Source: Arthrobacter rhizosphaerae (GTDB lineage: Bacteria; Actinomycetota; Actinomycetes; Actinomycetales; Micrococcaceae). From it: 64,000 nucleotides of DNA. The stretch lies in the NCBI RefSeq assembly GCF_023062595.1, contig NZ_JALLAN010000015.1:1-64000 (forward strand). Reading direction: 5' to 3'. Within the stretch, counting starts at the first letter, position 1. Every line of letters starts with the position of its first letter. The translations under genes and the position numbers were made by a program. Of the stretch, positions 1 to 64,000 are shown one piece after another. The notes beneath the pieces were generated by a model. It saw only the letters and a program-made list of their open reading frames with translations. It had not been told where the DNA came from and did not search any database.

Positions 1-198
1 GCGGAACGGCTCCTCTACGGAGGCGACTGGCCGATGTCGATCGCCGCTGGTGGATATCGACGCGTTTTCGACTCGCTCAGCTCGATTGTGTCTGCCTGGC
101 CAGCCCAAGCCCAAGAGCAGTTCTGGTCGGGGACGGCCGCGAGCATCTACCAGGTATCAGAATCCAACAGAAATGGCATCGACGGTGATGTCGGCTGA
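1..198 (+). CDS. C-terminal end of an amidohydrolase-2 family lactonase (partial)
   Basis: The frame is open from the first base and stops at TGA 196-198, giving 65 residues of a protein that begins outside the window. The stretch RLLYGGDWPMS resembles the conserved C-terminal 'GSDWP' metal-site motif of the amidohydrolase-2 TIM-barrel family, which includes L-fucono-1,5-lactonase and 2-pyrone-4,6-dicarboxylate lactonase. The next gene, 57 bp downstream, encodes a sugar mutarotase, so L-fuconolactonase (opening a sugar lactone to the acid in the cytoplasm) is the likeliest member. The family call is fairly safe; the substrate is inferred from context. Confidence 0.72.
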   Translation, partial: AERLLYGGDWPMSIAAGGYRRVFDSLSSIVSAWPAQAQEQFWSGTAASIYQVSESNRNGIDGDVG

Positions 199-255
199 GG
201 CTATGTTAGTTGACTAAGAATCAACCTGAACGTACGAAGAGGAACCGGAGACAGC

Positions 256-582
256 ATGCAGCGTGTGGCACAAAGAATCGATCTGCCGCGATCAAATCAG
301 GAGGAATACCTACGGCTTCACCGAGCAGTCTGGCCGGAGGTAGAAGCAACGCTCACCCACGCGGGTATCCGTAACTACAGCATCTTCCTGGTCGACGAAC
401 ATCTCTTTGCCTACTTCGAGGTGGACGATGCAACGTCACTCTCAGAAGCATCCGCGGCTATCGCACAGGACCCCAAGACGCGGCAGTGGTGGACACTCAC
501 CGACCCGTTGCAACGACGCCTGGAAGGAACACCCGACGGCGAACAGTGGCTCACGCTCAAGGAAATCTGGCACCTCGACTAA
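256..582 (+). CDS. L-rhamnose/L-fucose mutarotase family protein
   Basis: A 108-residue protein of the RhaM-type mutarotase family, which interconverts alpha and beta anomers of 6-deoxysugars. Family features are the N-terminal strand followed by LHRAVWPEVEATL, the NYSIFL strand, and the C-terminal W-x-x-LKEIWHLD strand; RhaM is usually 104-110 residues, so it is full length. The start ATG 256 follows GAGGAACC about 10 bases upstream. It sits behind a fucono-lactonase-like gene, so the pair probably ends an L-fucose catabolic operon. No clear terminator lies directly after it. Confidence 0.82.
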   Translation: MQRVAQRIDLPRSNQEEYLRLHRAVWPEVEATLTHAGIRNYSIFLVDEHLFAYFEVDDATSLSEASAAIAQDPKTRQWWTLTDPLQRRLEGTPDGEQWLTLKEIWHLD

Positions 583-684
583 AGGCCCGGCGGTAAAGCC
601 GCATTTATCGCGGAACGGGAGTCCTCTCATCTACTAAGGTGCGGAGTTTGGCATGGGTTCCCTTTGGGCGGCCGCAGGGGCAGC

Positions 685-762
685 TGGAATGCGCTGCGAG
701 TCCCACTTCGGGCACAGCAGATCCCCTCGTCGGAGGGGTTTTTGCTTTAACGTGTGTACAAA
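685..762 (+). repeat. tRNA-Leu-like 3' end with terminator, degenerate copy A
   Basis: This 78-bp segment is almost identical (about four differences) to 7762-7840, in the same orientation. Both contain the T-loop and acceptor 3' half of a tRNA ending CTCGGGCA (here decayed to TTCGGGCA), as in actinobacterial tRNA-Leu, followed by the same hairpin. No 5' tRNA half is present, so it is not a functional tRNA. Orphan tRNA 3' ends are typical attachment-site scars of integrases; no integrase gene is visible. Confidence 0.6.
723..743 (+). terminator. Rho-independent terminator behind tRNA-like fragment A
   Basis: Stem CCCCTC (723-728) pairs with GAGGGG (733-738) across a four-base loop and is followed by TTTTT. 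The same structure recurs at 7800-7821. It would stop rightward transcripts, including any read-through from the mutarotase gene. Confidence 0.75.
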
Positions 763-831
763 GCTTGTGGTGCGTACCTCTGACGCTAGTACGCGGGCTT
801 TGGCCTGGCCGCCGCGGTGGCCTGTTCAGGT

Positions 832-1086
832 GTGTGGGATGGTGGGGTCAGGACCTTGGCTGTTGGGCCCTCCGCCTGCTGTCGCTGGGTTTATGCGTTC
901 CTCGTCCGGTTCTGTCGAGTTGGTCGTGTGTGGCCAACACCTGTTCATGGTTCGGGGTTGCGGGTACGACATGACGTCGCCGGCTTTGGTGCGAAATTCT
1001 TTCTTGAAGGGCTCTTGTTAGATGCAAGGGAGCCGTATGTGCTCGGTTTGTCATGCCAAAGTGGCTGTGGACATTGTCCACACTTA
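832..1086. repeat. Non-coding ~255-bp repeat, copy A, ending in a palindrome
   Basis: This stretch matches 8494-8750 in the same orientation, with long shared blocks (CAGGACCTTGGCTG, TGGCCAACACCTGTTCATGG, GACATGACGTCGCC) separated by diverged parts. Both copies end in the 17-bp palindrome TGTGGACATTGTCCACA (here 1066-1082) plus CTTAC. No convincing gene reads through it. A minus-strand frame with similar sequence stays open in both copies, but I do not count it as a gene. The area 763-1489 otherwise holds nothing I can name. Confidence 0.65.
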
Positions 1087-1489
1087 CGTCTGCTTTATTT
1101 GAGTTCCGTAGTGAGGTGGTAGCGCGGAAGGTGCCGGGGAGCAGCGGGGGGACTGAACGTGTGTGGGACCGGAGCCTTCTTCCGTTCACGGTTTTGCTGT
1201 GGTGGATCAGTCATGCCTGTCCATGCTCGGATGGTCGGTATCGATGTGACTGCCTGAGCGCGTTTTTCCCGTGTCGTCGGAGACTCCATTGGATCGCCAT
1301 CAAATGGAAACCATTGGCGTAGCCGTGGGCGGGCCTGGCTGGCCGGCAGAGAAGGCGCCGGTCGCCGTCGTCGCGGATTCCCGGCCGACGTGGTCGGTGA
1401 AGGCCGTCGGGTCGTATACAGCCAAACGAGATGAGGAACTTCGGCATTTTGTGCCCGCCCTTGCCTTACCCCATCTCATACTTGAGGGC

Positions 1490-1777
1490 ATGGACGACCA
1501 AGAGCTAAACAAAGTGCTGAGAGCCTACAGCGAAGCTTGGCGCCGGTACGCCTCCGGTCAGGCAAGCCCTCGCGTTGAACCGAAACTCCGTCCGGAAGCG
1601 CGAGCCGCCATCGATAAATTGCGCGCTGAAGCGAATCGCGTGCCCGACCCGGGTGGACCGATCACCAACTATGGCGCCGCCCTGGACGCCTGGGCGGCGG
1701 CGAACCATCCAGAAATCGATTCGTCCGAGATGTGGATGCATGTCACGGACAAGCTTGTCTTCGAGCACGCCTGGTAG
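1490..1777 (+). CDS. Hypothetical protein, 95 residues
   Basis: I do not recognise this protein. It is charged and soluble, with two probable amphipathic helices (around ELNKVLRAYSEAWRR and PEARAAIDKLRAEANR) and a tryptophan-rich C-terminus. The frame is open back to 1271, but ATG 1490 has a GAGGG ribosome site six bases upstream, and the 73 residues before it look poorly protein-like, so the short start is preferred. It lies just inside the repeat-bounded zone, ahead of a TetR gene, with no shared operon signal. Confidence 0.5.
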   Translation: MDDQELNKVLRAYSEAWRRYASGQASPRVEPKLRPEARAAIDKLRAEANRVPDPGGPITNYGAALDAWAAANHPEIDSSEMWMHVTDKLVFEHAW

Positions 1778-1845
1778 GCCAGCTTGGGTTGCCTTTAAGT
1801 TTTTGGTCGCTTATTCTAAAATAGTCGATCAAGAATTGGAGTGGG

Positions 1846-2436
1846 ATGGGACGTAGTCGTGAATATGATGAGGAAAGCGTGCTTGCGGGGGCGATGGATG
1901 CGTTCCGCCGGCGCGGCTATGCAAGGGTCTCGGTGAAGGATCTGGAGGATACGACAGGGCTCAAGGCCGGGAGCATCTATAACAGCTTCGGCAGCAAGGA
2001 CGGGCTGTTCGAGGCATCGTTTGCACATTACAACCGCGTAGTACTCGCTAGGCGTATCGAAACCCACGCTGCTGAGGATCGGGGGCTGGGTGGCCTACGA
2101 TCGCTTTTCATCTCTCTTCTGCACGAACCGGGAAACGAGTCCTTCGGCTGCCTCATCACCAATTCGGCGGTCGAACTGAACCCCGGACACGAAGCCCGCA
2201 AACTGGTCGATGACGGCCTCTCCATCCTCCTGAGTCTCTTTCGGGACCGCCTCACGGCAGTGCACGGAGTGGGCGAGTTGAGGTCTGACGCGAACCCGGA
2301 AGCGGAAGCCCTGAGACTGCTCGCCCTGTATCAGGGTGTGCTCGTCCTCATACGATCGGGCTGGGATCACCCAGCCCTCGAAGCCATGATCGATGATTCA
2401 TTCGATCATTTGGAAAGGAATCAGCATGAACACTGA
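1846..2436 (+). CDS. TetR/AcrR family transcriptional regulator
   Basis: A 196-residue repressor. The N-terminal 50 residues hold the TetR helix-turn-helix (FRRRGYARVSVKDLEDTTGLKAGSIYNSFGSKDGLF); the rest is the all-helical ligand-binding and dimerisation domain, here with a GCLITNSAVEL segment seen in the YcdC/NemR-like subgroup. It heads a tight three-gene operon: the next start lies inside its last codons (overlap 2426-2436). Such repressors usually control their own operon; the short AT-rich stretch 1797-1840 is the probable promoter. The effector is unknown. Confidence 0.87.
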   Translation: MGRSREYDEESVLAGAMDAFRRRGYARVSVKDLEDTTGLKAGSIYNSFGSKDGLFEASFAHYNRVVLARRIETHAAEDRGLGGLRSLFISLLHEPGNESFGCLITNSAVELNPGHEARKLVDDGLSILLSLFRDRLTAVHGVGELRSDANPEAEALRLLALYQGVLVLIRSGWDHPALEAMIDDSFDHLERNQHEH

Positions 2437-2779
2437 CGGTATCGAGAACCTCTGGGACCAGTACGCCGCCTGTTGGTCCGCTGACCCCGACAGTCGGGAA
2501 TCGGAACTGGCGAATTGCGTCACCAGGGATGTGCAATACCAGGATCCGAACACCACAATCGACGGGCTATCCGAACTTTCTGGTTACATGGAGGAGTTCC
2601 GCTCCATCTCGCCGGCAAGCAGCTTCCGAATCGAGACCGTATTAGGCCACCACGATGCCACCATGGCCCGCTGGTCGCTCCTTGACGCTGAGGGCCGATC
2701 CATTGGGACGGGAGCCAGCTTCGCCAGTAACCGGGAGGGGCTCCTCGGCAACATCACGGGTTTCTTTGATGCACCGTGA
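2426..2779 (+). CDS. SnoaL-like / NTF2-fold small protein
   Basis: A 117-residue protein with the cone-shaped SnoaL/NTF2 fold pattern: an N-terminal helix with WDQYAACWS, then VTRDVQYQDPNTTIDGLSELSGYMEEF, then alternating strands to GNITGFFD. Members are ligand-binding proteins, isomerases or cyclases, and the reaction cannot be read from sequence. The start is ATG 2426, with AAAGGA about eight bases upstream inside the end of the TetR gene. The stop overlaps the next start (GTGA), implying translational coupling. Its ligand may be the effector of the TetR regulator; that is inference. Confidence 0.75.
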   Translation: MNTDGIENLWDQYAACWSADPDSRESELANCVTRDVQYQDPNTTIDGLSELSGYMEEFRSISPASSFRIETVLGHHDATMARWSLLDAEGRSIGTGASFASNREGLLGNITGFFDAP

Positions 2780-3108
2780 GTAGCCCAGCGGCGCACGGCC
2801 AAGCCCTCAACATCGCTGACCGGCTGGCGGAACTCGGCACCGTGCGAGTCAGTCCTTATTTTGGCGGTGCCGGACTCTCCCTTGGCGGACGGCAATTCGG
2901 TTTCGTCATGAAGGACGGATTATATTTCCGGGTAGACCACGGCAGCCTCCCCGAGTTCAAGGCATCTGGGTCTGAACCGTTCCGATATGACACGCGGCTA
3001 AGAACGGTCACCGTCGCCAGTTACTGGCAGGTCCCGGACGAAGTCAGAGCCAGCGAGGAACTTCTGGGAAAGTGGGCAACGGAGGCAATACGGGCCTCCC
3101 GCCACTGA
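2776..3108 (+). CDS. TfoX N-terminal domain protein
   Basis: A 110-residue protein matching the TfoX N-terminal domain: helix IADRLAELGTVRVSPYFGGAGLSLGGRQFGFVMKDGLYFRVD, a PF(R)YDTR motif and a C-terminal helix with WATEAIRASR. Stand-alone TfoX-N proteins lack the competence-regulator C-terminal domain, and their role is poorly known. The GTG start overlaps the preceding stop by four bases, and a strong hairpin terminator follows at 3123, so it is the last gene of the tetR-snoaL-tfoX operon. Confidence 0.8.
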   Translation: MSSPAAHGQALNIADRLAELGTVRVSPYFGGAGLSLGGRQFGFVMKDGLYFRVDHGSLPEFKASGSEPFRYDTRLRTVTVASYWQVPDEVRASEELLGKWATEAIRASRH

Positions 3109-3122
3109 CGTTCCTCTGACAC

Positions 3123-3165
3123 GGATGCAGGCTCCCGGAAAACCAGGAGCCTGCATCCACTTTTA
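3123..3165 (+). terminator. Rho-independent terminator after the TetR operon
   Basis: A perfect 13-bp stem (GGATGCAGGCTCC at 3123-3135 with its complement at 3146-3158), a ten-base loop, and CACTTTTA downstream. It closes the rightward operon. The reverse strand lacks a U-run. Confidence 0.85.
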
Positions 3166-3394
3166 CGGCCGGATTTGGGCCATCCGTTGGCGACACGGAA
3201 AGTGCGGCAGCATCGTCTTCCTTCATAAGTTCACCAAAGTGGGTTGCCGGGCGGAGCTAGGCTCGCTCAAAAAACTTCACGCCCGGAGGAGCGTTTCTGC
3301 AAACCCAGCCGCGTGGGCCAGAGTCAGTGACGTATGGTGTTCTCGACTCCACTCAGGCCGCCGGAGAGGGCATCCTCAACAGTGCAGGGCCTTG

Positions 3395-4069
3395 TCACTG
3401 GCCGGCGAGTGCCTCTTCCAGTCCGTTCAGGATCAGGTCGAGGCCGTACTCGAATTCCTCTCCGTAGTCGTAGCCGGGCTTCATCACGTGGTCCGTGACG
3501 AACTCTGCCAGGTTCGGGTACTCGTTGGCGGGGAACGGCTCGAACATGTCCTGGGCCATGGCAGCCATCTCGTCCGTGGTTTCGAAGGGGATGTTCACCT
3601 TCGTCAGGGCGTATCCGTAGGTGTAAGCGTCAAGAAGTGAGTAGGCGTGGGCCACCATCCCAATGTCGAAGCCTGCTGAGCGTAACTTGCCGATGACGGC
3701 GTCGTGATGGCGCAGGTTGCTGGGTCCCGGACGTCTCCGGGACTCCATCAGCCCGATGGCCCAGCGGTGGCGCGCGAGGACGTTGCGAAGCGATACGGCT
3801 CTGGTCCTCATTGCTGTTTTCCAGTGTGCGCTGCCCAGGGGAAGGGCGATTTCGCCGAAGAGAACGTCGATCATTGCGTCGATGAGGTCGTCCCTGTTTG
3901 AGATGTGGCGGTACAAGGACATGGGAGCGACCTGCAGCAACCCGGCGACCTGCCGCATGGTCAGCGCGTCCAGCCCTGCTGAATCTGCGTGCTGTATTGC
4001 GGTTTGGACAACTAGCTGCCTGCTAAGACCCGGACGAGGATCCTCGTGCTTCCCAGCCGTCGTGGACAT
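3395..4069 (-). CDS. TetR family regulator with TetR-type C-terminal domain
   Basis: A 224-residue regulator. It has an N-terminal helix-turn-helix (LTMRQVAGLLQVAPMSLYRHISNRDDLIDAMID) and a long C-terminal domain like that of tetracycline repressor itself (LRHHDAVIGKLRSAGFD..AHAYSLLDAYTYGYAL). The start at 4069 is supported by GAGGAG seven bases upstream; an in-frame codon at 4117 would place coding sequence over the operator region. It diverges from a DUF4386 membrane protein with paired TTGTAC-containing palindromes between them, the standard layout for a repressor and its target. Confidence 0.87.
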   Translation of the reverse strand: MSTTAGKHEDPRPGLSRQLVVQTAIQHADSAGLDALTMRQVAGLLQVAPMSLYRHISNRDDLIDAMIDVLFGEIALPLGSAHWKTAMRTRAVSLRNVLARHRWAIGLMESRRRPGPSNLRHHDAVIGKLRSAGFDIGMVAHAYSLLDAYTYGYALTKVNIPFETTDEMAAMAQDMFEPFPANEYPNLAEFVTDHVMKPGYDYGEEFEYGLDLILNGLEEALAGQ

Positions 4070-4118
4070 GGACACTCCTCTGTTGGGCCAACGGTTAAAG
4101 ATACCTTTGGGCCGCATG

Positions 4119-4153
4119 TGTACTTTGTACGCTTATCAATATACATTGTACGC
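4119..4153. promoter_or_regulatory. Putative TetR operator pair between divergent genes
   Basis: Two palindromic elements, GTACTTTGTAC (4120-4130) and TACATTGTA (4142-4150), each continue into CGC and lie about 21 bp apart, in the 128-bp gap between the repressor and the DUF4386 gene. The phase and position fit binding by the divergent TetR protein to shut off both promoters. This is inferred from symmetry and position only. Confidence 0.55.
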
Positions 4154-4197
4154 ATCACGTGGTGAACGTCCACGCTCTCCACTCGAAAGGGAACAAG

Positions 4198-4989
4198 ATG
4201 AAAACTCCAGGCGGAATATTCGCAGAGCAGCCCACGGGGGTTCCTCCGGGCTCGCCGCGGCGGTTGGCGGCGATCGCGGGCGTCTTTTACCTCGTCGTCG
4301 GCATTACAGGGGGCTTCTCTGAAGGGTTCGTCGATCCCTCGCTGTATATCGCCGGGGACGCGGCCGCAACCACTGCGAATGTGGTGGCCAACGAGGGGCT
4401 CATGCGTCTTGGCGTCGTCGCCCACCTCACGGACGCTGTGTTCTTCCTGCTTACTGCCGTGACGCTGTACCTGCTGCTGAAGCATGCTGGCAAGCACGCA
4501 GCGCGTCTCATGGTCCTGGCGGTGATAGTAGCAGCGGGAATCATCTCCATCAGCGCCGTCTTCACGTTCGTGGCGATGCAGGTGGCAACAGACAGCTCCT
4601 ATGCGACTGCTTTCGGACCCTTAGGATCCAACGCACTCGTCCTGCTCTTACTGGATATCCAGCACTACACGGTCCTTGCCGCCCAGGTCTTCTTCGGGTT
4701 GTGGCTGGCCCCGTTGGGATATCTCGCGTACAGGTCGCGGATGTTTCCCAAGGCGCTGGGCGCCATGCTGGTACTCGCCACCGTGAGCTACCTTGTTGAC
4801 GTCGTTGTGGCATTCCTGCTCTCCGGACTGGCTGAGCAGATCCATGGCTACCTGGGGATAGTGCCCGCCATCGCAGAGATCTGGATGGTCCTGTACCTGC
4901 TCATCGTTGGCGTACGCTCTCCACGCCCTATAGATCGGACGCCCACTGAGGAAACGGCCCGATCCCCGCTTCGAGTCAAAGCGCCATGA
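4198..4989 (+). CDS. DUF4386 family integral membrane protein
   Basis: A 263-residue membrane protein with about six hydrophobic segments (near residues 23-43, 75-97, 107-128, 146-172, 184-205 and 222-240). It has the DUF4386 hallmarks: N-terminal RLAAIAGVFYLVVGITGGFSE and central LLLLDIQHYTVLAAQVFFGLWLAPLGYLAYRS. ATG 4198 follows GAAAGGGA by six bases; an earlier in-frame GTG at 4159 has no ribosome site. The C-terminus is a hydrophilic cytoplasmic tail. Function is unknown for the family. The divergent TetR gene suggests inducible expression. Confidence 0.82.
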   Translation: MKTPGGIFAEQPTGVPPGSPRRLAAIAGVFYLVVGITGGFSEGFVDPSLYIAGDAAATTANVVANEGLMRLGVVAHLTDAVFFLLTAVTLYLLLKHAGKHAARLMVLAVIVAAGIISISAVFTFVAMQVATDSSYATAFGPLGSNALVLLLLDIQHYTVLAAQVFFGLWLAPLGYLAYRSRMFPKALGAMLVLATVSYLVDVVVAFLLSGLAEQIHGYLGIVPAIAEIWMVLYLLIVGVRSPRPIDRTPTEETARSPLRVKAP

Positions 4990-4993
4990 CCTG

Positions 4994-5161
4994 TCAGTCC
5001 ATCGCACCGTAGTTCCCACCGATCGACAAGACTCGTCCGTTGCTAAAATGCCCGAGTCGTTCCGGCGTCTTCATTCGATTTCCATACCCATATTGAGCGT
5101 ATGTGGGCAATCCCTGCTCGGCAGCGGTCGTGATGCCTTCAGGTGACCAATCCCGGCCGGG
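4994..5161 (-). pseudogene. C-terminal stump of an unidentified gene cut by an IS end
   Basis: On the minus strand a frame ending at 4994 encodes about 50 sensible residues (including TYAQYGYGNRMKTPERLG and FSNGRVLSIGGNYGAMD) that start abruptly where the IS21-type end begins at 5162. No start codon or promoter remains. I do not recognise the parent family with confidence; it reads like the C-terminus of a cytoplasmic enzyme. Confidence 0.5.
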
Positions 5162-5346
5162 CTGTCGGTGACGGTCGAAAAGTGAGCCACTATGACGGTT
5201 GAAAACGAGCCACCCGTTCCGAACGATTGGATGGGTGATCTTTATGAGGATTGGGCACTGATTCGGCGGTTGCACCTGGCCTAGGATGAGTCGATAAGGT
5301 CGAACGTGTGAGCGTCTCGGCAAAGTTGTGTCCTGCGGGTGTGCCA
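5162..5346 (+). mobile_element. Truncated IS21-family left end with decayed istA start
   Basis: The stretch begins TGTCGGTGACGGTCGAAAAG and carries a second GAAAACGAGCCAC block, the repeated end arrangement of IS21 elements. From 5231 it encodes MGDLYEDWALIRRLHLA, then a stop (TAG 5282), then DESIRSNV and another stop. This matches the N-terminus of IstA transposase (EDWALIRRLHLAEG..). The rest of istA, istB and the right end are absent; the copy is cut off at the 3' end of the LysR gene. It is inactive. Confidence 0.68.
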
Positions 5347-6306
5347 TCACGGCTTGGGCGTTCCCCCCTTAACGGTGGTGGAACCGCGGGCCGGGAGCAA
5401 GTTTTGCACGATGGTGCGGTCTTCGTGTTCGCGCCAGGCAACGTATACGGTGCTTCGAGCTGATGTGTTGGTCAGGGGTATCGCCCGAATAGTGGGCGGC
5501 GCTGCGTAGGTAGCGCTGAGGGGTGCGATCGTGATGCCGAGGCCCACTCCAACGAGATGCATGATTGTTGCCCAATGCGAGGCCTCCTGAATAACATCAG
5601 CATGTTTGCCCGCCTCGGTCACCGGAGTGAGATTCGTCCGGTACGCACGTGCTCCTGCCGACTCAGGGTAGAAAATGAAGGGCTCGTCGCCTATGTCTCC
5701 ACCTGTGAGCGTTTCCGAACCTGCCAACGGGTGATTCAAGGGAAGAACCACCCTGAAGGGTTCGGTGGCGATGGCTTCAGTAAGCACACCCGGCGAGGGG
5801 TCGGGATCTCGGACAAAGGCTGCATCAATCTCACCCCTGGCAAGGATCCACATCAGGTGGGAAGTGAATCCCTCATGAAGATGCACCCGGACATTTGGGT
5901 AGTCGAGCCGGTACCGCTGTATCTGGTCGGCAAGCCCCAATGGGAGCGTGGAGCTCGCGAACCCAACGTGCAGCGCTCCGCTTTGACCGCGGCCAACACT
6001 GCGAACCTCGGCAAGGTCCCGCGTGGTCTGCAGAAGAATCATTTTTGCACGTTCACGCAGCACAATTCCTGCGGGAGTCAGCTCCACCGACCTGGACGTC
6101 CGATGGAAAAGCCTGGTTTCGAGATCCGCCTCCAGTTTTCTGATATGTCCGGACAGGGCAGGCTGCGCAATTCCAAGTGCTTCCGCTGCGCGCCCGAAGT
6201 GGAGTTCCGCGGCCAGTTCGACGAAGGACCGGAGATGCCGAAGCTGTATATCACCAGCCTCAACGCGCCTCCCTCCTCGGGGTTCGTCACGATGCTCAAG
6301 ATCCAT
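5347..6306 (-). CDS. LysR family transcriptional regulator
   Basis: A 319-residue LysR regulator. The winged helix-turn-helix spans residues 20-80 (LRSFVELAAELHFGRAAEALGIAQPALSGHIRKLEADLETRLFHRTSR), followed by the two-lobed co-inducer domain. It diverges from a GNAT acetyltransferase gene with a 69-bp gap, so that gene and perhaps the racemase behind it are the likely targets. The C-terminal end abuts the IS21 remnant, and the last residues (STTVKGGTPKP) may be encoded partly by foreign sequence. Start codon ATG 6306 has only a weak ribosome site. Confidence 0.87.
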   Translation of the reverse strand: MDLEHRDEPRGGRRVEAGDIQLRHLRSFVELAAELHFGRAAEALGIAQPALSGHIRKLEADLETRLFHRTSRSVELTPAGIVLRERAKMILLQTTRDLAEVRSVGRGQSGALHVGFASSTLPLGLADQIQRYRLDYPNVRVHLHEGFTSHLMWILARGEIDAAFVRDPDPSPGVLTEAIATEPFRVVLPLNHPLAGSETLTGGDIGDEPFIFYPESAGARAYRTNLTPVTEAGKHADVIQEASHWATIMHLVGVGLGITIAPLSATYAAPPTIRAIPLTNTSARSTVYVAWREHEDRTIVQNLLPARGSTTVKGGTPKP

Positions 6307-6375
6307 ACAGTTATCTTATCAATCATGTACAAACTGTTATTGGACTATATTGATCCCTTCAAGGATGCTTACAGG
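6307..6375. promoter_or_regulatory. Divergent LysR/GNAT promoter region
   Basis: The 69-bp gap is AT-rich against its surroundings and holds an inverted pair, ACAGTT near 6307 and AACTGT near 6333, flanking TATCTTATCAATCATG. An interrupted dyad with an AT-rich centre is what a LysR box looks like. A leftward and a rightward promoter must overlap here. Confidence 0.45.
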
Positions 6376-6885
6376 ATGAATCAGGAGCCGTCCCAGGACC
6401 TTCTTGGGCAAACAGCAAGAGCCATCATCTCCCCGTTGTCCAGCACCAGCGACGCATACGCTTTCAGAGAGCTCAATGAGGAGTGGATCAGCAAACTGTT
6501 TGCCCTTGAGGACGCCGACCGGCTAATTCTCGGTGATCCGCAATCTGAAATTATCGACAAGGGCGGCCAGGTCCTGCTGGCCCGTACCAACGGCATCGTG
6601 GTGGGCTGTGTGGCGCTGGTCCCGGCCGGCAACGGCGTCTTCGAGCTCTCAAAGATGACCGTTTCCCCATCGAGGAGAGGGAAGGGCCTGGGACGCGCCA
6701 TCGTCATGGCCGCAATCGGAAAGGCCCGGGAAATGGGTGCGTCCACGCTGTTCCTGGGAAGCAGCACCAAACTCGCGAACGCTGTGCGGCTCTATGAATC
6801 TGTCGGTTTCCGCCACGTGCCGCTCGACGAGCTCGGCCCGCTGCCCTACCGCAGGGCAGACGTGTTCATGAAATACGAATTGTGA
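6376..6885 (+). CDS. GNAT family N-acetyltransferase
   Basis: A 169-residue acetyltransferase transferring an acetyl group from acetyl-CoA to an amine. The acetyl-CoA loop is present as VSPSRRGKGLGRAIVMAAI (Q/RxxGxG/A pattern), followed by the typical C-terminal LFLGSSTKLANAVRLYESVGFRHV. The frame is open far upstream, but that part overlaps the LysR gene; ATG 6376 with AAGGA ten bases upstream is the reasonable start. It lies 66 bp ahead of an Asp/Glu racemase-like gene. A D-amino acid acetylation role is possible but unproven. Confidence 0.85.
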   Translation: MNQEPSQDLLGQTARAIISPLSSTSDAYAFRELNEEWISKLFALEDADRLILGDPQSEIIDKGGQVLLARTNGIVVGCVALVPAGNGVFELSKMTVSPSRRGKGLGRAIVMAAIGKAREMGASTLFLGSSTKLANAVRLYESVGFRHVPLDELGPLPYRRADVFMKYEL

Positions 6886-6951
6886 GCCGCGGGCAACAGC
6901 CGTGCCAACAGGACTCACTGCCGCCACGCTTCCTGCAACTACGGTGATGCC

Positions 6952-7641
6952 ATGAAACGCATCGGGTTGCTCGGAGGCATGAGCTGGGAGAGTTCAGCAC
7001 TCTACTACTCGCTGATCAACGAGCAGGTCAGGGAGCGCATGGGAGGCCTTCACTCGGCCTCCTGCATCATGTCCTCCGTGGACTTTGCAGACATTGAACG
7101 ACTGCAGCACCAGGGTGATTGGGCTGGGGCAGGCGAACTGCTTGCCACGGAAGCCCGGCGCCTCGAATCGGCAGGGGCTGAACTTCTGTTGCTGTGCACT
7201 AACACCATGCACAAGGTCGCCGGCGCCATCGAGTCGGCGGTTTCCATTCCGTTCCTCCATCTTGCCGATGTCACAGCGAAGGCGGTGCTCGCGTCGGGAA
7301 TCAACACGGTAGGGCTCCTCGGGACACGCTTCACCATGGAAGAGTCCTTCTACACGGAGCGCCTTGCCTTGCACGGGTTGACAATCGTCACTCCGGACGC
7401 GGAGGACCGGGCCCTAGTAAACGCGGTCATCTACGACGAGTTGGTCCTCGGAAGGATTCTCACCGGTTCCCGGAACCGATACCAGGCGATCATCAATCGC
7501 CTGGGCCAAAAGGGCGCCCAAGGCATCATCCTGGGATGTACAGAAATCGAGTTGCTGATCCGTCCCAAAGACACCCCCCTGCCGCTGTTTGCCACAACGA
7601 GTCTGCACGCGAAGGCCGCCGTCGCGGCAGCGATGACGTGA
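6952..7641 (+). CDS. Aspartate/glutamate racemase family protein
   Basis: A 229-residue protein of the Asp/Glu racemase family (aspartate racemase subgroup, usually 225-245 residues). It begins KRIGLLGGMSWESSALYYSLIN and has both catalytic cysteines in context: LLLCTNTMHK in the first domain and ILGCTEIELL in the second. These act as the two thiol bases in cofactor-free racemisation. The most probable substrates are aspartate or glutamate. It follows the GNAT gene in the same direction. An inverted repeat 15 bp after its stop may end the transcript. Confidence 0.86.
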   Translation: MKRIGLLGGMSWESSALYYSLINEQVRERMGGLHSASCIMSSVDFADIERLQHQGDWAGAGELLATEARRLESAGAELLLLCTNTMHKVAGAIESAVSIPFLHLADVTAKAVLASGINTVGLLGTRFTMEESFYTERLALHGLTIVTPDAEDRALVNAVIYDELVLGRILTGSRNRYQAIINRLGQKGAQGIILGCTEIELLIRPKDTPLPLFATTSLHAKAAVAAAMT

Positions 7642-7655
7642 GAGCCTCTAGCAAA

Positions 7656-7682
7656 AAAAGTGTGGACAATGTCCACACTTTT
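7656..7682. repeat. Perfect palindrome after the racemase gene (third copy of TGTGGACA-type site)
   Basis: Arms AAAAGTGTGGACA (7656-7668) and TGTCCACACTTTT (7670-7682) flank a single A. The core is the reverse complement of the palindrome ending both 255-bp repeats (1066-1082 and 8729-8745). With A-runs and T-runs at its edges it could also work as a bidirectional terminator. Confidence 0.6.
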
Positions 7683-7761
7683 CGCTTCGGATCGGTTCGT
7701 ACATCGGCCGGACTGGCTCGGATTGCCTATGTTTTCCGGACTTCCGAGTGTTTATAGGGGT

Positions 7762-7840
7762 TGGAATGCGGTTCGAGTCCCACCTCGGGCACAGCAGATC
7801 CCCTCGTCGGAGGGGATTTTTGCTTTAACGTGTGTACAAA
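7762..7840 (+). repeat. tRNA-Leu-like 3' end with terminator, copy B
   Basis: The better-preserved copy: GGTTCGAGTCCCAC (T-loop side) then CTCGGGC plus A, as at the 3' end of an actinobacterial tRNA-Leu, then the CCCCTC/GAGGGG hairpin (7800-7815) and ATTTTT. The T-stem 5' strand and everything upstream is missing, so it is a fragment. It is a direct repeat of 685-762, 7.1 kb away. Confidence 0.62.
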
Positions 7841-8493
7841 CTGGCTGCGGTACAGGTTGTTGCAGGTCCTGTAACTACTGTGAAGGACTTCATATATTCG
7901 GGGAAGACGAGCTTTCTTATACGAAGTATTTGTCCTGTTGATAGTCATTTCGGTCCTTATATGAGGCCCTGTTCCCACTGCTGCGCAGCTGGATTTGGGA
8001 GAACGAAGGAATCTGGGAGGTTGCTTTCGGAGGCATCTCTGATACCACTGGACTATTACTCGCCCAGGGGCGGAACACAGACTGCCGCCACGCACTGGAC
8101 CCTAACTATGGAAATATCATTAGATGCAGGAAACCCATTGCGGCATGACTCAGGAGCAACCCTTCCGGGCCTACATAGGTAGTCCTCCCCGCAAGGCTTG
8201 CTGGAGTCAAAAATGTCCAGCTCCTTCTTGCGGAGGAGTTCTCGGAGCTGCTTCAACTCATGGGGTAGAAAAAGCCGAAACGTAGGTTTTCATTTGTCCG
8301 CTGTACGCGTGGAGTTCATCCCTGGTGCAAAGCTCCCATATAGGGTTCACGTCCGGCTTCATCCGAAGAATTTCCTCCGCGATTATTCGTGCTTCCACCT
8401 GATAGCGGAGCTACCTCTGGATCAGCATTCGGAGTGCAAATCGGGGAACCGGCCGAACCCGGGAAGCTCGAAGGACGTCAGGCCTATTTAGGT
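7841..8493. other. 650-bp insertion between the two repeat parts, no intact gene
   Basis: In copy A the tRNA-like fragment is followed after 70 bp by the 255-bp repeat; in copy B these are separated by this extra 650 bp. Base composition is more even than the flanks. No gene of normal length is convincing. The only protein-like stretch is a broken minus-strand frame near 8210-8398, listed separately. Confidence 0.5.
8258..8398 (-). pseudogene. Short coding-like remnant, unknown family
   Basis: The minus strand from GTG 8398 reads 46 protein-like residues (EARIIAEEILRMKPDVNPIW, then LCTRDELHAYSGQMKTYVSAF) to TGA 8258. The neighbouring frame continues plausibly as HELKQLRELLRKKELDIF, suggesting one frameshift in a small gene. 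I do not recognise it, and it could be chance. Confidence 0.3.
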
Positions 8494-8750
8494 ATGTGGT
8501 GTGGTGGGTTCAGGACCTTGGCTGGTGGACCCTCCGCCTGCCGTGGTGTTGTTTCGTGGTTCCTTGTTCCGGTTCTGTCGGGTTGGTCGTGGGTGGCCAA
8601 CACCTGTTCATGGTTGGGGACCGCGGGTAGGACATGACGTCGCCAACTTTGGTGCCGGATTTCTCTTGGATGGCTTCTGGCAGACTTTCGGGGGAGCGGC
8701 CTGTGGTTTCTTTGTCCTGCTAAGTGGGTGTGGACATTGTCCACACTTAC
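8494..8750. repeat. Non-coding ~255-bp repeat, copy B, ending in a palindrome
   Basis: Direct repeat of 832-1086, sharing its blocks in the same order and the terminal palindrome (here 8729-8745). It ends 41 bp before the probable start of the membrane protein gene, so its palindrome could lie in that promoter. No gene is assigned to it. Confidence 0.65.
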
Positions 8751-8791
8751 CTCCACGGCGGGCCCGTCTCATGCATTGCTACAGTGACCCC

Positions 8792-9586
8792 ATGAGCATG
8801 TCTAGAGGGGAACACAACCCGTCGGACGCCAAGCCAGCGGCCCTGCCGGACAGCCCGGTCGGCGTCGGTCCTGCTGCTGTTGAACCCGCTGATGGGACGG
8901 TCCGGAATCCTGCTTCCCGGCCCTCTATCGCGTCGGCTGTCCGGCTGCCTCAGCGGCTGCCCGCCTGGCTGGTCCGGTATCCGCTGCATGCAGGCTGGGC
9001 GTGGACGGGTTTCTGGGCGTTGTTGATCGTCGCCGACGAATTCGTGGACCTGGCAGGCTGGACCTGGTACGTGCTTGTGGGGATGGCTGCCCTGCCCACA
9101 ATGGCTTGCACCGTGGCCGTGCTCCATGCGACCCCGCGCCGGTACCTCAAGCCCCAGAAAGAATCGGTGCTTGCGCACTTCTTTGTCCGGTTCCTCGCGC
9201 TGACGGCTGCATTTATGGTGTGGGGCCTGTCCGTGGTGGCCAGCGCCTCGATTTCCACAACAGTGCAGGCACTGGCCGGGAAATCGGAGAGCGCGGTGAC
9301 GTCGTTGGGGTTCAACCTGCTCCTGGCGGCGGTCCCCGTGGTTGTTTCGGTGTTGTGGATGGCGCTTATTGTGCGCTGTGCGTGGTTCCTGCGCCGTCTC
9401 CGCGGGTGGCGCCAGAACCCGCAGGATTCGCGGCTGCCCAAGAGCTTCCTGCAGCATTCGCCCCAACTCCGTCGCGTTGTGTTGGGACTCGCCCACCCCG
9501 GCCTGCTTCTTGTGGCCGGGCTTGGCACGTCGGTTCTGGCACTCTTCCTCGGCGCCATCGAACTCACGCTCAACCTGATGGCCTGA
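8792..9586 (+). CDS. Hypothetical four- or five-helix membrane protein
   Basis: A 264-residue protein that I cannot place in a family. The first 60 residues are proline- and alanine-rich and polar. Hydrophobic segments follow near residues 66-84, 88-108, 127-150, 170-195 and 235-258, with a basic cytoplasmic loop (FLRRLRGWRQNPQDSRLP) before the last. ATG 8792 is the first sensible start after the repeat; the frame is open further upstream but reads repeat DNA. The ribosome site is weak. The 195 bp after its stop hold no recognisable feature. Confidence 0.6.
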   Translation: MSMSRGEHNPSDAKPAALPDSPVGVGPAAVEPADGTVRNPASRPSIASAVRLPQRLPAWLVRYPLHAGWAWTGFWALLIVADEFVDLAGWTWYVLVGMAALPTMACTVAVLHATPRRYLKPQKESVLAHFFVRFLALTAAFMVWGLSVVASASISTTVQALAGKSESAVTSLGFNLLLAAVPVVVSVLWMALIVRCAWFLRRLRGWRQNPQDSRLPKSFLQHSPQLRRVVLGLAHPGLLLVAGLGTSVLALFLGAIELTLNLMA

Positions 9587-9781
9587 GGACCGGCAGCTTT
9601 CGGCAGGAAAGAGACCTCTACGCTGGGTGCCGGGCCGCGCGGCGGCGGGAATGACGGGAACGTACGGCCGTCACCTGTGTGCTGGTCACGGAGGCATCGG
9701 CAGTTTTGGTCCTGCACCTTTTCCTGGGAAGTTCCCGCGCCGTTGCGGCCAGAAGGCAGGGCACGGGGTCGCTTGGAGCGG

Positions 9782-10660
9782 TTAAGTGTGGCGCATTTCG
9801 TGTATGAACCATTCACGGATGAGGCTGACCCTGGTGTCGCTTGGGTCTCTTGAGAGGAATACGTACTTGCTGCCGTCTTCAACGAAGCCGAAGGGTGCGA
9901 CGAGACGGCCGTCGCGGAGGTCGTCCGCGACCAGGAAGTAGGGGCCGATGGCCACCCCAACTCCGGCCACGGCGGCCTGGAGAGAGAGGTAGAAGTGCTC
10001 AAAGGTCGTCTCACTTATGACTGGGAATTCGGGTGTTGGGGCGTTTTCTTGCCAGTCCATCCAGGCTCCGGGCCGTGTAGCCGAATGGAGCAACGTAAGT
10101 GACTCGAGGTCATCAACTGACGAGATTTTGCTTGCCAAGTCCGGGCTGCAGACAGGGCCGATTCTTTCGGACGACAGGATTGTGTTCTCCATATGGAGCG
10201 GGATGGCGAAGTCGTTGCGGCGCACGGCTATGTCTACGCCTTGGCGTGCAAGGTCGATTCTGCCGCCTGCGCCGGAGAGGTGAATGTCAACGCCCGGGAC
10301 GGCTTGATAAAGGGCGGGCAAGCGCGGCAGAAGCCATCGCATCAGCAGTGTGGGTTCGCACGACAGAACCAGATTGTCAGTCTGCCGGAGGCGTTGAACA
10401 CGCCTAGTTGCTGAAGACATAAGGTTCAGGGCGTCGGTTATCTGGGTCGCGTAGTCGGCCGCGGCCTGCGTTGGAACGATCGCACGGTTACGGCGCTCAA
10501 AAAGGTTCAGGCCCAGAGAACGTTCGAGCGCCTGAATCTGCCTGCTCACTGCGCCATGGGTTAGGTGTAGCTCCGCCGCCGCTGCAGTGACACTTCCGAG
10601 TCTGATCGCGCTCTCAAAGGCAACCAATGTCCCCAAGGGTGGTAGATCCGGCCAAGTCAT
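9782..10660 (-). CDS. LysR regulator, GcvA-like
   Basis: A 292-residue LysR protein. The N-terminus reads PPLGTLVAFESAIRLGSVTAAAAELHLTHGAVSRQIQALERSLGLNLFERRNR, the form typical of GcvA/AmpR-like members (start -DLPPL-). The co-inducer domain follows from about residue 90. ATG 10660 is chosen; a GTG 15 bases upstream lies within a palindromic segment. It diverges from the DUF1537/pdxA2 cluster, which it probably controls in response to a sugar acid. Confidence 0.88.
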   Translation of the reverse strand: MTWPDLPPLGTLVAFESAIRLGSVTAAAAELHLTHGAVSRQIQALERSLGLNLFERRNRAIVPTQAAADYATQITDALNLMSSATRRVQRLRQTDNLVLSCEPTLLMRWLLPRLPALYQAVPGVDIHLSGAGGRIDLARQGVDIAVRRNDFAIPLHMENTILSSERIGPVCSPDLASKISSVDDLESLTLLHSATRPGAWMDWQENAPTPEFPVISETTFEHFYLSLQAAVAGVGVAIGPYFLVADDLRDGRLVAPFGFVEDGSKYVFLSRDPSDTRVSLIREWFIHEMRHT

Positions 10661-10672
10661 GTGAAAAATTCT

Positions 10673-10684
10673 CACACATGTGTG
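10673..10684. promoter_or_regulatory. Palindrome in the LysR/DUF1537 divergent promoter
   Basis: CACACATGTGTG is a perfect 12-bp palindrome 13 bp upstream of the LysR start, in the 161-bp gap shared with the DUF1537 operon. It is a candidate autoregulatory LysR site; no experiment or second copy supports it. Confidence 0.4.
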
Positions 10685-10821
10685 CCAAACAATCCATTTT
10701 TATTTGTTCCTCTCAGTGAAATAGTTGAGGAAACCTAACGCGATGGAAGGAAAATGTTGGAACACGTTACGCGGTACGAGGGATTAGGAAAGTTCTCCCA
10801 TACCTGGCTCCACCAGCTGTG

Positions 10822-11994
10822 ATGCAGTTCAAGATTGCCGTTCTCGCTGATGACCTAACGTCAGCGGGCGATGGTGCCGGCCCTTTCCGCGAGCTGGGGA
10901 TCCCTGCGAACCTCTTCCTCGGAGCGATCGAAGGTGACCTTCCGGTTGGTGTGTCCGCCGTGGATGCCAACACGCGTTCCCAAAATGTGGGCGCGGCCGT
11001 CTCCGAAACAGTCCGTTGCATCCAACAGATCAAACATGCCGACGTCCTGTTCAAGACCATAGACTCCACAATCAGGGGCCATGTGGTCGCTGAGGTCGAG
11101 GCGGCCCTTGCCGAGAGCGGGCGATCGACCGCAGTGATTGCACCGGCATTTCCTACCGAGGGACGAACCACCCTTGACGGTATTCAGCTCGTTGATGGTG
11201 TTCCCGTGGCGGAAACCCATTTCGGCCTGGACGCTGGGAATCCGGCAAAGGAGAGTGACATCAAAAAGCTCTTTCCCCAGGCTGGCTTGATCACTGCAGC
11301 CTCCCCATGGGAACACCGCGTGGGCGAGGAACGGATCCTGATAGCGGACGCCTGTTCAGACGCAGACCTGGATCGGTTGGTCAACCATCCGAAATCACTA
11401 TCAGACGTTCTCTGGGTTGGATCGCCTGGGCTGGCAGCTGCTGTTGCCAAGAAGTGCGCCGCTTCATGGACTGTTCAGCCTGCGCCTGAGGCTGCGGCGT
11501 CAACTCGGGTGCTGATTGTCGTGGGGAGTCTGCATCCATCAAGCAGAGAACAGCTTGATGTTCTCGTGGGGCAGTTGCCCGCTCATAGTCAGGATCCTGC
11601 TGATGGGGGCGAGAGCCAAGCCGGGCTGGTAGAAAGAATCGCCAAGGAGCTGTCCTGCAGCGGCTACTCGGCCGTGCACGACCCTTTTGTCTCCCACTCC
11701 AAGGATGAAGCCGACCACTGGCTGGCTTCGACCGTGGCGGAACTTTTCGCCGCAGATGCATTTGACGCGCTGATACTAACCGGCGGCCAGACCGCGCGAA
11801 GCGTACTGGACGGACTAGGTTCACGCCGCATCGAAGTCATCTCTGAGCCTGAGCCGGGTATCGCTCTCGGAATCCTTGACCACCCCGCCCGTATGCCGGT
11901 CCTGATCAAGGCCGGCGGCTTCGGCAATCCCCGGACGCTCGTCCGACTAAAGAACCTTTTGCTCCAACTCCAAGACACTGAGGAAGAATCATGA
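10822..11994 (+). CDS. Four-carbon acid sugar kinase family protein (DUF1537)
   Basis: A 390-residue kinase of the DUF1537 family, whose characterised members phosphorylate D-threonate, D-erythronate, L-threonate or 3-oxo-tetronate with ATP. The N-terminal domain opens with IAVLADDLTSAGDGAGPF (the conserved ADDLTGA motif) and has KTIDSTIRGH for substrate binding. The C-terminal nucleotide domain includes LILTGGQTARSVL and LIKAGGFG. Family length is about 390-430. Its stop overlaps the pdxA-like start (ATGA), so the two are translationally coupled. Pairing with a PdxA2 enzyme points to D-threonate or D-erythronate. Confidence 0.85.
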   Translation: MQFKIAVLADDLTSAGDGAGPFRELGIPANLFLGAIEGDLPVGVSAVDANTRSQNVGAAVSETVRCIQQIKHADVLFKTIDSTIRGHVVAEVEAALAESGRSTAVIAPAFPTEGRTTLDGIQLVDGVPVAETHFGLDAGNPAKESDIKKLFPQAGLITAASPWEHRVGEERILIADACSDADLDRLVNHPKSLSDVLWVGSPGLAAAVAKKCAASWTVQPAPEAAASTRVLIVVGSLHPSSREQLDVLVGQLPAHSQDPADGGESQAGLVERIAKELSCSGYSAVHDPFVSHSKDEADHWLASTVAELFAADAFDALILTGGQTARSVLDGLGSRRIEVISEPEPGIALGILDHPARMPVLIKAGGFGNPRTLVRLKNLLLQLQDTEEES

Positions 11995-12965
11995 AACCAA
12001 TTGCTCTGACGATGGGAGACCCTTCGGGGATCGGCCCGGAGATCGTTATGAAACTGATGGCCGAGCCGGGACTGAACATTCCTGCCCTTGTCATCGGTGA
12101 CGTCGGAGTGCTGAACAGGGCAGCCAAGCAGAGCAACATCCCGTTGGAAGCCCGGCCTATCACCTTGTCCGAGTTCCGCCCGGACGCCTCTTTCGTTCAA
12201 GTGCTCGCTATAACAGAGTTGCCAGAAGACCTGCCTTTGGGGAAGGTCCAGGCCCAGTCCGGCCAGGCGGCCTTCGACTACGTCAAGGCGGGCATTGAAG
12301 CTGCTCTCGAGGGTGAGGTTTCCGCTCTGGTGACGGCCCCCATCAACAAGGAAGCGATGCGCTTGGCAGGCCTTCCCTATCCCGGCCACACCGAAATCCT
12401 GGCAGAACTCAGCAACTGCGATGACTACACGATGATGATGTCCAGCGACGACCTTCGCGTGGTCCTCGTGACCATCCACGAATCCTTGAAGAACGCCATC
12501 GAGCTGGTAACTACGGAGAGCATTCTGCGTGCGATTCGACTCGCCCACACCGCCATGGTGAAGGCCGGGATCGCCGAGCCACGGATCGGAGTCGCCGGCC
12601 TGAACCCGCACGCAGGCGAGAACGGCCTCATGGGAACAGAGGAACTGGAGATCATTCAGCCGGCAGTCGAAAAAGCCATCGCTGAAGGAATTTCAGCCTC
12701 CGGCCCATGGCCACCAGACACGGTGTTCCTGCGTGCACGTCAAGGCCATTTCGACGTCGTGATCGCCCAGTACCACGACCAGGGCCTCATTCCATTCAAG
12801 TACCTCGGTCTTGAACGTGGCGTCAATGTCACTATCGGTCTGCCGTTCGTGCGGACGAGCGTTGATCACGGGACGGCCTTCGACATCGTCGGCCGCGGCA
12901 TCGCCGACCATCGCAGCCTGCTTGTAGCGCTCAAGCATGCCGTCCTAATGGCAGGTGGACAGTGA
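11991..12965 (+). CDS. pdxA2: PdxA2-type 4-phospho-threonate/erythronate dehydrogenase
   Basis: A 324-residue member of the PdxA family, starting KPIALTMGDPSGIGPEIV. Metal and substrate residues are visible: TAPINKEAM, PGHTEILA, GLNPHAGENG, AQYHDQGLIPFKYL and PFVRTSVDHGTAFDI. Coupled to a DUF1537 kinase, PdxA homologues oxidise and decarboxylate 4-phospho-D-threonate or -erythronate to dihydroxyacetone phosphate with NAD+. A role in vitamin B6 synthesis is less likely here. The sequence after its TGA stays open in the same frame into the next gene. Confidence 0.86.
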   Translation: MKPIALTMGDPSGIGPEIVMKLMAEPGLNIPALVIGDVGVLNRAAKQSNIPLEARPITLSEFRPDASFVQVLAITELPEDLPLGKVQAQSGQAAFDYVKAGIEAALEGEVSALVTAPINKEAMRLAGLPYPGHTEILAELSNCDDYTMMMSSDDLRVVLVTIHESLKNAIELVTTESILRAIRLAHTAMVKAGIAEPRIGVAGLNPHAGENGLMGTEELEIIQPAVEKAIAEGISASGPWPPDTVFLRARQGHFDVVIAQYHDQGLIPFKYLGLERGVNVTIGLPFVRTSVDHGTAFDIVGRGIADHRSLLVALKHAVLMAGGQ

Positions 12966-13103
12966 GTCGAACGGTACCTGCTTGGCCAACGGCTGACTGA
13001 AGCCGGAGGCGTCATCATCGCAAACCTGGGCCAAGGCCCTCACAGGGTCGGGATTCCCGGCCGCCTATTCTCTAATTTGTCCCCCGAAAGGAAACTGACT
13101 CCG

Positions 13104-13796
13104 ATGGAGTTCATCTTTATGCTCACCCGCGACGATCAGACCGTCGAAGACTGCCTCAGCGTTCTGGCTGATATCGAAGACGTCCCTTTGAAGCACATCG
13201 GCTTCAAGGATGTCGGTGTAACCCCTGAGGTCCTCCGTGAACTTCACAAACGAATCAAAGCGCGCGGAGCAACAAGCCACCTCGAGGTAGTTAGCACCAG
13301 CCGTGAGGCCGCATTGCAATCAGCCAAAATGGCAGTGGACCTAGGTGTGGACCACCTCCTTGGCGGCACCTTCGTCACCGAAACGCTGGAGATACTCTCC
13401 GGGTCGAACGTGCAGTATCTCCCGTTCCCGGGGCACCCGACAGGGCACCCCACGAAACTCGGTGGAACAGCGGAGGAAGTCGCCGCTCACTGCATCGCGT
13501 TTGAACAGGCCGGAGCGGGGGGAGTGGACTTGCTCGCCTTCCGCGCAACCGACGCCGACCCGCTGGACCTGGTGAAGGCGGCGCGAAAAGCCACCCAAGG
13601 GACCCTCGTGGTTGCCGGAAGCATCTCTTCCATCTCCCAGATTGAAGCACTAGCTGCAGCGGGTGTAGATGCCTTTACCATCGGCCAGGCTGCCTTCACC
13701 GGGACCATCTTTCCACGGTTCGGTTCCTTGCGCAGCCAACTCCAGGAAGTGCTCCAAGCAGCAAGAGACACAGCGAAATCCTCTGCACTCAACTGA
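13104..13796 (+). CDS. TIM-barrel protein of unknown activity in the sugar-acid cluster
   Basis: A 230-residue soluble protein with alternating strand/helix units of a (beta/alpha)8 barrel. Its C-terminal half resembles HisA/TrpA-type phosphate-binding loops (TLVVAGSISSISQIEALAAAGVDAFTIGQAAF). An isomerase, epimerase or aldolase acting on a phosphorylated sugar acid is plausible; the reaction cannot be named. ATG 13104 follows AAAGGAAAC by about 11 bases; a TTG at 13077 is also in frame. The frame is open back to the pdxA2 stop (12965), and that upstream part is protein-like. Confidence 0.65.
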   Translation: MEFIFMLTRDDQTVEDCLSVLADIEDVPLKHIGFKDVGVTPEVLRELHKRIKARGATSHLEVVSTSREAALQSAKMAVDLGVDHLLGGTFVTETLEILSGSNVQYLPFPGHPTGHPTKLGGTAEEVAAHCIAFEQAGAGGVDLLAFRATDADPLDLVKAARKATQGTLVVAGSISSISQIEALAAAGVDAFTIGQAAFTGTIFPRFGSLRSQLQEVLQAARDTAKSSALN

Positions 13797-13826
13797 GCAC
13801 GAGCATTCGCATCCTTTGAAGCCGTG

Positions 13827-13864
13827 CACGCTGGCCACTGCCCATGGCGGAAGTGGCCAGCGTG
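13827..13864 (+). terminator. Strong hairpin between TIM-barrel and HAD genes
   Basis: A 13-bp perfect stem (CACGCTGGCCACT at 13827-13839 with its complement at 13852-13864) and a 12-base loop. No T-run follows, so it may be an mRNA-stabilising or attenuating hairpin rather than a full terminator. Confidence 0.5.
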
Positions 13865-14013
13865 GGATCGAGCACCACGCCGGCGACAGGGATGTCCTGC
13901 TTGGACCTAGGCTCGCGTCCTATCAGTCGGTACAGACGTTCCTTTTCGATCTGGTCGCACGACCCGTGAATGCGTGCGTCGGTTAGACCCCTTCACTACT
14001 CAAAGGAAGACCA

Positions 14014-14838
14014 ATGCTGCGATCTCTCCTCGTAAGCGATCTCGACGGAACCCTACTCGACTCAAACAAGCAGGTCAGCGCGCTATCGGCAAGGATTCTT
14101 AACAAGTTCATTTCCTGTGGCGGGCTCTTCACGGTAGCAACAGCGCGCATGGTCTACGGATGTCAGGACCGGCTATCTGAGCTTGATCTTCAATTGCCAT
14201 GGATTGTCATGAACGGCGCCGCACTTTACTCACCCTTGACGCGTACATATGAACATTATTTCTCTGTGGACCCGGCCAATCTTGAACACCTTGCAACGAT
14301 AATCGAGCAAACGCAGGCAGGCGCCTTTATTTACGCCATCAACAAGGGGCACCTCGTGATCGGCCATGCCCGAAATCGGGATCTGGAGTGGACGCAATAC
14401 AACAGTCGGGCGGCCAGAGAGGCAAACGTTCCCATAAGCAATATCGGCTATGGCAACTGGTCAGCTCTCGGTAACGTGGTCTATTGCGCAGTCGTAGGGA
14501 CAAAAGAACAGCTGGCCTCGATCGCCATGTCCGTCCTAAACATAAGTGGACTTCGCGCCTTCCCGTACAAGAACGTCTACAGCAACACAGAGTGCTTGGA
14601 GATCGCCAGCAGCGAGGCGGGGAAAGACAACGCGGTTAGGCTCCTCTCTTTGGGCCTCGTTGCACAGGAGCTCATTGTCTTTGGCGATAACTACAACGAC
14701 CTGGAAATGATGCGCATGGCTGATATCGCTCTTGCCCCTCACGGTGCAGAACCTGAAGCAGTGGCGGAAGCCCACCGAACCATCGAATCTAATGACGACG
14801 ATGGAGTCGCACGAGAAATTGAACGTCGTTTCCTATAA
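14014..14838 (+). CDS. HAD superfamily (Cof-type) phosphatase
   Basis: A 274-residue Cof-like HAD hydrolase. Motif I is VSDLDGTLLDSNKQVS (nucleophile Asp9, acid/base Asp11); motif II ATARM; motif IV FGDNYNDLEMM with the metal-binding acidic pair. The C2B cap lies between about residues 85 and 190. Such enzymes dephosphorylate sugar phosphates or flavin/PLP-like cofactors. The start follows AAAGGAAGACC. Position behind the four-carbon acid cluster suggests a sugar-phosphate substrate, but a gap of 217 bp and a hairpin separate it, so co-transcription is uncertain. Confidence 0.82.
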   Translation: MLRSLLVSDLDGTLLDSNKQVSALSARILNKFISCGGLFTVATARMVYGCQDRLSELDLQLPWIVMNGAALYSPLTRTYEHYFSVDPANLEHLATIIEQTQAGAFIYAINKGHLVIGHARNRDLEWTQYNSRAAREANVPISNIGYGNWSALGNVVYCAVVGTKEQLASIAMSVLNISGLRAFPYKNVYSNTECLEIASSEAGKDNAVRLLSLGLVAQELIVFGDNYNDLEMMRMADIALAPHGAEPEAVAEAHRTIESNDDDGVAREIERRFL

Positions 14839-15101
14839 GCGTCCCGACAACAGCATGCGCTGCGTTGTCGCAGCGGCTATACGAGCCATTCCAAGCCTTC
14901 TACATCCTCATCCTTGAAGAATCCCGAGCCTTACTCCTGTGACGCATCATGCGATCCCCGTTTCAGGTCTCGGAACCTAAATCCGTTATTAGCGTGCCAA
15001 ATCTGGCTGGCATCATCTTGCTCCTATCTGGAGCGCCATCACCGCTTGGCAGATCCTTCCACACGAGTTCGTCAACCCAAGGGAACAGCAGATAGCAGCC
15101 C

Positions 15102-15137
15102 TCCGGGCAGGGGATCCATAGTAATCCCCTGCCCGGA
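15102..15137. terminator. Hairpin between convergent HAD and binding-protein genes
   Basis: A 14-bp perfect stem (TCCGGGCAGGGGAT at 15102-15115 and its complement at 15124-15137), extended by GCAGC/GCTGC outside. It lies between two convergent genes, so it probably ends both transcripts, although no long T-run follows on either strand. The rest of 14839-15163 holds no recognisable gene. Confidence 0.65.
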
Positions 15138-15163
15138 TGCTGCTTAGTACCTGTGGACAGTTA

Positions 15164-16174
15164 TTAGTTGGTGGAAGGTGTTGGTGGGGGTGTGGGGATG
15201 GTTTTATACGAGTCAAGGTACTGGGGTTCGAGTATGGCGTATTCCATGCCCCATTTCTTAAGGATGTCTTTGTATTCGGGTAGCGATGCGAGGTGTTTTA
15301 TACCTTGTACGAGAGCGGGTGTGAGTTCTGAGTCCTTTGGCGTTGCCATGGAAAGGATAGTTCCGGGGATGGTGGCTCCGAGTTCGATTTCTCCCGGGTT
15401 TTGTTTGGCTGCCCAGCCGGCGCCTGGCGCGTCGACGTAGCCGGCGTCGACCTGACCGCTTTGGAGTTGGAGGAGCAGTTCTTGCTGGTTTGGCACGGTG
15501 ATCAGGTTGATCGCTGGCTTTCCTTGCGTCTGGCACTCCGCGCTGTATGCAGGGCCTTTGGTTACTGCCTGGATGCTTCCTAGGACGACGGCTACTTTAT
15601 GGCCGCACATGGTTTTTTCGCCGATATGGAGCGGATTTCCAGGCCGGGTAGCGATTCCGAAACCACCACGGGCGTAGCCAATGAGGTCGATGACTTTCAA
15701 GCGGTCCATGTTGACGCCCATGTCCGCGATCGCGGCGTCGAACCGGCGGGCTTGCAGTCCGGGAATGATCGCATCGAAGGTGGAGCTCTTGAAGACGATT
15801 TGGATGTCGAGTATTTGCCCGAGGGCTCTGGCGAGGTCGGCGTCCATTCCTACGAAAGCCTTCCCATCGGAGCCTGTGAAACTAGTGGGCGCAGCCGTTG
15901 GATCTACTCCGAAAACCAGCACGCCCTTGTCCCGGATGCTCTTGGGCAGAAGGGAGGCTGCAGGGTCATAGCTCGTGATTCCGTCTACGGTCGTGTATTC
16001 CTTGACGGTTTTGGTGTCGGCGGGTTCGGGCATTGCGCCTTGGACCTCGATAAGTTTCTTGGCTCCGCCGGTGTCGAGGGAAGCTGCAGGGCTGCATGCT
16101 GTGAGGGCGAGCACGAGGCTGGCGAGCCCCACGCTCCAGATGTGTGGACGTTTGCTGTGGTTTTCTGGTTTCAC
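15164..16174 (-). CDS. Amino-acid-type ABC transporter substrate-binding lipoprotein (first paralogue)
   Basis: A 336-residue exported lipoprotein: basic N-terminus, hydrophobic segment and lipobox LTAC with the lipidated cysteine near residue 27. The solute-binding family-3 fold follows (VLVFGVDPTAAPTSF .. GMDADLARALGQIL .. FDAAIADMGV). It is strongly similar to the protein at 22247-23263 along its length, including the C-terminal YLDSYK.IP tail. No ATPase or permease gene adjoins it, so it may share the importer at 23352-25075. The GTG start lacks a strong ribosome site. It is the last gene of a long leftward series. Confidence 0.88.
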   Translation of the reverse strand: MKPENHSKRPHIWSVGLASLVLALTACSPAASLDTGGAKKLIEVQGAMPEPADTKTVKEYTTVDGITSYDPAASLLPKSIRDKGVLVFGVDPTAAPTSFTGSDGKAFVGMDADLARALGQILDIQIVFKSSTFDAIIPGLQARRFDAAIADMGVNMDRLKVIDLIGYARGGFGIATRPGNPLHIGEKTMCGHKVAVVLGSIQAVTKGPAYSAECQTQGKPAINLITVPNQQELLLQLQSGQVDAGYVDAPGAGWAAKQNPGEIELGATIPGTILSMATPKDSELTPALVQGIKHLASLPEYKDILKKWGMEYAILEPQYLDSYKTIPTPPPTPSTN

Positions 16175-16185
16175 TGGGGTACCGC

Positions 16186-16198
16186 ACCTAACGTAGGT
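16186..16198. promoter_or_regulatory. Palindrome upstream of the binding-protein gene
   Basis: ACCTAACGTAGGT is a 13-bp palindrome centred 18 bp before the GTG start of the lipoprotein gene. Its closeness suggests an operator or a site overlapping the leader. The remaining 250 bp up to 16448 show only a T7 run near 16280 and no gene. Confidence 0.4.
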
Positions 16199-16448
16199 TA
16201 TAAGCAGGGAACTGCTCGGGGATGATGGGGACTGTGGTCCGGTTCGTAGAGGACCTGGTCATGGGACTGACTAAGGGATTTTTTTGTGCGCTTGGGATAC
16301 CGGCGCGATTCTCTCGCCATGGGACTAGTCATTCAGACTTCTGTGGGCACTGGCATCTGCCTCCTTTACTGTCTCGCTTTCGTTCCCGGTTCATCGAAAG
16401 AAATCCGTCCCAGGGACAGCTGAATTCCGTGTTGTTCGGGAGGACTGT

Positions 16449-17696
16449 TCAAGCGTCTTCGCCGCTCGTTACTGCGGCGAGCTCAAGGTCGATCGCCCGT
16501 CGGAGGCGGATGATGCCTTCCTCTGCCCGTTCGGGAGTGGTGGAGGCGAAGCAGAGCCGCAGGGCGTCGTCGAACTGTCCGCTCGCGGATAATGCCGGCC
16601 CGGGAATGAAGGCGACGCCTTCGGCGAGTGCCGTCTCAAAGAGCTTCCGGGTGGAGATCCGTGCATCCTCGCCCTGGAGTGTGAGCCAGAGGAAGAAGCC
16701 GCCTTCGGGGTCGGTGGTGGTGATGCGGTCACCGAGATGGCGGCGCAGGCTTTTCTGCATCGCGTCCTTGCGGCGCTTGTACTCCGTGCGCAGGCTCGCA
16801 AGGTGGTTTTCCAGGCCCCCTCGGAGGATGAATTCGGCCACTATTTGCTGAGCGGGAACGTTGGTGCACGTGTCCATGGCCTGCTTGGCGTTGATGACCA
16901 GCTGGCGGAGACCGGGATCCGTGTCCACCCAGCCAACGCGCAGGCCCGGAGCCAGGATCTTAGAGAAAGTGCGGACCGAGAACAGCAATGGATCGCCGGG
17001 GCTGAGTGCTTGGAGGGACGGCAGGTCGTCCCCTTGGAACCGGAGCAGTCCGTAGGGGTCATCGTCGATGATGACGGCGTTCCACTCGTGCGCCAGTTCC
17101 AGCAACTGGTGGCGCCGTTCAAGGGAAAGCGTGGTTCCGGACGGATTCTGGAAGTTCGGGATGGTGTAGATGACCTTCGGGGTCCGGCCCGTGGCGGCAA
17201 CAAGATAGGGGAGTGCCTCCACAATCAGGCCATTCTCGTCGATGGGTGCCTCGAGAAGCTCAGCGCCGTAACTGAGGGCGGTTGCGCTGCCGTTGGTGTA
17301 GGTAGGGCTTTCCACGATCACCAGATCGCCGGGATTGATGAAGATCTTGCACGCAAGGTCAAGGCCCTGCATGCCGCCGGACGTAATGGTCAGGCGGTCC
17401 TCGGAAGTGGGATTCGAGGTGTTGGCAAGGTACTCGACGAGGGCCTTGAGTAGTACGGGTTCGCCTTCGGTGGCGCCATAAGTCATGGAGCTGTGGTTGA
17501 TGACCTGCTCAGCGATATCCCGGAATTCTGCCAAGGGCACAGCCTCATCCGCAGGGGAGCCCATGGCGAAGCGGACAATATCGTGCGTCTGGGCTGCCAA
17601 GAGGGATGTGCTGGAATCAATGATCGACCCGACGAGGCCGGCTGCGCGGTCAGCCAAAGGCAGGGGAGTACGGGTGGCAACGTGGTCAACAGCCAT
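16449..17696 (-). CDS. PLP-dependent aminotransferase, class I (2-aminoadipate transaminase-like)
   Basis: A 415-residue fold-type I aminotransferase like those fused to MocR regulators, but without the DNA-binding part. Visible motifs are LTITSGGMQGLDLACKIF, YTIPNFQNPSGTTLS, IDDDPYG and the PLP lysine in FSKILAPGLRVGW. Start ATG 17696 has AAAGGCGG nearby; an upstream in-frame ATG at 17774 is less likely. It transfers amino groups from an amino acid to a 2-oxo acid; the substrate is unknown. It follows an SDR gene in the leftward catabolic series. Confidence 0.85.
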   Translation of the reverse strand: MAVDHVATRTPLPLADRAAGLVGSIIDSSTSLLAAQTHDIVRFAMGSPADEAVPLAEFRDIAEQVINHSSMTYGATEGEPVLLKALVEYLANTSNPTSEDRLTITSGGMQGLDLACKIFINPGDLVIVESPTYTNGSATALSYGAELLEAPIDENGLIVEALPYLVAATGRTPKVIYTIPNFQNPSGTTLSLERRHQLLELAHEWNAVIIDDDPYGLLRFQGDDLPSLQALSPGDPLLFSVRTFSKILAPGLRVGWVDTDPGLRQLVINAKQAMDTCTNVPAQQIVAEFILRGGLENHLASLRTEYKRRKDAMQKSLRRHLGDRITTTDPEGGFFLWLTLQGEDARISTRKLFETALAEGVAFIPGPALSASGQFDDALRLCFASTTPERAEEGIIRLRRAIDLELAAVTSGEDA

Positions 17697-17812
17697 GGCC
17701 TGACCGCCTTTCTGGGTTTTGATGAATTGGGCGTTTGCGAGACTCCCCATGAGAATGAGGTCCAAACCCTGCATCCTTCGCTGGGACTGGTTGGAGACAG
17801 TGGAGGCGGCAG

Positions 17813-18616
17813 TTATTGGGCGACATAGCCGCCGTCAACGGGGAGCGAGGCGCCGGTGATGTAGGCTGCCTCGGGGCTGGCCAGGTAGGCCACAGCGGCA
17901 GCAACGTCGGCAGGCTCCGCTATGCGCCCCAGTGGGATCGCGCCGGCCACGCGCCGCATGGTTGCATCGGGGTCCGCCTGGCTCGAAAGCCACTCCGCAT
18001 AGAGGGGAGTGTTGGTCATTCCAGGCGCCACCGCGTTGACGCGGATGTTATGCGGTGCCAGTTCGACGGCGGCCGCGGTGGTGAGCGCGAGCATGGCGCC
18101 TTTGCTTGCGCTGTAGATCGACATCGTGGGTACGCCAATGCTGGCCAGACGCGAAGTGATGTTGATGATTGAACCGCCTCCACCCCTTTCGCGCATTGCT
18201 CGGCCGGCAGCCTGCAGGCACCAGATGGAGCCGAAGGTATTCGTCTCGAACGTTTCCCGGACTTCGTCGGTTGGGGTGTCAAGAAGCGGGCCGATGTGGT
18301 CGATCGCCGCGTTGTTCACGAGCACGTCCAGGCCGCCCGCCAGGCGTATCGTCTGGTCCACCAGTGATTCTGCGGCGCCTGGTTGGGTGAGGTCCGCACG
18401 GATGAAGCGCACCCGTCCTTCAAGCTCACGTGCGACGCGTTCACCTCTCTCCACGGAGCGGCCGCTGATGACTACGGTGAAGCCATCATCTGCGAGTCGG
18501 CTGGCGATTTCCGTGCCTATGCCTGAGGTCGCCCCCGTCACCAGCGCGACTCGTCTTTTGGGGGCAGCCCGGCTGGCTCTCGCCACGAGGCTGACAGCAG
18601 GGGTAGTCATAGTCAT
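17813..18616 (-). CDS. Short-chain dehydrogenase/reductase
   Basis: A 267-residue classical SDR. It has the cofactor motif VTGATSGIGTEIA, the LVNNAAIDHIG motif, catalytic Ser (NITSRLAS) and YSASKGA (Tyr-x-x-x-Lys), and the C-terminal PVDGGYVAQ. A cofactor preference for NAD(P)H cannot be settled. GGAGGAACACACA precedes ATG 18616. It is distinct from, but similar in organisation to, the SDR at 21341-22075, with the same YITGASLPVDGGY-type ending. The substrate is unknown; a hydroxy or keto acid intermediate of the island is likely. Confidence 0.87.
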   Translation of the reverse strand: MTMTTPAVSLVARASRAAPKRRVALVTGATSGIGTEIASRLADDGFTVVISGRSVERGERVARELEGRVRFIRADLTQPGAAESLVDQTIRLAGGLDVLVNNAAIDHIGPLLDTPTDEVRETFETNTFGSIWCLQAAGRAMRERGGGGSIINITSRLASIGVPTMSIYSASKGAMLALTTAAAVELAPHNIRVNAVAPGMTNTPLYAEWLSSQADPDATMRRVAGAIPLGRIAEPADVAAAVAYLASPEAAYITGASLPVDGGYVAQ

Positions 18617-18787
18617 TGTGTGTTCCTCCGAGACTGAGGGAAGGGCCCCCTCAAGGCATCAAGTCCAAGTCGCCTCAAGCATATGAAGCGGAAGCCTTGC
18701 GAAGAATGGGCCACGACTTGGCCTTATCCTTAAGCTGGGCTTAAGGGTCCGACACGGATCTTCGCTGTTGGGATCCGGCGTGAGGGC

Positions 18788-19708
18788 CTACTCCAAATCG
18801 CTGGCGGGGCACTCGGAAGCGGCTGCCTGCAGGTGCTTCAGCACAGCTGCGACCGCAGGCCGAGAATGTCCACCACGGCGCGTGACCGCGTAAACGTCGC
18901 GGTGGAGCTCCTGCCCCACCGGTCCGGGCCATTCAAAACGGACCGAAGGCTCGGGAAGCGGTGCCGTAGGACCAAAGAAGACCATCCGGGGAATCAAAGC
19001 GGCGGCCATGCCGGCAACTACGAGGCCGTGGTGGAGTCGCAGATCCGGGGATTCGAACCGAACCCGCGGCTCGAATCCAGCATCACGGCAGACTCGCCTG
19101 GCCCACGCGGATGCGTCACTGTCGGCGGCCTCGAAAACCCAGGGGATGTCGGCAAGTTCCCGGACCGAGTCGACCTCCAAAGGCAGGTAGGCGTCGATGC
19201 GGTCCCGCAAAAGGTGAATCGAGGACATCTCAGGGTCCACTCGCCGGGGTGTATTCGGATATTCGTCAATGACCGCTATGTCTGCTCGGCGCCCGGAGAC
19301 AGCATCCAGCGCATCAGCGGGTTCCACCTGATCAAAATTCACGACGACATCCTGATGAGTTGCGGCCAATCGACGCAGCACATCCGGGAGATAGCGGAGA
19401 GCGAAGGTGCCAAATGCGACCACGCGTACACTTCCCTGAACCCGGCGCCGCCGACTCTCGATCTCGGACTCGGCTTCCTCCAGGATGGCCAGAACTTCGT
19501 TTCCTCGACTGGCAAGCTTCTGGCCGATGTCGGTGAGTCGAATGTTTCGACCGATCTGTTCAAGAAGGTTCATTCCAACATCGGCTTCAAGCTTGGTCAG
19601 CTGCTGTGAGATTGCCGAAGAACTGATGCCGACCGCCCGGGATACCGCCGCGATGCTGCCCCGGGCCTCCAACTCGCGGAGCAGGATCAGACGACGTACT
19701 TCAAGCAT
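18788..19708 (-). CDS. LysR family regulator
   Basis: A 306-residue LysR protein. The DNA-binding part is short-headed (MLEVRRLILLRELEARGSIAAVSRAVGISSSAISQQLTKLEADVGMNLLEQ), a form shared with the LysR at 45773-46666. The effector domain runs from about residue 90. GGAGGAGG lies eight bases before the start. It is embedded in the leftward series between the semialdehyde dehydrogenase and the SDR, so it could be read from the upstream operon or control the genes after it. Confidence 0.87.
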   Translation of the reverse strand: MLEVRRLILLRELEARGSIAAVSRAVGISSSAISQQLTKLEADVGMNLLEQIGRNIRLTDIGQKLASRGNEVLAILEEAESEIESRRRRVQGSVRVVAFGTFALRYLPDVLRRLAATHQDVVVNFDQVEPADALDAVSGRRADIAVIDEYPNTPRRVDPEMSSIHLLRDRIDAYLPLEVDSVRELADIPWVFEAADSDASAWARRVCRDAGFEPRVRFESPDLRLHHGLVVAGMAAALIPRMVFFGPTAPLPEPSVRFEWPGPVGQELHRDVYAVTRRGGHSRPAVAAVLKHLQAAASECPASDLE

Positions 19709-19792
19709 CCGGCTGCCTCCTCCTCCGTTGACCGACCTGGTTACCTTTGAGCATCACACCTGGTGGCTTTTAGGCAGCCGTCATCCCGGTTG

Positions 19793-21268
19793 CTACCGGG
19801 TACTTTTGTTGGCCGTGACTGCCAGCGCCGTGTATTTGATTTCGAGGAATTCTTCGATCCCGATCTTGCCGCCTTCACGTCCCAGCCCTGACTGCTTCAC
19901 GCCTCCGAAGGGTGCTGCGGGGTTGGACACAAGGCCCGTGTTCAGTCCGACCATGCCAACTTCCAGTTCGGCGGAGAAGCGGAGTGCCTTGTCCAGGTTT
20001 TCGGTGAAGACGTAGCCGACGAGGCCCCATTCGGTGTCGTTGGCGAGGCGGAGCACCTCGTCTTCGCTGTCGAACGCCGTGATGGCTGCCACCGGTCCGA
20101 AGATCTCGGTGTTCATCAGGTCCGCGTCCGGGGTGATGTCGGTCAGGACTGTGGGGGTGTAGAAGTAGCCGGAGCCCTCCGGGCGGCTTCCTCCGGTCAG
20201 GATGCGCCCACCCTTGGAAACGGCATCAGCCACCAGGCTCTCAACCTTGTCCAGGCCCTTTTGCTCGATAAGGGGTCCGACGTCGATGCCCTCCAGAGCG
20301 CCGTTGCCAACCCGCAGTTCGGAGATCTTCTTGGCGAACTTCTCGCCGAATTCTTCGACGACGGAACGGTGCACGAAGAACCGGTTGGCGGCCGTGCAGG
20401 CTTCGCCCATGTTGCGCATCTTGGCCTTCATGGCCCCGTCGACTGCCTTCTCGATGTCGGCGTCGGCCAGGACGATGAACGGGGCGTTGCCGCCCAGTTC
20501 CATGGAGGAGCGCATCACATTGTCGGCGGCCTGGCGCAGCAGGATCTTGCCGACCTCGGTGGAGCCGGTGAAGCTGATCTTGCGTGCGATGCCGCTGCCC
20601 ATCCAGGTCCCCACAACGGTGGAGGCGCTGGAGGTGGTGACGACGTTAAGCACACCGTCGGGCAGGCCTGCCTGGCGGAAGATGTCCACCAGGGCGAGGG
20701 ATGTCAGCGGAGTCAGTTCGGCGGGCTTGAAGACCATAGTGCAGCCTGCTGCGATGGCGGGGGCGATCTTGCGGGTGCCCATGGCCAGGGGAAAGTTCCA
20801 GGGGGTGACCAGCACGCAGGGTCCGACTGGTTCCTTGGTGATCATGATCCGGGTGTTGCCGTCAGTGGAGGTGGCGTGGTCGCCCCCGACGCGGACGGCT
20901 TCTTCGGAGAACCAGCGAAGCATTTCGGCGCCGTAGGCGACTTCGCCCTTTGCCTCGGCAAAGGGTTTGCCCATCTCGGTGGTCATGATGGCAGCCAGGC
21001 GGTCCGTGTTGGCGATGACCAGTTCGAAGGCGCGCCTCAGGATGTCGGCCCGCTCCCGGGGCGTGGACTTCGCCCATTCCCTTTGTACCCGGCCTGCGGC
21101 CTCGATGGCTGCGCGGGCTTCTTCCGCGCTGCCATCGGCGACGTGGGCGATTATTTCATGAGTGGCCGGGTTCTCCACAGGGAAGGTGGCGCCGCCGGCG
21201 GCCTTCCGCCAAGCGCCATCGATGAAGAGTTCGGTGTGAAGACCCGAGGGGTCGAATGAGGTGCTCAT
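19793..21268 (-). CDS. gabD: NAD(P)-dependent succinate-semialdehyde dehydrogenase family protein
   Basis: A 491-residue aldehyde dehydrogenase of the GabD type. It has TPWNFPLAMGTRKIAPAIAAGC, FTGSTEVGK, catalytic glutamate in MELGGNAPFIV and nucleophile cysteine in MGEACTAANRFF. It oxidises succinate semialdehyde or a related omega-semialdehyde to the acid. It is a full-length match to the second GabD-like protein at 42855-44345. It lies 72 bp after an SDR gene in the operon that starts with the flavin oxidase at 26235. Confidence 0.88.
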   Translation of the reverse strand: MSTSFDPSGLHTELFIDGAWRKAAGGATFPVENPATHEIIAHVADGSAEEARAAIEAAGRVQREWAKSTPRERADILRRAFELVIANTDRLAAIMTTEMGKPFAEAKGEVAYGAEMLRWFSEEAVRVGGDHATSTDGNTRIMITKEPVGPCVLVTPWNFPLAMGTRKIAPAIAAGCTMVFKPAELTPLTSLALVDIFRQAGLPDGVLNVVTTSSASTVVGTWMGSGIARKISFTGSTEVGKILLRQAADNVMRSSMELGGNAPFIVLADADIEKAVDGAMKAKMRNMGEACTAANRFFVHRSVVEEFGEKFAKKISELRVGNGALEGIDVGPLIEQKGLDKVESLVADAVSKGGRILTGGSRPEGSGYFYTPTVLTDITPDADLMNTEIFGPVAAITAFDSEDEVLRLANDTEWGLVGYVFTENLDKALRFSAELEVGMVGLNTGLVSNPAAPFGGVKQSGLGREGGKIGIEEFLEIKYTALAVTANKSTR

Positions 21269-21340
21269 TTCACGCTTTCAAGGGTTGAGGAAGGGAATTG
21301 TCGGAGGGGTCCGCTGGGATTTCAAGGCGGAGGGGGTTCG

Positions 21341-22075
21341 TCAGAAGGCGGTATATCCGCCGTCGACGGGGAGAACCGCGCCGGTGACATAGGAGGATTC
21401 CGGTGAGGCCATGAAGAGAACGGCGTCAGCGATCTCTTCTGGACTGGCAAGCCGCTGGAGCGGGATCTGGGCCTCTCGCTGGCGGCGGTAGGCATCGGGA
21501 TCAGGCCTGCGCTGAATCGAAGCTTCGATGATCGGGGTGGCGGTCAGGCCCGGGGCGACGACGTTGACGCGGATGTTGCGTGAGGCCCATTCGATCGCGG
21601 CGCCCTTGGCAAGCATGATGAGCCCACCTTTGGCCGCGGAGTACAGGACCTGATTGGCCATGCCGACCATGCCAAGCCGCGAACTGACCAGGACGAAAGA
21701 GCCTCCGGCGGCGGGCATCAGCGGCGCGAAGTGCTTCATCACCAGGAACGAGCTGAGCAGGTTGCTGTGGAGCACGTTCTTCGCGTCCTCGTGGGCCATC
21801 TCTGTCAGCGGGCCGCTGACCTGCAGTCCGTGGTTGAGGACGACGACGTCGACAGTGCCGAAAGACTCTGCGGCCTGCCGGGCCAGGCTCTCGACGAACG
21901 CCTCCTCGTTGAGGTCTCCCGGGACGTACAGGTCCTCGGGTTGGGCGCTGTCGAGTTGCTCCCTGCGGCCGGTAAGCAGCAAGCGGGCACCTTCGCGGCG
22001 GAAATGGGAACTTACTGCCTCCCCGATTCCGCTGCTGGCACCAGTCACCACGGCGGTTGTCTTATCAAGTCTCAT
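21341..22075 (-). CDS. Short-chain dehydrogenase/reductase
   Basis: A 244-residue SDR with VVTGASSGIGEAVSSHF, VVLNHGLQVSG (an unusual replacement of the common NNAG motif), VSSRLGMVG, YSAAKGGLIML and VTGAVLPVDGGYTAF. ATG 22075 follows AAAAGGGGTAACAAAC; an in-frame codon 78 bases upstream has no ribosome site. It belongs to the transporter/oxidase operon, separated from the binding protein by a terminator-like hairpin, so it may be transcribed at a reduced level. The substrate is unknown. Confidence 0.86.
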   Translation of the reverse strand: MRLDKTTAVVTGASSGIGEAVSSHFRREGARLLLTGRREQLDSAQPEDLYVPGDLNEEAFVESLARQAAESFGTVDVVVLNHGLQVSGPLTEMAHEDAKNVLHSNLLSSFLVMKHFAPLMPAAGGSFVLVSSRLGMVGMANQVLYSAAKGGLIMLAKGAAIEWASRNIRVNVVAPGLTATPIIEASIQRRPDPDAYRRQREAQIPLQRLASPEEIADAVLFMASPESSYVTGAVLPVDGGYTAF

Positions 22076-22161
22076 GTTTGTTACCCCTTTTGGGAAAAAT
22101 CTCTTGCTCGGACGCTGATCCGTTCTCGACGGATTAGCTGAGGAGTAGGGCACCGACTGAG

Positions 22162-22201
22162 AGGGGCATCCGGCACGTCAACTGACGCACCGGATGCCCC
22201 T
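22162..22201 (-). terminator. Hairpin between binding-protein and SDR genes
   Basis: AGGGGCATCCGG pairs perfectly with CCGGATGCCCCT across a 16-base loop. It sits after the binding-protein stop on the minus strand and probably partly terminates or attenuates the operon. Confidence 0.6.
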
Positions 22202-22246
22202 ACTCATCAGGACCGGAGAAGGTATTGCTCCTGTCCTATTTGGCTA

Positions 22247-23263
22247 CTACTTGGCTGGCTGCGGTGCGAGGGGAGGGCTCGGAATTTCCTTGTAGGAGTC
22301 GAGGTACTTGGCGTCGAGGATGGCGGATTCCATGCCCCATTTGGTCAGAATCTCCTTGTATTCAGGCAGTGTGGAAAAGTGCTTGATGGCTGCTACGACT
22401 GCCGGGGTCAGTTCAGAATCCTTCGGGAGCGCCATGGAGAGTACGGTTCCGGGGATTCTGGCTCCCAATTCGACCTCGTTGGGGTTCTGCTTGGCTGCCC
22501 AGCCTGCACCCACCGCGTCTGTGTAGGCCGCGTCCACCTGGCCACTGCGCAACTGAAGGTACATCTCCTGCTGATTCGGGACGGAGATAAGGTTGATGGC
22601 CGGTTTCCCGTTGGCCTCACACTCTGCGCTGTAAGCCGGTCCCTTCGTTACCGCCTGGGTGCTTCCCAGGGTCACGGCAACCTTGTGCCCGCACATGGTT
22701 TTCTCCCCGATGTTGAGAGGATTTCCTACCTTCGTGGCAATTCCGAATCCGCCGCGGGCGTAACCGACCAGGTCAATCACTTCCAAACGAGGCAGGGTCA
22801 CGCCCATGTCTGCGATGGCAGCGTCGAAGCGTTTGGCCTGCAGCCCGGGGATGAGCGCATCGAAGGTGGTGCTCTTATGGGAAATCTGGATGTCCAGGAT
22901 CCTTCCCAGTGCGCGCGATATGTCCGCGTTCATCCCGACATAACTATGCCCGTCCGTGCTGACGAAGGTGGTGGGGGCAGCTGTTGGGCTGACGCCGAAA
23001 ACGATGACGCCTTTGTCACGGATCTTCTTGGGTACGAGGGAGGCCGCCGTTGCATCGGACTTGATGCTGGCTACGCTGGTGTACTCCTTGACGGTGCTTG
23101 GGTCAGCGGGTTCCGGCATCGCGCCCTCGACTTCAATCCGCTTGTTGGATTCAGAGGGCTCGGTGGATGCCGCAGTTCCGCCGCATGCTGTCAGCGCCAG
23201 CACGACGGCGGCAAATCCGGCACTGAGGACGAGCCGGCGATTGTTGGAGTTTTTGAGTTTCAT
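22247..23263 (-). CDS. Amino-acid-type ABC transporter substrate-binding lipoprotein (second paralogue)
   Basis: A 338-residue lipoprotein with lipobox LTACGG (cysteine near residue 27), then the family-3 solute-binding domain (VIVFGVSPTAAPTTF .. GMNADISRALGRIL .. FDAAIADMGV .. CGHKVAVTLGSTQAVTKGPAYSAEC). It is clearly homologous to 15164-16174 throughout. ATPase and permease genes lie directly upstream, making this the cognate receptor of a complete polar amino acid or amine importer. A hairpin precedes it, a common arrangement for raising binding-protein mRNA over transporter mRNA. Confidence 0.9.
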   Translation of the reverse strand: MKLKNSNNRRLVLSAGFAAVVLALTACGGTAASTEPSESNKRIEVEGAMPEPADPSTVKEYTSVASIKSDATAASLVPKKIRDKGVIVFGVSPTAAPTTFVSTDGHSYVGMNADISRALGRILDIQISHKSTTFDALIPGLQAKRFDAAIADMGVTLPRLEVIDLVGYARGGFGIATKVGNPLNIGEKTMCGHKVAVTLGSTQAVTKGPAYSAECEANGKPAINLISVPNQQEMYLQLRSGQVDAAYTDAVGAGWAAKQNPNEVELGARIPGTVLSMALPKDSELTPAVVAAIKHFSTLPEYKEILTKWGMESAILDAKYLDSYKEIPSPPLAPQPAK

Positions 23264-23309
23264 GGATCAGGCCTAACTTGTTGGGGATGCTAACTGCTGG
23301 GGGTGCCTG

Positions 23310-23336
23310 CCGGGAGAGTCTTCGGTGACTTCCCGG
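23310..23336 (-). terminator. Intergenic hairpin between ABC ATPase and binding protein
   Basis: GCCGGGA and AGTC pair with GACT and TCCCGGC around a TTCG tetraloop region, with one bulge. It lies between the ATPase stop and the binding-protein start, suiting mRNA processing or attenuation rather than full termination. Confidence 0.45.
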
Positions 23337-23351
23337 CGGAATTAACAGGTA

Positions 23352-24119
23352 TTAGAGAACCTGGCTGAGGAAGTCTTTGGTCCGGCTGTTTTTAGGGTTG
23401 AGGAGTACCTCGGCAGGGTTGCCTTGCTCGACGATGACTCCCCCGTCCAGGAATACGATTTCGTCCCCCACTTCCCGGGCGAAGCCGATTTCGTGTGTGA
23501 CGACGACCATGCTGGTTCCTCCCGTGGCGAGTTCCTTCATGACATCCAGGACCTCACCCACAAGTTCGGGGTCAAGAGCGGATGTTGGTTCGTCGAAAAG
23601 CATCATTTCGGGGTTCATGGCAAGGGCCCGGGCAATGGCAACCCGTTGCTGTTGTCCGCCGGAGAGTTGGCTGGGGTAGTGGTCCGACTTGTTTTCCAGG
23701 CCTACCCTTTTCAGCAGGGCATGGGCGCGTTTCACGATGTCGCTCTTGTTCTCCTTTTTCACCCAGCCAGGTGCGGCGCACACGTTTTCAAGCGCTGTCA
23801 TGTGGGGGAAGAGGTTGAACTTTTGAAAGACCATTCCGATGCGGGAACGTTGCCGGGCGATGCCGTTCTCGTTCAGCTCATGGTATTTATTGTTTCTGAA
23901 TTCATAACCCATGCGTTCGCCATTGACGAAGATGCTTCCGCCATCTGGTTTCTCCAGAAGATTCATGCAACGCAGCATGGTTGATTTACCTGAGCCGCTG
24001 GGCCCTAAAAGGCAGACAACATCCCCGCGGTTCATCGAGAAATCGATCCCCGACAATACCGTATTGTCGCCAAAGTGTTTGTGCAGGTTCTTGACTTCGA
24101 GAACTTTATCGGCAGTCAT
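23352..24119 (-). CDS. ABC transporter ATP-binding protein, polar amino acid type
   Basis: A 255-residue ATPase of the GlnQ/HisP group. Walker A is GPSGSGKST; the Q-loop is [10 protein letters not shown]; the signature [15 protein letters not shown]; Walker [14 protein letters not shown]; and the H-loop [12 protein letters not shown]. It acts as a cytoplasmic dimer energising uptake. It overlaps the permease gene by one base (stop/start at 24119), showing tight coupling. Confidence 0.93.
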
Positions 24120-25075
24120 CAGTTGTTGTTGCTTTCTTGTAGGGCCACAATCGGCTGACCGGTTTTGCGTTTCAACACAGCGTTTCGAGGCGTGAATCCC
24201 CGGGCGAGCCGCCGTTCGATACGGCTCTGGAAATAGCTCAGGATCGAGGTGATGAACAGGTACCAGAGTCCAGCGACAGTCAAAAGGGGAATGGTTTGGT
24301 AATTGGAGGCGTAAATCAGCTGCGCGCTGTGCAGGAGGTCAGCGATACCAACAACACTCACCAGAGAGGTGGCCTTCAGCAGCGAAATGAGCTGGTTGCC
24401 TGTGGGAGGGATGATCATTCTCATGGCCTGGGGTATGAGAATCCTCAGCGTATTGAACCTGCCCATACCGAGAGCTTTCGCCGCTTCGGTCTGACCGGGG
24501 TCCACGCCCAGGAACCCGCCCCTGGTGATCTCAGCCATGTAGGCCGCCTCGTTCAACGTCAAGCAGAGGATGGCCGCCACAATGGGGGTCATGACAGTAT
24601 TTGTGTCCACTTGGAAGAACGTAATCCCGAACGGAAGCTCCATACCCAGCGTCGGATATAGTGCAGACAAATTGAACCAGAAAATAAGCTGAACAAGAAC
24701 CGGCGTGGCTCGGAAGAACCACACGTAAAAGCCCGCCATGGAATTAAGCAGCCTGTTCTTGGACATTCTCATAATGCCGATCACGCCACCGAGCGCCGTC
24801 CCCAGCACCATACAGACGACGGTCAACCAAAGGGTAAGAAATATGCCCTCAAGGATAGTCTTGGTGGTGAAGTACTCAGCCACTACATCCCAGCGAAGAT
24901 TCTCATTCAGCACAACTGAGATGAGCAGTGCCAGTGCAATTCCTGCGACTAAAATTGAGGCCACGATTTTTGCGACGTGACGTCGGGGAACAATGGGGAA
25001 TGAGTCTTCGGAAACCTCCCCTCCGGGAGACGATACTTGGTCGCGATTATCTTCTTTGCTTTGAACACTATGCAT
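24119..25075 (-). CDS. ABC transporter permease, polar amino acid type
   Basis: A 318-residue HisM/GlnP-type permease. A 35-residue polar N-terminus precedes about six membrane segments, starting with [19 protein letters not shown]. The cytoplasmic coupling loop reads [38 protein letters not shown], matching the EAA motif. Only one permease gene is present, so the channel is probably a homodimer. It lies two bases after the flavin oxidase gene. Confidence 0.92.
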
Positions 25076-25077
25076 AG

Positions 25078-26235
25078 TTATCGTGCCTTACCTGCGTGGG
25101 TTCCGATCGAGCGCGAAGGCTCCATGAATTGAAATTGTCTGTCATTTTTCCCTTGAACCATGTCGGCTGCGATTCGTCCGATTCCCGGGCACATTTTGAA
25201 GCCGAAGCCTGCAAACCCGTTGGCCAGAAGAATGTTTTCGCTGCGGGGTAGGAAGCCAAGGAAAGGGATCCAGTCATCCACGTAGAAGTCTGCCCAGGCG
25301 CCAGCCCTTATCGGACTCTTGTTGAGTCCGGGAAAGTATCGGGCGACGTGCCTCTCCATGTACTGAATCTCCTCTACCGTCTGGCCGCGGAAGTAGTCAT
25401 CAGGTCCGGTCATCTGAGTGGGCGCTCCACCGGGAGCGATTTTGACGGACCCTCCGCCATCCAGGCTTGGTGCACCATAGAGAGTCCCATCAGCGACTAA
25501 GCGCTGAAAGACTGGAAAGCTTTCCGCGCTGAAGTCATGCCCGGGTAGGGGGCTGAACCAGGTCAGTTTGATACGGCCGGCACGGCTTTTGGTGCGAAGC
25601 TCGGGAGTGAGATGTTCCCCGGACCATGAACCGGTGGTTACGATGACCTTTTTGGCCGTCCACTCGTTTTCACCGTCGGTCATCACCACGCCGTCTACCG
25701 AGGCATGCTGAATGCTGACCTTTGAGTAGTCGTGGATCTGGGCTCCCAGAGCCTTTGCGCGTGCTACTGCAGTCAGCACCGCCTGCTCGCAACGTATATA
25801 TCCCTGGGTAGCGTCGAACATTCCGATCTCGTCGTGGTCCAGCTGATGTTCTGGAAAGCGGTTCTCCATGTCCAGCTGGCTCAGGTATTCCACCTCCACG
25901 CCGGCCTTTTCTGACGCTACCCTCGCGGCAACCATCCTTGAATCCTCAGAACGGCCAATCATGAGGCCGCCGGTTTCTGTCAGGATCTGGATGTCCGAGA
26001 ACTCTTGCAACCTCTCCCACCGTGCGTGAGCCAGCTTTATCACCGGCGTATATTCCGGGCCGCTGGTCTGCATCCGCCTGAAGAGCCGCGTCTCGCCACC
26101 AACAGCTCCACGATCGTGGCCGATTCCAAACTGCTCAAACCCAACGACATCCAAGCCGTCTTCCGCGAGCTGCCATAGTGCCATGCTCCCCATGGCCCCC
26201 AAACCGATTACGGCAACGTCGAACTCCGTACGCAT
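25078..26235 (-). CDS. MSOX/MTOX-family FAD-dependent amine oxidase lacking the covalent-flavin cysteine
   Basis: A 385-residue flavoprotein with an N-terminal Rossmann motif (VAVIGLGAMGSMALWQLAEDGLDVVGFE), GGETRLFRRMQ, and a C-terminal NGFAGFGFKMCPGIG flavin-binding stretch. Length and motifs match monomeric sarcosine oxidase and N-methyltryptophan oxidase, which oxidise N-methyl or secondary amines to imine and H2O2. Where these enzymes carry the cysteine that binds FAD covalently, this protein has Trp314 in AGAWADFY, so flavin binding is probably non-covalent. It heads the operon with the importer; a GntR-type motif lies ~220 bp upstream. Confidence 0.85.
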   Translation of the reverse strand: MRTEFDVAVIGLGAMGSMALWQLAEDGLDVVGFEQFGIGHDRGAVGGETRLFRRMQTSGPEYTPVIKLAHARWERLQEFSDIQILTETGGLMIGRSEDSRMVAARVASEKAGVEVEYLSQLDMENRFPEHQLDHDEIGMFDATQGYIRCEQAVLTAVARAKALGAQIHDYSKVSIQHASVDGVVMTDGENEWTAKKVIVTTGSWSGEHLTPELRTKSRAGRIKLTWFSPLPGHDFSAESFPVFQRLVADGTLYGAPSLDGGGSVKIAPGGAPTQMTGPDDYFRGQTVEEIQYMERHVARYFPGLNKSPIRAGAWADFYVDDWIPFLGFLPRSENILLANGFAGFGFKMCPGIGRIAADMVQGKNDRQFQFMEPSRSIGTHAGKAR

Positions 26236-26254
26236 AAAAATCCTTCTTGCTGTT

Positions 26255-26350
26255 TCAGCTCATTTGGCCGAGGGAAGTTGCGCCAAACACGAGGGTGTCG
26301 GTGTCATATGAGTGCGCCAATTGGCGATTGAAGCCGCAGATCCGGGTGCT
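26255..26350 (-). pseudogene. Coding-like remnant in the oxidase leader
   Basis: The minus strand ending at TGA 26255 reads GSTRICGFNRQLAHSYD, then TDTLVFGATSLGQMS, protein-like over about 32 residues without a start. I do not recognise the family. It may be the tail of a gene deleted when the operon was assembled, or chance. Confidence 0.25.
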
Positions 26351-26454
26351 GCCCTTACCTGCTGCTGATCGCTTTCACTGCTCCTTGCCCAAGATCCTGG
26401 GGCCTTGGAGCGTCGTTAAGTAATGCTACTCACAGAACGGGTAGTTAGACAAGA

Positions 26455-26465
26455 TTGTCCGACAT
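26455..26465. promoter_or_regulatory. Candidate GntR operator upstream of the oxidase/importer operon
   Basis: CAAGATTGTCCGACAT contains TTGTC-C-GACA, a near-palindrome matching the TTGTnnnACAA pattern of FadR-like GntR proteins. The extended form CAAGATTGTC recurs at 31461 and 39854. A gntR gene lies 1.75 kb away. The site lies ~220 bp before the oxidase start, implying a long leader or a promoter near 26450. Confidence 0.55.
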
Positions 26466-26572
26466 AAATTTTGGACGATTTTCCGCGAAGGGCTTTTTCT
26501 CGGGCATGACTGCACCCTTCAGGCGATTTCCGCTCTGTGTTATGGCTACTCAGATCGGAATGATCCCGCTCT

Positions 26573-26736
26573 ATGGCGGACGTTTTGGCTGATGTCCCGG
26601 GTGGCAGCACCAAAGGAAAGCGTGCGGCGCGCTTACGGGGGTTGGCTAAGGTAGACCCTCGGGGGACTCAGGCGCGGGAGGGCGTTCTGGGCGGCATCCT
26701 GAAAGCTGAGGTCATGCTCCGGCCTCTAGAGCCGTA
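26573..26736 (+). CDS. Possible 54-residue small protein
   Basis: ATG 26573 opens a 54-residue frame (ADVLADVPGGSTKGKRAARL, then a GTQAREGVLGGIL segment) in an otherwise empty 640-bp interval. It is basic and could be a remnant of a larger gene. No ribosome site or family is recognised. Between it and the thrC stop (26874) I see nothing else. Confidence 0.2.
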
Positions 26737-26873
26737 GGCATCTGGAATATCGGTGGGATTACCGGAAGGTCAGCTCAGCCGATAACGGCACGCCGAGTAG
26801 GCCGAATGGGGTGCGCCATAAAGGTTCTCTCTTTACTTCGCGGTGCACTTTGGTAGCCGCGATGGATCAGGGT

Positions 26874-27980
26874 CTATGATTCTTCCAGCCCCAGTTCAGT
26901 AGCAACAGTCACGACGTCGTTGGAAACCTTGACGGGCTGCACTTCGCTGCCGTCTTCGGTCCTGAGCGCCCACTGGGGATCCTTCAGGCCGTGACCGGTG
27001 ACGGTGATGACTATGGTCTTGCCGGTGGGAACCTGGCCGGCAGCGTGCTTCTTGATCAGGCCTGCGACTCCGGCTGCTGAGCCCGGTTCCACAAAGACGC
27101 CTTCGCGGGCAGACAGCCAGCGGTGCGCGTCCAGGATTTCCTCATCAGTGACGGCTTCAATCACGCCGCCGGATTCGTCCCGGGCAGCGACGGCAGTGTC
27201 CCAGGATGCCGGGTTGCCGATCCGGATGGCAGTGGCAATAGTGTCCGGTTCCGTGATCGGATGGCCGGCGACAAACGGTGCTGCACCGGCGGCCTGGAAA
27301 CCCCACATGACAGGTGTTTTGGTGGAGACGGCCGGAAGCGTGCCTGCGGTCAGGGATTCGAAGGGTGCCGAGTACTCCTTGTAACCCTTCCAGTACGCGC
27401 TGATGTTGCCGGCATTCCCTACCGGAAGTACGTGGTAGTCCGGGGCGTCACCGAGGGCGTCAACGATTTCGAAGGCACCGGTTTTCTGGCCTTCGATCCT
27501 CGCCGGGTTGACCGAGTTCACCAGGAAGACGGGGTAGGAGTCACCCAGCTTGCGGGCGATGTCCAGGCAGTCATCGAAGTTCCCGTCCACCTGCAGCAGC
27601 GTCGCGCCGTGGGCGATGGCCTGGCTCAGTTTGCCCATCGAGATCTTCCCTTCAGGCACCAACACTGCGCACTTCAGGCCGGCCGCCGTTGCGTACGCCG
27701 CCGCGGAAGCGGAGGTGTTGCCAGTGGAAGCACAAACCACCGCTTTGGCGCCTGCCGCAACCGCTGCCGTCATGGCCATGGTCATGCCGCGGTCCTTGAA
27801 GGAACCGGTCGGGTTCATGCCTTCGACCTTGAGGTAGACGGTGGAGCCGGTAAGTTCGGAAAGCTGCCGGGCGTGGACCAGCGGAGTGCCGCCCTCACCG
27901 AGGGAGATTACCTTTGTGGCTTCCGTAACAGGCAAACGATCAGCGTATTCGCGGACTACTCCGCGCCATTGGTGAGCCAC
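26874..27980 (-). CDS. thrC: Threonine synthase
   Basis: A 368-residue PLP enzyme converting O-phosphohomoserine to threonine. The PLP lysine is Lys62 in [24 protein letters not shown] and [18 protein letters not shown] hold the phosphate-binding loops, and length matches the short actinobacterial form. GTG 27980 directly follows the TAA (27981-27983) of a homoserine dehydrogenase tail, the normal hom-thrC junction of actinobacteria, but here hom is reduced to about 29 codons. No thrB follows. It may now depend on a new promoter or belong to the catabolic island. Confidence 0.93.
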
Positions 27981-28070
27981 TTAGACTCCTTCTACCCGCA
28001 GTACGGATGTAACGGAATTGATGACGTCAAGGCCCTTCACGGCCTCAACGGCTGCTGCAAGTGCGCAGCT
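27981..28070 (-). pseudogene. hom: 3' stub of homoserine dehydrogenase
   Basis: The minus strand reads LAAAVEAVKGLDVINSV, then TSVLRVEGV and TAA, matching the conserved C-terminus of actinobacterial Hom (..VNSVTSVLRVEG-). An in-frame stop lies just upstream, near 28075, and no other Hom sequence is found. It remains fused to its natural neighbour thrC. The 140 bp between it and the GntR gene hold nothing recognisable. Confidence 0.7.
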
Positions 28071-28211
28071 TTATATGCGCCAGAGCATGAGGGCTCGGCG
28101 CATGTGTCCCAATTTTGGCCAGAACACCGAACGGCTCCGCCGCTCCAGACCAACGTGTTCGCCACCCCATGCTTTGATTGGGAGTAGTTCCGAAAGGTTG
28201 ACTTCATCCGA

Positions 28212-28907
28212 TCACAAGGTTCGACCGGGTATCTCCGCCTCGTCGTGCTGGTGGTAGTGGTCCTCTATCGCGCGATGAAGAACCTCGGGATCCCCGCTCA
28301 CGAGGGCATCGAGCAGTTCAAGATGCCGTTCGGTAGCGACGCTGCCGGGGTACTTGATGCCCGGGCGCAGGATCGTTGGGACGGTAATCACATTTAGAAA
28401 TGGTTGCTGCCTTAGCCAGGTGTCTATCAGCCATGGGCGCTTAGACTCAGCTATCAGTGAGCCATGAAAAGTACGATCCAGCTCCCAGAACCTGTCAAAA
28501 TCACGCAACAAGTCGAGTTCGCTCATCTGCTCGGCGCTCTCCCGCATGATCTGCACAGTCTCCGAGCTGACGGGAAATCTGATGCTCCGAATGGCTTGCA
28601 GTTCAATCATGGCGAACACCTCGCCGAGTCCCACGACGTCTTCGTGGGTGAATTCCCGGACTGTATAACCCCTGTGCGCTTCCCCTATGACGAATCCCAT
28701 GGCCGCCAGACGCTGAAGGGCCTCACGAATGGTACCCCTGGAGACCTTGTGCTGTTCTGCCAGGTCAAGCTCGCCGAGCCTTTCCCTCGGGTACCGCGAG
28801 CCAAGCAGGATCTCGTTCCGAAGGGCGGTCGCTACCATGTCAACCCGGGTGGGGGGCTTCTTCTGCACCTTGCGGGAATCTGTTCCTGCTGGTAGTTCTT
28901 CGATCAT
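28212..28907 (-). CDS. GntR family regulator (FCD effector domain)
   Basis: A 231-residue GntR protein. The winged helix reads RNEILLGSRYPRERLGELDLAEQHKVSRGTIREALQRLAAMGFV; the helical FCD-type domain follows with histidines that could bind a metal (FHGSL, RHLELL, DHYHQHD). ATG 28907 has AGGAG eight bases upstream. Its placement beside the deacylase and oxidases, and the TTGTCnGACA motifs in three promoters of the region, make it the best candidate local regulator. The effector is unknown. Confidence 0.88.
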   Translation of the reverse strand: MIEELPAGTDSRKVQKKPPTRVDMVATALRNEILLGSRYPRERLGELDLAEQHKVSRGTIREALQRLAAMGFVIGEAHRGYTVREFTHEDVVGLGEVFAMIELQAIRSIRFPVSSETVQIMRESAEQMSELDLLRDFDRFWELDRTFHGSLIAESKRPWLIDTWLRQQPFLNVITVPTILRPGIKYPGSVATERHLELLDALVSGDPEVLHRAIEDHYHQHDEAEIPGRTL

Positions 28908-29138
28908 TGTCGATACTCCTAGCCTGTTCGCGATACGGACACGAGGCATTACAACCGCGGTCTGCAACATTAATTACATCAGTTGTTTTGCCATCTGTTG
29001 TCCGTCCACTCCCAGATGCGATGATCTACATCGGCTGACAGGTTGATGAGGGAGTAAAAGCCTGAACAACTTCAACGGCGATTCCTATCCTCCAATGGGT
29101 TGGGTGCGGTATCGGTCCCAGCATGCAATGTGGCGCAG

Positions 29139-30116
29139 CTACATAGGCGTAGCGATACAAGCGATGAGATCACCAGTGTTCGCCGCCAGACTCGACAACC
29201 CATAAATGAGTACGCCCGGAACCGGAGACCGTGCCTCCTGAAGCACAGCCCCAAACGGATCCTCGACGACGCCAAGTAAGGCGCCGGCCTCGATGGATGA
29301 ACCCGGCGCAAGACGGGGAAACCACAGGCCAGGGCTTTCGCACATCACACGTTGGCTCTTGAACCCAGGCAGCGGTGTTCTCGGTTCGCTGTCCACATTG
29401 AGCAGACCCGCGAACTTCACTATTCGATGAAGGCCATCCCGCTGGACTGCCACTTCTGGCGGGGACCACCTGCCCTCTCCGCCGACTTCGACGAGGACCG
29501 AGGGTATCCCGGCATGTGCAGCGGCCGTAATGGAAGATCCCTCGGTTTCCACCAACACAACCCGCGAAATATCAAATTGACTAGCCAGCTTGAGTGACGC
29601 GTCGTCTATGCCGGGCGTGCCGACCGGGCAGACGCCGGCAAAGTTATCCAGAACCTCAGGGATGTCACCGCTGTGACAATCCACGAAGTAGTTTCCACGA
29701 GAGATAACGTTTGACCACAGCCAGTATGCAAGCTGCTCGGTGGGTCCGCCATTTGGATTGCCCGGAAAGGCGCGGTTGAGATTCTTTCCATCCATCGGGT
29801 TGATGAAAGGACTTCTGTTCCGGAAAGAGAGAGGACTGGACTGTAGCGACGCGATTACAGTTCCTCGAATCGCCGTGGGATCGAGGCCGAGAACAAATTC
29901 CCGCACGGCAACCATGGGAACGTATTCGCCGCCGTGGACTCCCGCCGTCACAGCAAGAACCGGCCCGGGCCTTTCACCATGAACGATCACAACGGGAAGC
30001 TCAAGTGCCTCTCCGTCAATCTCGAGTGAACAGTAGCCCGATGACCGTGTCCCTGGCTGAGCAACCAGGTTCCCTACCTTGAACGGCTCACGTGGACGAT
30101 TCATCTGGATTCCCAT
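29139..30116 (-). CDS. Succinylglutamate desuccinylase/aspartoacylase family deacylase
   Basis: A 325-residue zinc hydrolase of the AstE/AspA family. Metal ligands are visible as His61 and Glu64 (GVHGGEY) and His148 (DCHSGD); NLNRAFPG supplies the substrate arginine; and a beta-rich C-terminal domain follows. Members remove acyl groups from N-acyl amino acids; DoeB in ectoine breakdown is one. It probably liberates a free amino group from an imported compound. It lies nine bases after the second flavin oxidase, in one operon. The exact acyl substrate is not readable. Confidence 0.85.
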   Translation of the reverse strand: MGIQMNRPREPFKVGNLVAQPGTRSSGYCSLEIDGEALELPVVIVHGERPGPVLAVTAGVHGGEYVPMVAVREFVLGLDPTAIRGTVIASLQSSPLSFRNRSPFINPMDGKNLNRAFPGNPNGGPTEQLAYWLWSNVISRGNYFVDCHSGDIPEVLDNFAGVCPVGTPGIDDASLKLASQFDISRVVLVETEGSSITAAAHAGIPSVLVEVGGEGRWSPPEVAVQRDGLHRIVKFAGLLNVDSEPRTPLPGFKSQRVMCESPGLWFPRLAPGSSIEAGALLGVVEDPFGAVLQEARSPVPGVLIYGLSSLAANTGDLIACIATPM

Positions 30117-30125
30117 GACTACTAC

Positions 30126-31310
30126 TCAGCTTAGAGGCAATGACGTGAATTGAGAGTCTGGTCCAAGGAACCTGGCAGGGTTCATGAAACTGACGTCGGT
30201 GGCCGTCGTGCCGTCCAGAACCAGGTCAGCGGCAATAGCTCCGAGGGCAGACGCCATCTTGAAGCCGTGGCCGGAGAAGCCGACCGCCACTACAACGCCT
30301 GCCATTCCTGGCACTGTCCCCAACAACCCGGTGTCGTCTGGGGTATAACCATCTGCGCACAGGGCAACCCGCACCGGGTCGGGAATCAGTCCAGGAAGGA
30401 ATTCCCGGACCCACGCCAAGATGGGCTTCAAATACTCAGGGTCCCACGAAAGAGGCTTCTCCATGGACTCCACCTCGTCCATATAAACACTCCCAGCGAC
30501 TTTCACCGTCCAGCCATCTGCGCTCGGGAATCCATAGAACCGAACTTTGTCCGGCCGCTCGTCTTCCTCGGACCTCCGGAGGAAGACCGGCAGGCCTTCT
30601 CGGCAGAATACGGATGGATCCACAGCGGGGAACCATGTCAGGACTTGCGGCAAAACGGAAAGGTGAACGCCCAGTTCCTTGCACACCGCCCCGGCACCAG
30701 TGCCCTGCGAGATGATCACCCGGGAGGCAATTATTTCTTCCTGATCTGTTCGGACGATGTATCGGTCACCGTACGTCTCAATGGTGTGGGCTTTCCGGTT
30801 CGCCAAAAATTTAGCACCAAGCCGTGTGGCCTCAATCAGGGCGGCGGTCACGGCCTTTTCTGACTTCAGGTAGCCTCCCTCAGGATCAAAGACAGCCACA
30901 TCGGTCTCCCTGATCACATGATCGGGATACTTTGCCCTGGCCTCATCGCCCCGCAGAAGTTCGTAGTCGAGGCCATGCTCCTGCCCCGCCGCAATGAGTG
31001 ATGCCAACCGCGGGTTGTGCTCGTCGAAGATCGTGACGGCGCCTGTGGCCTCAAGCAGCTGTGTCCCGCTAATTTGTTCCAGCTCACGCCATAGATCCTG
31101 TGCCCTTTGCAGGATGGGTGTGTAATGCCCGCCTTCTGCATAGACCTTACGGAAAACGCGCGATTCCCCGGCGTAGGCGGAAAAGGGGCCCGGGATCGAA
31201 AATCTGTCTATGCCAATGACCTGCAGGCCGCGGGATGCGAGCTGCCAGCTTGCCATGCTTCCTACAGAGCCCACACCGACGACGACGACGTCCGTTTCGA
31301 GTGCTGTCAT
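30126..31310 (-). CDS. MSOX/MTOX-family FAD-dependent amine oxidase with covalent-flavin cysteine
   Basis: A 394-residue flavoprotein with Rossmann motif VVVVGVGSVGSMASWQLASRGLQVIGIDRF, SAYAGESRVFRKVY and a C-terminal VGFSGHGFKMASALG. Cys318 in VALCADGYTPDD aligns with the 8-alpha-S-cysteinyl-FAD residue of monomeric sarcosine oxidase (near residue 315 there), so covalent flavin is expected. It would oxidise an N-methyl or secondary amine to imine with H2O2 release. ATG 31310 follows AGGTAAAACC; an in-frame codon 153 bases further out would overlap the operator region. Co-transcribed with the deacylase. Confidence 0.88.
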   Translation of the reverse strand: MTALETDVVVVGVGSVGSMASWQLASRGLQVIGIDRFSIPGPFSAYAGESRVFRKVYAEGGHYTPILQRAQDLWRELEQISGTQLLEATGAVTIFDEHNPRLASLIAAGQEHGLDYELLRGDEARAKYPDHVIRETDVAVFDPEGGYLKSEKAVTAALIEATRLGAKFLANRKAHTIETYGDRYIVRTDQEEIIASRVIISQGTGAGAVCKELGVHLSVLPQVLTWFPAVDPSVFCREGLPVFLRRSEEDERPDKVRFYGFPSADGWTVKVAGSVYMDEVESMEKPLSWDPEYLKPILAWVREFLPGLIPDPVRVALCADGYTPDDTGLLGTVPGMAGVVVAVGFSGHGFKMASALGAIAADLVLDGTTATDVSFMNPARFLGPDSQFTSLPLS

Positions 31311-31464
31311 GGTTTTACCTAGCTTTCCGTGATGAGGGTTTGGCTTTGCAGACGACTGGAGCGACCTGTATAAGCTCGCGGCCTGCTCTAACGCATGACC
31401 GCTCGACCTTAAACGTGTCTGTCCTGGAGCTTCTTCCGGTGCTCCATATCGTGTTCTAATCAAG

Positions 31465-31489
31465 ATTGTCTGTCATTATTGTAGGACAG
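31465..31489. promoter_or_regulatory. Candidate double GntR operator between oxidase and cupin genes
   Basis: CAAGATTGTCTGTCA and, 13 bp on, ATTGTAGGACAG lie in the gap between the divergent flavin oxidase (start 31310) and cupin (start 31628). Both carry the TTGTnnGACA-like core seen at 26455 and 39859. A shared site would let one regulator control both directions. Confidence 0.5.
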
Positions 31490-31627
31490 AAGCTATCATC
31501 AATCTAGCACCACGCACCCCCGTTAGGGAAGCATGGTTCCGCACGAATCAGGGGTGATTCCTACACCCACCGACAAAAATTAATGGCGATCTTTTATCAG
31601 GCGAAGTGGCCTAGAACGGGAGCAAGT

Positions 31628-31981
31628 ATGGTCAAGGCGACAGTATTGAATGACACAACAACAGCTGATCCGGGGAAGCACGGTGCTAAGGCGACCAGTA
31701 GCACTCCGGGGCAGACTGAGGTGTCCCTGAGGGTATGGGATGGCGACGGTCTTCGGACCGGAATCTGGGAAGTTACCCCAGGCACGTTCACTAGCACACG
31801 TGAGGGTATCCACGAGATCTGCCAGATTCTCAGCGGATCGGCGACCATCACGGAAGCCGATGGAAACAGCTTTGATGTTGGGCCAGGCTCGCTTTTCGTC
31901 ACGCCTGTCGGCTGGTCCGGCAGCTGGACAGTACATGAAACCCTGCGCAAGATGTGGGTTGTCCAGGAGCTCCCCGCCTAG
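31628..31981 (+). CDS. Cupin domain protein (DUF861/EutQ-like), first copy
   Basis: A 117-residue single-domain cupin. It has VWDGDGLRTGIWEVTPGTFTSTREGIHEICQILSGSATITEADG and a second motif PGSLFVTPVGWSGSWTVHETLRK, typical of the cupin_3 (DUF861) group. Such proteins often sit beside FAD amine oxidases and ALDH genes in amine catabolism; their role is unclear. ATG 31628 follows GGGAGCAAGT. It is closely similar to the cupin at 40097-40459. A strong terminator follows at 32071. Confidence 0.85.
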   Translation: MVKATVLNDTTTADPGKHGAKATSSTPGQTEVSLRVWDGDGLRTGIWEVTPGTFTSTREGIHEICQILSGSATITEADGNSFDVGPGSLFVTPVGWSGSWTVHETLRKMWVVQELPA

Positions 31982-32070
31982 CCTGTTCACCAAAGGTTCG
32001 GACCTGCCTGCCGTTGTTTTTCGGGTCCTGGGCCTTGACGAACGGTGCAGCAACAGGTCTCGGTATCTAT

Positions 32071-32104
32071 GGGGAGGCCGAGTCCATATGGACTCGGCCT
32101 CCCC
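32071..32104. terminator. Perfect palindromic terminator after cupin 1
   Basis: A 34-bp perfect palindrome with arms GGGGAGGCCGAGTCCAT / ATGGACTCGGCCTCCCC, followed by GTTTC. It separates the cupin from the ALDH gene. The stem is very stable; the U-run is weak. Confidence 0.75.
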
Positions 32105-32189
32105 GTTTCAGCTGAGATACCCATTGGACTGAGTCCACACGTTCTACTTCCAAACCTCAACAGATCACCGACCGTTTCAGCGTCGGCTG

Positions 32190-33755
32190 ATGAAGGAACC
32201 CATGCTTGAATCCAACAACACGCTCGCCATATCTCAGGAAAGTGGCGAAGACACTGCAACAGTCGGGGCAAGGTCAGGGGTTGCGAACCTTCCCGGCGGC
32301 GCCTTCTTTGAAGGGCGGTGGCAAACTGCCGAGATGACTGTGGAGGTCCGTGACCCCCAGGACGGTTCCGTGGTGGGCTGGGTCTGTACGTCCACGCCGG
32401 GGGATGTGAAGCGCGCCATTGCGCACATTCACCGCCACCTGCAGGTTCAGGACTGGCCGCTGCGGGCTCGCCGGGAGGCGCTGGAGAAGGCGGTGCTGTT
32501 GCTGGGGGAGCAGTCAACACGGTTTTCCATAATTGTTGCGGCGGAGAGCAGCAAAACCATTAACGAGGCCGAGCGTGAGGTGCGCCGCTGCATGGAAACG
32601 CTGCGGCTTTCGGCTGCGGCGTCTGAGGAACTCGCTGGGGCGACACTGGGCTTTGATGACAGCCTGGCCGCGGGGAGCAAGGTCGGTTGGTACAGCCGGA
32701 AGCCGGTTGGCATTGTTGCCGCTATCACGCCGTTCAATGATCCGCTGAATTTGGTTGCGCACAAGCTGGGCCCGGCGCTGATCGGGGGTAACGGCGTTGT
32801 GCTGAAGCCGTCGGGGCGGACGCCTCTGAGCGGGTTGGCGCTGGTGGAGCTGCTGCTGGAAGCCGGTGTGCCGTCAGGACGGATTGCTGCGATTGTTTCC
32901 GGCCCGGGTGTGTCCGAAGCGCTGGTCACGGACGAGCGGGTTGACCTGATTTCCTTCACCGGCGGCCCGGCTACGGCCGATCGTATCGCTGCGGCGGCTG
33001 GGGCGAAGAAGATCCTCTCCGAACTCGGGGGGAACAACGCCACAATTGTCTGCGCCGATGCTGACCCGGTGGCTGCCGCGGCTGCGATTGTCGCCGGTGC
33101 CTTCGGCGTGGCGGGGCAGAACTGCCTCTCCGTACAGCGGGTCTACGTCCACACGTCGTTGTTTGAGCAGGTCCTGGAGCAGGTCACGGCCGGGACCAAG
33201 GCTCTAAGGACGGGGCCGAAGCTTGACCGGTCCACCGATATTGGGCCGATGATTTCCGAGGCCGAGGCCCGCCGGGTTGAGGAATGGGTGGAAGAAGCGC
33301 GTTCCGCCGGTGCAACCGTGCATGCCGGGGGAACGCGCCGGGGAGCGTTCTACGAGCCGACTGTGCTGACCGATGTGTTTTCCCGATGTCGGGTCATCCG
33401 GGATGAGGTCTTCGGGCCGGTGGTGAGCATCCTGCCCTTCATCGAGGTTCAGGACGCCATATACGAGGCGAACAACTCTGAATACGGGCTGCAGGCCGGC
33501 ATCTTCACGCAGTCCATCGATGTCGCTCTTGCCCTGGCGGACAAACTGCACGTTGGCACAGTGGTGATAAATGGCACCAGCGACGTGCGCATCGATTCCA
33601 TGCCCTTCGGCGGGTTCAAGAAGTCCGGCGTCGGCCGCGAAGGCGTCCGACACGCAGTCCACGAAATGACCCAACCCAAAAACACCATCATCAACCTGGC
33701 CGAGCCAAGATCGGACAGGCAGAGCCTTGACGGGCTCATAGAGACAACAGCATGA
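32190..33755 (+). CDS. Aldehyde dehydrogenase, lactaldehyde/phosphonoacetaldehyde-type
   Basis: A 521-residue NAD-dependent aldehyde dehydrogenase. It carries VAAITPFNDPLNLVAHKLGPAL, catalytic Glu in LSELGGNNATIV, and nucleophile Cys in AGQNCLSVQR, the pattern of lactaldehyde and phosphonoacetaldehyde dehydrogenases. It has a ~35-residue N-terminal extension. ATG 32202 has AAGGA close by and is an alternative start. It shares its family with the ALDH at 34781-36196, and its 3' end is repeated as a fragment at 46770-46904. An Lrp gene follows after 31 bp. It probably oxidises the aldehyde from the flavin oxidases. Confidence 0.87.
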   Translation: MKEPMLESNNTLAISQESGEDTATVGARSGVANLPGGAFFEGRWQTAEMTVEVRDPQDGSVVGWVCTSTPGDVKRAIAHIHRHLQVQDWPLRARREALEKAVLLLGEQSTRFSIIVAAESSKTINEAEREVRRCMETLRLSAAASEELAGATLGFDDSLAAGSKVGWYSRKPVGIVAAITPFNDPLNLVAHKLGPALIGGNGVVLKPSGRTPLSGLALVELLLEAGVPSGRIAAIVSGPGVSEALVTDERVDLISFTGGPATADRIAAAAGAKKILSELGGNNATIVCADADPVAAAAAIVAGAFGVAGQNCLSVQRVYVHTSLFEQVLEQVTAGTKALRTGPKLDRSTDIGPMISEAEARRVEEWVEEARSAGATVHAGGTRRGAFYEPTVLTDVFSRCRVIRDEVFGPVVSILPFIEVQDAIYEANNSEYGLQAGIFTQSIDVALALADKLHVGTVVINGTSDVRIDSMPFGGFKKSGVGREGVRHAVHEMTQPKNTIINLAEPRSDRQSLDGLIETTA

Positions 33756-33786
33756 ACACGCCGGATATCCGTAGATAGGAACGATC

Positions 33787-34230
33787 ATGTCAAAGAACCA
33801 CGGTGATGAGATTGACGCGAGGATACTGGCCGAGCTTCGGAACAACGCTCGAATCAGCCTTGCGCAATTGGGCGAACGCATTCTCCTTTCCCGCAACGCC
33901 GTTCGGCAGCGGATTGAACGCTTGGAGCGGGATGGCTACATTCGCGGCTACACGATCAAGGAGTCAGTGGTCGATGGACGTTCAAAAGCCAGCGCGTTCC
34001 TGCTAATCCAGCGCAGGGACCGAATGCGAGGCAGTGATGTTATCGCCGGTCTGCGTGCTATTCCGGAAGTGGTTATGTGCGATGTTGTCAGTGGGGAGCT
34101 CGACGTGGTCGTCAGGGTTGAAGCAGCCGATGTGGCACGGATCCAGGAGATTTGGCACCGGGTCTCCGAGTTTCCCGGGGTGAAGGACATCACAACTGCG
34201 CTGTCCCTTTCCACCGTGATCGACAGGTAG
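33787..34230 (+). CDS. Lrp/AsnC family regulator
   Basis: A 147-residue regulator. The N-terminal helix-turn-helix reads IDARILAELRNNARISLAQLGERILLSRNAVRQRIERLERDGYIRGYTI; the RAM ligand-binding domain follows (AFLLIQRRDRMRGSDVIAGLRAIPEVVMCDVVSGELDVVVRV). Lrp proteins sense amino acids as octamers. It is 31 bp behind the ALDH gene and likely co-transcribed. Ectoine catabolic clusters carry an AsnC regulator in a comparable place, but no ectoine hydrolase is present here. Confidence 0.9.
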   Translation: MSKNHGDEIDARILAELRNNARISLAQLGERILLSRNAVRQRIERLERDGYIRGYTIKESVVDGRSKASAFLLIQRRDRMRGSDVIAGLRAIPEVVMCDVVSGELDVVVRVEAADVARIQEIWHRVSEFPGVKDITTALSLSTVIDR

Positions 34231-34258
34231 TTCCGGATTTGCACACCTAATTGAGCTC

Positions 34259-34292
34259 CAGCGGTGCAGGATCATAGGACTCTGCACCGCTG
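34259..34292. terminator. Hairpin between convergent Lrp and hypothetical genes
   Basis: CAGCGGTGCAG and CTGCACCGCTG pair perfectly over a 12-base loop. It lies between convergent genes, so it likely ends both; a proper U-run is missing. Confidence 0.55.
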
Positions 34293-34352
34293 AAAAGAAG
34301 AATATGCAGCCCATCGGAGCTCTCAACAGCTACGTCAACATGAGCTGTTCGA

Positions 34353-34784
34353 CTAGAGACGTGGGCGTTTCCTTGGCTTAGTTGAATCCATTAAAGGCGG
34401 CCCTGCCCTTCGAGCGCCGCTACTATTACTGGCCACTACTATTACTGCTTCTCCGAAGCACAACATTTTGCGACCAGTGGCGTCGTCGGGCCATACCCAT
34501 ATGACGGAACCATCGGGCATAAGATCATCAATCACTGCAGATCCGCTGAACCCGTCCGCTTCAAAGAACACTCGGGTGCCGACCGAGAAATCAAGCCCCT
34601 GCCCTGCGTCCGCATTGATTTGACTGCACTCGTCCACGTGACTGTTCGAGGAAGCTGCCACCTGTTTTGTTTTGGTGATGAGGGGGGTCATGAGCCGAGG
34701 GCGTCTTTTGATGCGTTTGCTGCCCTTTACGGGAAGGGGGGATTCAACTGACATTGGCTTAGCCTCTTGAACATCTGCGTTCAT
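34353..34784 (-). CDS. Hypothetical protein coupled to an ALDH gene
   Basis: A 143-residue protein of unknown family. The first 60 residues are basic and low in complexity (KGSKRIKRRPRLMTPLITK). A compact beta-type core follows (VGTRVFFEADGFSGSAVIDD .. GSVIWVWPDDATGRKMLCFGEAVIVV), reminiscent of small SH3-like barrels. The tail is again basic. Its start overlaps the ALDH stop by four bases (ATGA), which argues that it is translated and belongs to the hom-ALDH operon. DNA or RNA binding is a guess. Confidence 0.5.
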   Translation of the reverse strand: MNADVQEAKPMSVESPLPVKGSKRIKRRPRLMTPLITKTKQVAASSNSHVDECSQINADAGQGLDFSVGTRVFFEADGFSGSAVIDDLMPDGSVIWVWPDDATGRKMLCFGEAVIVVASNSSGARRAGPPLMDSTKPRKRPRL

Positions 34785-36196
34785 GACGCTATTGCGATGA
34801 CTTTGGGTTGTGTCATTTCCTCATAGGCGAACCTGACCCCTTCGCGGCCCATGCTTCCGTACTTTGAACCGCCGAATGGCATAGCATCATGCCGGTAGTC
34901 CGAGGAGTCGTTGATCATGACGCCGCCAGCGTCGATAGCCTTGGCCGTTGCCAAAGCACGTGCGAGATCCTTGGTAAAGACGCCGGCCTGCAGGGCGTAT
35001 TCGCTGTCGTTGGCTAAGCGGATGGCCTCATCTTGAGTGTCGAAGGGTTCGAGCAGAACGACCGGAGCGAAGAGTTCCTCGCTCCATGCCTCGCACGAGC
35101 GGGGGACCGCGGTGAGAACGGCCGGAGTCAGGACTGCGCCGGTCAGATTGCCGCCCGTAAGCAAACGCGCGCCTTCCGCCACAGCCTGATCAATCTTCCG
35201 TCTGGCTTCTTCTGCCGCGGCCTGAGTGATCATCGGCCCCACATCGGTGCTTTCATTTGTCGGATTGCCCGTCACCAGCGCGTTTGTTTGGGCGACAAAG
35301 GATTCGAGGAAATCGTTGAAGACTGTGCGTTGAACCAGAATCCGCTGCGCGCCGATGCAGTTTTGTCCAGCCGCCCAGAACGAACCTGAGACGCATGCCT
35401 CCACCGCGGCGGGAACGTCGGCGTCTTCATACACGATGACGGGGGCGTTGCCGCCGAGTTCCATGGAAAGACGCTTAATGCCGGCGCTTGCGGCAATAGC
35501 ACTTCCGGTCGCGAAGCCGCCCGTGAAGGACACCATTCTGACCAGCTTGGACTTGATGATGGTCTGGGCAATCGTACGGTCTCCCAGTACAACGATGACA
35601 AAGTCGGCCGGGATTCCGGCTTCCAGAAGCAGGTCCACCAGGAACATCGCCGACAGGGGCGTCAGCTGGGAAGGCTTCAAAATGACGGTGTTCCCACCGG
35701 CGATTGCTGGCCCAAGCTTGTGGGCGACCAGGTTCAAGGGATCGTTGTAGGGGGTTATAGCCGCGATCAGCCCAAGTGGCTCTCGGCTGAACCAGCCCAG
35801 CCGATTCTCAGAACCGGCAAACGAATCGAAAGGTACGACCTCACCGGCATTCCGGCGCGTTTCGGCTGCCGAGAGCTTAAGGGTGTTGATTGCCCGGGAC
35901 ACCTCTTTGCGGGCCTGCCGAATGGTTTTGCCGGCCTCAAGGACGATGAGGTTCGCCGCCTTGTCAGCCCTTTGCTTGAGCAGATCTGCTGCGGTGTCCA
36001 AGATTCGGCCGCGTTCATGCCGCGGCATTGCGGCGGCGGATCCGGCAGCGGCAGCGGCGCGCTTCAGCTGACGTTCAACGTCTTCCTCGGTTGATTGGGA
36101 AAGGCGGGCAATAACCGTTCCGTCGAATTTGTTGTAGACGGCCAAGTCACCGGCAGATTCCTCGGTCTCAGTGCGGACCGTGATGGTTTCAGACAC
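34781..36196 (-). CDS. Aldehyde dehydrogenase, lactaldehyde/phosphonoacetaldehyde-type
   Basis: A 471-residue NAD-dependent aldehyde dehydrogenase with IAAITPYNDPLNLVAHKLGPAIAGGN, MELGGNAPVIVYEDAD and catalytic cysteine in AGQNCIGAQR. It is a paralogue of 32190-33755 and ends in the same PFGGSKYGSMGREGVRFAYEEMTQPK-type tail. The start is GTG 36196 with GGAGG six bases upstream; reading further back overlaps homoserine dehydrogenase in the wrong frame. It overlaps that gene by eight bases, so the two are coupled, linking this aldehyde step to aspartate-semialdehyde/homoserine metabolism. Confidence 0.87.
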   Translation of the reverse strand: MSETITVRTETEESAGDLAVYNKFDGTVIARLSQSTEEDVERQLKRAAAAAGSAAAMPRHERGRILDTAADLLKQRADKAANLIVLEAGKTIRQARKEVSRAINTLKLSAAETRRNAGEVVPFDSFAGSENRLGWFSREPLGLIAAITPYNDPLNLVAHKLGPAIAGGNTVILKPSQLTPLSAMFLVDLLLEAGIPADFVIVVLGDRTIAQTIIKSKLVRMVSFTGGFATGSAIAASAGIKRLSMELGGNAPVIVYEDADVPAAVEACVSGSFWAAGQNCIGAQRILVQRTVFNDFLESFVAQTNALVTGNPTNESTDVGPMITQAAAEEARRKIDQAVAEGARLLTGGNLTGAVLTPAVLTAVPRSCEAWSEELFAPVVLLEPFDTQDEAIRLANDSEYALQAGVFTKDLARALATAKAIDAGGVMINDSSDYRHDAMPFGGSKYGSMGREGVRFAYEEMTQPKVIAIAS

Positions 36197-37235
36197 GGAC
36201 GCCTCCTTTGATGTATTCGTCAATGGCGATGATGTCGGAAACAAGGGCGTAAGCAGTTTCCATCCGGCCCGCTCCAGGGCCGGAGACAGTGACGGCGCCC
36301 AGAATGTCGGTGTTGAACGAAACCGCGTTGGTTGCACCTGAAATGCCCGCAAGAGGGTGATCAGCGGGGAGTGCTGCGGGCCGGACACTTGCAGTGATAC
36401 GGCCGTCTTTGCCGCGGCCCGCTTCGCCAATGAGCTTCCAGCGCTGACCGTTCGCCAGTGCCTGCGCGACGTGGTCGCTGGTGATGTCCTGGATCCCCTT
36501 GGTGTCGATTTCGTCGGGGCGCAAGCTGGCACCCAAAAGTTCGTTTGCGAGAATGGCGACTTTCAGCTGCACGTCTGATCCGCCGATGTCTGCCGTCGGG
36601 TCCGCTTCGGCATAACCGCGCTCCTGAGCCTCTGCGATAGCCTCCTCCAGGCGCAACCCTTCTTCCATCCTGCCCAGCACATAGTTGCTGGTTCCGTTGA
36701 GGATGCCTTGGACTCCGTTGAGTTCAAGTCCCTTGAGCATCTTCCGTGCCAGACGCAGGACAGGAGTCCCGCTCATGACCGAGCCTTCGAACTCGAACCT
36801 GGTTCCATTTTCTCCTGCCAGGGCGTTGAGTTCCTGTCCGTAGAGAGCGACTGGTCCTTTGTTCGTGGTTACGACGTGCTTGCCCGAAGCGAGTGCCCAG
36901 CGAACGTGGGATACGGCAGGCTCCCCGTCAATAGGGCTTGTGAAGGTTGCCTCGACGATAATGTCAGCAGGCCCGTTCTTAATGACTTCTTCGTTACGCG
37001 GTTCAGGAGATCCGCCCCGGAGTCCTTCGAAGGAGGCACCTCGCGGCATGGCTAGCACTGCAGCAAGATCAATTCCGTCCGCTTGAACAAGCGAACCGAA
37101 GGCAAGATCAGTAATCGCTACTACGCGGAGTTCGAATCCGAGAGACGCGAAACGGTGTGGCTCGTCTCGGATGAGCTCGGCTAAAGCTCGGTTGACTCCC
37201 CCGAAACCGATCAGGGCCAGGTTGTACGTCGTCAC
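36189..37235 (-). CDS. hom: Homoserine dehydrogenase, short form without ACT domain
   Basis: A 348-residue NAD(P)-dependent homoserine dehydrogenase. It has LALIGFGGVNRALAELI at the N-terminus, VVTTNKGPVALYG, the catalytic region GTPVLRLARKMLKGLELNGVQGILNGTSNYVLGRMEEG and AEADPTADIGGSD. The C-terminal regulatory ACT domain of biosynthetic actinobacterial Hom (~430 residues) is missing. GTG 37235 follows AAGGGAG. Linked to an ALDH, it may run in the catabolic direction (homoserine to aspartate semialdehyde), or replace the deleted hom next to thrC. The sequence alone does not decide. Confidence 0.88.
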   Translation of the reverse strand: MTTYNLALIGFGGVNRALAELIRDEPHRFASLGFELRVVAITDLAFGSLVQADGIDLAAVLAMPRGASFEGLRGGSPEPRNEEVIKNGPADIIVEATFTSPIDGEPAVSHVRWALASGKHVVTTNKGPVALYGQELNALAGENGTRFEFEGSVMSGTPVLRLARKMLKGLELNGVQGILNGTSNYVLGRMEEGLRLEEAIAEAQERGYAEADPTADIGGSDVQLKVAILANELLGASLRPDEIDTKGIQDITSDHVAQALANGQRWKLIGEAGRGKDGRITASVRPAALPADHPLAGISGATNAVSFNTDILGAVTVSGPGAGRMETAYALVSDIIAIDEYIKGGVRV

Positions 37236-37522
37236 TTGTTCTCCCTTGTTTGCTGCTAAACCTTGTGCTTCCAGCATCCGTCCCTCGAGTGTCAGTTACC
37301 TATGGTCACTTCGCTCCCTGACTATGGCGAACCGACCAAAACTGCAGATCCTTTGGAACAAAAATTCAGACCGACCAACGCACCGGGCGAGGCTCGTCAT
37401 GAGTCAAAGCGACCTATGGCATCCGAAGCTATTCGGGCGTAGCGTCGATTGAAGAATGGCGGCCGCGGCAGTCTGCTATATACGGGCCGTGCAGGCTGGC
37501 GTTGGTTTTCAAAGGAGCCGGG

Positions 37523-39688
37523 ATGGCTGGATGGAATGCTGATACGGCGGCAGGCCCATTAGGTGGCGGTGCGGTCACCCTGGTGGAGGGCTCATCCTTC
37601 TGTATTTCCATGTCAAACGGGGATATCAATCCTTCACATCCACATGGTGTTTTCGTTCAGGACACCCGTATTCTGTCCGGCTGGAGCCTGAACATTAACG
37701 GGCAGCCGCTGGAGCCACTGGCGGCGCAAATGCTGGAACCGTACCGGGCACGGTTCGCCGGCCGAACTACCCGCTCAGACGGGTATGCGGACAGCCCGCT
37801 GGTCGTGGAGCGGCTACGCGAAGTGGGGGCCGGAATTCAGGAGCAAGTAACTGTTCGAAACTATTCTCCCGAGCCGGCGGACTGCGTTGTATCTGTTCGA
37901 GTGGAGGCCGATTTCGCCGATCTGTTCGAAGTGAAGGAAGCTCGAATCCCGCGCCGCTGGGCTGAGACGCGCCACGTCGAAGGCGGATCGCTGGCTATCA
38001 GGGCTTCCTGGCAAGGTATCCGGAAGGGTGTCACTGCCCATGCGCCCGGCGCCAATATCACTGTGGACGGTATTACATACAACATTTCAATCCCAGCTCA
38101 CGGCGAGTGGAGCACCGTTCTTACCGTGAGGCCGGGTATAGGGGGAGCAGAAGCGGACAGCGGGTTTGTCCATACGGGTGGGGATGGGTTGCTGTCTCCC
38201 CGGGATGTGCGGCGACGGGAGTGGGTGGCCAAGATTCCTGTGCTGCATATGGGCAACCGCTCCATCGAGCGGACGTTGCGGCGCAGCTATGACGACCTGG
38301 GGTCCCTTCGTATCGAGGATCCTGATCACGCCGAGCGTGTCGTGGTAGCAGCAGGGGCTCCTTGGTTCATGACACTGTTCGGTCGCGACGCGCTGTGGGC
38401 ATCGGAAATGGCTATGCCGGTGGATCCCTCGCTGGCCATGGGAACGCTGCAGACCCTGGCGGATCGCCAGGGTCGCGTGGTGGATGCGATGAGCGAAGAA
38501 GAGCCGGGCAAGATCCTGCACGAAGTCAGGCTCGATGTTTCCAGCGGGTTGTCTTTGGGAGGCAAGTCCATCTACTACGGCAGCGTCGACGCAACGCCCT
38601 TGTTCGTCTGCTGGCTCGGGGACGCCAGCCGTTGGGGGTTTGCGCCGGAAACCATAGCCAACCTGCTGCCCAATGCAGACCGCGCACTGGATTGGATACG
38701 TGATTATGGGGACAAGGACGGGGACGGCTTTGTCGAGTACGAGCGCCTCAACCCGCAGGGCCTGATAAATCAGGGCTGGAAGGACTCCTGGGACGGAATC
38801 AACTTCGCGGATGGCACCCTGGCCGAGCCTCCAATCGCCCTTTGTGAAGTGCAAGCCTATGTCTACTCGGCGTACATGGCTCGTTCGTGGATTGCCTACG
38901 ACACCGGCGACACGCCCTTAGCCGAGGAACTCGCTGAGCGTGCCGCGCAATTGAAAAAACGGTTCAATGAGCAGTTCTGGATACCCGAGCGCGGCTACTA
39001 CGCCGTTGCTCTAGACGGAAAGAAGCGCCAGGTGGATGCGTGCGCTTCCAACATGGGCCAGTGTTTGTGGTTCGGCTTGGTGGATGAGGATAAGGCGCCA
39101 TTGGTGGCCGAACGGTTGATGTCCCCGGAGATGTTCAGTGGTTGGGGAGTACGGACCCTGGCTTCTGACATGGGTGCCTACAACCCCGCCAGCTACCACA
39201 ACGGATCAGTCTGGCCACACGACAATGCCATTATCGCTGCTGGTCTTTTACGGTACGGCTTCATAGCCGAGGCGCAAAGGATTTCAACAGCTCTATTCGA
39301 AGCGGCTGACTTTTTCGAGGGTCGCCTGCCCGAGCTGTTCTGCGGCTTCAGTAGGGAGCAGTTCCCCGAGCCAGTGCCCTACCCAACGGCTTGTGCGCCT
39401 CAGGCGTGGGCAGCGACTACACCTATCCTGCTAGTGACCAGCCTCATGAGATACGACGCCGATGTTTCCAAGGGGGGCCTTTGGATGGATCCTGTACTGC
39501 CGGAGTCTTACGGAGATGTGCACATCAGCAATGCCCCTATGGCAGGGGGTCGCATCACTATCGATATTGCCAATTCCGTCCCACGCGTGGAGGGACTCCC
39601 AAGAGGAATGGTGCTGAACCGTGGGCACCGGCCGTTTTTCACAGAATTAGTGGAGAAAGCCGGCAGAGGCCGCAAACCGCAAGTATAG
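37523..39688 (+). CDS. Glycogen-debranching-type amylo-alpha-1,6-glucosidase family protein
   Basis: A 721-residue cytoplasmic protein. The N-terminal beta domain of the glycogen-debranching N-bis type (VTLVEGSSFCISMSNGDI .. VFVQDTRILSGW) spans residues 1-200. An alpha/alpha-barrel follows with FGRDALWASEMAM, the acidic LINQGWKDSWDGINF and NGSVWPHDNAIIAAGLLRYG. AAAGGAG lies 6 bases before ATG 37523. The substrate would be an alpha-glucan or related glycoside. It sits alone between amino-acid genes, with no sugar transporter nearby, and may respond to stress or carbon storage. Confidence 0.85.
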   Translation: MAGWNADTAAGPLGGGAVTLVEGSSFCISMSNGDINPSHPHGVFVQDTRILSGWSLNINGQPLEPLAAQMLEPYRARFAGRTTRSDGYADSPLVVERLREVGAGIQEQVTVRNYSPEPADCVVSVRVEADFADLFEVKEARIPRRWAETRHVEGGSLAIRASWQGIRKGVTAHAPGANITVDGITYNISIPAHGEWSTVLTVRPGIGGAEADSGFVHTGGDGLLSPRDVRRREWVAKIPVLHMGNRSIERTLRRSYDDLGSLRIEDPDHAERVVVAAGAPWFMTLFGRDALWASEMAMPVDPSLAMGTLQTLADRQGRVVDAMSEEEPGKILHEVRLDVSSGLSLGGKSIYYGSVDATPLFVCWLGDASRWGFAPETIANLLPNADRALDWIRDYGDKDGDGFVEYERLNPQGLINQGWKDSWDGINFADGTLAEPPIALCEVQAYVYSAYMARSWIAYDTGDTPLAEELAERAAQLKKRFNEQFWIPERGYYAVALDGKKRQVDACASNMGQCLWFGLVDEDKAPLVAERLMSPEMFSGWGVRTLASDMGAYNPASYHNGSVWPHDNAIIAAGLLRYGFIAEAQRISTALFEAADFFEGRLPELFCGFSREQFPEPVPYPTACAPQAWAATTPILLVTSLMRYDADVSKGGLWMDPVLPESYGDVHISNAPMAGGRITIDIANSVPRVEGLPRGMVLNRGHRPFFTELVEKAGRGRKPQV

Positions 39689-39858
39689 ACAGGCCCGATC
39701 CAAGCAACCCCGATTCACCCGTGGCTGCCACCCAAACTCAGCCTACGGGCAGGCTCGGGCTCCTTCGGAGGCAATGCTTTCTACTCGTTCAGTCCAGGAT
39801 CTTGGACCCGCGCTGTAAATAAACAGGTCAGATCTAGATCCCCGATTGTCCATCAAGA

Positions 39859-39869
39859 TTGTCGGACAG
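39859..39869. promoter_or_regulatory. Candidate GntR operator upstream of cupin 2
   Basis: CATCAAGATTGTCGGACAG contains TTGTC-G-GACAG, the best-formed member of the motif also seen at 26455 and 31479. A second half-site ATTGTCCATCA lies just before it. AT-rich TGTATTATCAT directly follows and could be the -10 region. The cupin start is 228 bp away. Confidence 0.55.
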
Positions 39870-40096
39870 TGTATTATCATGGTCGTAACTCCTTGTAGCT
39901 GAGCTCGGAACAGTTGGACCCACTGATGTGTGGATGCCCTCAACCCATAGGATCACCACCCCTCAGTTCCACCTGCTGTTGGTCAGTACCTCCACCGTTC
40001 TATTTACAGCACCACTTCAAGGTTTTACGTCCAAGCCAACAACAGTTGGTGTACTTCTTTCTTCGCGGGCAAATACGCCCAGAAACGGAATGACTT

Positions 40097-40459
40097 ATGG
40101 TCAAGGCGACAGTATTGAACGAGACACAGACAGCAAATCTGGGAGAGCATGTCCTGAAGCAGACTAGCTCGACCCCCGGGCAGACAGAGGTGTCCTTTAC
40201 AGTCTGGGAAGGCGATGGCGCTCGAACAGGAGTGTGGGAGGCCACTCCTGGAACATTCACTAGTACTCGTGAGGGCTTCAACGAGGTCTGCGTGATCCTC
40301 AGTGGAACGGCTACGATAACGGACGACAGCGGCAGCTTCGACATTGGGCCTGGTTCGCTATTTGTCACTCCGGCCGGATGGCGGGGCAGCTGGACCGTTC
40401 ACGAAACCCTTCGCAAAGTTGGATTTGTTCAGAACCTCCCTGTCCAGGTGAACTCCTAA
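40097..40459 (+). CDS. Cupin domain protein (DUF861/EutQ-like), second copy
   Basis: A 120-residue cupin paralogous to 31628-31981: both begin MVKATVLN and share TSSTPGQTEVS, VWEGDGARTGVWEATPGTFTSTREG and GPGSLFVTPAGWRGSWTVHETLRK. Two copies under the same putative operator imply a repeated need in one regulon. A start at 40097 lacks a strong ribosome site (CGGAATGACTT). The protein is soluble; metal-dependent chemistry or ligand sensing is likely, but the reaction is unknown. Confidence 0.84.
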   Translation: MVKATVLNETQTANLGEHVLKQTSSTPGQTEVSFTVWEGDGARTGVWEATPGTFTSTREGFNEVCVILSGTATITDDSGSFDIGPGSLFVTPAGWRGSWTVHETLRKVGFVQNLPVQVNS

Positions 40460-40515
40460 GGGGTCCCTCTCAGAGCGGCGTTGCTGCCTTTGCACCCGGG
40501 GACTAAGGGCTGCGG

Positions 40516-40551
40516 CGGGGGAGCCCGGACTCTACGGACCGGACTCCCCTT
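40516..40551 (+). terminator. Hairpin terminator after cupin 2
   Basis: GGGGGAGCCCGG pairs with CCGGACTCCCC around ACTCTACGGA with a one-base bulge, followed by TTTAG. It probably ends the cupin transcript before the MFS pseudogene. Confidence 0.6.
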
Positions 40552-40676
40552 TAGCCGTAGCCGCCCAGGGACTTCCCAGGCCTTCGCTGGCGCTCCGTCG
40601 ATCTGTTACCGGCTTTCATTGCCTCCTGACGTAAAGGATCCATCGTGTTTCGTGCCCTCCCGTGCGGCACAGAGAG

Positions 40677-42045
40677 ATGAGGCCGATGGCCGCGCGGAGC
40701 CTGAACCCAAAGCCCGCCCAGAGATCTGCCGTCACGGTTGAGCCTGCGCCGCAACTGCTGCTGGCCAGCCAACTCATCTTCAACATCGGCTTCTATGCAG
40801 TAGTGCCGTTCCTCGCGGTAGCCATGCGGAACGATTTCGGGATGGGTGTGATGGCAATCGGCATCGTCCTTGGCGCACGCACCTTCGCCCAGCAGGGTCT
40901 GTTCCTTTTCGGCGGAGCACTTGCCGACCGGTGGGGAGCACGGCAGTCGATGATCACAGGCTGCCTGGTGCGGATCGCCGGCTTTCTGCTGCTCGCCTGG
41001 GCCGCCGACTTCCCGCTATTCCTGATCGGTGCAATCGTCACCGGTATTGGCGGTGCTCTGTTTTCGCCTGCATTGCAAAGCCTCGTGGGCTCTGCCGCTG
41101 AGCGCGGCACCATCCAGAAAAACGACCAGGAACCCACAGCCCAACACGACGACGGCGCTCACAAGGGTGATGAAAGGCAGATCAACAGAGCCAAACTCTT
41201 CGCATTACTGGTTGTCTGCGGCGAGGTGGGCGTGGTTGTTGGTCCGCTGTTGGGATCTCTCCTGCTCAATATCGGCTTTGACACTTCCCTATTGGCCGGC
41301 TCCGCTGTCTTCGCAGTGATGGCCCTGGTCTTTTGGCTGTTCCTGCCAAAGCCCCGTGCCCGAGCCCCAAAAACTTCAGCTGAAGCGCCCGACCACTCGC
41401 CGCCGTCGGGCCTTTGGTCCTGCCTGCGGGAGAAGAGGTTCATAGGATTCGCCGCCTTCTACAGCGTCAACCTCCTGGCGACCAACCAGCTGTATTTCGG
41501 GCTTCCGATAGAACTGGAACGGAGTGGGGCAGGAGTCAGTGCCCTGGCATTTGTCTTTGCCTACGCATCCGTCCTCACCATCACCCTTCAATGGCCCATA
41601 GCCCGGCTTATGCGCAAAGCCGGACCGAAAATCGCGCTTCCACTCGGCTTTGCCCTGCAGGCTCTCGGCTTCGCTTCACTGGCAGCCCTGGCCATCATCC
41701 CTCCGCCCTGCGGGGCTCCCTATGCTACCGGCCCTTGTGCTGGTGACAGGTCTTGCCCTGGGCAACATGTGTGTGATGCCGATGGCGATGGGACTCGTAT
41801 TGGAGTTCGCGGCCAGGCGTCCTACCGGGGCGTACTACGGGCTGCTTGCAGGCGCAGGAGGGCTCGCCGTCGTCATCGGCAACACGGCCCTGGCCCCGCT
41901 CTACGAACTCGCCTACACGCCTTCAATCACCGCACCTGCTCCGTGGTTGCTGTTGTCCCTGTCAGCGGCAATAGCGGCAATATTCACGCGCAGGTTCGTC
42001 CCCAACCCGTCCAGCAGACATGCCTTCAGGCTGGAGCCGGCATAG
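40677..42045 (+). pseudogene. MFS transporter gene with a frameshift
   Basis: The first frame encodes about ten helices of an MFS efflux-type protein (VLGARTFAQQGLFLFGGALADRWGARQ is the loop 2-3 signature). Near 41695-41725 it loses sense, while the next frame continues with LPMLPALVLVTGLALGNMC, MPMAMGLVLEFAARRPTGAYYGLL and the final helices to TAG 42045. One extra base there would explain this. A polar insert (around TIQKNDQEPTAQHDDGAHKG) in the central loop is also odd. Either the gene is broken or a sequencing error is present. Confidence 0.7.
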
Positions 42046-42054
42046 CCTGTGCGG

Positions 42055-42846
42055 AGATTGCAGCCCTGATCATGCCGCCCGTGACCCTGTTGGGGGACGC
42101 GGTAGGACGGGAGGTTTCGAAGGCGCGCCCTGGTCGATGGCGACGTCGAGAAGCAGGGCGTCCGGCCGGAGCAGTCTCAGCTGTTCGCGGGTGACGACCT
42201 TGGAGGCGGCGCGGCCGGGAACCAGGACGGCTCCGATGACAACGTCGGCTTGGGAAAGTTCGGATGCCAAGGTGGCGACGTCTGACATGAGGACGCGTGC
42301 CCGGCCGGCGAAGACGGTGTCGAGCTGGCGTATTCGTCGCGCGGACATATCCAGGATGGTGACTTCGGCCTGCATTCCGAGTGCCAGAAGTGCTGCCTGA
42401 GCACCGACCACGCCGCCCCCGATCACCAGCACACGGCAGGGCGCGACACCGGGGGTGCTACCGAGCAGCAGGCCAGGGCCGCCGGAGTTGCCGGCCACAT
42501 GTGTTGCGGCCGCATGGGCGGCAAGACGACCGGCGATTTCACTCATCGGGGTAAGAAGGGGCAGCCCACTCTCGTCCTGTACCGTCTCGTAGGCGACCGC
42601 CAGCGTTCCAGCGTCGAGAAGTGCCTCAGTTAACGGCCTGTCGGCCGCGAGGTGGAGATAGGTGAAGAGAACCAGGTCAGGACGAAGGAAGCCGTACTCT
42701 GCTGCGACGGGTTCCTTGACCTTGACGAGGAGTTCGGCCGAGTTCCGGGCTTCGGCCTGACTGACAAGGTGGGCTTGCCCGGGGACGCGCATATGGTCCG
42801 GGGACACCCGTATACCCTGTGTGTCCTCGGACCGTGTGCGCGTCAT
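42055..42846 (-). pseudogene. ald: Broken alanine dehydrogenase
   Basis: The minus strand encodes the middle of Ald: LLVKVKEPVAAEYGFLRPDL, VLFTYLHLAADRPLTEALL, the Rossmann VLVIGGGVVGAQAALLALG and ADVVIGAVLVPGRAASKVV. The N-terminal ~75 residues are missing (replaced by unrelated sequence). At the 3' end the frame shifts just after DVAIDQG; the neighbouring frame carries the expected FETSRPT and then stops, so the last ~100 residues are also lost. Normal Ald is ~370 residues. The gene cannot make active enzyme. Confidence 0.75.
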
Positions 42847-42854
42847 GGGGCCGT

Positions 42855-44345
42855 TTATTGGGCGGTGTCGCGGCGGGCGATGTTGTAGAAGCGGATGTTT
42901 TCGTATTCTTCGAGGCCTTCGGCGCTTCCTTCGCGTCCGAGGCCTGATTGTTTGATGCCTCCGAAGGGGGCGCCGGCGTTGGAGGGGACGCCTTGGTTGA
43001 TGCCGACGATGCCTGTTTCGAGGCGGTCGGCGACGTTCAGGGCGCGGTCGAGGTTCTCGGTGAAGACGTAGCCGGCGAGGCCGAATTCGGTGGCGTTGGC
43101 GCGGGTGATGGCTTCGGTTTCTGTGCTGAAGCGCTGGATCGCGGCGATGGGGCCGAAGATTTCGGATTTGGCGACGTCGGAATCTTCGGTGACGTGGTCC
43201 AGTACGGTGGGGGCGAAGAAGTTGCCGGGGGAGTCGTAGCCGTGGCCGCCGGTGAGCAGGGTGGCGCCGAGGGCGACGGCGTTGTCGGTGTAGGCCTGCA
43301 TTTGGGTGACTGCCCGGTCATCGATGAGCGGACCGAGTTCGGTCTGGGTGCCGAGGCCGCTTCCGACGTTGATCCGGGCGAAGCGTTCGGTGAGTGCTGC
43401 GACGAAGTCGTCCGCTATGCCGTCCTGGACGTAGATGCGGTTGGCTCCGATGCAGGATTGTCCGCCGTTGCGCAGTTTCGCTGCGAAGGTTCCGTCCACG
43501 GCGCGCTGGAGGTCGGCGTCGTTGAAGACGATGAGGGGTGCGTTGCCGCCGAGTTCCATGGAGCTGCGGAGCACGTTCTGGGAAGCGAGGTTCAGGAGTT
43601 GGCGGCCTACCGGGGTTGATCCTGTGAAGGAAACCTTCCGGACCCGCGGGTCAAGGAGGACCGCTTCGCTGAAGGCACCGGATTTTGAGGTGGTGATGAC
43701 CTGGATCAGGTCTTCGGGCACGCCAGCTTCGATGGCGAGCTGGACGGCGAAGTAGGTGGTCAGGGGGGTGAGGGTGGCGGGTTTGATGACCACGGGGCAT
43801 CCTGCTGCCAGTGCGGGTGCGATCTTGCGGGTTGCCATGGCCAGGGGGAAGTTCCACGGTGTGATCAGCACGGCCAGGCCCACGGGGGAGCGGCGTGTCA
43901 GCAGGCTCGCTCCGCCGTCGGGGGTTTCGCGGAAGTTCCCTGCCGGGCGTACTGCTTCTTCGGCGTACCAGCGGACGAAGTCGGTACCGTACTTGACCTC
44001 GCCGCGGGCTTCGGCGAGGGGCTTGCCCATTTCGCGGGAAATCAGGTGGGCGAGGTCTTCGGTGTGGGCTACGAGCTTGTTGTACCAGGCGTGCAGGACG
44101 TCCGCGCGCTGACGGAGGCTGCTCTTGGCCCAGGCAGCTCCGGCTTTATCGGCCTTCGCAACGGCTTCGAGTGCGGCCTCAACGTCATGGTCGGGGACAT
44201 GGGCTATGGTCTCGCCGGTGGCGGGGTCCTGGACAGCGATCCCGGAACCGGGAAGGTTGAGGGACTGGATGACACTGTCAGCACGCTGGATGCCGGCGGG
44301 GTCTGCCGCAATCAGGGCTGTTGCGGATTCGAATGTCGTACTCAT
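42855..44345 (-). CDS. gabD: NAD(P)-dependent succinate-semialdehyde dehydrogenase family protein
   Basis: A 496-residue GabD-type dehydrogenase with TPWNFPLAMATRKIAPALAAGCPVV, FTGSTPVGRQLL, MELGGNAPLIVF and cysteine in GGQSCIGANRIYV. It overlaps the class III aminotransferase gene by four bases (ATGA at 44342-44345): the aminotransferase makes the semialdehyde and this enzyme oxidises it. GAAAGGG provides the ribosome site. It is the second GabD-type enzyme of the window, beside 19793-21268. GABA or another omega-amino acid is the likely substrate. Confidence 0.89.
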   Translation of the reverse strand: MSTTFESATALIAADPAGIQRADSVIQSLNLPGSGIAVQDPATGETIAHVPDHDVEAALEAVAKADKAGAAWAKSSLRQRADVLHAWYNKLVAHTEDLAHLISREMGKPLAEARGEVKYGTDFVRWYAEEAVRPAGNFRETPDGGASLLTRRSPVGLAVLITPWNFPLAMATRKIAPALAAGCPVVIKPATLTPLTTYFAVQLAIEAGVPEDLIQVITTSKSGAFSEAVLLDPRVRKVSFTGSTPVGRQLLNLASQNVLRSSMELGGNAPLIVFNDADLQRAVDGTFAAKLRNGGQSCIGANRIYVQDGIADDFVAALTERFARINVGSGLGTQTELGPLIDDRAVTQMQAYTDNAVALGATLLTGGHGYDSPGNFFAPTVLDHVTEDSDVAKSEIFGPIAAIQRFSTETEAITRANATEFGLAGYVFTENLDRALNVADRLETGIVGINQGVPSNAGAPFGGIKQSGLGREGSAEGLEEYENIRFYNIARRDTAQ

Positions 44346-45637
44346 CGGTTTTCCCTTTCGGTGATGGCCTGGCCTATGGCGGTTATGAAGAGTCTCAGCT
44401 CCTGGTCACTGATGATGAACGGCGGGCTCACCTGAACGGTGTTGCCGCGCAGGGTCCGGGCAATGTACCCGAGCTCGATGAGGTCGTCGCAGATCTGTTC
44501 GGCTTTGAGGTGGTCGGCCAGGGTGATGCCTCCGAGGAGCCCTGCCACGCGGACATCGGTCACCGATGATTTGCGCTGCGCCAAGGCGGCGAGTTCGTAG
44601 CGCAGTACGACCTCCAGCTCCTTGACGCGCGGAACCAATTGGTCGCGCTCGAGGATGTCGAGATGGCGCAGGGCCACTGCTGCTGCGGTGGCGTGCCCGG
44701 CGTAGGTTGCTCCGTGGCGGAAGACCGGAGTGTCCGGGGAGTCAATGTAGAAGGGCTCCCACAACCGGGGGCTCACCAGCACGCCGCCGAGGGGAGCGTA
44801 ACCGGAAGTGACGCCCTTGGCGAAGGTGACCAGATCAGGGTTGATGCCGTAGCGCTCTGCAGCGAACATTGTTCCAAGCCGTCCGAACCCCGTAATGACT
44901 TCGTCGAGGATCAGCAGGATGTTGTTCTCGCGGCAGATTTTTTCGATCGCTTCGAGGTATCCGGGCGCCGGGGGGTTGACGCCGCCGGTGCCTTGGACGG
45001 GTTCGGTGACGATGGCCGCGATGTTTTCCGGACCGATGTGGGCGACGACGGCGGCGACCTGCTCTGCGTCGTTGAAGGATACGCGGGCGGTTTCAGGGAC
45101 CAGCGATTCGGTTCCGTAGCCCTCGCGGTTGAATTCGAGCCCTGCGATGCTTGTGCCGTAGGCGTGGAGGCCGTGGTAGGCGAACTCCCGGCTGAGAATC
45201 ACCTTTTTCGAGCTCTGGCCTTCGCGCTGCCAGTGGCGGCGGGCCAACTTACAGGCCACGTCGATCGAATCCGCGCCGCCCGAATTGAGAATCACCTTTG
45301 AACGGTCTATCGGTGAGATTTCTGCGAGCCGCTCGCCCAGGGCGAGAGCCTTGTCGTTACTGAAGCGGGCGAAGGTATGGTACGTCTCAAGCTGCTTCAT
45401 CTGCTCAAAGGCGGCTTCCGCAAGTTCGGGATGTGAGTGGCCGATGTTGGCGTGCCACAGGCCGGCAGTGCCGTCAAAAAGGCGGCGACCGTCAGAGGTA
45501 AAGACGTATGAACCTTCGCCGCGATTGATGACCAGCTGGCGGCCAAGCACCGTTGGGGTGTGAGCCTGGGCGGGCCAGAGGGCCGGTCCGGCCAGCAGCC
45601 GCGGTGTCGCTGAGCTTGCTGTGTCCTGGAGAGTCAT
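44342..45637 (-). CDS. Class III aminotransferase (omega-amino acid/GABA type)
   Basis: A 431-residue PLP enzyme. Landmarks are FDGTAGLWHANIGHSHPEL, LNSGGADSIDVACKLAR, EPVQGTGGVNPPAPGYL, LILDEVITGFGRLG and the PLP lysine in VTFAKGVTSGYAPLGGV. It moves the terminal amino group of an omega-amino acid (GABA, beta-alanine, a diamine or similar) to pyruvate or 2-oxoglutarate. GGGAG precedes ATG 45637. With the coupled GabD it forms a complete two-step module. A co-oriented LysR lies upstream. Confidence 0.9.
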   Translation of the reverse strand: MTLQDTASSATPRLLAGPALWPAQAHTPTVLGRQLVINRGEGSYVFTSDGRRLFDGTAGLWHANIGHSHPELAEAAFEQMKQLETYHTFARFSNDKALALGERLAEISPIDRSKVILNSGGADSIDVACKLARRHWQREGQSSKKVILSREFAYHGLHAYGTSIAGLEFNREGYGTESLVPETARVSFNDAEQVAAVVAHIGPENIAAIVTEPVQGTGGVNPPAPGYLEAIEKICRENNILLILDEVITGFGRLGTMFAAERYGINPDLVTFAKGVTSGYAPLGGVLVSPRLWEPFYIDSPDTPVFRHGATYAGHATAAAVALRHLDILERDQLVPRVKELEVVLRYELAALAQRKSSVTDVRVAGLLGGITLADHLKAEQICDDLIELGYIARTLRGNTVQVSPPFIISDQELRLFITAIGQAITERENR

Positions 45638-45772
45638 GTTCGCTCCCTTTCTGGTGCAGTCATTGGTTGCGGAAAAGAAGCGGCGGTGCCCGTTTTTCTG
45701 CGTTAAGCCAATGTAGCCAAGGCCATTGGTAAATAAAAGCGAACGTTTTCGACTCTTATATGTAAGTTGTAA

Positions 45773-46666
45773 TTACATATTGGGGGGCCGGAGCACTTGG
45801 GTGATTGCTTCCCTTACGGCGGTCAAGGAAGCGCTTCGCTCAGATCCGGACCGGACGAGGAATTGGATGCTGCGCTGTTGATCGGCCGGCAACCAGGAAC
45901 TTGGCGTGATATCACTGCGTGCTTCCCGCACCACCATGTCTGGCAGGAAAGCCGCGGCCAGGCCTTGTTCAACCATGCGGAGGTGGAAGAGCAGGTCTGA
46001 GGAAACGTGGGCGATGACGGGTTCAATCCCCAGTTCCCGGCAGACCCGCAAGGCCCACTGTGAGGCGGCGGAATCTGGCGGCTCTGCAACCCAGCGTAAT
46101 TCCCTTAATTCTTCAACTGCCGTGAACGACATGCCATGCGGAAGGTAGCCGCGGATAGGGTCCTGGCCGATCAAGGTGGTGTGTATTCCTCCGGGGTAAG
46201 TGACTCTTGTTCCGGGAAACGCATCGCTGATTACCGCATCAACCTGACGGGAGACGAGCTGCATAACTGCCTGCTCCGGGTCCTCGCGGCGCAACCGGAC
46301 GTCAAGGCCTGGAAAATTTTGAGCCAGCTGGGCCAGTGCGACGGGCATAATACTGCGGCTGATAGTAGTGAAGGCGGCAACGGTCACAACGCCTTGGGGG
46401 CGTTCGTGGGAGGTCGCAAGATCAGCCTCAGCTCGCTCCATCGCGGCAAGGATTGCCTCCGTATTGCGTACGAGTTCCTCGCCGGCCGGGGTGAGACGGA
46501 CATTGCGCCCGACCTTTTCCAGGAGGACGACACCTGTTTCCTTTTCAAGCACCCCGAGCTGCTGCGAAATAGCCGAGTGGCTGTAAGAAAGTTCACGGGC
46601 GACCGCACTCATGCTGCCGTGCAGCTTAACCTCTCTTAGCAGGGTGAGACGGTGGAGATCGAGCAT
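45773..46666 (-). CDS. LysR family regulator
   Basis: A 297-residue LysR protein of the same short-headed type as 18788-19708 (MLDLHRLTLLREVKLHGSMSAVARELSYSHSAISQQLGVLEKETGVVLLEK). The effector domain follows from residue 90. ATG 46666 is preferred over an in-frame codon 33 bases upstream. It lies 135 bp upstream of the aminotransferase gene in the same direction; the gap holds an AT-rich stretch (45725-45780) that may contain the promoter it controls. Confidence 0.87.
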   Translation of the reverse strand: MLDLHRLTLLREVKLHGSMSAVARELSYSHSAISQQLGVLEKETGVVLLEKVGRNVRLTPAGEELVRNTEAILAAMERAEADLATSHERPQGVVTVAAFTTISRSIMPVALAQLAQNFPGLDVRLRREDPEQAVMQLVSRQVDAVISDAFPGTRVTYPGGIHTTLIGQDPIRGYLPHGMSFTAVEELRELRWVAEPPDSAASQWALRVCRELGIEPVIAHVSSDLLFHLRMVEQGLAAAFLPDMVVREARSDITPSSWLPADQQRSIQFLVRSGSERSASLTAVREAITQVLRPPNM

Positions 46667-46769
46667 GCTGGTTACCTGCCTGATTGGTGTCGGCTGCATT
46701 TAAGGACGCACAGGGCAGCACTGTGTGGGTGCCCTCATCCAATCAAACCAGTTCAACAGGCCACGCTGT

Positions 46770-46904
46770 CGGACAAACTGCATGTTGGCAAAGCGGTGGT
46801 CAACGGCACTAGCCCCGTGCGCATCGATTCCATGCCCTTCGGCGGGTTCAGAAAATCCGGCGTCGGCCGCGAAGGCATCCGACACGCAGTCCTCGAAAGC
46901 ACTA
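46770..46904 (+). pseudogene. Orphan 3' fragment of an aldehyde dehydrogenase gene
   Basis: These 135 bp encode DKLHVGKAVVNGTSPVRIDS, MPFGGFRKSGVGREGIRHAV, the C-terminal strand of an ALDH. By eye they are about 87% identical in DNA to 33539-33672 of the intact ALDH gene. Nothing upstream (LysR start) or downstream continues the protein. It is a scar of a duplicated or transferred ALDH gene. Confidence 0.72.
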
Positions 46905-47007
46905 CCCGGTCAAGCGAGCAGGAACCCGCAAACCAGGACGATGGCGACAAACAAGGATGCCGCACCGCAGATAGCTGCTGTGATAGTTATTTGCTGCAGG
47001 GACGTCG

Positions 47008-47934
47008 CTAGCGGATCGCGGCTTCAGTGATGGCTGATTCTTCCAGGCCCCAGTACTCCAAGGACTCCTTGTATTCCGGGGATTCGAGAACGGACTGGAT
47101 GGCTTGCTGCAGGGCCGGTGTCAACGGTGATCCCTTCTTCAGCGCCATGGCCACGGTGGTGTTCGTACGGGTATCCATCCTGGGTTCCAGGATGGTGAAG
47201 TGGTTGGGCTGCTGCTCATTGGCCCAGGCCAGAGCGCTGGCGTCGTAGAAGACGCCGTCGATCCGCTTGGAGTCCAGTTGTGTCAGGGCCTCTTGGATGC
47301 TGGGCAGTGTCACTGCGTTGATGGCCGGCCTGCCCTTTTCTTCACAGGTCCACTTCGAGACGTTCGGCAGATGGTTCAGTTGCTGGGTGGAGCCCTTGGC
47401 CACGCCAATGTTCTTGCCACAGAGCGTATCGTTGGTCAGTTTCTGCGGGTTGCCATGAGGGACCGCCACGGCCGAGCCGCCCTTAAGGTAGTTGATCATG
47501 TCCAGAACCTTTAGCCGCTGTTCCGTGGCGGCCATGGTGGTGGCGGTGAAGTCGTAGCGGCCGCCGTCGATGCCGGGAATGATGGTGTCGAACGCGGTGT
47601 TTTCGAACTTCAGCTTCAGTCCGAGCTTTTTGGCGACCACGCGGGCGAGGTCCGGGTTGACGCCGATGGGGGTTTGGTTGTCCTCGGCGAGAAACGTCAT
47701 GGGCGGGGAGCTCAGGTCCATTGCGACGGTGATTTCGCCCTTGGTTTTGAAGGATTCCGGCAGAAGTGCGACCGCGGCGGGGTCCGGTTGGACACCTTCT
47801 GAGATGTCACGGGTGTTCTGCGTCTTTGGTAGTTCCGTGTCCTGGGTGCCCGGCGAGGTGCCGCCGCAGGCGCTGAGGGCCAGCAAGACGGCGAGTCCTG
47901 CAGCGGTAGTCTGGATCCTATTTCTGGTCCTCAT
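47008..47934 (-). CDS. Amino-acid-type ABC transporter substrate-binding lipoprotein (third, divergent)
   Basis: A 308-residue exported lipoprotein: signal segment with lipobox LSACGG (cysteine near residue 23), then the family-3 binding domain (EITVAMDLSSPPMTFLAED .. GVNPDLARVVAKKLGLKL .. YDFTATTMAATEQR). It shares the organisation, including CGKNIGVAKGSTQQ and the C-terminal LESPEYKESLEYWGLEE, with the other two lipoproteins but is clearly more distant. No transporter genes adjoin it. AAAGGGACGCC precedes ATG. Ligand unknown. Confidence 0.87.
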   Translation of the reverse strand: MRTRNRIQTTAAGLAVLLALSACGGTSPGTQDTELPKTQNTRDISEGVQPDPAAVALLPESFKTKGEITVAMDLSSPPMTFLAEDNQTPIGVNPDLARVVAKKLGLKLKFENTAFDTIIPGIDGGRYDFTATTMAATEQRLKVLDMINYLKGGSAVAVPHGNPQKLTNDTLCGKNIGVAKGSTQQLNHLPNVSKWTCEEKGRPAINAVTLPSIQEALTQLDSKRIDGVFYDASALAWANEQQPNHFTILEPRMDTRTNTTVAMALKKGSPLTPALQQAIQSVLESPEYKESLEYWGLEESAITEAAIR

Positions 47935-48085
47935 GGCGTCCCTTTAAGGGGGGTTCAGGTGAAAGTTTGGTTTTTGGATTGTTCGTTTAGTCCGCCGAGT
48001 CTGAAGCCGAATTTTGGCCAAGAGCGAACTCTTGGTGGAGTCCCTGCGTTATTCTCATTGGTCGGCGATGCCGAAGAGCGGCTAC

Positions 48086-48114
48086 GGACCAGGAAGAGTC
48101 GAACCTCCAACACT
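48086..48114 (-). repeat. tRNA 3'-end-like fragment
   Basis: On the minus strand GTTGGAGGTTCGACTCTTCC forms a valid T-arm (GGAGG, loop TTCGACT, CTTCC) followed by TGGTCCG, resembling the end of tRNA-Arg. No matching 5' acceptor strand (CGGACCA) is found nearby. It may be another attachment-site scar at the island edge. The rest of 47935-48330 has no convincing gene. Confidence 0.3.
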
Positions 48115-48330
48115 TGAGCCAGATCTGCGAAAACGAGAGATTCGTTCAGACGACGAAAGCTCTGGCATCTACTCTACTCCCGTAGTAGGGTCCCAGCCGC
48201 TGGACCTGAAGGGCTGGAGTGCAACTTGGGAAGACGGGGTCCTGGAAGTGGCTAACGCCGAACACTCCAGTGCTCCACGAAAAATGTGCTTGTCGTACTC
48301 TGAGGTCCGTTTTTCAATTGACCCACAGCA

Positions 48331-48360
48331 TTAGCTTCCTTGGAATTAGCTTCCATGGAA
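48331..48360. promoter_or_regulatory. Tandem 15-bp operator upstream of marR
   Basis: TTAGCTTCCTTGGAA (48331-48345) is followed at once by TTAGCTTCCATGGAA (48346-48360). Each contains a 10-bp palindrome (TTCCTTGGAA, TTCCATGGAA), centred 15 bp apart. They end 23 bp before the GTG start of the MarR gene, so MarR dimers bound here would block its promoter. Confidence 0.6.
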
Positions 48361-48382
48361 ACAAAATGTTAGGCTCTCTTTT

Positions 48383-48853
48383 GTGAAAAAGGGCATCGAA
48401 ACCTCGTCTCTGTACCCTCTCTTCAGCGAACTGACTCGGTTGGAAACTGAGCTGTGGGACGCACTCGATAGCACTTTGCGCAAAGAGCATGGCCTCCCGA
48501 TGAGCAGATTTGAACCAATGGCTGTGGTCGATCGCCTAGGTTCGTGCCGGGTTTTCGATGTGGCCTCGGCTCTTGCGATTACCGTCGGAGGCACGAGCAA
48601 GCTCATTGACCGGATAGAAAAGGCCGGACATTGCCGTCGGAGAAATAACCCAGCCGATCGCAGATCCTCCCTCGTGGAGCTAACGGCGGACGGTCGAAAC
48701 CTGCTGGAACGGGCCAGGAGGACTGTTGAAGCCGAGCTGGATCTGCGGCTGAGTCCCGTGCTTACCGAGCAGACCACGGATGACCTCATGGAACTGCTGG
48801 GCCGGCTGCGAAATGCCGGTCGCTCGGCGGCGGCTGCAGAGCGAGGGAGCTGA
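48383..48853 (+). CDS. MarR family regulator
   Basis: A 156-residue MarR protein. The winged helix includes SCRVFDVASALAITVGGTSKLIDRIEKAGHCRRRNNPADRRSSLVELTADGRNLL, with the wing arginines DRRSS. Helices at both ends form the dimer. The start is GTG 48383. It precedes a SnoaL-like gene by 89 bp, reading the same way; the two probably form a unit in which the small protein or its ligand relates to the effector. Confidence 0.87.
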   Translation: MKKGIETSSLYPLFSELTRLETELWDALDSTLRKEHGLPMSRFEPMAVVDRLGSCRVFDVASALAITVGGTSKLIDRIEKAGHCRRRNNPADRRSSLVELTADGRNLLERARRTVEAELDLRLSPVLTEQTTDDLMELLGRLRNAGRSAAAAERGS

Positions 48854-48942
48854 CGTGCCTGCGGGAACCTGAGTTCCCCATCCAATAGCCACTAACCAGC
48901 GGTGTATGCCGTAGCCCACTAAGACGCGAAGGAAGCAAGCAA

Positions 48943-49356
48943 ATGACTGAAGAACTCCGCCGGCGCATGGACCGTTTCGTTGAATTCATCAATTCAGCCG
49001 ACGAAAAGATTGGTGATGAAATCATCTCACCGTCGGCCACCTTCCATGTGCCCTTTCTGCCTGAGCCGGTGCAGGGTCCAAGCGGCTACCTCAAAATCAT
49101 CGGGATAATGCGACAGGCGTTTCCCGACGTCCAGTGGTCACTTGAGGAAACCATTATTGAAGGAAACACGGTGGCGGCACGATTCATCCTTCGTGGCACA
49201 CACCAAGGGGAGTTCCTCGGCGTACCTGAAACCGGCAAAACGATCCAAACGCAGGCAATGAACATCTATCGATTCACAAACGGTCAAATCATTGAAGAGC
49301 ACGGCCTCCCGGACCTCTTCGGGCTGATGATGCAAATCCGGCCGATAGACGCCTAG
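48943..49356 (+). CDS. SnoaL-like polyketide cyclase/ester cyclase family protein
   Basis: A 137-residue SnoaL-fold protein with the family pattern GPSGYLKIIGIMRQAFPDVQWSLEETIIEGNTVAARFILRGTHQGEFLGVPETGKTIQTQAMNIYRFTNGQIIEEHGLPDLFGLMMQI. The histidine in HQGEFLG and HGLPD fits the acid/base positions of the group. GAAGGAAGCAAGCAA precedes ATG 48943. Substrate unknown; such enzymes act on aromatic or ester-like small molecules. Confidence 0.85.
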   Translation: MTEELRRRMDRFVEFINSADEKIGDEIISPSATFHVPFLPEPVQGPSGYLKIIGIMRQAFPDVQWSLEETIIEGNTVAARFILRGTHQGEFLGVPETGKTIQTQAMNIYRFTNGQIIEEHGLPDLFGLMMQIRPIDA

Positions 49357-49407
49357 GTGTATTAGCCACGGACGTTAGTAACGGTCGGCGTGGTTAGGTG
49401 ACATGAA

Positions 49408-49690
49408 GAAGACCTCCGAATGGAGCGGGCCTTGTCTAAGAGTCCTGTTCCACAAACGGAGGTCTTCGATCTCCCACCCGAATGCTTTTCTGTGCCCACG
49501 CTGCGTAGTCGATAAAGGGGAGCCGTTGCGGCGGGCGGCGGAACGGTTCCATGTCTCGATTCCAGCGGTACGTGATTGAGCCGAGGCATCAGCGCAGCGA
49601 TGGGCAGGCGTGCTTGACCGAAAGAGAAGGCGCCGGTCGGCGGCAACTTTACTAACTCGGTCTGGCGGTGATGATGCTTTGGGTGGATGA
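49408..49690 (+). mobile_element. Decayed IS481-family insertion sequence
   Basis: Around 49432 the text TGTCTAAGAGTCCTGTTCC resembles an IS481 terminus. One frame reads CVVDKGEPLRRAAERFHVS, matching the IS481 transposase helix-turn-helix start (..VVDEGWSLRRAAERFQVS). A stop follows, then AQRWAGVLDR-like and further traces to about 49680. Most of the transposase and the other end are gone. It lies directly before the SpoIIE gene. Confidence 0.5.
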
Positions 49691-49739
49691 TCGATGTGAC
49701 ACCCCCTGCGGCAGGGTGCGGCAGGACGAGGACCTGACG

Positions 49740-51428
49740 ATGAAGGACACACTTGGAGTAAGGCGCGGACGGGTGGCCGTTGCAGACGCGGTAGTGGACG
49801 CCGCCGCCAAGCCCGTTGCCCCTGTCACCACCCAAACCAGAGTCGAGGGCCGAGCCGCGAAGGCCGCTGAGAGGACGGGGAAGCGCGATGCACGGCGCGC
49901 GAAGAGCAACGCGCAGGACCCGCCCCAGGCCCATACCTCCCTTATTAACGTAGAGATCGATCCGAGCGATCCGCTGCTGACATTCCTGCAATCCGAGACA
50001 GGTCCGGTCGAGATCGCCTCGCTGCCTGCATACTCCCCGGCGGTGAACCGGATGAAGGAGCAATGTGTGCAGGTCGTCGTGCCGCTCGTCACCTCCGGCA
50101 AACTCGTCGGCTTGCTCGCGCTCGGCCCACGGCTCTCGGAGCGCTCATACTCGCGATACGACCGTCGCCTGCTCAAGGACCTCGCCAGATATGCCGCGCC
50201 GGCATTGCGGCTCGGCCAGCTCATGCACGAGCAGGAGCGCGAGGCCCGAGCCCATGAGCGCCTCGGTCAGGAGCTTCACGTCGCACAACTCATCCAGCAG
50301 CAATTCCTGCCGGCTGGGCTTCCCGAGCTCGGGGGTTGGCACGTAGCCGCATTCTATGGCCCGGCCCGTACCGTCGGCGGCGACTTTTACGACATCATCC
50401 AACTCGACGACGGCCGGGTCATGGTGGTCACGGGCGATGTGACGGACAAGGGAGTGCCAGCGGCCCTCGTGATGGCAAGCACGTATGGGCTGCTGCGGGC
50501 GACCGCCAAAGTGGCCTCCGCCCCAGGCGAGGTCCTGCGACGAGTGAACGAGCTACTCATCCCGCAGATCCCTATGAACATGTTCGTCACGTGCCTTGTG
50601 CTCGTGATTGACCTGGGAAGCGGCCGCATAGAATTCGCCAATGCCGGCCACAACCTGCCGTACGTCCGTCGAGATGATCAGGTAATCCAGTTGATGGCCC
50701 GCGGCATGCCGCTCGGACTCATGCCCGGCAGCATCTACGACGAGCATGAGATGGTGATCGAGCCAGGCGACATCGTGTTGCTGTACAGCGACGGGATCAC
50801 AGAACAGCACAATGCCGCCGGGGAGATGTTCGGCTTCGACCGCACGGCGGCCCTCGTTGCCGCAGCGACCTCAGGCGATCAACTGGTCGACAGCAGCGTG
50901 CAGGCACTCACAAAGTTCTCGGCCGGAGTAGACCAGGAGGACGACATCACCCTCGTAACGCTCCATCGCGGCCTCGCCGGCACCCCACGAAGCACGGTTT
51001 CGTTCTCCGTGCCGAGTGAAATGGGCAACGAGCGCGAAGTCATGGACAGAGTCGCGGCGATCGTCGAAGGCGCTCTCCCGGAGGACGCACTCTTTGCACT
51101 GAATACAGCGGTTAGCGAGACTACTATGAATGCGATCGAGCACGGGAACCGCGCGCAGACGGCACTTGAAGTCTCGGTGACTGTGCGGCGCACTGTGGAG
51201 ACGATCACCGTCGACATCAGCGATTACGGCCGTGGCAGGCAGCACGAAACCGAGACTCCTGACATCGACCTTAAACTAGCCGGCGAACAGACGCCGCGGG
51301 GTTGGGGTCTATTCCTTGTGGAGCAGCTTGTCGACCGAGTCGAAGAGTTCACCGAAGGTGACCGACACATAGTGCGGCTCATAATGCGCACCGGCGATGG
51401 GTCTGCAATAGAAAGGCAGGAAACATGA
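49740..51428 (+). CDS. SpoIIE-type serine phosphatase with partial GAF and C-terminal anti-sigma-like ATPase domain
   Basis: A 562-residue signalling protein. The first ~65 residues are low-complexity Ala/Arg-rich. Residues ~70-165 look like the later part of a GAF domain (VQVVVPLVTSGKLVGLLALGPRLSE); a coiled linker follows (HEQEREARAHERLGQELHVA). The PP2C/SpoIIE domain carries the metal acids in VGGDFYD (Asp215, Asp218), LLYSDGITE (Asp351) and DDIT (Asp401-402). A GHKL ATPase ends it (NAIEHGN; TPRGWGLFLVEQL). It would dephosphorylate and rephosphorylate the STAS proteins encoded next (four-base overlap). ATG 49740 has GAGGACC upstream. Confidence 0.87.
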   Translation: MKDTLGVRRGRVAVADAVVDAAAKPVAPVTTQTRVEGRAAKAAERTGKRDARRAKSNAQDPPQAHTSLINVEIDPSDPLLTFLQSETGPVEIASLPAYSPAVNRMKEQCVQVVVPLVTSGKLVGLLALGPRLSERSYSRYDRRLLKDLARYAAPALRLGQLMHEQEREARAHERLGQELHVAQLIQQQFLPAGLPELGGWHVAAFYGPARTVGGDFYDIIQLDDGRVMVVTGDVTDKGVPAALVMASTYGLLRATAKVASAPGEVLRRVNELLIPQIPMNMFVTCLVLVIDLGSGRIEFANAGHNLPYVRRDDQVIQLMARGMPLGLMPGSIYDEHEMVIEPGDIVLLYSDGITEQHNAAGEMFGFDRTAALVAAATSGDQLVDSSVQALTKFSAGVDQEDDITLVTLHRGLAGTPRSTVSFSVPSEMGNEREVMDRVAAIVEGALPEDALFALNTAVSETTMNAIEHGNRAQTALEVSVTVRRTVETITVDISDYGRGRQHETETPDIDLKLAGEQTPRGWGLFLVEQLVDRVEEFTEGDRHIVRLIMRTGDGSAIERQET

Positions 51429-51748
51429 GCCTGCACTACGAGCTCGGCAATAGGGACAATGCAGCTGGCGTCCGGCTCATAGGACGGATCGACCGCGATG
51501 CGAGCGACACACTCGACGAGGCCTACGCAGGAGTGGCGAGCGACGCCCCGGCAGCGATCGAGCTGGACTTCAGCGCGGTCGACTACATCAACTCGACAGG
51601 CATCGCCCTCATCATCGCACTGCTCGCCAGAGCGCGCGCAGACGGCGCCCTCTTGCGTGCAGTGGGCCTGACACCTCACTACCAGCACATCTTCGACATC
51701 ACCCGCCTCAGCGATTACATCAAGATCGTCCAGCCCGATCCTAAGTAG
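51425..51748 (+). CDS. STAS domain anti-sigma factor antagonist
   Basis: A 107-residue STAS protein of the SpoIIAA/RsbV type. The phosphorylation-site helix reads LDFSAVDYINSTGIALIIALL, with Ser in the expected position. In the unphosphorylated state such proteins bind an anti-sigma kinase and release a sigma factor or partner. The ATG overlaps the phosphatase stop by four bases, so phosphatase and substrate are made together. Confidence 0.9.
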   Translation: MSLHYELGNRDNAAGVRLIGRIDRDASDTLDEAYAGVASDAPAAIELDFSAVDYINSTGIALIIALLARARADGALLRAVGLTPHYQHIFDITRLSDYIKIVQPDPK

Positions 51749-51756
51749 GAGACAAC

Positions 51757-52107
51757 GTGCCAGCCCATGAAGCAACCATGGCTGTCCTACCCCTTGCACC
51801 CGGTGCAGCGGCGATAGCAATAACCGGCGACGTCACTGCCGCCTGTGAGCAGGAGCTCATGTTGGCCCATGAGCAGGCGACGGACAGCGGCGCAAAGCTC
51901 ATCGTGCTCGACTTCGCAGGCATGGAGTACATGAACAGCGGCGGCATTGGCATGCTCATAACGCTCCTAATTCGCTGTCAGCGGCGACACCAAAAGCTCG
52001 TCGCGTCAGGGCTCACCGAGCACTATCGCCAGATTTTCGAACTCACGCGCCTCGACGAGGCGATCAGCCTGCACGACGACATGGATCAAGCGCTGGCGGC
52101 GCTCTAG
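51757..52107 (+). CDS. Second STAS domain anti-sigma factor antagonist
   Basis: A 116-residue STAS protein with VLDFAGMEYMNSGGIGMLITLL, the Ser-Gly-Gly version of the phosphorylation motif. It begins with GTG 51757, with AGGAGACAAC just upstream, eight bases after the first STAS gene. Two antagonists with different sites (STG and SGG) suggest two partners or a two-stage switch. They share modest similarity, as in RsbS/RsbV-type pairs. Confidence 0.88.
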   Translation: MPAHEATMAVLPLAPGAAAIAITGDVTAACEQELMLAHEQATDSGAKLIVLDFAGMEYMNSGGIGMLITLLIRCQRRHQKLVASGLTEHYRQIFELTRLDEAISLHDDMDQALAAL

Positions 52108-52124
52108 CAATGGAGGACACCGGA

Positions 52125-52850
52125 ATGGACCCCCGAAGCCCGGAACAGAACGGGCAGAGAGACATAGAAAACTGGGCGGCAAAGGTTGACCGACTGCACG
52201 TCGCGGACGACCTGCGCACCTACGGCTACAACATCGAGGGCAGACGAATCGCAGGGCCGATGAACGGCTTCGGCCGCCTGTGGCAACGCACTTACACTGC
52301 CGACATCGGCACGGCGGCCACTCCGGAGCGGGTCGTGGCTGACTGGCGTGCGCACTTCGGAGACTACTGGCCGAGGATGGGCCGCTTCCACGGCACGATC
52401 TCGGCGATCAATCCCGGCGACGTAGCACCGCTCACAGCGGTAGGTGTGACGACCGGGATCATGGTGCTGTACGCGGACGATACGTCGTTCACGTTCCTAA
52501 CACCAGAAGGTCACATGTTCGCGGCGTTGATCACGTTCTCATGCGAGTCCTCTACAAGCGGCGGGACAATCGAACAGATACGGATGCTGCTGCGCAGCTC
52601 GGATCCTATCTTCGAGGCTTTGTGGCCGCTCACGCGTCGTGGGGAAGATATCTTCTGGCCGCGCACTCTGAAGAACCTGGCCGCCGCCCACGGGGTCCAC
52701 AACGTGACGGTCCAAGAGCACACCGAGTGCATCGACCGCAGGCGCCTCTGGAAGAACTGGTCCAACGTCCGCTACAACGCCGGCCTCCGCACAATAGGGC
52801 ACACGTTCACCGTCCCATTCCGCCCGCACACAGGAAAGAGCGCGAACTGA
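52125..52850 (+). CDS. Hypothetical protein in the STAS/SpoIIE locus
   Basis: A 241-residue soluble protein that I do not recognise. ATG 52125 has GGAGG eight bases upstream; an in-frame ATG at 52110 lies before that ribosome site. The middle has alternating strands (GTISAINPGDVAPLTAVGV, TTGIMVLYADDTSFTFLTPEG, MFAALITFSCES), then helices and an ISDxRR-like basic stretch (CIDRRRLWKNWSNVRYN). The strands and a FHGTIS/FTVPF layout could fit a lipid- or ligand-binding START-like fold. It is tightly packed between STAS and membrane genes, so it probably belongs to the signalling module. Confidence 0.62.
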   Translation: MDPRSPEQNGQRDIENWAAKVDRLHVADDLRTYGYNIEGRRIAGPMNGFGRLWQRTYTADIGTAATPERVVADWRAHFGDYWPRMGRFHGTISAINPGDVAPLTAVGVTTGIMVLYADDTSFTFLTPEGHMFAALITFSCESSTSGGTIEQIRMLLRSSDPIFEALWPLTRRGEDIFWPRTLKNLAAAHGVHNVTVQEHTECIDRRRLWKNWSNVRYNAGLRTIGHTFTVPFRPHTGKSAN

Positions 52851-52857
52851 TGTCGCC

Positions 52858-54183
52858 GTGCGAAGTCCCGCGGCAGCTCTCCACCAGGAGACACTGGGCA
52901 AATATCGGTGCAGCGTGAAGCACGCCTGGCCAGCACACGTGCTCGGTGTACTCGTACTCGCCGTGCTCGCCGCTGCAGTGACGAGCTGGCCGCCTCCTCC
53001 GCAATTCTGGACAGGGACCCCAGCTTGGGGATTCCTCGGATTCCTACCCATCATGCTCGTTGTCGGCTGGTTCCTGGCCGTGAAGCTGCCGAGTCACCCC
53101 CTCGGCTGGCTCATCATGATGGTGCCGGCACTTTTCGCGCTCCAAGTGCCGCTAGACCTCCTCGGCCACGCGCTGCTGCCCGTCGCGCCCGATGTCGCCG
53201 CATGGCTACTCTCATACGGGTCCTCCACTGGAGCGACGCCGCTCCACGGTTTCCCCGGCCCCGACCGCCTGGACATCGACACTTGGTCGTGGCTGCTGCC
53301 GGTGGGGCTCATGTTGACCCAGATCCCGCTGCGATTCCCCACCGGACAGCTACCCTCGCCGAAATGGCGGTGGTTCTCCTGGTACTCGGTCGCGGCGCTC
53401 GTCGCCTCCACCGCACTCCTATCGACCATGACGGCCGAGGTATACCCCGGCGTCCCCAACCCCATGTATTTGCCGGGCGTCAGCGGGCAACTGCAACCTC
53501 AGATTGTTGTGGCCACCTGTCTGTACCCTGTGGCCGTCATCGGCTCAATCGGGTCACTGATTGTTCGCTACAGGCGCGCCGACGCACCCACGCGCGCCCA
53601 GGTGCGGTGGGTGATGTGGTCAGTGACCATGGCTTGCGCGGCATTCGCTACCGACGGGTTACTGCCAGTTGAGTTCACAATCGTCCATGACTGGATTCTG
53701 CTGTTGTTCGCGCTCATCCCGGTCTCTATTATGGTCGCCGTGCTCCGCTACCGCTTATACGCGATTGACAGCATCATCTCCCGCACAGCGGCGTACGTTA
53801 TCGTCACGCTTCTGGTGGTCGGGGTCTACGCGCTCGTCGTGACCTCGATGACCTCAGTCTTACCGAACCTCCCTTCGATCGGGGTCGCGCTCGCAACCCT
53901 CGCTTCCGCCGCGCTCTTCCTCCCCGTGCTGCGCTGGGTACAGCGTGGGGTCGACCGGCACTTCGACCGAGAGCGGTACGACGCACAGATGGTGCTCGAG
54001 GCCTTCGGTGAGCACCTGCGCAGTGATGTCCACCCCGACTCAACCGGAGACGAGCTCATGGAGGCCGTGAAGAAGGTCTTGCACCCTGAAGCGATCGGAC
54101 TCTGGACGCCGGGAAGTGGCGATGAACGAGACGCTGTGCCCGGTGCGGATTTGGGGGGCCTTAGCGGGTCTCGTTCTGGGTGA
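52858..54183 (+). CDS. Multi-helix membrane protein resembling the N-terminal half of a sensor phosphatase
   Basis: A 441-residue protein with about eight hydrophobic segments over residues 20-345, then a cytoplasmic helix (LRWVQRGVDRHFDRERYDAQMVLEAFGEHLRSDV) and MEAVKKVLHPEAIGLWTPG, which is how a GAF domain begins. The frame then ends in a nonsense-like tail (DLGGLSGSRSG). In related proteins this membrane part runs straight into GAF, SpoIIE and ATPase domains. Here those lie in the gene at 49740-51428, upstream. GTG 52858 is taken; GTG 52915 is possible. Confidence 0.7.
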   Translation: MRSPAAALHQETLGKYRCSVKHAWPAHVLGVLVLAVLAAAVTSWPPPPQFWTGTPAWGFLGFLPIMLVVGWFLAVKLPSHPLGWLIMMVPALFALQVPLDLLGHALLPVAPDVAAWLLSYGSSTGATPLHGFPGPDRLDIDTWSWLLPVGLMLTQIPLRFPTGQLPSPKWRWFSWYSVAALVASTALLSTMTAEVYPGVPNPMYLPGVSGQLQPQIVVATCLYPVAVIGSIGSLIVRYRRADAPTRAQVRWVMWSVTMACAAFATDGLLPVEFTIVHDWILLLFALIPVSIMVAVLRYRLYAIDSIISRTAAYVIVTLLVVGVYALVVTSMTSVLPNLPSIGVALATLASAALFLPVLRWVQRGVDRHFDRERYDAQMVLEAFGEHLRSDVHPDSTGDELMEAVKKVLHPEAIGLWTPGSGDERDAVPGADLGGLSGSRSG

Positions 54184-54543
54184 TGTCCTGAACCGTAAGC
54201 ACCATCACGCCGTTCCCCGGGGTGGGGGACCGAGCGGCCATCCAGATTGGGTGGCCTTCCTTGCATAAAGTGGTACTCACTGCCATCCCCTCGTCGTCTC
54301 CCGGAGGGTTTCGCACAGGGGCAGACCTGGCGCTGAACTGGAAGTGAAGCTCGGACAGGATTCCGGCTGCACCAGCTTGCGGCCGAGGAACACACCTCGA
54401 AGTCTGCGTTGCTGCTGCGGAGTGCCGAGCTGGCGCATCAGCGTCACCGGCGCCGCCGTGAGATCGGTGAGGGCCTTGATTTCGTCGTAAGCCATGACGC
54501 CGAGCTCCTGACAGGCGCGGCCCACTTTCCGCGACAATTTGGC
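54161..54543 (-). pseudogene. Decayed PAS-domain fragment
   Basis: The minus strand frame ending near 54161 carries EGHPIWMAARSPTPGNGVMV and LTVQDITQNE, the C-terminal strands of a PAS domain. A neighbouring frame reads MAYDEIKALTDLTAAPVTLM, suggesting frameshifts. No intact gene remains between the membrane protein and iclR. Confidence 0.4.
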
Positions 54544-55323
54544 TCACCTGCGTTGGCTTTCCCGCCCCAACAGCTTGTTGATCCGTGCCCCTGTTTCCAT
54601 GACAAGGGGCGCTACCCGTTCTATCGTGGCGGGTGTCATCTCGTGATCAAGCGCGGAAGTGCTGAGTCCGCCGATGACTCTTCCGCTCGCGTCCTGGAGT
54701 GCAACCCCAACGCACCTGATGTGGAGCTCGTTTTCCTCGTCGTCCACGGCCCACCCCCGTCGGCGGATGAGTTCCACCTGGTTCCAGAGGAGGCTCTTGG
54801 ACATAATCGTGGATCGTGTTCGGCGTTTCAGTTGCGCGGCTTTCAACAGGTCGCGGCTTGTTTGCTCGTCGAGAGCGGCCAGTATCGCCTTTCCAATGGC
54901 GGTGGACCATAGCGGAATGGTGTCGCCAACCCTGGAGCGCATTTGGTAGGCGGCTGGCCCGTCAATTTTTGCGACGTAACTCAACTCGTTATGTGCAAAT
55001 CGTGCCATGTGGACGGTGAAACCAACGCGGTCCCGCAGCGCTTGAAGTTCGGGCATTGCCATGCGGACAAGTTGTTCGTCATTCTGGAGCAACGATAAAA
55101 GCCCTTGGACACGCCGTCCTGGACGATAGGCCCTCTCCTGGTCCTGTTCCACCCAGCGATTCTCCACGAGGTCACTCAGGATGCGGTGGACGGTACTGAC
55201 GGACAATCCGGTCTCGGAGGCAATGTCAGAGATCCTGTGGTGGGCAGGCACCGCCTCCAACACCTTGAGGCCTTTCATCAGTGCGGACAGTTGGGGCTCC
55301 GCAGGCCCCGATTCGGTTGTCAC
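54544..55323 (-). CDS. IclR family regulator
   Basis: A 259-residue IclR protein. The N-terminal winged helix reads LMKGLKVLEAVPAHHRISDIASETGLSVSTVHRILSDLVENRWV; the GAF-like effector domain follows (GFTVHMARFAHNELSYVAKIDGP .. PLWSTAIGKAILAAL). The start is GTG 55323, overlapping the kduD stop by four bases. IclR members such as KdgR control pectin and uronate genes, so it probably represses both kdu genes and the divergent ABC/lyase operon through the dyad near 57036, with a uronate intermediate as inducer. Confidence 0.88.
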   Translation of the reverse strand: MTTESGPAEPQLSALMKGLKVLEAVPAHHRISDIASETGLSVSTVHRILSDLVENRWVEQDQERAYRPGRRVQGLLSLLQNDEQLVRMAMPELQALRDRVGFTVHMARFAHNELSYVAKIDGPAAYQMRSRVGDTIPLWSTAIGKAILAALDEQTSRDLLKAAQLKRRTRSTIMSKSLLWNQVELIRRRGWAVDDEENELHIRCVGVALQDASGRVIGGLSTSALDHEMTPATIERVAPLVMETGARINKLLGRESQRR

Positions 55324-56102
55324 CTGCCCAGCCACCCGCCGTCGACAACCAGAACGTGGCCGTTGATATATGCCGCCTCCGGCCCAGCAAGGAAGGCCAC
55401 GCTGCCAGCGATATCCTCCGGCGAACCCCATCGCCCTGCGGGGATGCGCTCACGGATTGAGCGCTCCCTTTCGGGGTCGTCGCGCAATGCTTCAGTGTTA
55501 TTGGTTGCAATGTATCCAGGGGCGATAGCGTTCACCGTCACCCCGTGGGATGCCCACTCGTTGGCGAGGGCTTTAGTCAGGCCCACCACCGCGTGTTTCG
55601 ACGCCGTGTAGGAGGGAACGTTTATTCCTCCCTGGAATGAGAGGAGTGAGGCGATGGAAATGATCCTGCCGTGTCCCCGGTTGACCATCTGGGTGCCGAA
55701 GACCTGGCTCAGGTGCCAGACGGTGTCGAGGTTCAGGTTCAGGACCCGGTCCCAGGCCTCGCTGGCGTGGGCTGCGGCCGGCTCGCGGTGAATTGTTCCG
55801 GCGTTGTTGACCAGGATATCCACCGGTCCTGATGTCACGAGCCGTTCCGCATTGGCACGGGCATCGGCAGGATCGCCAAGGTCCGATGTCACAACGTCGA
55901 TTTTGACACCATGGCCTGAAAGCAGCTCTGCGGTCTGCGCCATGTCCCGATGTCCCCACAGGACGAGATCGGCGCCAGCGCGGGCGAGCCGCTCCGCGCA
56001 CGCGAGTCCGATTCCTGTCCGTGCCCCGGTAACCACGGCGCGTTGACCCTGAAGTGGACGGGACTGGGTGCTGGATGATTCCATGCTGGCCCCGCTGTTC
56101 AT
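55320..56102 (-). CDS. kduD: 2-deoxy-D-gluconate 3-dehydrogenase (KduD)
   Basis: A 260-residue SDR with RAVVTGARTGIGLACAERLA, DILVNNAGTIHREPA, the catalytic SIASLLSFQGG and YTASKHAVVGLTKALANEWA, and the KduD-typical NAIAPGYIATNNTEALRDDPER and ERIPAGRWG. It reduces 3-deoxy-D-glycero-2,5-hexodiulosonate (DKII) to 2-keto-3-deoxygluconate. Start ATG 56102 overlaps the kduI stop by four bases, a kduI-kduD coupling that supports the assignment. No kdgK or kdgA is in the window. Confidence 0.92.
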   Translation of the reverse strand: MNSGASMESSSTQSRPLQGQRAVVTGARTGIGLACAERLARAGADLVLWGHRDMAQTAELLSGHGVKIDVVTSDLGDPADARANAERLVTSGPVDILVNNAGTIHREPAAAHASEAWDRVLNLNLDTVWHLSQVFGTQMVNRGHGRIISIASLLSFQGGINVPSYTASKHAVVGLTKALANEWASHGVTVNAIAPGYIATNNTEALRDDPERERSIRERIPAGRWGSPEDIAGSVAFLAGPEAAYINGHVLVVDGGWLGR

Positions 56103-56911
56103 CGAAGGTTTCCCGAGCTGACGGAATCGACGTCGCTGTAGTCGATGTTCTCTCCGGCCATCGCCCACACAAACGAATACGCACTGGTGCCGCTGCCACT
56201 GTGGATGGACCACGGTGGTGAAACCACAGCGTCCCGGTCGCGCAGCAACAGGTGACGTGTGCTCTCCGGCTGGCCCATGAGGTGGACAAGAAGGGCGTCA
56301 CCGAGCCCGTCGTAAAAGTAGATTTCTGTCCGACGGTCGTGCAGGTGGGCCGGCATGGTATTCCAGACAGAACCCTGCTTCAGGGTAGTAATGCCAAGGA
56401 CCAGCTGATTGGATTCAATTCCGTCGGCGTGAACGTACTTGCGAATAACGCGTTCATTGGCCTCTTCTGACGAGCCCAGATGCAGGGCTGCGGCCTCATC
56501 GTGGGAAGCAAGCCGCGCTGCTGTTCGTCGGTGCGCGGGGGCAGAAACGATGTATACGGCCCCCGTATCGGACAGCGTCACCGACTTCGTTCCGCACGGC
56601 AGGTATAGGACGTCATGCCGGCCAACCTTCCAGGTTTCCCCGTCGGCGGTCACCGACACGGCGCCGTCAAGGCCAACGAGGGCCAGTTCGCGTCGATCCA
56701 GGAAGTTCCCGGACCGCAACTCGGTAGGAGCCTCAAGCTCGATCGGATCCCCTGTTGGCACGGCCCCTCCCACGACCATCCTGTCGTCGTGGGCGTAGGC
56801 GAGCCGGATCTCCCCGGGTGCGAACAGGTCCGAGACTACAAAGCGCTGGTGCAGCTCCCTGGAGTCGAGGCGGGCCAGGTCATCAGGGTGGGTGCTCCAC
56901 AGGCGTTTCAC
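56099..56911 (-). CDS. kduI: 5-keto-4-deoxyuronate isomerase (KduI)
   Basis: A 270-residue cupin isomerase converting 5-keto-4-deoxyuronate to DKII. It has the KduI opening (STHPDDLARLDSRELHQRFVVSDLF), SGNFLDRRELALVG and the zinc site MPAHLHDRRTEIYFY with His-x-His and Glu. Length equals the usual ~275. It is the first gene of the leftward kduI-kduD-iclR operon, diverging from a sugar ABC importer. Confidence 0.94.
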   Translation of the reverse strand: MKRLWSTHPDDLARLDSRELHQRFVVSDLFAPGEIRLAYAHDDRMVVGGAVPTGDPIELEAPTELRSGNFLDRRELALVGLDGAVSVTADGETWKVGRHDVLYLPCGTKSVTLSDTGAVYIVSAPAHRRTAARLASHDEAAALHLGSSEEANERVIRKYVHADGIESNQLVLGITTLKQGSVWNTMPAHLHDRRTEIYFYDGLGDALLVHLMGQPESTRHLLLRDRDAVVSPPWSIHSGSGTSAYSFVWAMAGENIDYSDVDSVSSGNLR

Positions 56912-57016
56912 AGTTTTGGGCTCCTTATTCGCAAATTATCGCAACGGGCGTCAGTACATCAGGGCCAACCAGACGGGTCCAACGCTGCACTTTAGGTTGG
57001 AGTGTAGCCTAGCCGT

Positions 57017-57056
57017 TTTTCAGCTGGACGGAAAGTGCTTTCCATTGAGCTGAAAA
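57017..57056. promoter_or_regulatory. Nested dyad in the kduI/ABC divergent promoter
   Basis: TTTTCAGCT (57017-57025) and AGCTGAAAA (57048-57056) form an outer inverted repeat; inside it GGAAA (57030-57034) and TTTCC (57039-57043) form an inner one. The centre is 125 bp before kduI and 102 bp before the binding-protein gene. The size and symmetry suit an IclR dimer or tetramer controlling both operons. Confidence 0.6.
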
Positions 57057-57138
57057 TAGGCCATGCTGTTTTCCAGTGTTCGTGACGTTGCGCACATTGT
57101 CGCCCCGGCAGGGGGCGATCACCATCAAGGAGGATGAA

Positions 57139-58464
57139 GTGGCTAAAAAGAGTCGGATAACAGCGCGGTTGATGCTCGCTGTCACCGCAGTCACCCTGCT
57201 GGGCGCCTGTGCGCCAGGCCAGGTTGAAGGGGAGGGTGGCGCCGGACAGGAGCCGCTTGCTGTCGAGAGCGTCGACCCGGCGGAGTTCAAGGGCAAGACC
57301 CTGAACTACGTCTACTTCACGGACGGGCCAGACCAACAGGCCACCCGTTCCCTCATCGGGGACTTCGAAAAGAAGTTCGACGTCACCGTCAACCTTGAGG
57401 TTCTTCCCTACAAAGATCTAGTGACTTCCGTTCAGGCGCGCCTCTCGGGCGGAAACGTGCCCGACGTCGTTCGCCTCACCGGGCTCACTGATTTCAAGGC
57501 CGATCTCCTGGACCTGCGCCGCTACCTGGGTGAGAAGTACGCGGAGGAGTTCCTCCCCGGCCCGCTGGTCGGCGCTACCGGCGAGAATGACCAGTTGCTC
57601 GCGGTGCCGTCGGACCTCACGCTCAACGGCCCGTTCGTCAACGTGGACATGTTCAAGAAAGCCGGTGTTGAACTTCCCAATCCCGAAGATCCCTGGACCT
57701 GGGAAGAGATGATCGCCGCGGCTACCAAGGTACAGCAGGCCACCGGATCGCAGTACGCATTCGCCATGGACAAGTCCGGTCACAGGCTTTCCACCGTTCT
57801 CAACCAGTACGGCACGACTCTCGTCGCGGATGGCAAAGCAGTGCTGGACGCGGACAAGGCAACAAAAGCCCTGACCCCCCTTGTCGAGATGATGGGCGAT
57901 AACCGGATGCCCCGGGACTTCTGGCTCGGCTCGGGCTCGCGCTATACCGGTGCCAACGAAATTTTCCTCGCCCAGGACGCCCCCGTCTACCTCTCGGGCA
58001 ACTGGCAGGTGGGTCAGTTCGCGGCCAACGCCAAATTTGAATGGGCCGCCGCCCCCAACCCCTGCGCAGAAAACTGCGGCGGTTTCCCGGGCGGTAAGTA
58101 CATGGCGGCTTTGGCAGAAGGGAAGAATCCGGCCCTGGCCGCTGAGTTCATCCGGTTCATGAATACTGCGGAAAACCAGAAGACCTTCATCGTTGCCGGC
58201 GGCTTCCTGCCCACCAGGAAGGACCTTGCCGAGGAAGGCGTCGCCTATCCTGCGCGGCAGCCCGATATGGACGTTTTCCTGAAGGATCTCTCACGCACTC
58301 CTGAGGTGGGGTACTCCGCAAATGCTGATCCGGCGTTCGCCGGTTCAGGGACGGAACTGGTCAATGCGGTCTCGGAAGTCGTTGCCGGAAAGACTGATCT
58401 GCCGAGTGCGCTGAAAAAGGTCCAGGAAAAGTCACAAGCCCTCGTGGATGAACTGGACCGATGA
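57139..58464 (+). CDS. Sugar ABC transporter substrate-binding lipoprotein
   Basis: A 441-residue family-1 extracellular binding protein. The signal segment carries lipobox LGAC (cysteine near residue 24). The domain has LNYVYFTDGPDQQATRSLIGDFEKKFDVTVNLEVLPYKDLVTSVQARLSGGNVPDVVRL and VYLSGNWQVGQF. GTG 57139 follows AAGGAGG, a strong site. It delivers oligosaccharides to the two permeases encoded next; with KduID and GH105 these are probably unsaturated or acidic oligosaccharides. No ATPase gene is in the operon, so a shared MsmK-type ATPase is expected. Confidence 0.9.
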   Translation: MAKKSRITARLMLAVTAVTLLGACAPGQVEGEGGAGQEPLAVESVDPAEFKGKTLNYVYFTDGPDQQATRSLIGDFEKKFDVTVNLEVLPYKDLVTSVQARLSGGNVPDVVRLTGLTDFKADLLDLRRYLGEKYAEEFLPGPLVGATGENDQLLAVPSDLTLNGPFVNVDMFKKAGVELPNPEDPWTWEEMIAAATKVQQATGSQYAFAMDKSGHRLSTVLNQYGTTLVADGKAVLDADKATKALTPLVEMMGDNRMPRDFWLGSGSRYTGANEIFLAQDAPVYLSGNWQVGQFAANAKFEWAAAPNPCAENCGGFPGGKYMAALAEGKNPALAAEFIRFMNTAENQKTFIVAGGFLPTRKDLAEEGVAYPARQPDMDVFLKDLSRTPEVGYSANADPAFAGSGTELVNAVSEVVAGKTDLPSALKKVQEKSQALVDELDR

Positions 58465-59369
58465 CTGCAGTCCAGACGGCTCCTCCCCGGAAGCGCAAGT
58501 CATCACTGAAGATGGGGTTGGTTCCTTATCTCTTCCTCTTGCCGAACATGGCGATCTTTGGACTCTTCACCATCTGGCCGGCGATCAACGGCTTCAACAT
58601 CTCCATGTACTCCTCCTCCAACGGCCGGACTTTCCGGTGGGAGGGGGCCGGCAACTACCAGAGCATCCTGACTGACGCTGATTTCTGGGGAATTGTCCGA
58701 AACACAGCGATCTATGCCTTCGCGTTTGTGCTGCTCTCCGTGGTGATCGGCGTGATACTTGCGGTGCTTGTGGACCAGCAGCGGCGGGGTCGAACGTTCT
58801 TCCGCTCCGTCTTCTTCATCCCGGTCCTTATTTCGCCGGTCGTGGTTGGCCTGGTCTGGAACTGGATGCTGGAGCGGCAGGGAGGCCTTGTTAATACCTT
58901 TTTGGGCTGGTTCGGAATCCCGGAGATCCCGTGGCTGGTGGACAACAACCTCGCCACCATTGCGGTGATCGCCGTTGGCGTCTGGATGCAGGTGGGCTTC
59001 TACATGTTGATCCTCCTTGCCGGGCTCCAGAGCATCGATCCGTCTGTCTATGAGGCGGCGCGAGTGGATGGAGCAAACCGGTGGCGGCAGTTCATCAGCC
59101 TGACTTTTCCGCTGCTGCAGCCAAGCATCCTTGTGGTCGTTGTGCTTGCCACCATCCATGGCTTCCAGGCATTCGACTACATCTACACCCTGACTGGCGG
59201 TGGCCCCGTCGGCGCCACAACCCTCATCGTTCAATACATCTACGAAAACGGCTTCGTCTCCCCGATCAGGTATGGCATGGCATCGGCGGGCAGCGTCCTG
59301 CTGTTCTGCGCCATATTCGCGTTGACGATCATCAACTGGATGGTTGGCCGGAAAAGGGAAGCAGCATGA
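58461..59369 (+). CDS. Sugar ABC transporter permease (MalF type)
   Basis: A 302-residue permease with six membrane segments. It begins LKMGLVPYLFLLPNMAIFGLFTIWPAINGFNISMY, typical of the LacF/UgpA group, and has the EAA loop YEAARVDGANRWRQFISLTFPLLQPSI. It overlaps the binding-protein gene by four bases and the next permease by four, showing tight coupling. Confidence 0.92.
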   Translation: MTAVQTAPPRKRKSSLKMGLVPYLFLLPNMAIFGLFTIWPAINGFNISMYSSSNGRTFRWEGAGNYQSILTDADFWGIVRNTAIYAFAFVLLSVVIGVILAVLVDQQRRGRTFFRSVFFIPVLISPVVVGLVWNWMLERQGGLVNTFLGWFGIPEIPWLVDNNLATIAVIAVGVWMQVGFYMLILLAGLQSIDPSVYEAARVDGANRWRQFISLTFPLLQPSILVVVVLATIHGFQAFDYIYTLTGGGPVGATTLIVQYIYENGFVSPIRYGMASAGSVLLFCAIFALTIINWMVGRKREAA

Positions 59370-60253
59370 GCAGCACTACAACTGAGGCCGCACCTGAGAC
59401 GCTCCCGGGGAAAACCTGGACGTCGACAGGCAAAAACAACATAACCGCCACCGACGCCCTCCGGGTGGTAATCCTCGTAACCTCGGCGCTCGTTGCCCTG
59501 GTCCCCATCGTGTGGCTTGTGCTCGGCTCATTCAAGACTCCCACCGAGCTTTCGGCGCGGCCGCCGTTGCTGCTGCCGGAGTCTTGGGGAATCTCGAACT
59601 ACACCGACGCGTTGACGAGGTTCGACTTTACGACGTACCTCTTCAACAGCACCGTCGTGACGATCGCTGCGACCGTCCTGACTCTCGCAATCAACTCCAT
59701 GGCCGCCTATGCCCTGGCGAAGTACAACTTCCGCGGAAAAAACGGCCTGTTCCTCCTCACGCTGGCAACGATCATGATCCCGCTGCAAGTGATTCTGATC
59801 CCGGTTTACCAGGTGGTTGCGTCGCTCGGGATGGTGAACACCCTCTGGGGGCTCATCATCCCGGCGGCCGCCACGCCCACTGGGGTATTCATCCTGCGGC
59901 AGTACATGCTCTCCATCCCGGACGAGCTGATTGAAGCGGCAAGGGTGGACGGATCCGGAGAATTCCGGACCTTTATTCAGATAGTCCTCCCGATGTGCAG
60001 GCCGGCGCTGGCTGTTGTGGCCATCCTGTCCATCATGTGGCGCTGGAATGACTTCCTATGGCCGCTCGTCGTTGCCCAAAGTGAAACCGTCTACACGCTG
60101 CCGGTTGCGTTGGCGCGCTTCACTGCTGAGGAAACCGTACCGTTCAACCTCATCATCGCCATGAGCGTAGTCAGCATTCTGCCTGTAATCATCCTGTTCC
60201 TCTTCTTCCAGAGGCAGATCGTCACAGGCATCGCGAACACCGGGATCAAATGA
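59366..60253 (+). CDS. Sugar ABC transporter permease (MalG type)
   Basis: A 295-residue permease with six membrane segments. The conserved MalG features are PIVWLVLGSFKTPTELSARPPLLLPESWGISNYTDAL, NSMAAYALAKYNFRGKNGLF and the EAA loop DELIEAARVDGSGEFRTFIQIVLPMCRPAL. ATG 59366 overlaps the preceding stop. It completes a heterodimeric channel with the MalF-type protein. Confidence 0.92.
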   Translation: MSSTTTEAAPETLPGKTWTSTGKNNITATDALRVVILVTSALVALVPIVWLVLGSFKTPTELSARPPLLLPESWGISNYTDALTRFDFTTYLFNSTVVTIAATVLTLAINSMAAYALAKYNFRGKNGLFLLTLATIMIPLQVILIPVYQVVASLGMVNTLWGLIIPAAATPTGVFILRQYMLSIPDELIEAARVDGSGEFRTFIQIVLPMCRPALAVVAILSIMWRWNDFLWPLVVAQSETVYTLPVALARFTAEETVPFNLIIAMSVVSILPVIILFLFFQRQIVTGIANTGIK

Positions 60254-60298
60254 CGCGTGCGGCCGCTCCACCGACCGACCAAGAACAAACGAGGCACC

Positions 60299-63082
60299 AT
60301 GAGTGACATTTTTATGCCGACCAACAGGACCACCCACACCACCGACGCCGACGGCACCGTGCGCGACTGGCTGGTCTCGCCCGTATGGGCTTCCCCATGC
60401 GGGGACCTGCAGAACTTCCTTCCAGCCGAAGGTGACCCCTGGGGGGATGGCCGATGGGTCCTGACCAACGGGCCCGACGTCGGCGGGCTGAAGGAACGAT
60501 TGGCGGAAGCTCACCCCATCGATATCGGGCAGACAATGGAGCCGCCTATAGAAGGCGGTGCCGTCAGCTGGCAGGCGGGAGGTTCCACCTACAAAGCCTC
60601 GTGGCGACGGGTCCGCACGGGGGAGGACGGGTTCCTGGACTGGTCGGCCTTCTGCTTCACGCCGGAATACAGGTATTCATTGGCAAGCACCGTCCTGGAG
60701 ATAGACCAGAGCGACTGGCGAACCATTGAACTCCATACAACCGGCCCGTTCGTCCTGTGGCTCAATGGAGAGGTTGTGCTCCAAGGCGGCAAGGTCTCCT
60801 ACATGGAACCTGAGGTGCACACGGTGCGGGTACGCCTTCCCTCACGAACCACTACTGTCCATCTGGCAACATGGCAGGTGGCCTTCCGCGAGTGCCGTCA
60901 GATTGCACGGTTGCGGGTAACAGGCTTGCCCGTGCGTGTCGTCATCCCCTCACCGGGAGCAGATGAACACGCAGCCAGGCTGGCCCAGACTGTCCTGGCG
61001 AAAATCGGCTCGCCGTCCTGGGCGCAGGATGCGGCCGAGGCCACCCTGTTAGCTCCTCCGGGCGCTGCCTTGAGGGTGCGGGTGGGGGAGAATTCGCCCT
61101 GGCAGCATGTAGCGGCCGACGCGACCGGCAAAGCAACATACCGCCTGGATCATGCTGCGGAGGAGGAGCAGGACGAAGGCGGCGACGTCGCCAGGACGGC
61201 AGGGGCATCGATGCTCTCCAGCGGAGAAAGCATCGTCGAAGTTGGTTTGGACGACGAGCGCTGCCCCCAGACTATGCGGATGCGTGTGGCTGTCCTCCCG
61301 CCCTTGAGTACCGAAAGCCCAGCCGGAGACATGGCATCGTGGCGCAACGATGTCCTTCGGCACGTCGCCGGACACGGCGAAGGAGCGATCCGCGAGCCCG
61401 GAGTCGCGGGACTCCTCGCCCGTTACGCCCTTGATTCCCAGACCACAGTCCAGGCGCAGGACCTTAGCTCTTCGCTGCACCGGATCCTGACGCGCGGCGA
61501 CTGTGCCGACTTCGAAGTGGTGTCCCTGCTGCTTGCCTGGCATTGGATTCCCGAGGACCGCTGGTCACCCGAGCTGCGGAAGGAGGTTTCCGCGGCAATC
61601 ACCGGGATGAAGTACTGGATCACCCAGCCGGGCCTTGATGCCATGTGTTACTTCACCGAGAACCATCAGTTCGTCTGGCACGTCGCGGAGGCGCTCGCAG
61701 GAGAGGCCTTTCCCGACTCAAACTTTACCGTGGACGACCGTACCGGATCCGAGCACGGAGCGGAGGCCCGTTCCAGGGCTGCAGGCTGGCTGACGAGGAA
61801 ACTGCGGGGCGGCTTCAGCGAGTTCGATTCCAACGCATATCTGGCCATCGACAGTTACGCTTTGTGCGCGCTTATCGAGCTGGGCGAAGACCAGGCGCTG
61901 ATTAGCGCGGCGCGCACCCTTTTGGACAAGGTCCTGGTAACGCTGGCTTCCAACTCCTGGCGCGGGACCCATGGTGCGGCTCATGGCCGCTCTTACGTGC
62001 ACACGCTGCGCAGCTCACGATTCGAGGAAACCTCCCCGATCCTTCGGCTTGTGGCCGGCGTTGGAACCCTCAACGACGCCGTACTTCCTGTGACAGCCCT
62101 GGCGCTGGCGCAAAAGTACACGATTCCCGATGTTGTCCGCGAACTGGCCGGGAACGAACCAGAAGAATGGTGGGGACGCCAGGTCTACCGCGGCGAACTT
62201 TCCTTCGAACGGGACCTCCTGGAGAGGCCCTACCGCTCCGACCTGCGGGTTTGGAGAACACCTGATGTCATGCTTTCCAGCGTGCAGGATTATCGGGCCG
62301 GCCTTCCAGGCCTCCAGGAACACATCTGGGGTGTCACGCTCGGGCGCGAGCTGCAGGTGTTTGTTACCCACCCGGCCAACTCCGACACCGGATCATCTGC
62401 CCGCCCGAACGCCTGGGCAGGGCATCGGATCCTCCCTCGTGTACATCAGCATCGGAATGCGCTGATCCACCTGCAGAGGTTCACCACCACGGATCCAATC
62501 CGTTCCACACACTTGTGGCTTCCCCTGGCCCAAACGGATGAATACATCCAGCAGGGTGAATGGATCGCAGCACGCCGTGGCGAGGGATATGTCGCTATCG
62601 CCACTCCTGGAGGCGTCCGCCCGGTCCTGGAAGGTGAGACAGCCTGGCAGGAATGGCTCCCGGTGGAGGGAGGCGCGGCCTGGATTACCGTCGTCGGACG
62701 CAAGCAGGCCGACGGCGACTTCCGGGACTGGGTCAATTCCCTCGCATCCAGCGAGGTGCAGTGGCACCCTCGCGGTGAAGCTGATCCCGGGGTCCGATTC
62801 GCGAGGGAGAATGCAGCCGTCATGGAAGTGACTTTCGAAACCGCGTTCCTGCTGGACGGTACTCCTGTTGGCCTCGTCAATGGCGTCCCCGAGAATGAGC
62901 CGCATCTGGACAGCCCGGCAGTTCATGCAGAGTTCGACGACGGCCGAATCGACGTCGCCTGGCGTGGAAAGACACTGGCTCTCGACGTCGCCGGTTCACT
63001 CGCCACCCTCGCTGAGGCGTACGCCGTCGACAGTGCTTCAAGCCCCACCAAACTCGTAGGGAGCATGTCCAATGGCCGGTGA
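60299..63082 (+). CDS. Large cytoplasmic protein, probable polysaccharide lyase-like alpha/alpha-toroid enzyme
   Basis: A 927-residue protein without signal peptide. Residues ~1-230 are a beta-sandwich with LWLNGEVVLQGGK as in accessory domains of glycosidases. Residues ~360-640 are helical with YFTENHQFVWHVAEALAGEAFPD (Glu454, Asn455, His456), GFSEFDSNAYLAIDSYALCAL and HGAAHGRSYV (His558, His562, Arg564, Tyr566). The rest is beta-rich. An Asn-His-Tyr/Arg set on an alpha/alpha barrel followed by beta-sandwich is the plan of GAG-type lyases. Operon context implies cleavage of imported uronate oligosaccharides. Family not identified. Confidence 0.7.
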   Translation: MSDIFMPTNRTTHTTDADGTVRDWLVSPVWASPCGDLQNFLPAEGDPWGDGRWVLTNGPDVGGLKERLAEAHPIDIGQTMEPPIEGGAVSWQAGGSTYKASWRRVRTGEDGFLDWSAFCFTPEYRYSLASTVLEIDQSDWRTIELHTTGPFVLWLNGEVVLQGGKVSYMEPEVHTVRVRLPSRTTTVHLATWQVAFRECRQIARLRVTGLPVRVVIPSPGADEHAARLAQTVLAKIGSPSWAQDAAEATLLAPPGAALRVRVGENSPWQHVAADATGKATYRLDHAAEEEQDEGGDVARTAGASMLSSGESIVEVGLDDERCPQTMRMRVAVLPPLSTESPAGDMASWRNDVLRHVAGHGEGAIREPGVAGLLARYALDSQTTVQAQDLSSSLHRILTRGDCADFEVVSLLLAWHWIPEDRWSPELRKEVSAAITGMKYWITQPGLDAMCYFTENHQFVWHVAEALAGEAFPDSNFTVDDRTGSEHGAEARSRAAGWLTRKLRGGFSEFDSNAYLAIDSYALCALIELGEDQALISAARTLLDKVLVTLASNSWRGTHGAAHGRSYVHTLRSSRFEETSPILRLVAGVGTLNDAVLPVTALALAQKYTIPDVVRELAGNEPEEWWGRQVYRGELSFERDLLERPYRSDLRVWRTPDVMLSSVQDYRAGLPGLQEHIWGVTLGRELQVFVTHPANSDTGSSARPNAWAGHRILPRVHQHRNALIHLQRFTTTDPIRSTHLWLPLAQTDEYIQQGEWIAARRGEGYVAIATPGGVRPVLEGETAWQEWLPVEGGAAWITVVGRKQADGDFRDWVNSLASSEVQWHPRGEADPGVRFARENAAVMEVTFETAFLLDGTPVGLVNGVPENEPHLDSPAVHAEFDDGRIDVAWRGKTLALDVAGSLATLAEAYAVDSASSPTKLVGSMSNGR

Positions 63083-64000
63083 AGACACTTCCTCAGCGGA
63101 GCTCTCCGCTCCTCCTGTGCGTCCATTGGATCGCGCAGATCTTGTCAGGGACCTTGACTCGATCGAGGCAGCATTGATTTCCCGGACAGCCAGCATGGGG
63201 GTGGAACGCTGGTTCTGGGGCGAAGGCGTGTGCCTGCTGGCAGCATGGCGGGCCGCGGCCGCGCGCGGAGCCGAAACACCCGAACTCGTCACCACCTTCA
63301 CGCACAGGTTTCTTCCCAGCCCCCCGATCCTGGAACACGTCAATAACCTGGCACCAGGCGCCGCGGTGGCCGAGCTGTACAGCCGCGTCCCCGACCCGGC
63401 GATCAGGGCGCTCCTGGAGGCTTGCCTGGAATGGTATTCGCATGCCCCCGAAGCTACCCGCGCCCCTAACGGGGCGTTGGAACACTGGCCCGGCGGCGTG
63501 TGGGCTGACACCGTATATATGGCCGGGGAATTCCTCTTGCGCGCCGGAAACGTCCTGGACCGCCAGGACCTGGTTCAGGAGGCCGTGGACCAGTGGCTCG
63601 CGCACGCCGAGTTGCTACAGGACTCGGATTCCGGTTTGTTCGTTCACGGTACGCACGCCGGCGTACGCATCGACTCTTTCTGGGGCCGAGCCAACGCCTG
63701 GACTGCTTTGGCCGGGGCCGATCTTCTCGCCTTGGGGCGAACGGCCGAGCGGCTGGGAGAGGTGCGGGAACGTTTGGACCGCCAGCTGCAGACCCTTGCA
63801 CAACTACAGCCTGAGCACGGCGTCTGGGATGTCCTGGTTGACGGTCAGGTTGAGGTGCGGGGCGTGCTCGAAACGTCTGCCGCAGCCGGAATCGGGGCAG
63901 CAATGCTGCGAGCCGATGCCCTCACAGCCATCAAGGAAGCCACCTCAAACCCTACGACTGACCAAGCATCGTCGCGGTCAGCCTTGCGCGAGGCGGGGGA
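63072..64000 (+). CDS. GH105-type unsaturated glucuronyl/rhamnogalacturonyl hydrolase (partial)
   Basis: The gene starts at ATG 63072, 11 bases inside the preceding gene, and runs off the window after 309 codons. The six-hairpin signature is clear: HWPGGVWADTVYMAGEFLLRAG, where Asp146 corresponds to the catalytic aspartate of YteR/YesR, then DSDSGLFVHGTHAG and SFWGRANAWTALAGADLL. These enzymes hydrate the unsaturated uronyl end left by lyases, releasing 5-keto-4-deoxyuronate, the substrate of KduI. No signal peptide, so it acts in the cytoplasm. Confidence 0.88.
   Translation, partial: MAGEDTSSAELSAPPVRPLDRADLVRDLDSIEAALISRTASMGVERWFWGEGVCLLAAWRAAAARGAETPELVTTFTHRFLPSPPILEHVNNLAPGAAVAELYSRVPDPAIRALLEACLEWYSHAPEATRAPNGALEHWPGGVWADTVYMAGEFLLRAGNVLDRQDLVQEAVDQWLAHAELLQDSDSGLFVHGTHAGVRIDSFWGRANAWTALAGADLLALGRTAERLGEVRERLDRQLQTLAQLQPEHGVWDVLVDGQVEVRGVLETSAAAGIGAAMLRADALTAIKEATSNPTTDQASSRSALREAG

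Follow-up and report, generated by a model that had tools for sequence, protein, structure and literature searches.

A partner-switching gene cluster in Arthrobacter rhizosphaerae with a sensory GAF domain apparently divided between two genes

The 64,000-nucleotide stretch of Arthrobacter rhizosphaerae DNA analyzed here ("the window") holds a partner-switching gene cluster of an old type, apparently intact, in place of the rearrangement that had been supposed there from the letters alone. Five genes lie on the same (+) strand between positions 49740 and 54183, in the order SPO (a phosphatase-kinase), STAS, STAS, UNK (a protein with a predicted fold), and MEM (a membrane sensor half). Their close spacing and shared strand suggest that they probably form one operon. 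On balance, we favor the view that these genes encode a partner-switching module in which a sensory GAF domain is divided between the sensor MEM and the phosphatase SPO and is joined in trans; the genetics of the divided module are well supported, and from them we infer the docking of the two parts.

The five genes of the window locus

The sequence-only reading of this DNA had described SPO (49740 to 51428) as starting in the middle of a GAF domain and carrying SpoIIE and ATPase domains, and Pfam searches bear out both the coordinates and the domains; the open frame also permits a start upstream, at 49668. The protein consists of the later part of a GAF domain (49926 to 50207), a linker, a SpoIIE (PP2C) phosphatase domain (50406 to 50969; PF07228, E 9.3e-52), and an RsbW-like HATPase domain (HATPase_c_2, 51012 to 51383; PF13581, E 1.7e-18). 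The GAF matches are all partial, covering positions 64 to 133 of 133 in GAF, 91 to 135 of 136 in GAF_2, and 48 to 127 of 129 in GAF_3. The metal-site and ATP-site positions are intact in the window protein and conserved across the aligned rows: among 117 rows, every one with a letter in the PP2C aspartate columns has D there, save for a single H among 112 in the last column, and the N, D, G, and G columns of the HATPase are kept in 63 rows, which are those with letters at these positions.

The two STAS genes follow at 51425 to 51748 (PF13466, E 2.6e-13) and 51757 to 52107 (PF13466, E 1.4e-11), with probable phosphoacceptor serines in the motifs YINST and YMNSG, respectively; this column is serine in 158 of 160 aligned rows and a gap in the other 2. 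The locus therefore has the features by which we recognized partner switching, namely a PP2C domain with its metal-binding aspartates, an RsbW-like HATPase with its N box and G boxes, and, in both STAS proteins, the phosphoacceptor serine.

UNK (52110 to 52850) found nothing at E 1 in Pfam or NCBIfam and no match by sequence in the PDB (best E 0.28). Comparison of its AlphaFold2 model (mean pLDDT 88.7) with known structures by VIA-align gave a best Z of 12.8, with an rmsd of 2.6 over 134 residues, and 364 of 1000 chains compared reached Z 8 or more, which points to a helix-grip fold of the START/SRPBCC (Bet v 1/PYL-type) class, by prediction only. UNK is nearly confined to genomes with SPO (32 of 34, versus 1 of 362 without it) and occurs in no other genome of the window's genus among 149 searched, on which account we consider the cluster probably acquired. 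The G+C content (63.0% for the locus against 60.0% for the window, with overlapping neighbors) is uninformative as a sign of transfer. The locus had no match in a plasmid collection, and a PADLOC defense search of it returned ZorB alone, weakly (E 0.003).

The last gene, MEM (52858 to 54183), has a single, chance-level Pfam match (E 0.36) and was identified by its homology to proteins in the same slot of the gene order in two other genomes, G101 (49% identity) and G118 (45%). It is the only MEM match at E 0.001 in the window's genome. Its hydrophobic make-up and the helices in the model of a fused homologue suggest that it is a multi-pass membrane protein.

Directly 5' of SPO on the same strand, positions 49351 to 49655 (right limit approximate) may represent a mobile-element remnant, recognized by a partial match elsewhere in the genome: 49351 to 49483 is 80% identical to G000:C23:69951-70081. 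The frame from 49382 reads ..VVDKGEPLRRAAERFHVSIPAV and stops soon after, and the short frame that follows 49351 to 49483 matches only HTH_28, below the cut-off (E 0.0071). An IS481 scar had been claimed at this edge; the trace may be IS481-like, and a mobile-element origin is plausible but weak.

Recurrence of the cluster and separation of MEM from SPO

The same five separate genes occur in the same order in G101 and G118, which belong to another family; MEM stops at the same point in these genomes, and SPO (64% identical to the window protein in both) begins at a corresponding place within the GAF domain. The domain matches also confirm the order reported earlier for the window, a C-terminal half, two STAS genes, an unknown gene, and an N-terminal half. 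That order had been explained by the breakage of one fused gene in this genome and the swapping of its halves, through circular permutation or through tandem duplication with end deletions. The two halves are indeed complementary and make up one architecture in reverse order, and there is the mobile-element trace at the left edge, but relatives with the same two genes in the same order, which had been named as the evidence to seek against such an event, exist in G101 and G118, separate genes are the rule among the SPO rows examined, and MEM has a constant end of its own, as SPO has its own start. We therefore regard a rearrangement in this genome as very improbable. A fused or unpermuted parental arrangement was not found in close relatives, the nearest found (G101 and G118) being organized as in the window; in G101 only 33 bases of contig precede SPO, so that a further MEM upstream is possible there, and G118 has no MEM in the 1.1 kb upstream of SPO.

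The end of MEM had been read as the place where a GAF domain begins and the frame then loses sense. The window protein does stop just past KVLHPEAIGLWTPG, apart from a final run-on of 22 codons (54115 to 54180) that is missing in G101 and G118, where MEM ends in GLWVPGRPR and GLWVRGGAR, respectively. This is the usual end of the family and not decay, however: every one of the 144 separate MEM matches extending to profile position 395 terminates there, with tails of 0 to 38 amino acids (median, 3), a count that omits 21 further non-fused matches falling short of that position. Most of these 21 are cut short by a contig end or have a broken frame. An exception is the minus-strand frame at L115, which we rejected as a fusion (its SPO match covers only profile positions 44 to 102, at E 4.5e-05) and which is a MEM protein continuing for 298 amino acids into something else. 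The start of SPO is similarly regular; in 29 of 29 pairs with a MEM of this kind no more than 1,500 bases upstream, an SPO ATG lies 27 to 58 codons before the GAF part and at or after the MEM stop, with the frame offsets spread 10/11/8.

Of 396 genomes sampled from the phylum, 34 have SPO at E 1e-60. Among the best 80 matches, the module is found again in named records of Actinomycetota (such as Kribbella sp. VKM Ac-2569, L100, and Blastococcus saxobsidens, L099), Chloroflexota, and other groups, most of them metagenome assembled, with the usual form [MEM]n > SPO > STAS > STAS > UNK > [MEM]m. MEM stands upstream, downstream, or on both sides of SPO depending on the lineage, and parsimony places 9 changes of side on the SPO tree, a figure that comes from one tree in which 21 of 63 inner branches are drawn open for low support. 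The tree has 66 rows. Regions were taken from 29 of the 33 other SPO genomes (all but G401, G449, G485, and G527), and the duplicate loci L097, L123, and L125 were removed before counting. In the tree, 16 rows were scored as "none_seen," meaning no same-strand MEM in the 1,500 bases upstream or the 6,500 bases downstream. Some of these have a more distant MEM or one on the opposite strand (L069, L075, L102, L104, L107, L108, and L122), and some lie near contig ends. The constant end of MEM, together with the 9 side changes, indicates that the division between MEM and SPO is old and that gene order is ordinary variation.

MEM is present in all 34 SPO genomes and in 58 of the 362 others (Fisher test, 1e-24, ignoring relatedness). 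It might be argued that the two proteins share a cluster and not a pathway, with MEM proteins being separate sensors or transporters that travel along; as many as eight MEM genes can follow one another (L096), MEM can be distant from SPO (L114), and in some of the 58 SPO-less genomes MEM genes occur as separate genes. The existence of MEM-SPO fusions and the presence of MEM in every SPO genome speak against such independence, and we consider it improbable. In one Ktedonobacterales genome, no MEM was found within 10 kb of SPO and 7 MEM matches occur elsewhere, 6 of them in frames of 437 to 470 amino acids. The MEM-like proteins in some of the 58 genomes are parts of histidine kinases. G164, G307, and G322, drafts that are 83 to 98% complete, contain MEM as separate frames (E 1e-110 or better), and a closer search of them for SPO recovered only SpoIIE proteins without the early SPO positions, their matches beginning at position 43 or later (best E 6.8e-55). 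Separate MEM proteins without such an SPO slightly lower our confidence in the favored reading.

Fused homologues and the divided GAF domain

Relatives with membrane, GAF, SpoIIE, and ATPase parts in one protein had been presumed to be typical. Five such fusions do exist among the 66 SPO rows examined, but the remaining 61 have separate genes. A single homologue spanning MEM and then SPO was largely recovered as anticipated, in the chloroflexotal fusion L126: in an alignment of 25 MEM rows and 21 SPO rows, the former cover it from about residue 100 to 465 and the latter from 475 or 476 to its end. The aligner displaced the last residues of the MEM rows (past 465) to 506 and from 541 on, and three stray residues of one SPO row fall at 325 to 327. 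Because both proteins cover one fused homologue and further fusions exist, MEM and SPO of the window are parts of one architecture. The structure model of L126, one fused chain and not two (mean pLDDT 77.2, pTM 0.54, with the first ~190 residues poor), has a helix at 551 to 601; Foldseek searches with it gave phosphatase entries in all 50 rows listed and nothing on GAF. Parsimony needs 4 changes to account for the origin of fusions, but only 1 of these is required by branches with good support, and the branches of L160, L095, and L126 are long in the SPO tree. A 993-amino-acid frame at L074 was rejected as a fusion on two grounds: there is no read-through of its MEM part, and L071, a genome of the same genus group, has separate genes.

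The fusions indicate where the GAF domain would be divided. A full-length GAF match runs across the MEM/SPO junction in 3 of the 4 fusions scanned (positions 1 to 133 in L095 and 2 to 130 in L121 and L130), and L126 matches at 77 to 133 only. Among separate SPO proteins the match covers 64 to 133 in the window, 78 to 133 in L100 and L101, 82 to 132 in L114, and 74 to 132 in L068, and GAF_3 matches in these same five proteins start at positions 36 to 71 of 129. In L095, L121, and L130, the GAF match starts 29 to 30 residues before the MEM profile match ends, so that the C-terminal tail of the window MEM (54040 to 54114) corresponds to a GAF domain's first helix and strand. The stretch of PF01590 from about position 30 to 64-82 is absent from both halves, and a GAF domain completed in trans would thus be reduced.

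This absent stretch would fit an alternative in which MEM and SPO cooperate without completing a GAF domain, the MEM tail having been left behind by an ancient fission or serving another purpose and contact being made through other surfaces. One such surface could be the N-terminal leader of SPO, which is short and mostly basic (56 of 59 eligible proteins; median length, 37.5 amino acids; median net charge, +3). We judge this alternative rather unlikely; an end that is constant over 144 matches is not what a useless leftover would be expected to have, and L130 joins the same two ends through a short linker with its GAF match still extending from 2 to 130.

Under the favored reading, with the GAF domain joined in trans, MEM would act as a separate membrane sensor whose cytoplasmic end comprises the first helix and strand of GAF and then stops, and SPO would lead from the later GAF part through a long helical linker to the PP2C phosphatase and the RsbW-like kinase. 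The MEM tail would most likely complete the truncated GAF of SPO by docking on it. A signal at the membrane could then change the linker and the phosphatase dimer and alter how far both STAS proteins are phosphorylated, the HATPase rephosphorylating them; any downstream target is likewise conjectural. Many MEM genes in one genome would provide exchangeable inputs to one enzyme, and UNK may be another dedicated part of the module, perhaps regulating it by binding a ligand. That the halves act in trans as a split transmembrane phosphatase, as had been suggested for the window, is also our best functional guess from these comparisons, as an old property of the family and not an accident of this genome.

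We also offer, tentatively, an extended version in which the divided GAF serves as a plug: many sensors, encoded in rows of as many as eight beside the enzyme or scattered over the chromosome, would share the same helix-and-strand end and each complete the GAF of one shared phosphatase-kinase, making it a hub that reads many inputs, and the START/SRPBCC-fold protein would act on the PP2C domain in a bacterial parallel to plant PYL/PP2C. If true, separating sensor from enzyme within a domain, so that several sensors serve one enzyme, would offer a signaling hub a simple route to additional inputs. The analysis further suggests a role for MEM and UNK, two proteins without a curated family above cut-off in Pfam or NCBIfam, and places a receptor-like predicted fold beside a PP2C phosphatase.

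Comparison with known systems

Among open-licence papers searched by title, we found none describing such a module or a divided GAF domain, and the main text of PMC12088040 contains neither GAF nor STAS. The membrane part of MEM is related to that of PrsK-type histidine kinases and of the MEM-GAF-HisKA_3 kinases L176 and L180, in all of which a GAF domain follows; L177 and L183 group with the latter by likeness. TIGR02916 (PrsK, 679 positions, NCBIfam) matches the window MEM at 201 to 343 and SPO at 404 to 470, at 21.1 and 15.7 bits against a curated cut-off of 300, and neither protein is thus a member. In contrast to the window proteins, L176 and L180 have a full-length GAF match (2 to 132) in one protein, and their output is a histidine kinase. 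UNK resembles the plant PYR/PYL receptors in its predicted fold (Z 12.1 to PYL13 in complex with PP2C) and in being encoded beside a PP2C phosphatase, but this is a likeness of fold only, at 13% identity, and the fold is common to Bet v 1 proteins, aromatase/cyclases, and others.

The closest parallels are with partner-switching systems, which the excerpts considered here describe as having a phosphatase with its own sensory domain or one switched by a cytoplasmic partner. According to PMC12143880, RsbU-type phosphatases are switched through helical linkers, RsbT activates RsbU in trans, and Rv1364c of M. tuberculosis has PAS, anti-sigma, and anti-anti-sigma domains. The Foldseek search with the L126 model found PDB entry 3ke6, the RsbU and RsbW domains of Rv1364c. 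Like RsbU-RsbW-RsbV and Rv1364c, the window module joins a PP2C phosphatase to an RsbW-like HATPase, with STAS proteins as likely substrates and an N-terminal sensory domain before a helical linker; it differs in having two separate STAS genes and a gene for a predicted START/SRPBCC fold, and in that the sensory domain of SPO is the later part of a GAF only, the first part being on a separate membrane protein. With RsbT and RsbU it would share the switching of a PP2C phosphatase by a partner protein through a helical linker, whereas the proposed partner of SPO is a multi-pass membrane protein that putatively supplies the missing part of the GAF domain.

Gene layout and relatives of the module

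The locus comprises five genes on the plus strand of the window, in the order SPO (49740-51428, frame open from 49668), STAS1 (51425-51748), STAS2 (51757-52107), UNK (52110-52850) and MEM (52858-54183). Pfam searches placed the later part of a GAF domain in SPO (matched at 64-133 of 133 only), followed by SpoIIE (PP2C) and HATPase domains, and gave clear matches for both STAS proteins; UNK and the membrane sensor protein MEM are without a Pfam family. Metal-site, ATP-site and serine positions are conserved in the module proteins. Beyond the module, a SnoaL-like gene (48943-49356) lies on the left, and the minus strand on the right (54544-56911) has genes for an IclR regulator, a short-chain dehydrogenase and a KduI-like protein. 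The segment at 49351-49483 resembles a mobile-element end; it has 80% identity to an intergenic stretch of the same genome (G000:C23:69951-70081), with arms GAAGACCTCCG / CGGAGGTCTTC.

A sequence-only reading had proposed that a single sensor-phosphatase gene was split here by circular permutation, with its halves in exchanged order. Its premise that MEM and SPO look like opposite ends of a single architecture, placed in reverse, was borne out, both by Pfam and by the NCBIfam histidine kinase profile PrsK (TIGR02916), which matches MEM weakly at 201-343 and SPO weakly at 404-470. The local permutation itself was not, as two genomes from another family within the same order (G101 and G118) carry the same five separate genes in the order SPO, STAS, STAS, UNK, MEM; the G101 contig starts 33 bases before SPO, and its order is read from SPO onward. 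Identity to the window is 64% for SPO in each, 59% for UNK, and 49% and 45%, respectively, for MEM, whose C terminus reads GLWVPGRPR in G101, GLWVRGGAR in G118 and GLWTPG plus 22 more codons in the window. A search for UNK (E 0.001) across 149 genomes, comprising that of the window and its relatives, gave four carriers: besides the window's own genome, these are G101, G118 and, with a weak match, G146, none of which belongs to its genus. The shared gene order indicates that the window arrangement was inherited or acquired as it stands, and we consider it very likely that these genes form a long-standing module rather than the product of a local permutation.

Distribution of the module and the side of MEM

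Among 396 genomes drawn from the phylum, 34 encode SPO (E 1e-60). MEM (E 1e-40) is present in all 34 versus 58 of the 362 others (Fisher 1e-24, kinship ignored), and UNK (E 1e-15) is present in 32, being absent from G231 and G526, and in one of the 362 others (G280, partial match 88-241). In G164, G307 and G322, MEM is encoded in frames of its own (E 1e-110 or lower), and a closer search there found only SpoIIE proteins without the early SPO positions (matches start at 43 or beyond; best E 6.8e-55); no such SPO was found in G280 either (best SpoIIE match E 7.8e-50). At locus L114, from a Ktedonobacterales genome, no MEM was found within 10 kb of SPO, and the genome overall has seven MEM matches, six of them in frames of 437-470 aa; the L169 genome has a single match, in a 737 aa frame. 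Of 13 genomes searched, 3 gave no MEM; they carry loci L138, L142 and L145, where the similarity of the SpoIIE protein to SPO (35-38% identity) starts only at position 42, 38 and 13, respectively. MEM, UNK and SPO mostly travel together.

Profiles grown from the window proteins were searched against 115 stretches, namely the window, 32 longer regions surrounding SPO matches in 29 of the 33 further SPO genomes, two additional regions and the best 80 named loci from a contig scan. The usual order among the loci listed is one or several MEM, SPO, STAS, STAS, one or two UNK and sometimes MEM again; further carriers are Rubrobacter and Chloroflexota genomes. Two MEM lie downstream in Blastococcus saxobsidens (L099). 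Tandem MEM paralogues precede a single SPO in Kribbella sp. (L100, five), an uncultured Nocardioidaceae genome (L096, eight) and L080 (seven, plus one cut by the stretch edge), and their C-terminal end is identical in kind across paralogues.

In a 66-row SPO tree, MEM is upstream in 26 rows, downstream in 14, on both sides in 5, fused in 5 and not seen within set limits in 16. The window clusters with G101 and G118 (support 100/100) and with L119 and L120 (100/99); MEM is downstream in four of these five and not seen in L120, whose contig ends 1.8 kb past the phosphatase part. Parsimony over rows with a known side gave 9 changes of side on this one tree, which has many weak branches. The HATPase part occupies its own following frame in L083-L088, L090, L092, L093, L119, L120 and L137, and this is a second natural division of SPO, yielding a stand-alone RsbW-like protein; as many of the genomes are drafts, individual cases may be errors.

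Protein ends and the GAF domain

Outside duplicate loci there were 171 MEM matches, 6 within SPO frames and 21 short of profile position 395 (most truncated by a contig end or broken frame); all remaining 144 end at most 38 residues from the profile end (median 3). Among those 21, one MEM, on the minus strand of L115, runs on for 298 aa. In all 29 pairs with MEM at most 1,500 bases upstream, an ATG lies 27-58 codons ahead of the GAF part of SPO, at or after the MEM stop, and the SPO frame relative to MEM is spread 10/11/8 across the three frames. The leader ahead of this GAF part, taken over 56 of 59 eligible proteins, has a median length of 37.5 aa and a median net charge of +3. The ends of MEM and SPO are real ends.

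Seven open frames match both profiles, and five were accepted as fusions (L095, L121, L126, L130 and L160). When L126 (844 aa) was aligned with two other fusions and with 25 rows of MEM and 21 of SPO, the MEM rows covered about residue 100 to 465, apart from their final few residues, which scatter farther along L126, and the SPO rows covered 475/476 to the end. A GAF scan of the four fusions other than L160 gave Pfam matches at 1-133 in L095, 2-130 in L121 and L130, and 77-133 only in L126, and two proteins joining a MEM part to a histidine kinase (L176 and L180) matched at 2-132. These two, and L177 and L183 by likeness, hold the MEM part, a full-length GAF match and the kinase in one protein. 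Five separate SPO proteins matched Pfam GAF from 64-82 to the end only, and GAF_3 from 36-71 of 129. Since the GAF match begins 29-30 residues ahead of the MEM profile-match end in L095, L121 and L130, and its later part lies in SPO, the domain appears to be divided between proteins: about the first 30 residues are on MEM, the later part on SPO and the intervening piece on neither. In other genomes the two parts form a single domain. In the AlphaFold2 model of L126, the MEM part ends in a helix (442-457) and a strand (462-466), and the SPO part contains strands 524-530 and 533-540 and helix 551-601; block pLDDT is 84-96 for the GAF elements and <60 over most of the first 190 residues. Residues 1-140 of L126 are a long additional N-terminal part ahead of the MEM region, with low model confidence.

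Predicted UNK fold and proposed signaling

Foldseek and VIA-align place residues 54-198 of a UNK model built from 30 sequences (mean pLDDT 88.7) in the Bet v 1/START fold, with 7tmu as the best structural match (Z 12.8) and PYL13 in complex with PP2C at Z 12.1. Because this superfamily is large, we limit the claim to the fold; a regulatory role is worth testing, as the gene lies beside a PP2C and is nearly confined to SPO genomes. We think it doubtful, and slightly more so after the closer searches of G164, G307, G322 and G280, that many MEM each complete the GAF of one shared SPO while UNK acts on the PP2C domain.

Those searches also lowered our confidence a little in the reading we favor, which we now hold at somewhat better than even: the MEM tail would dock onto the partial GAF of SPO, and the docked MEM would signal through the SPO linker. 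In the mostly open-access literature searched, no title describes this domain combination, a split GAF domain or a START/SRPBCC-SpoIIE link. During RsbU activation, a partner drives the linkers into a coiled coil, dimerizing the phosphatase, and action via such linkers has been proposed for GAF, PAS and further domains (PMC12143880); in STAS systems, the conserved serine is the phosphatase target (PMC8256260).
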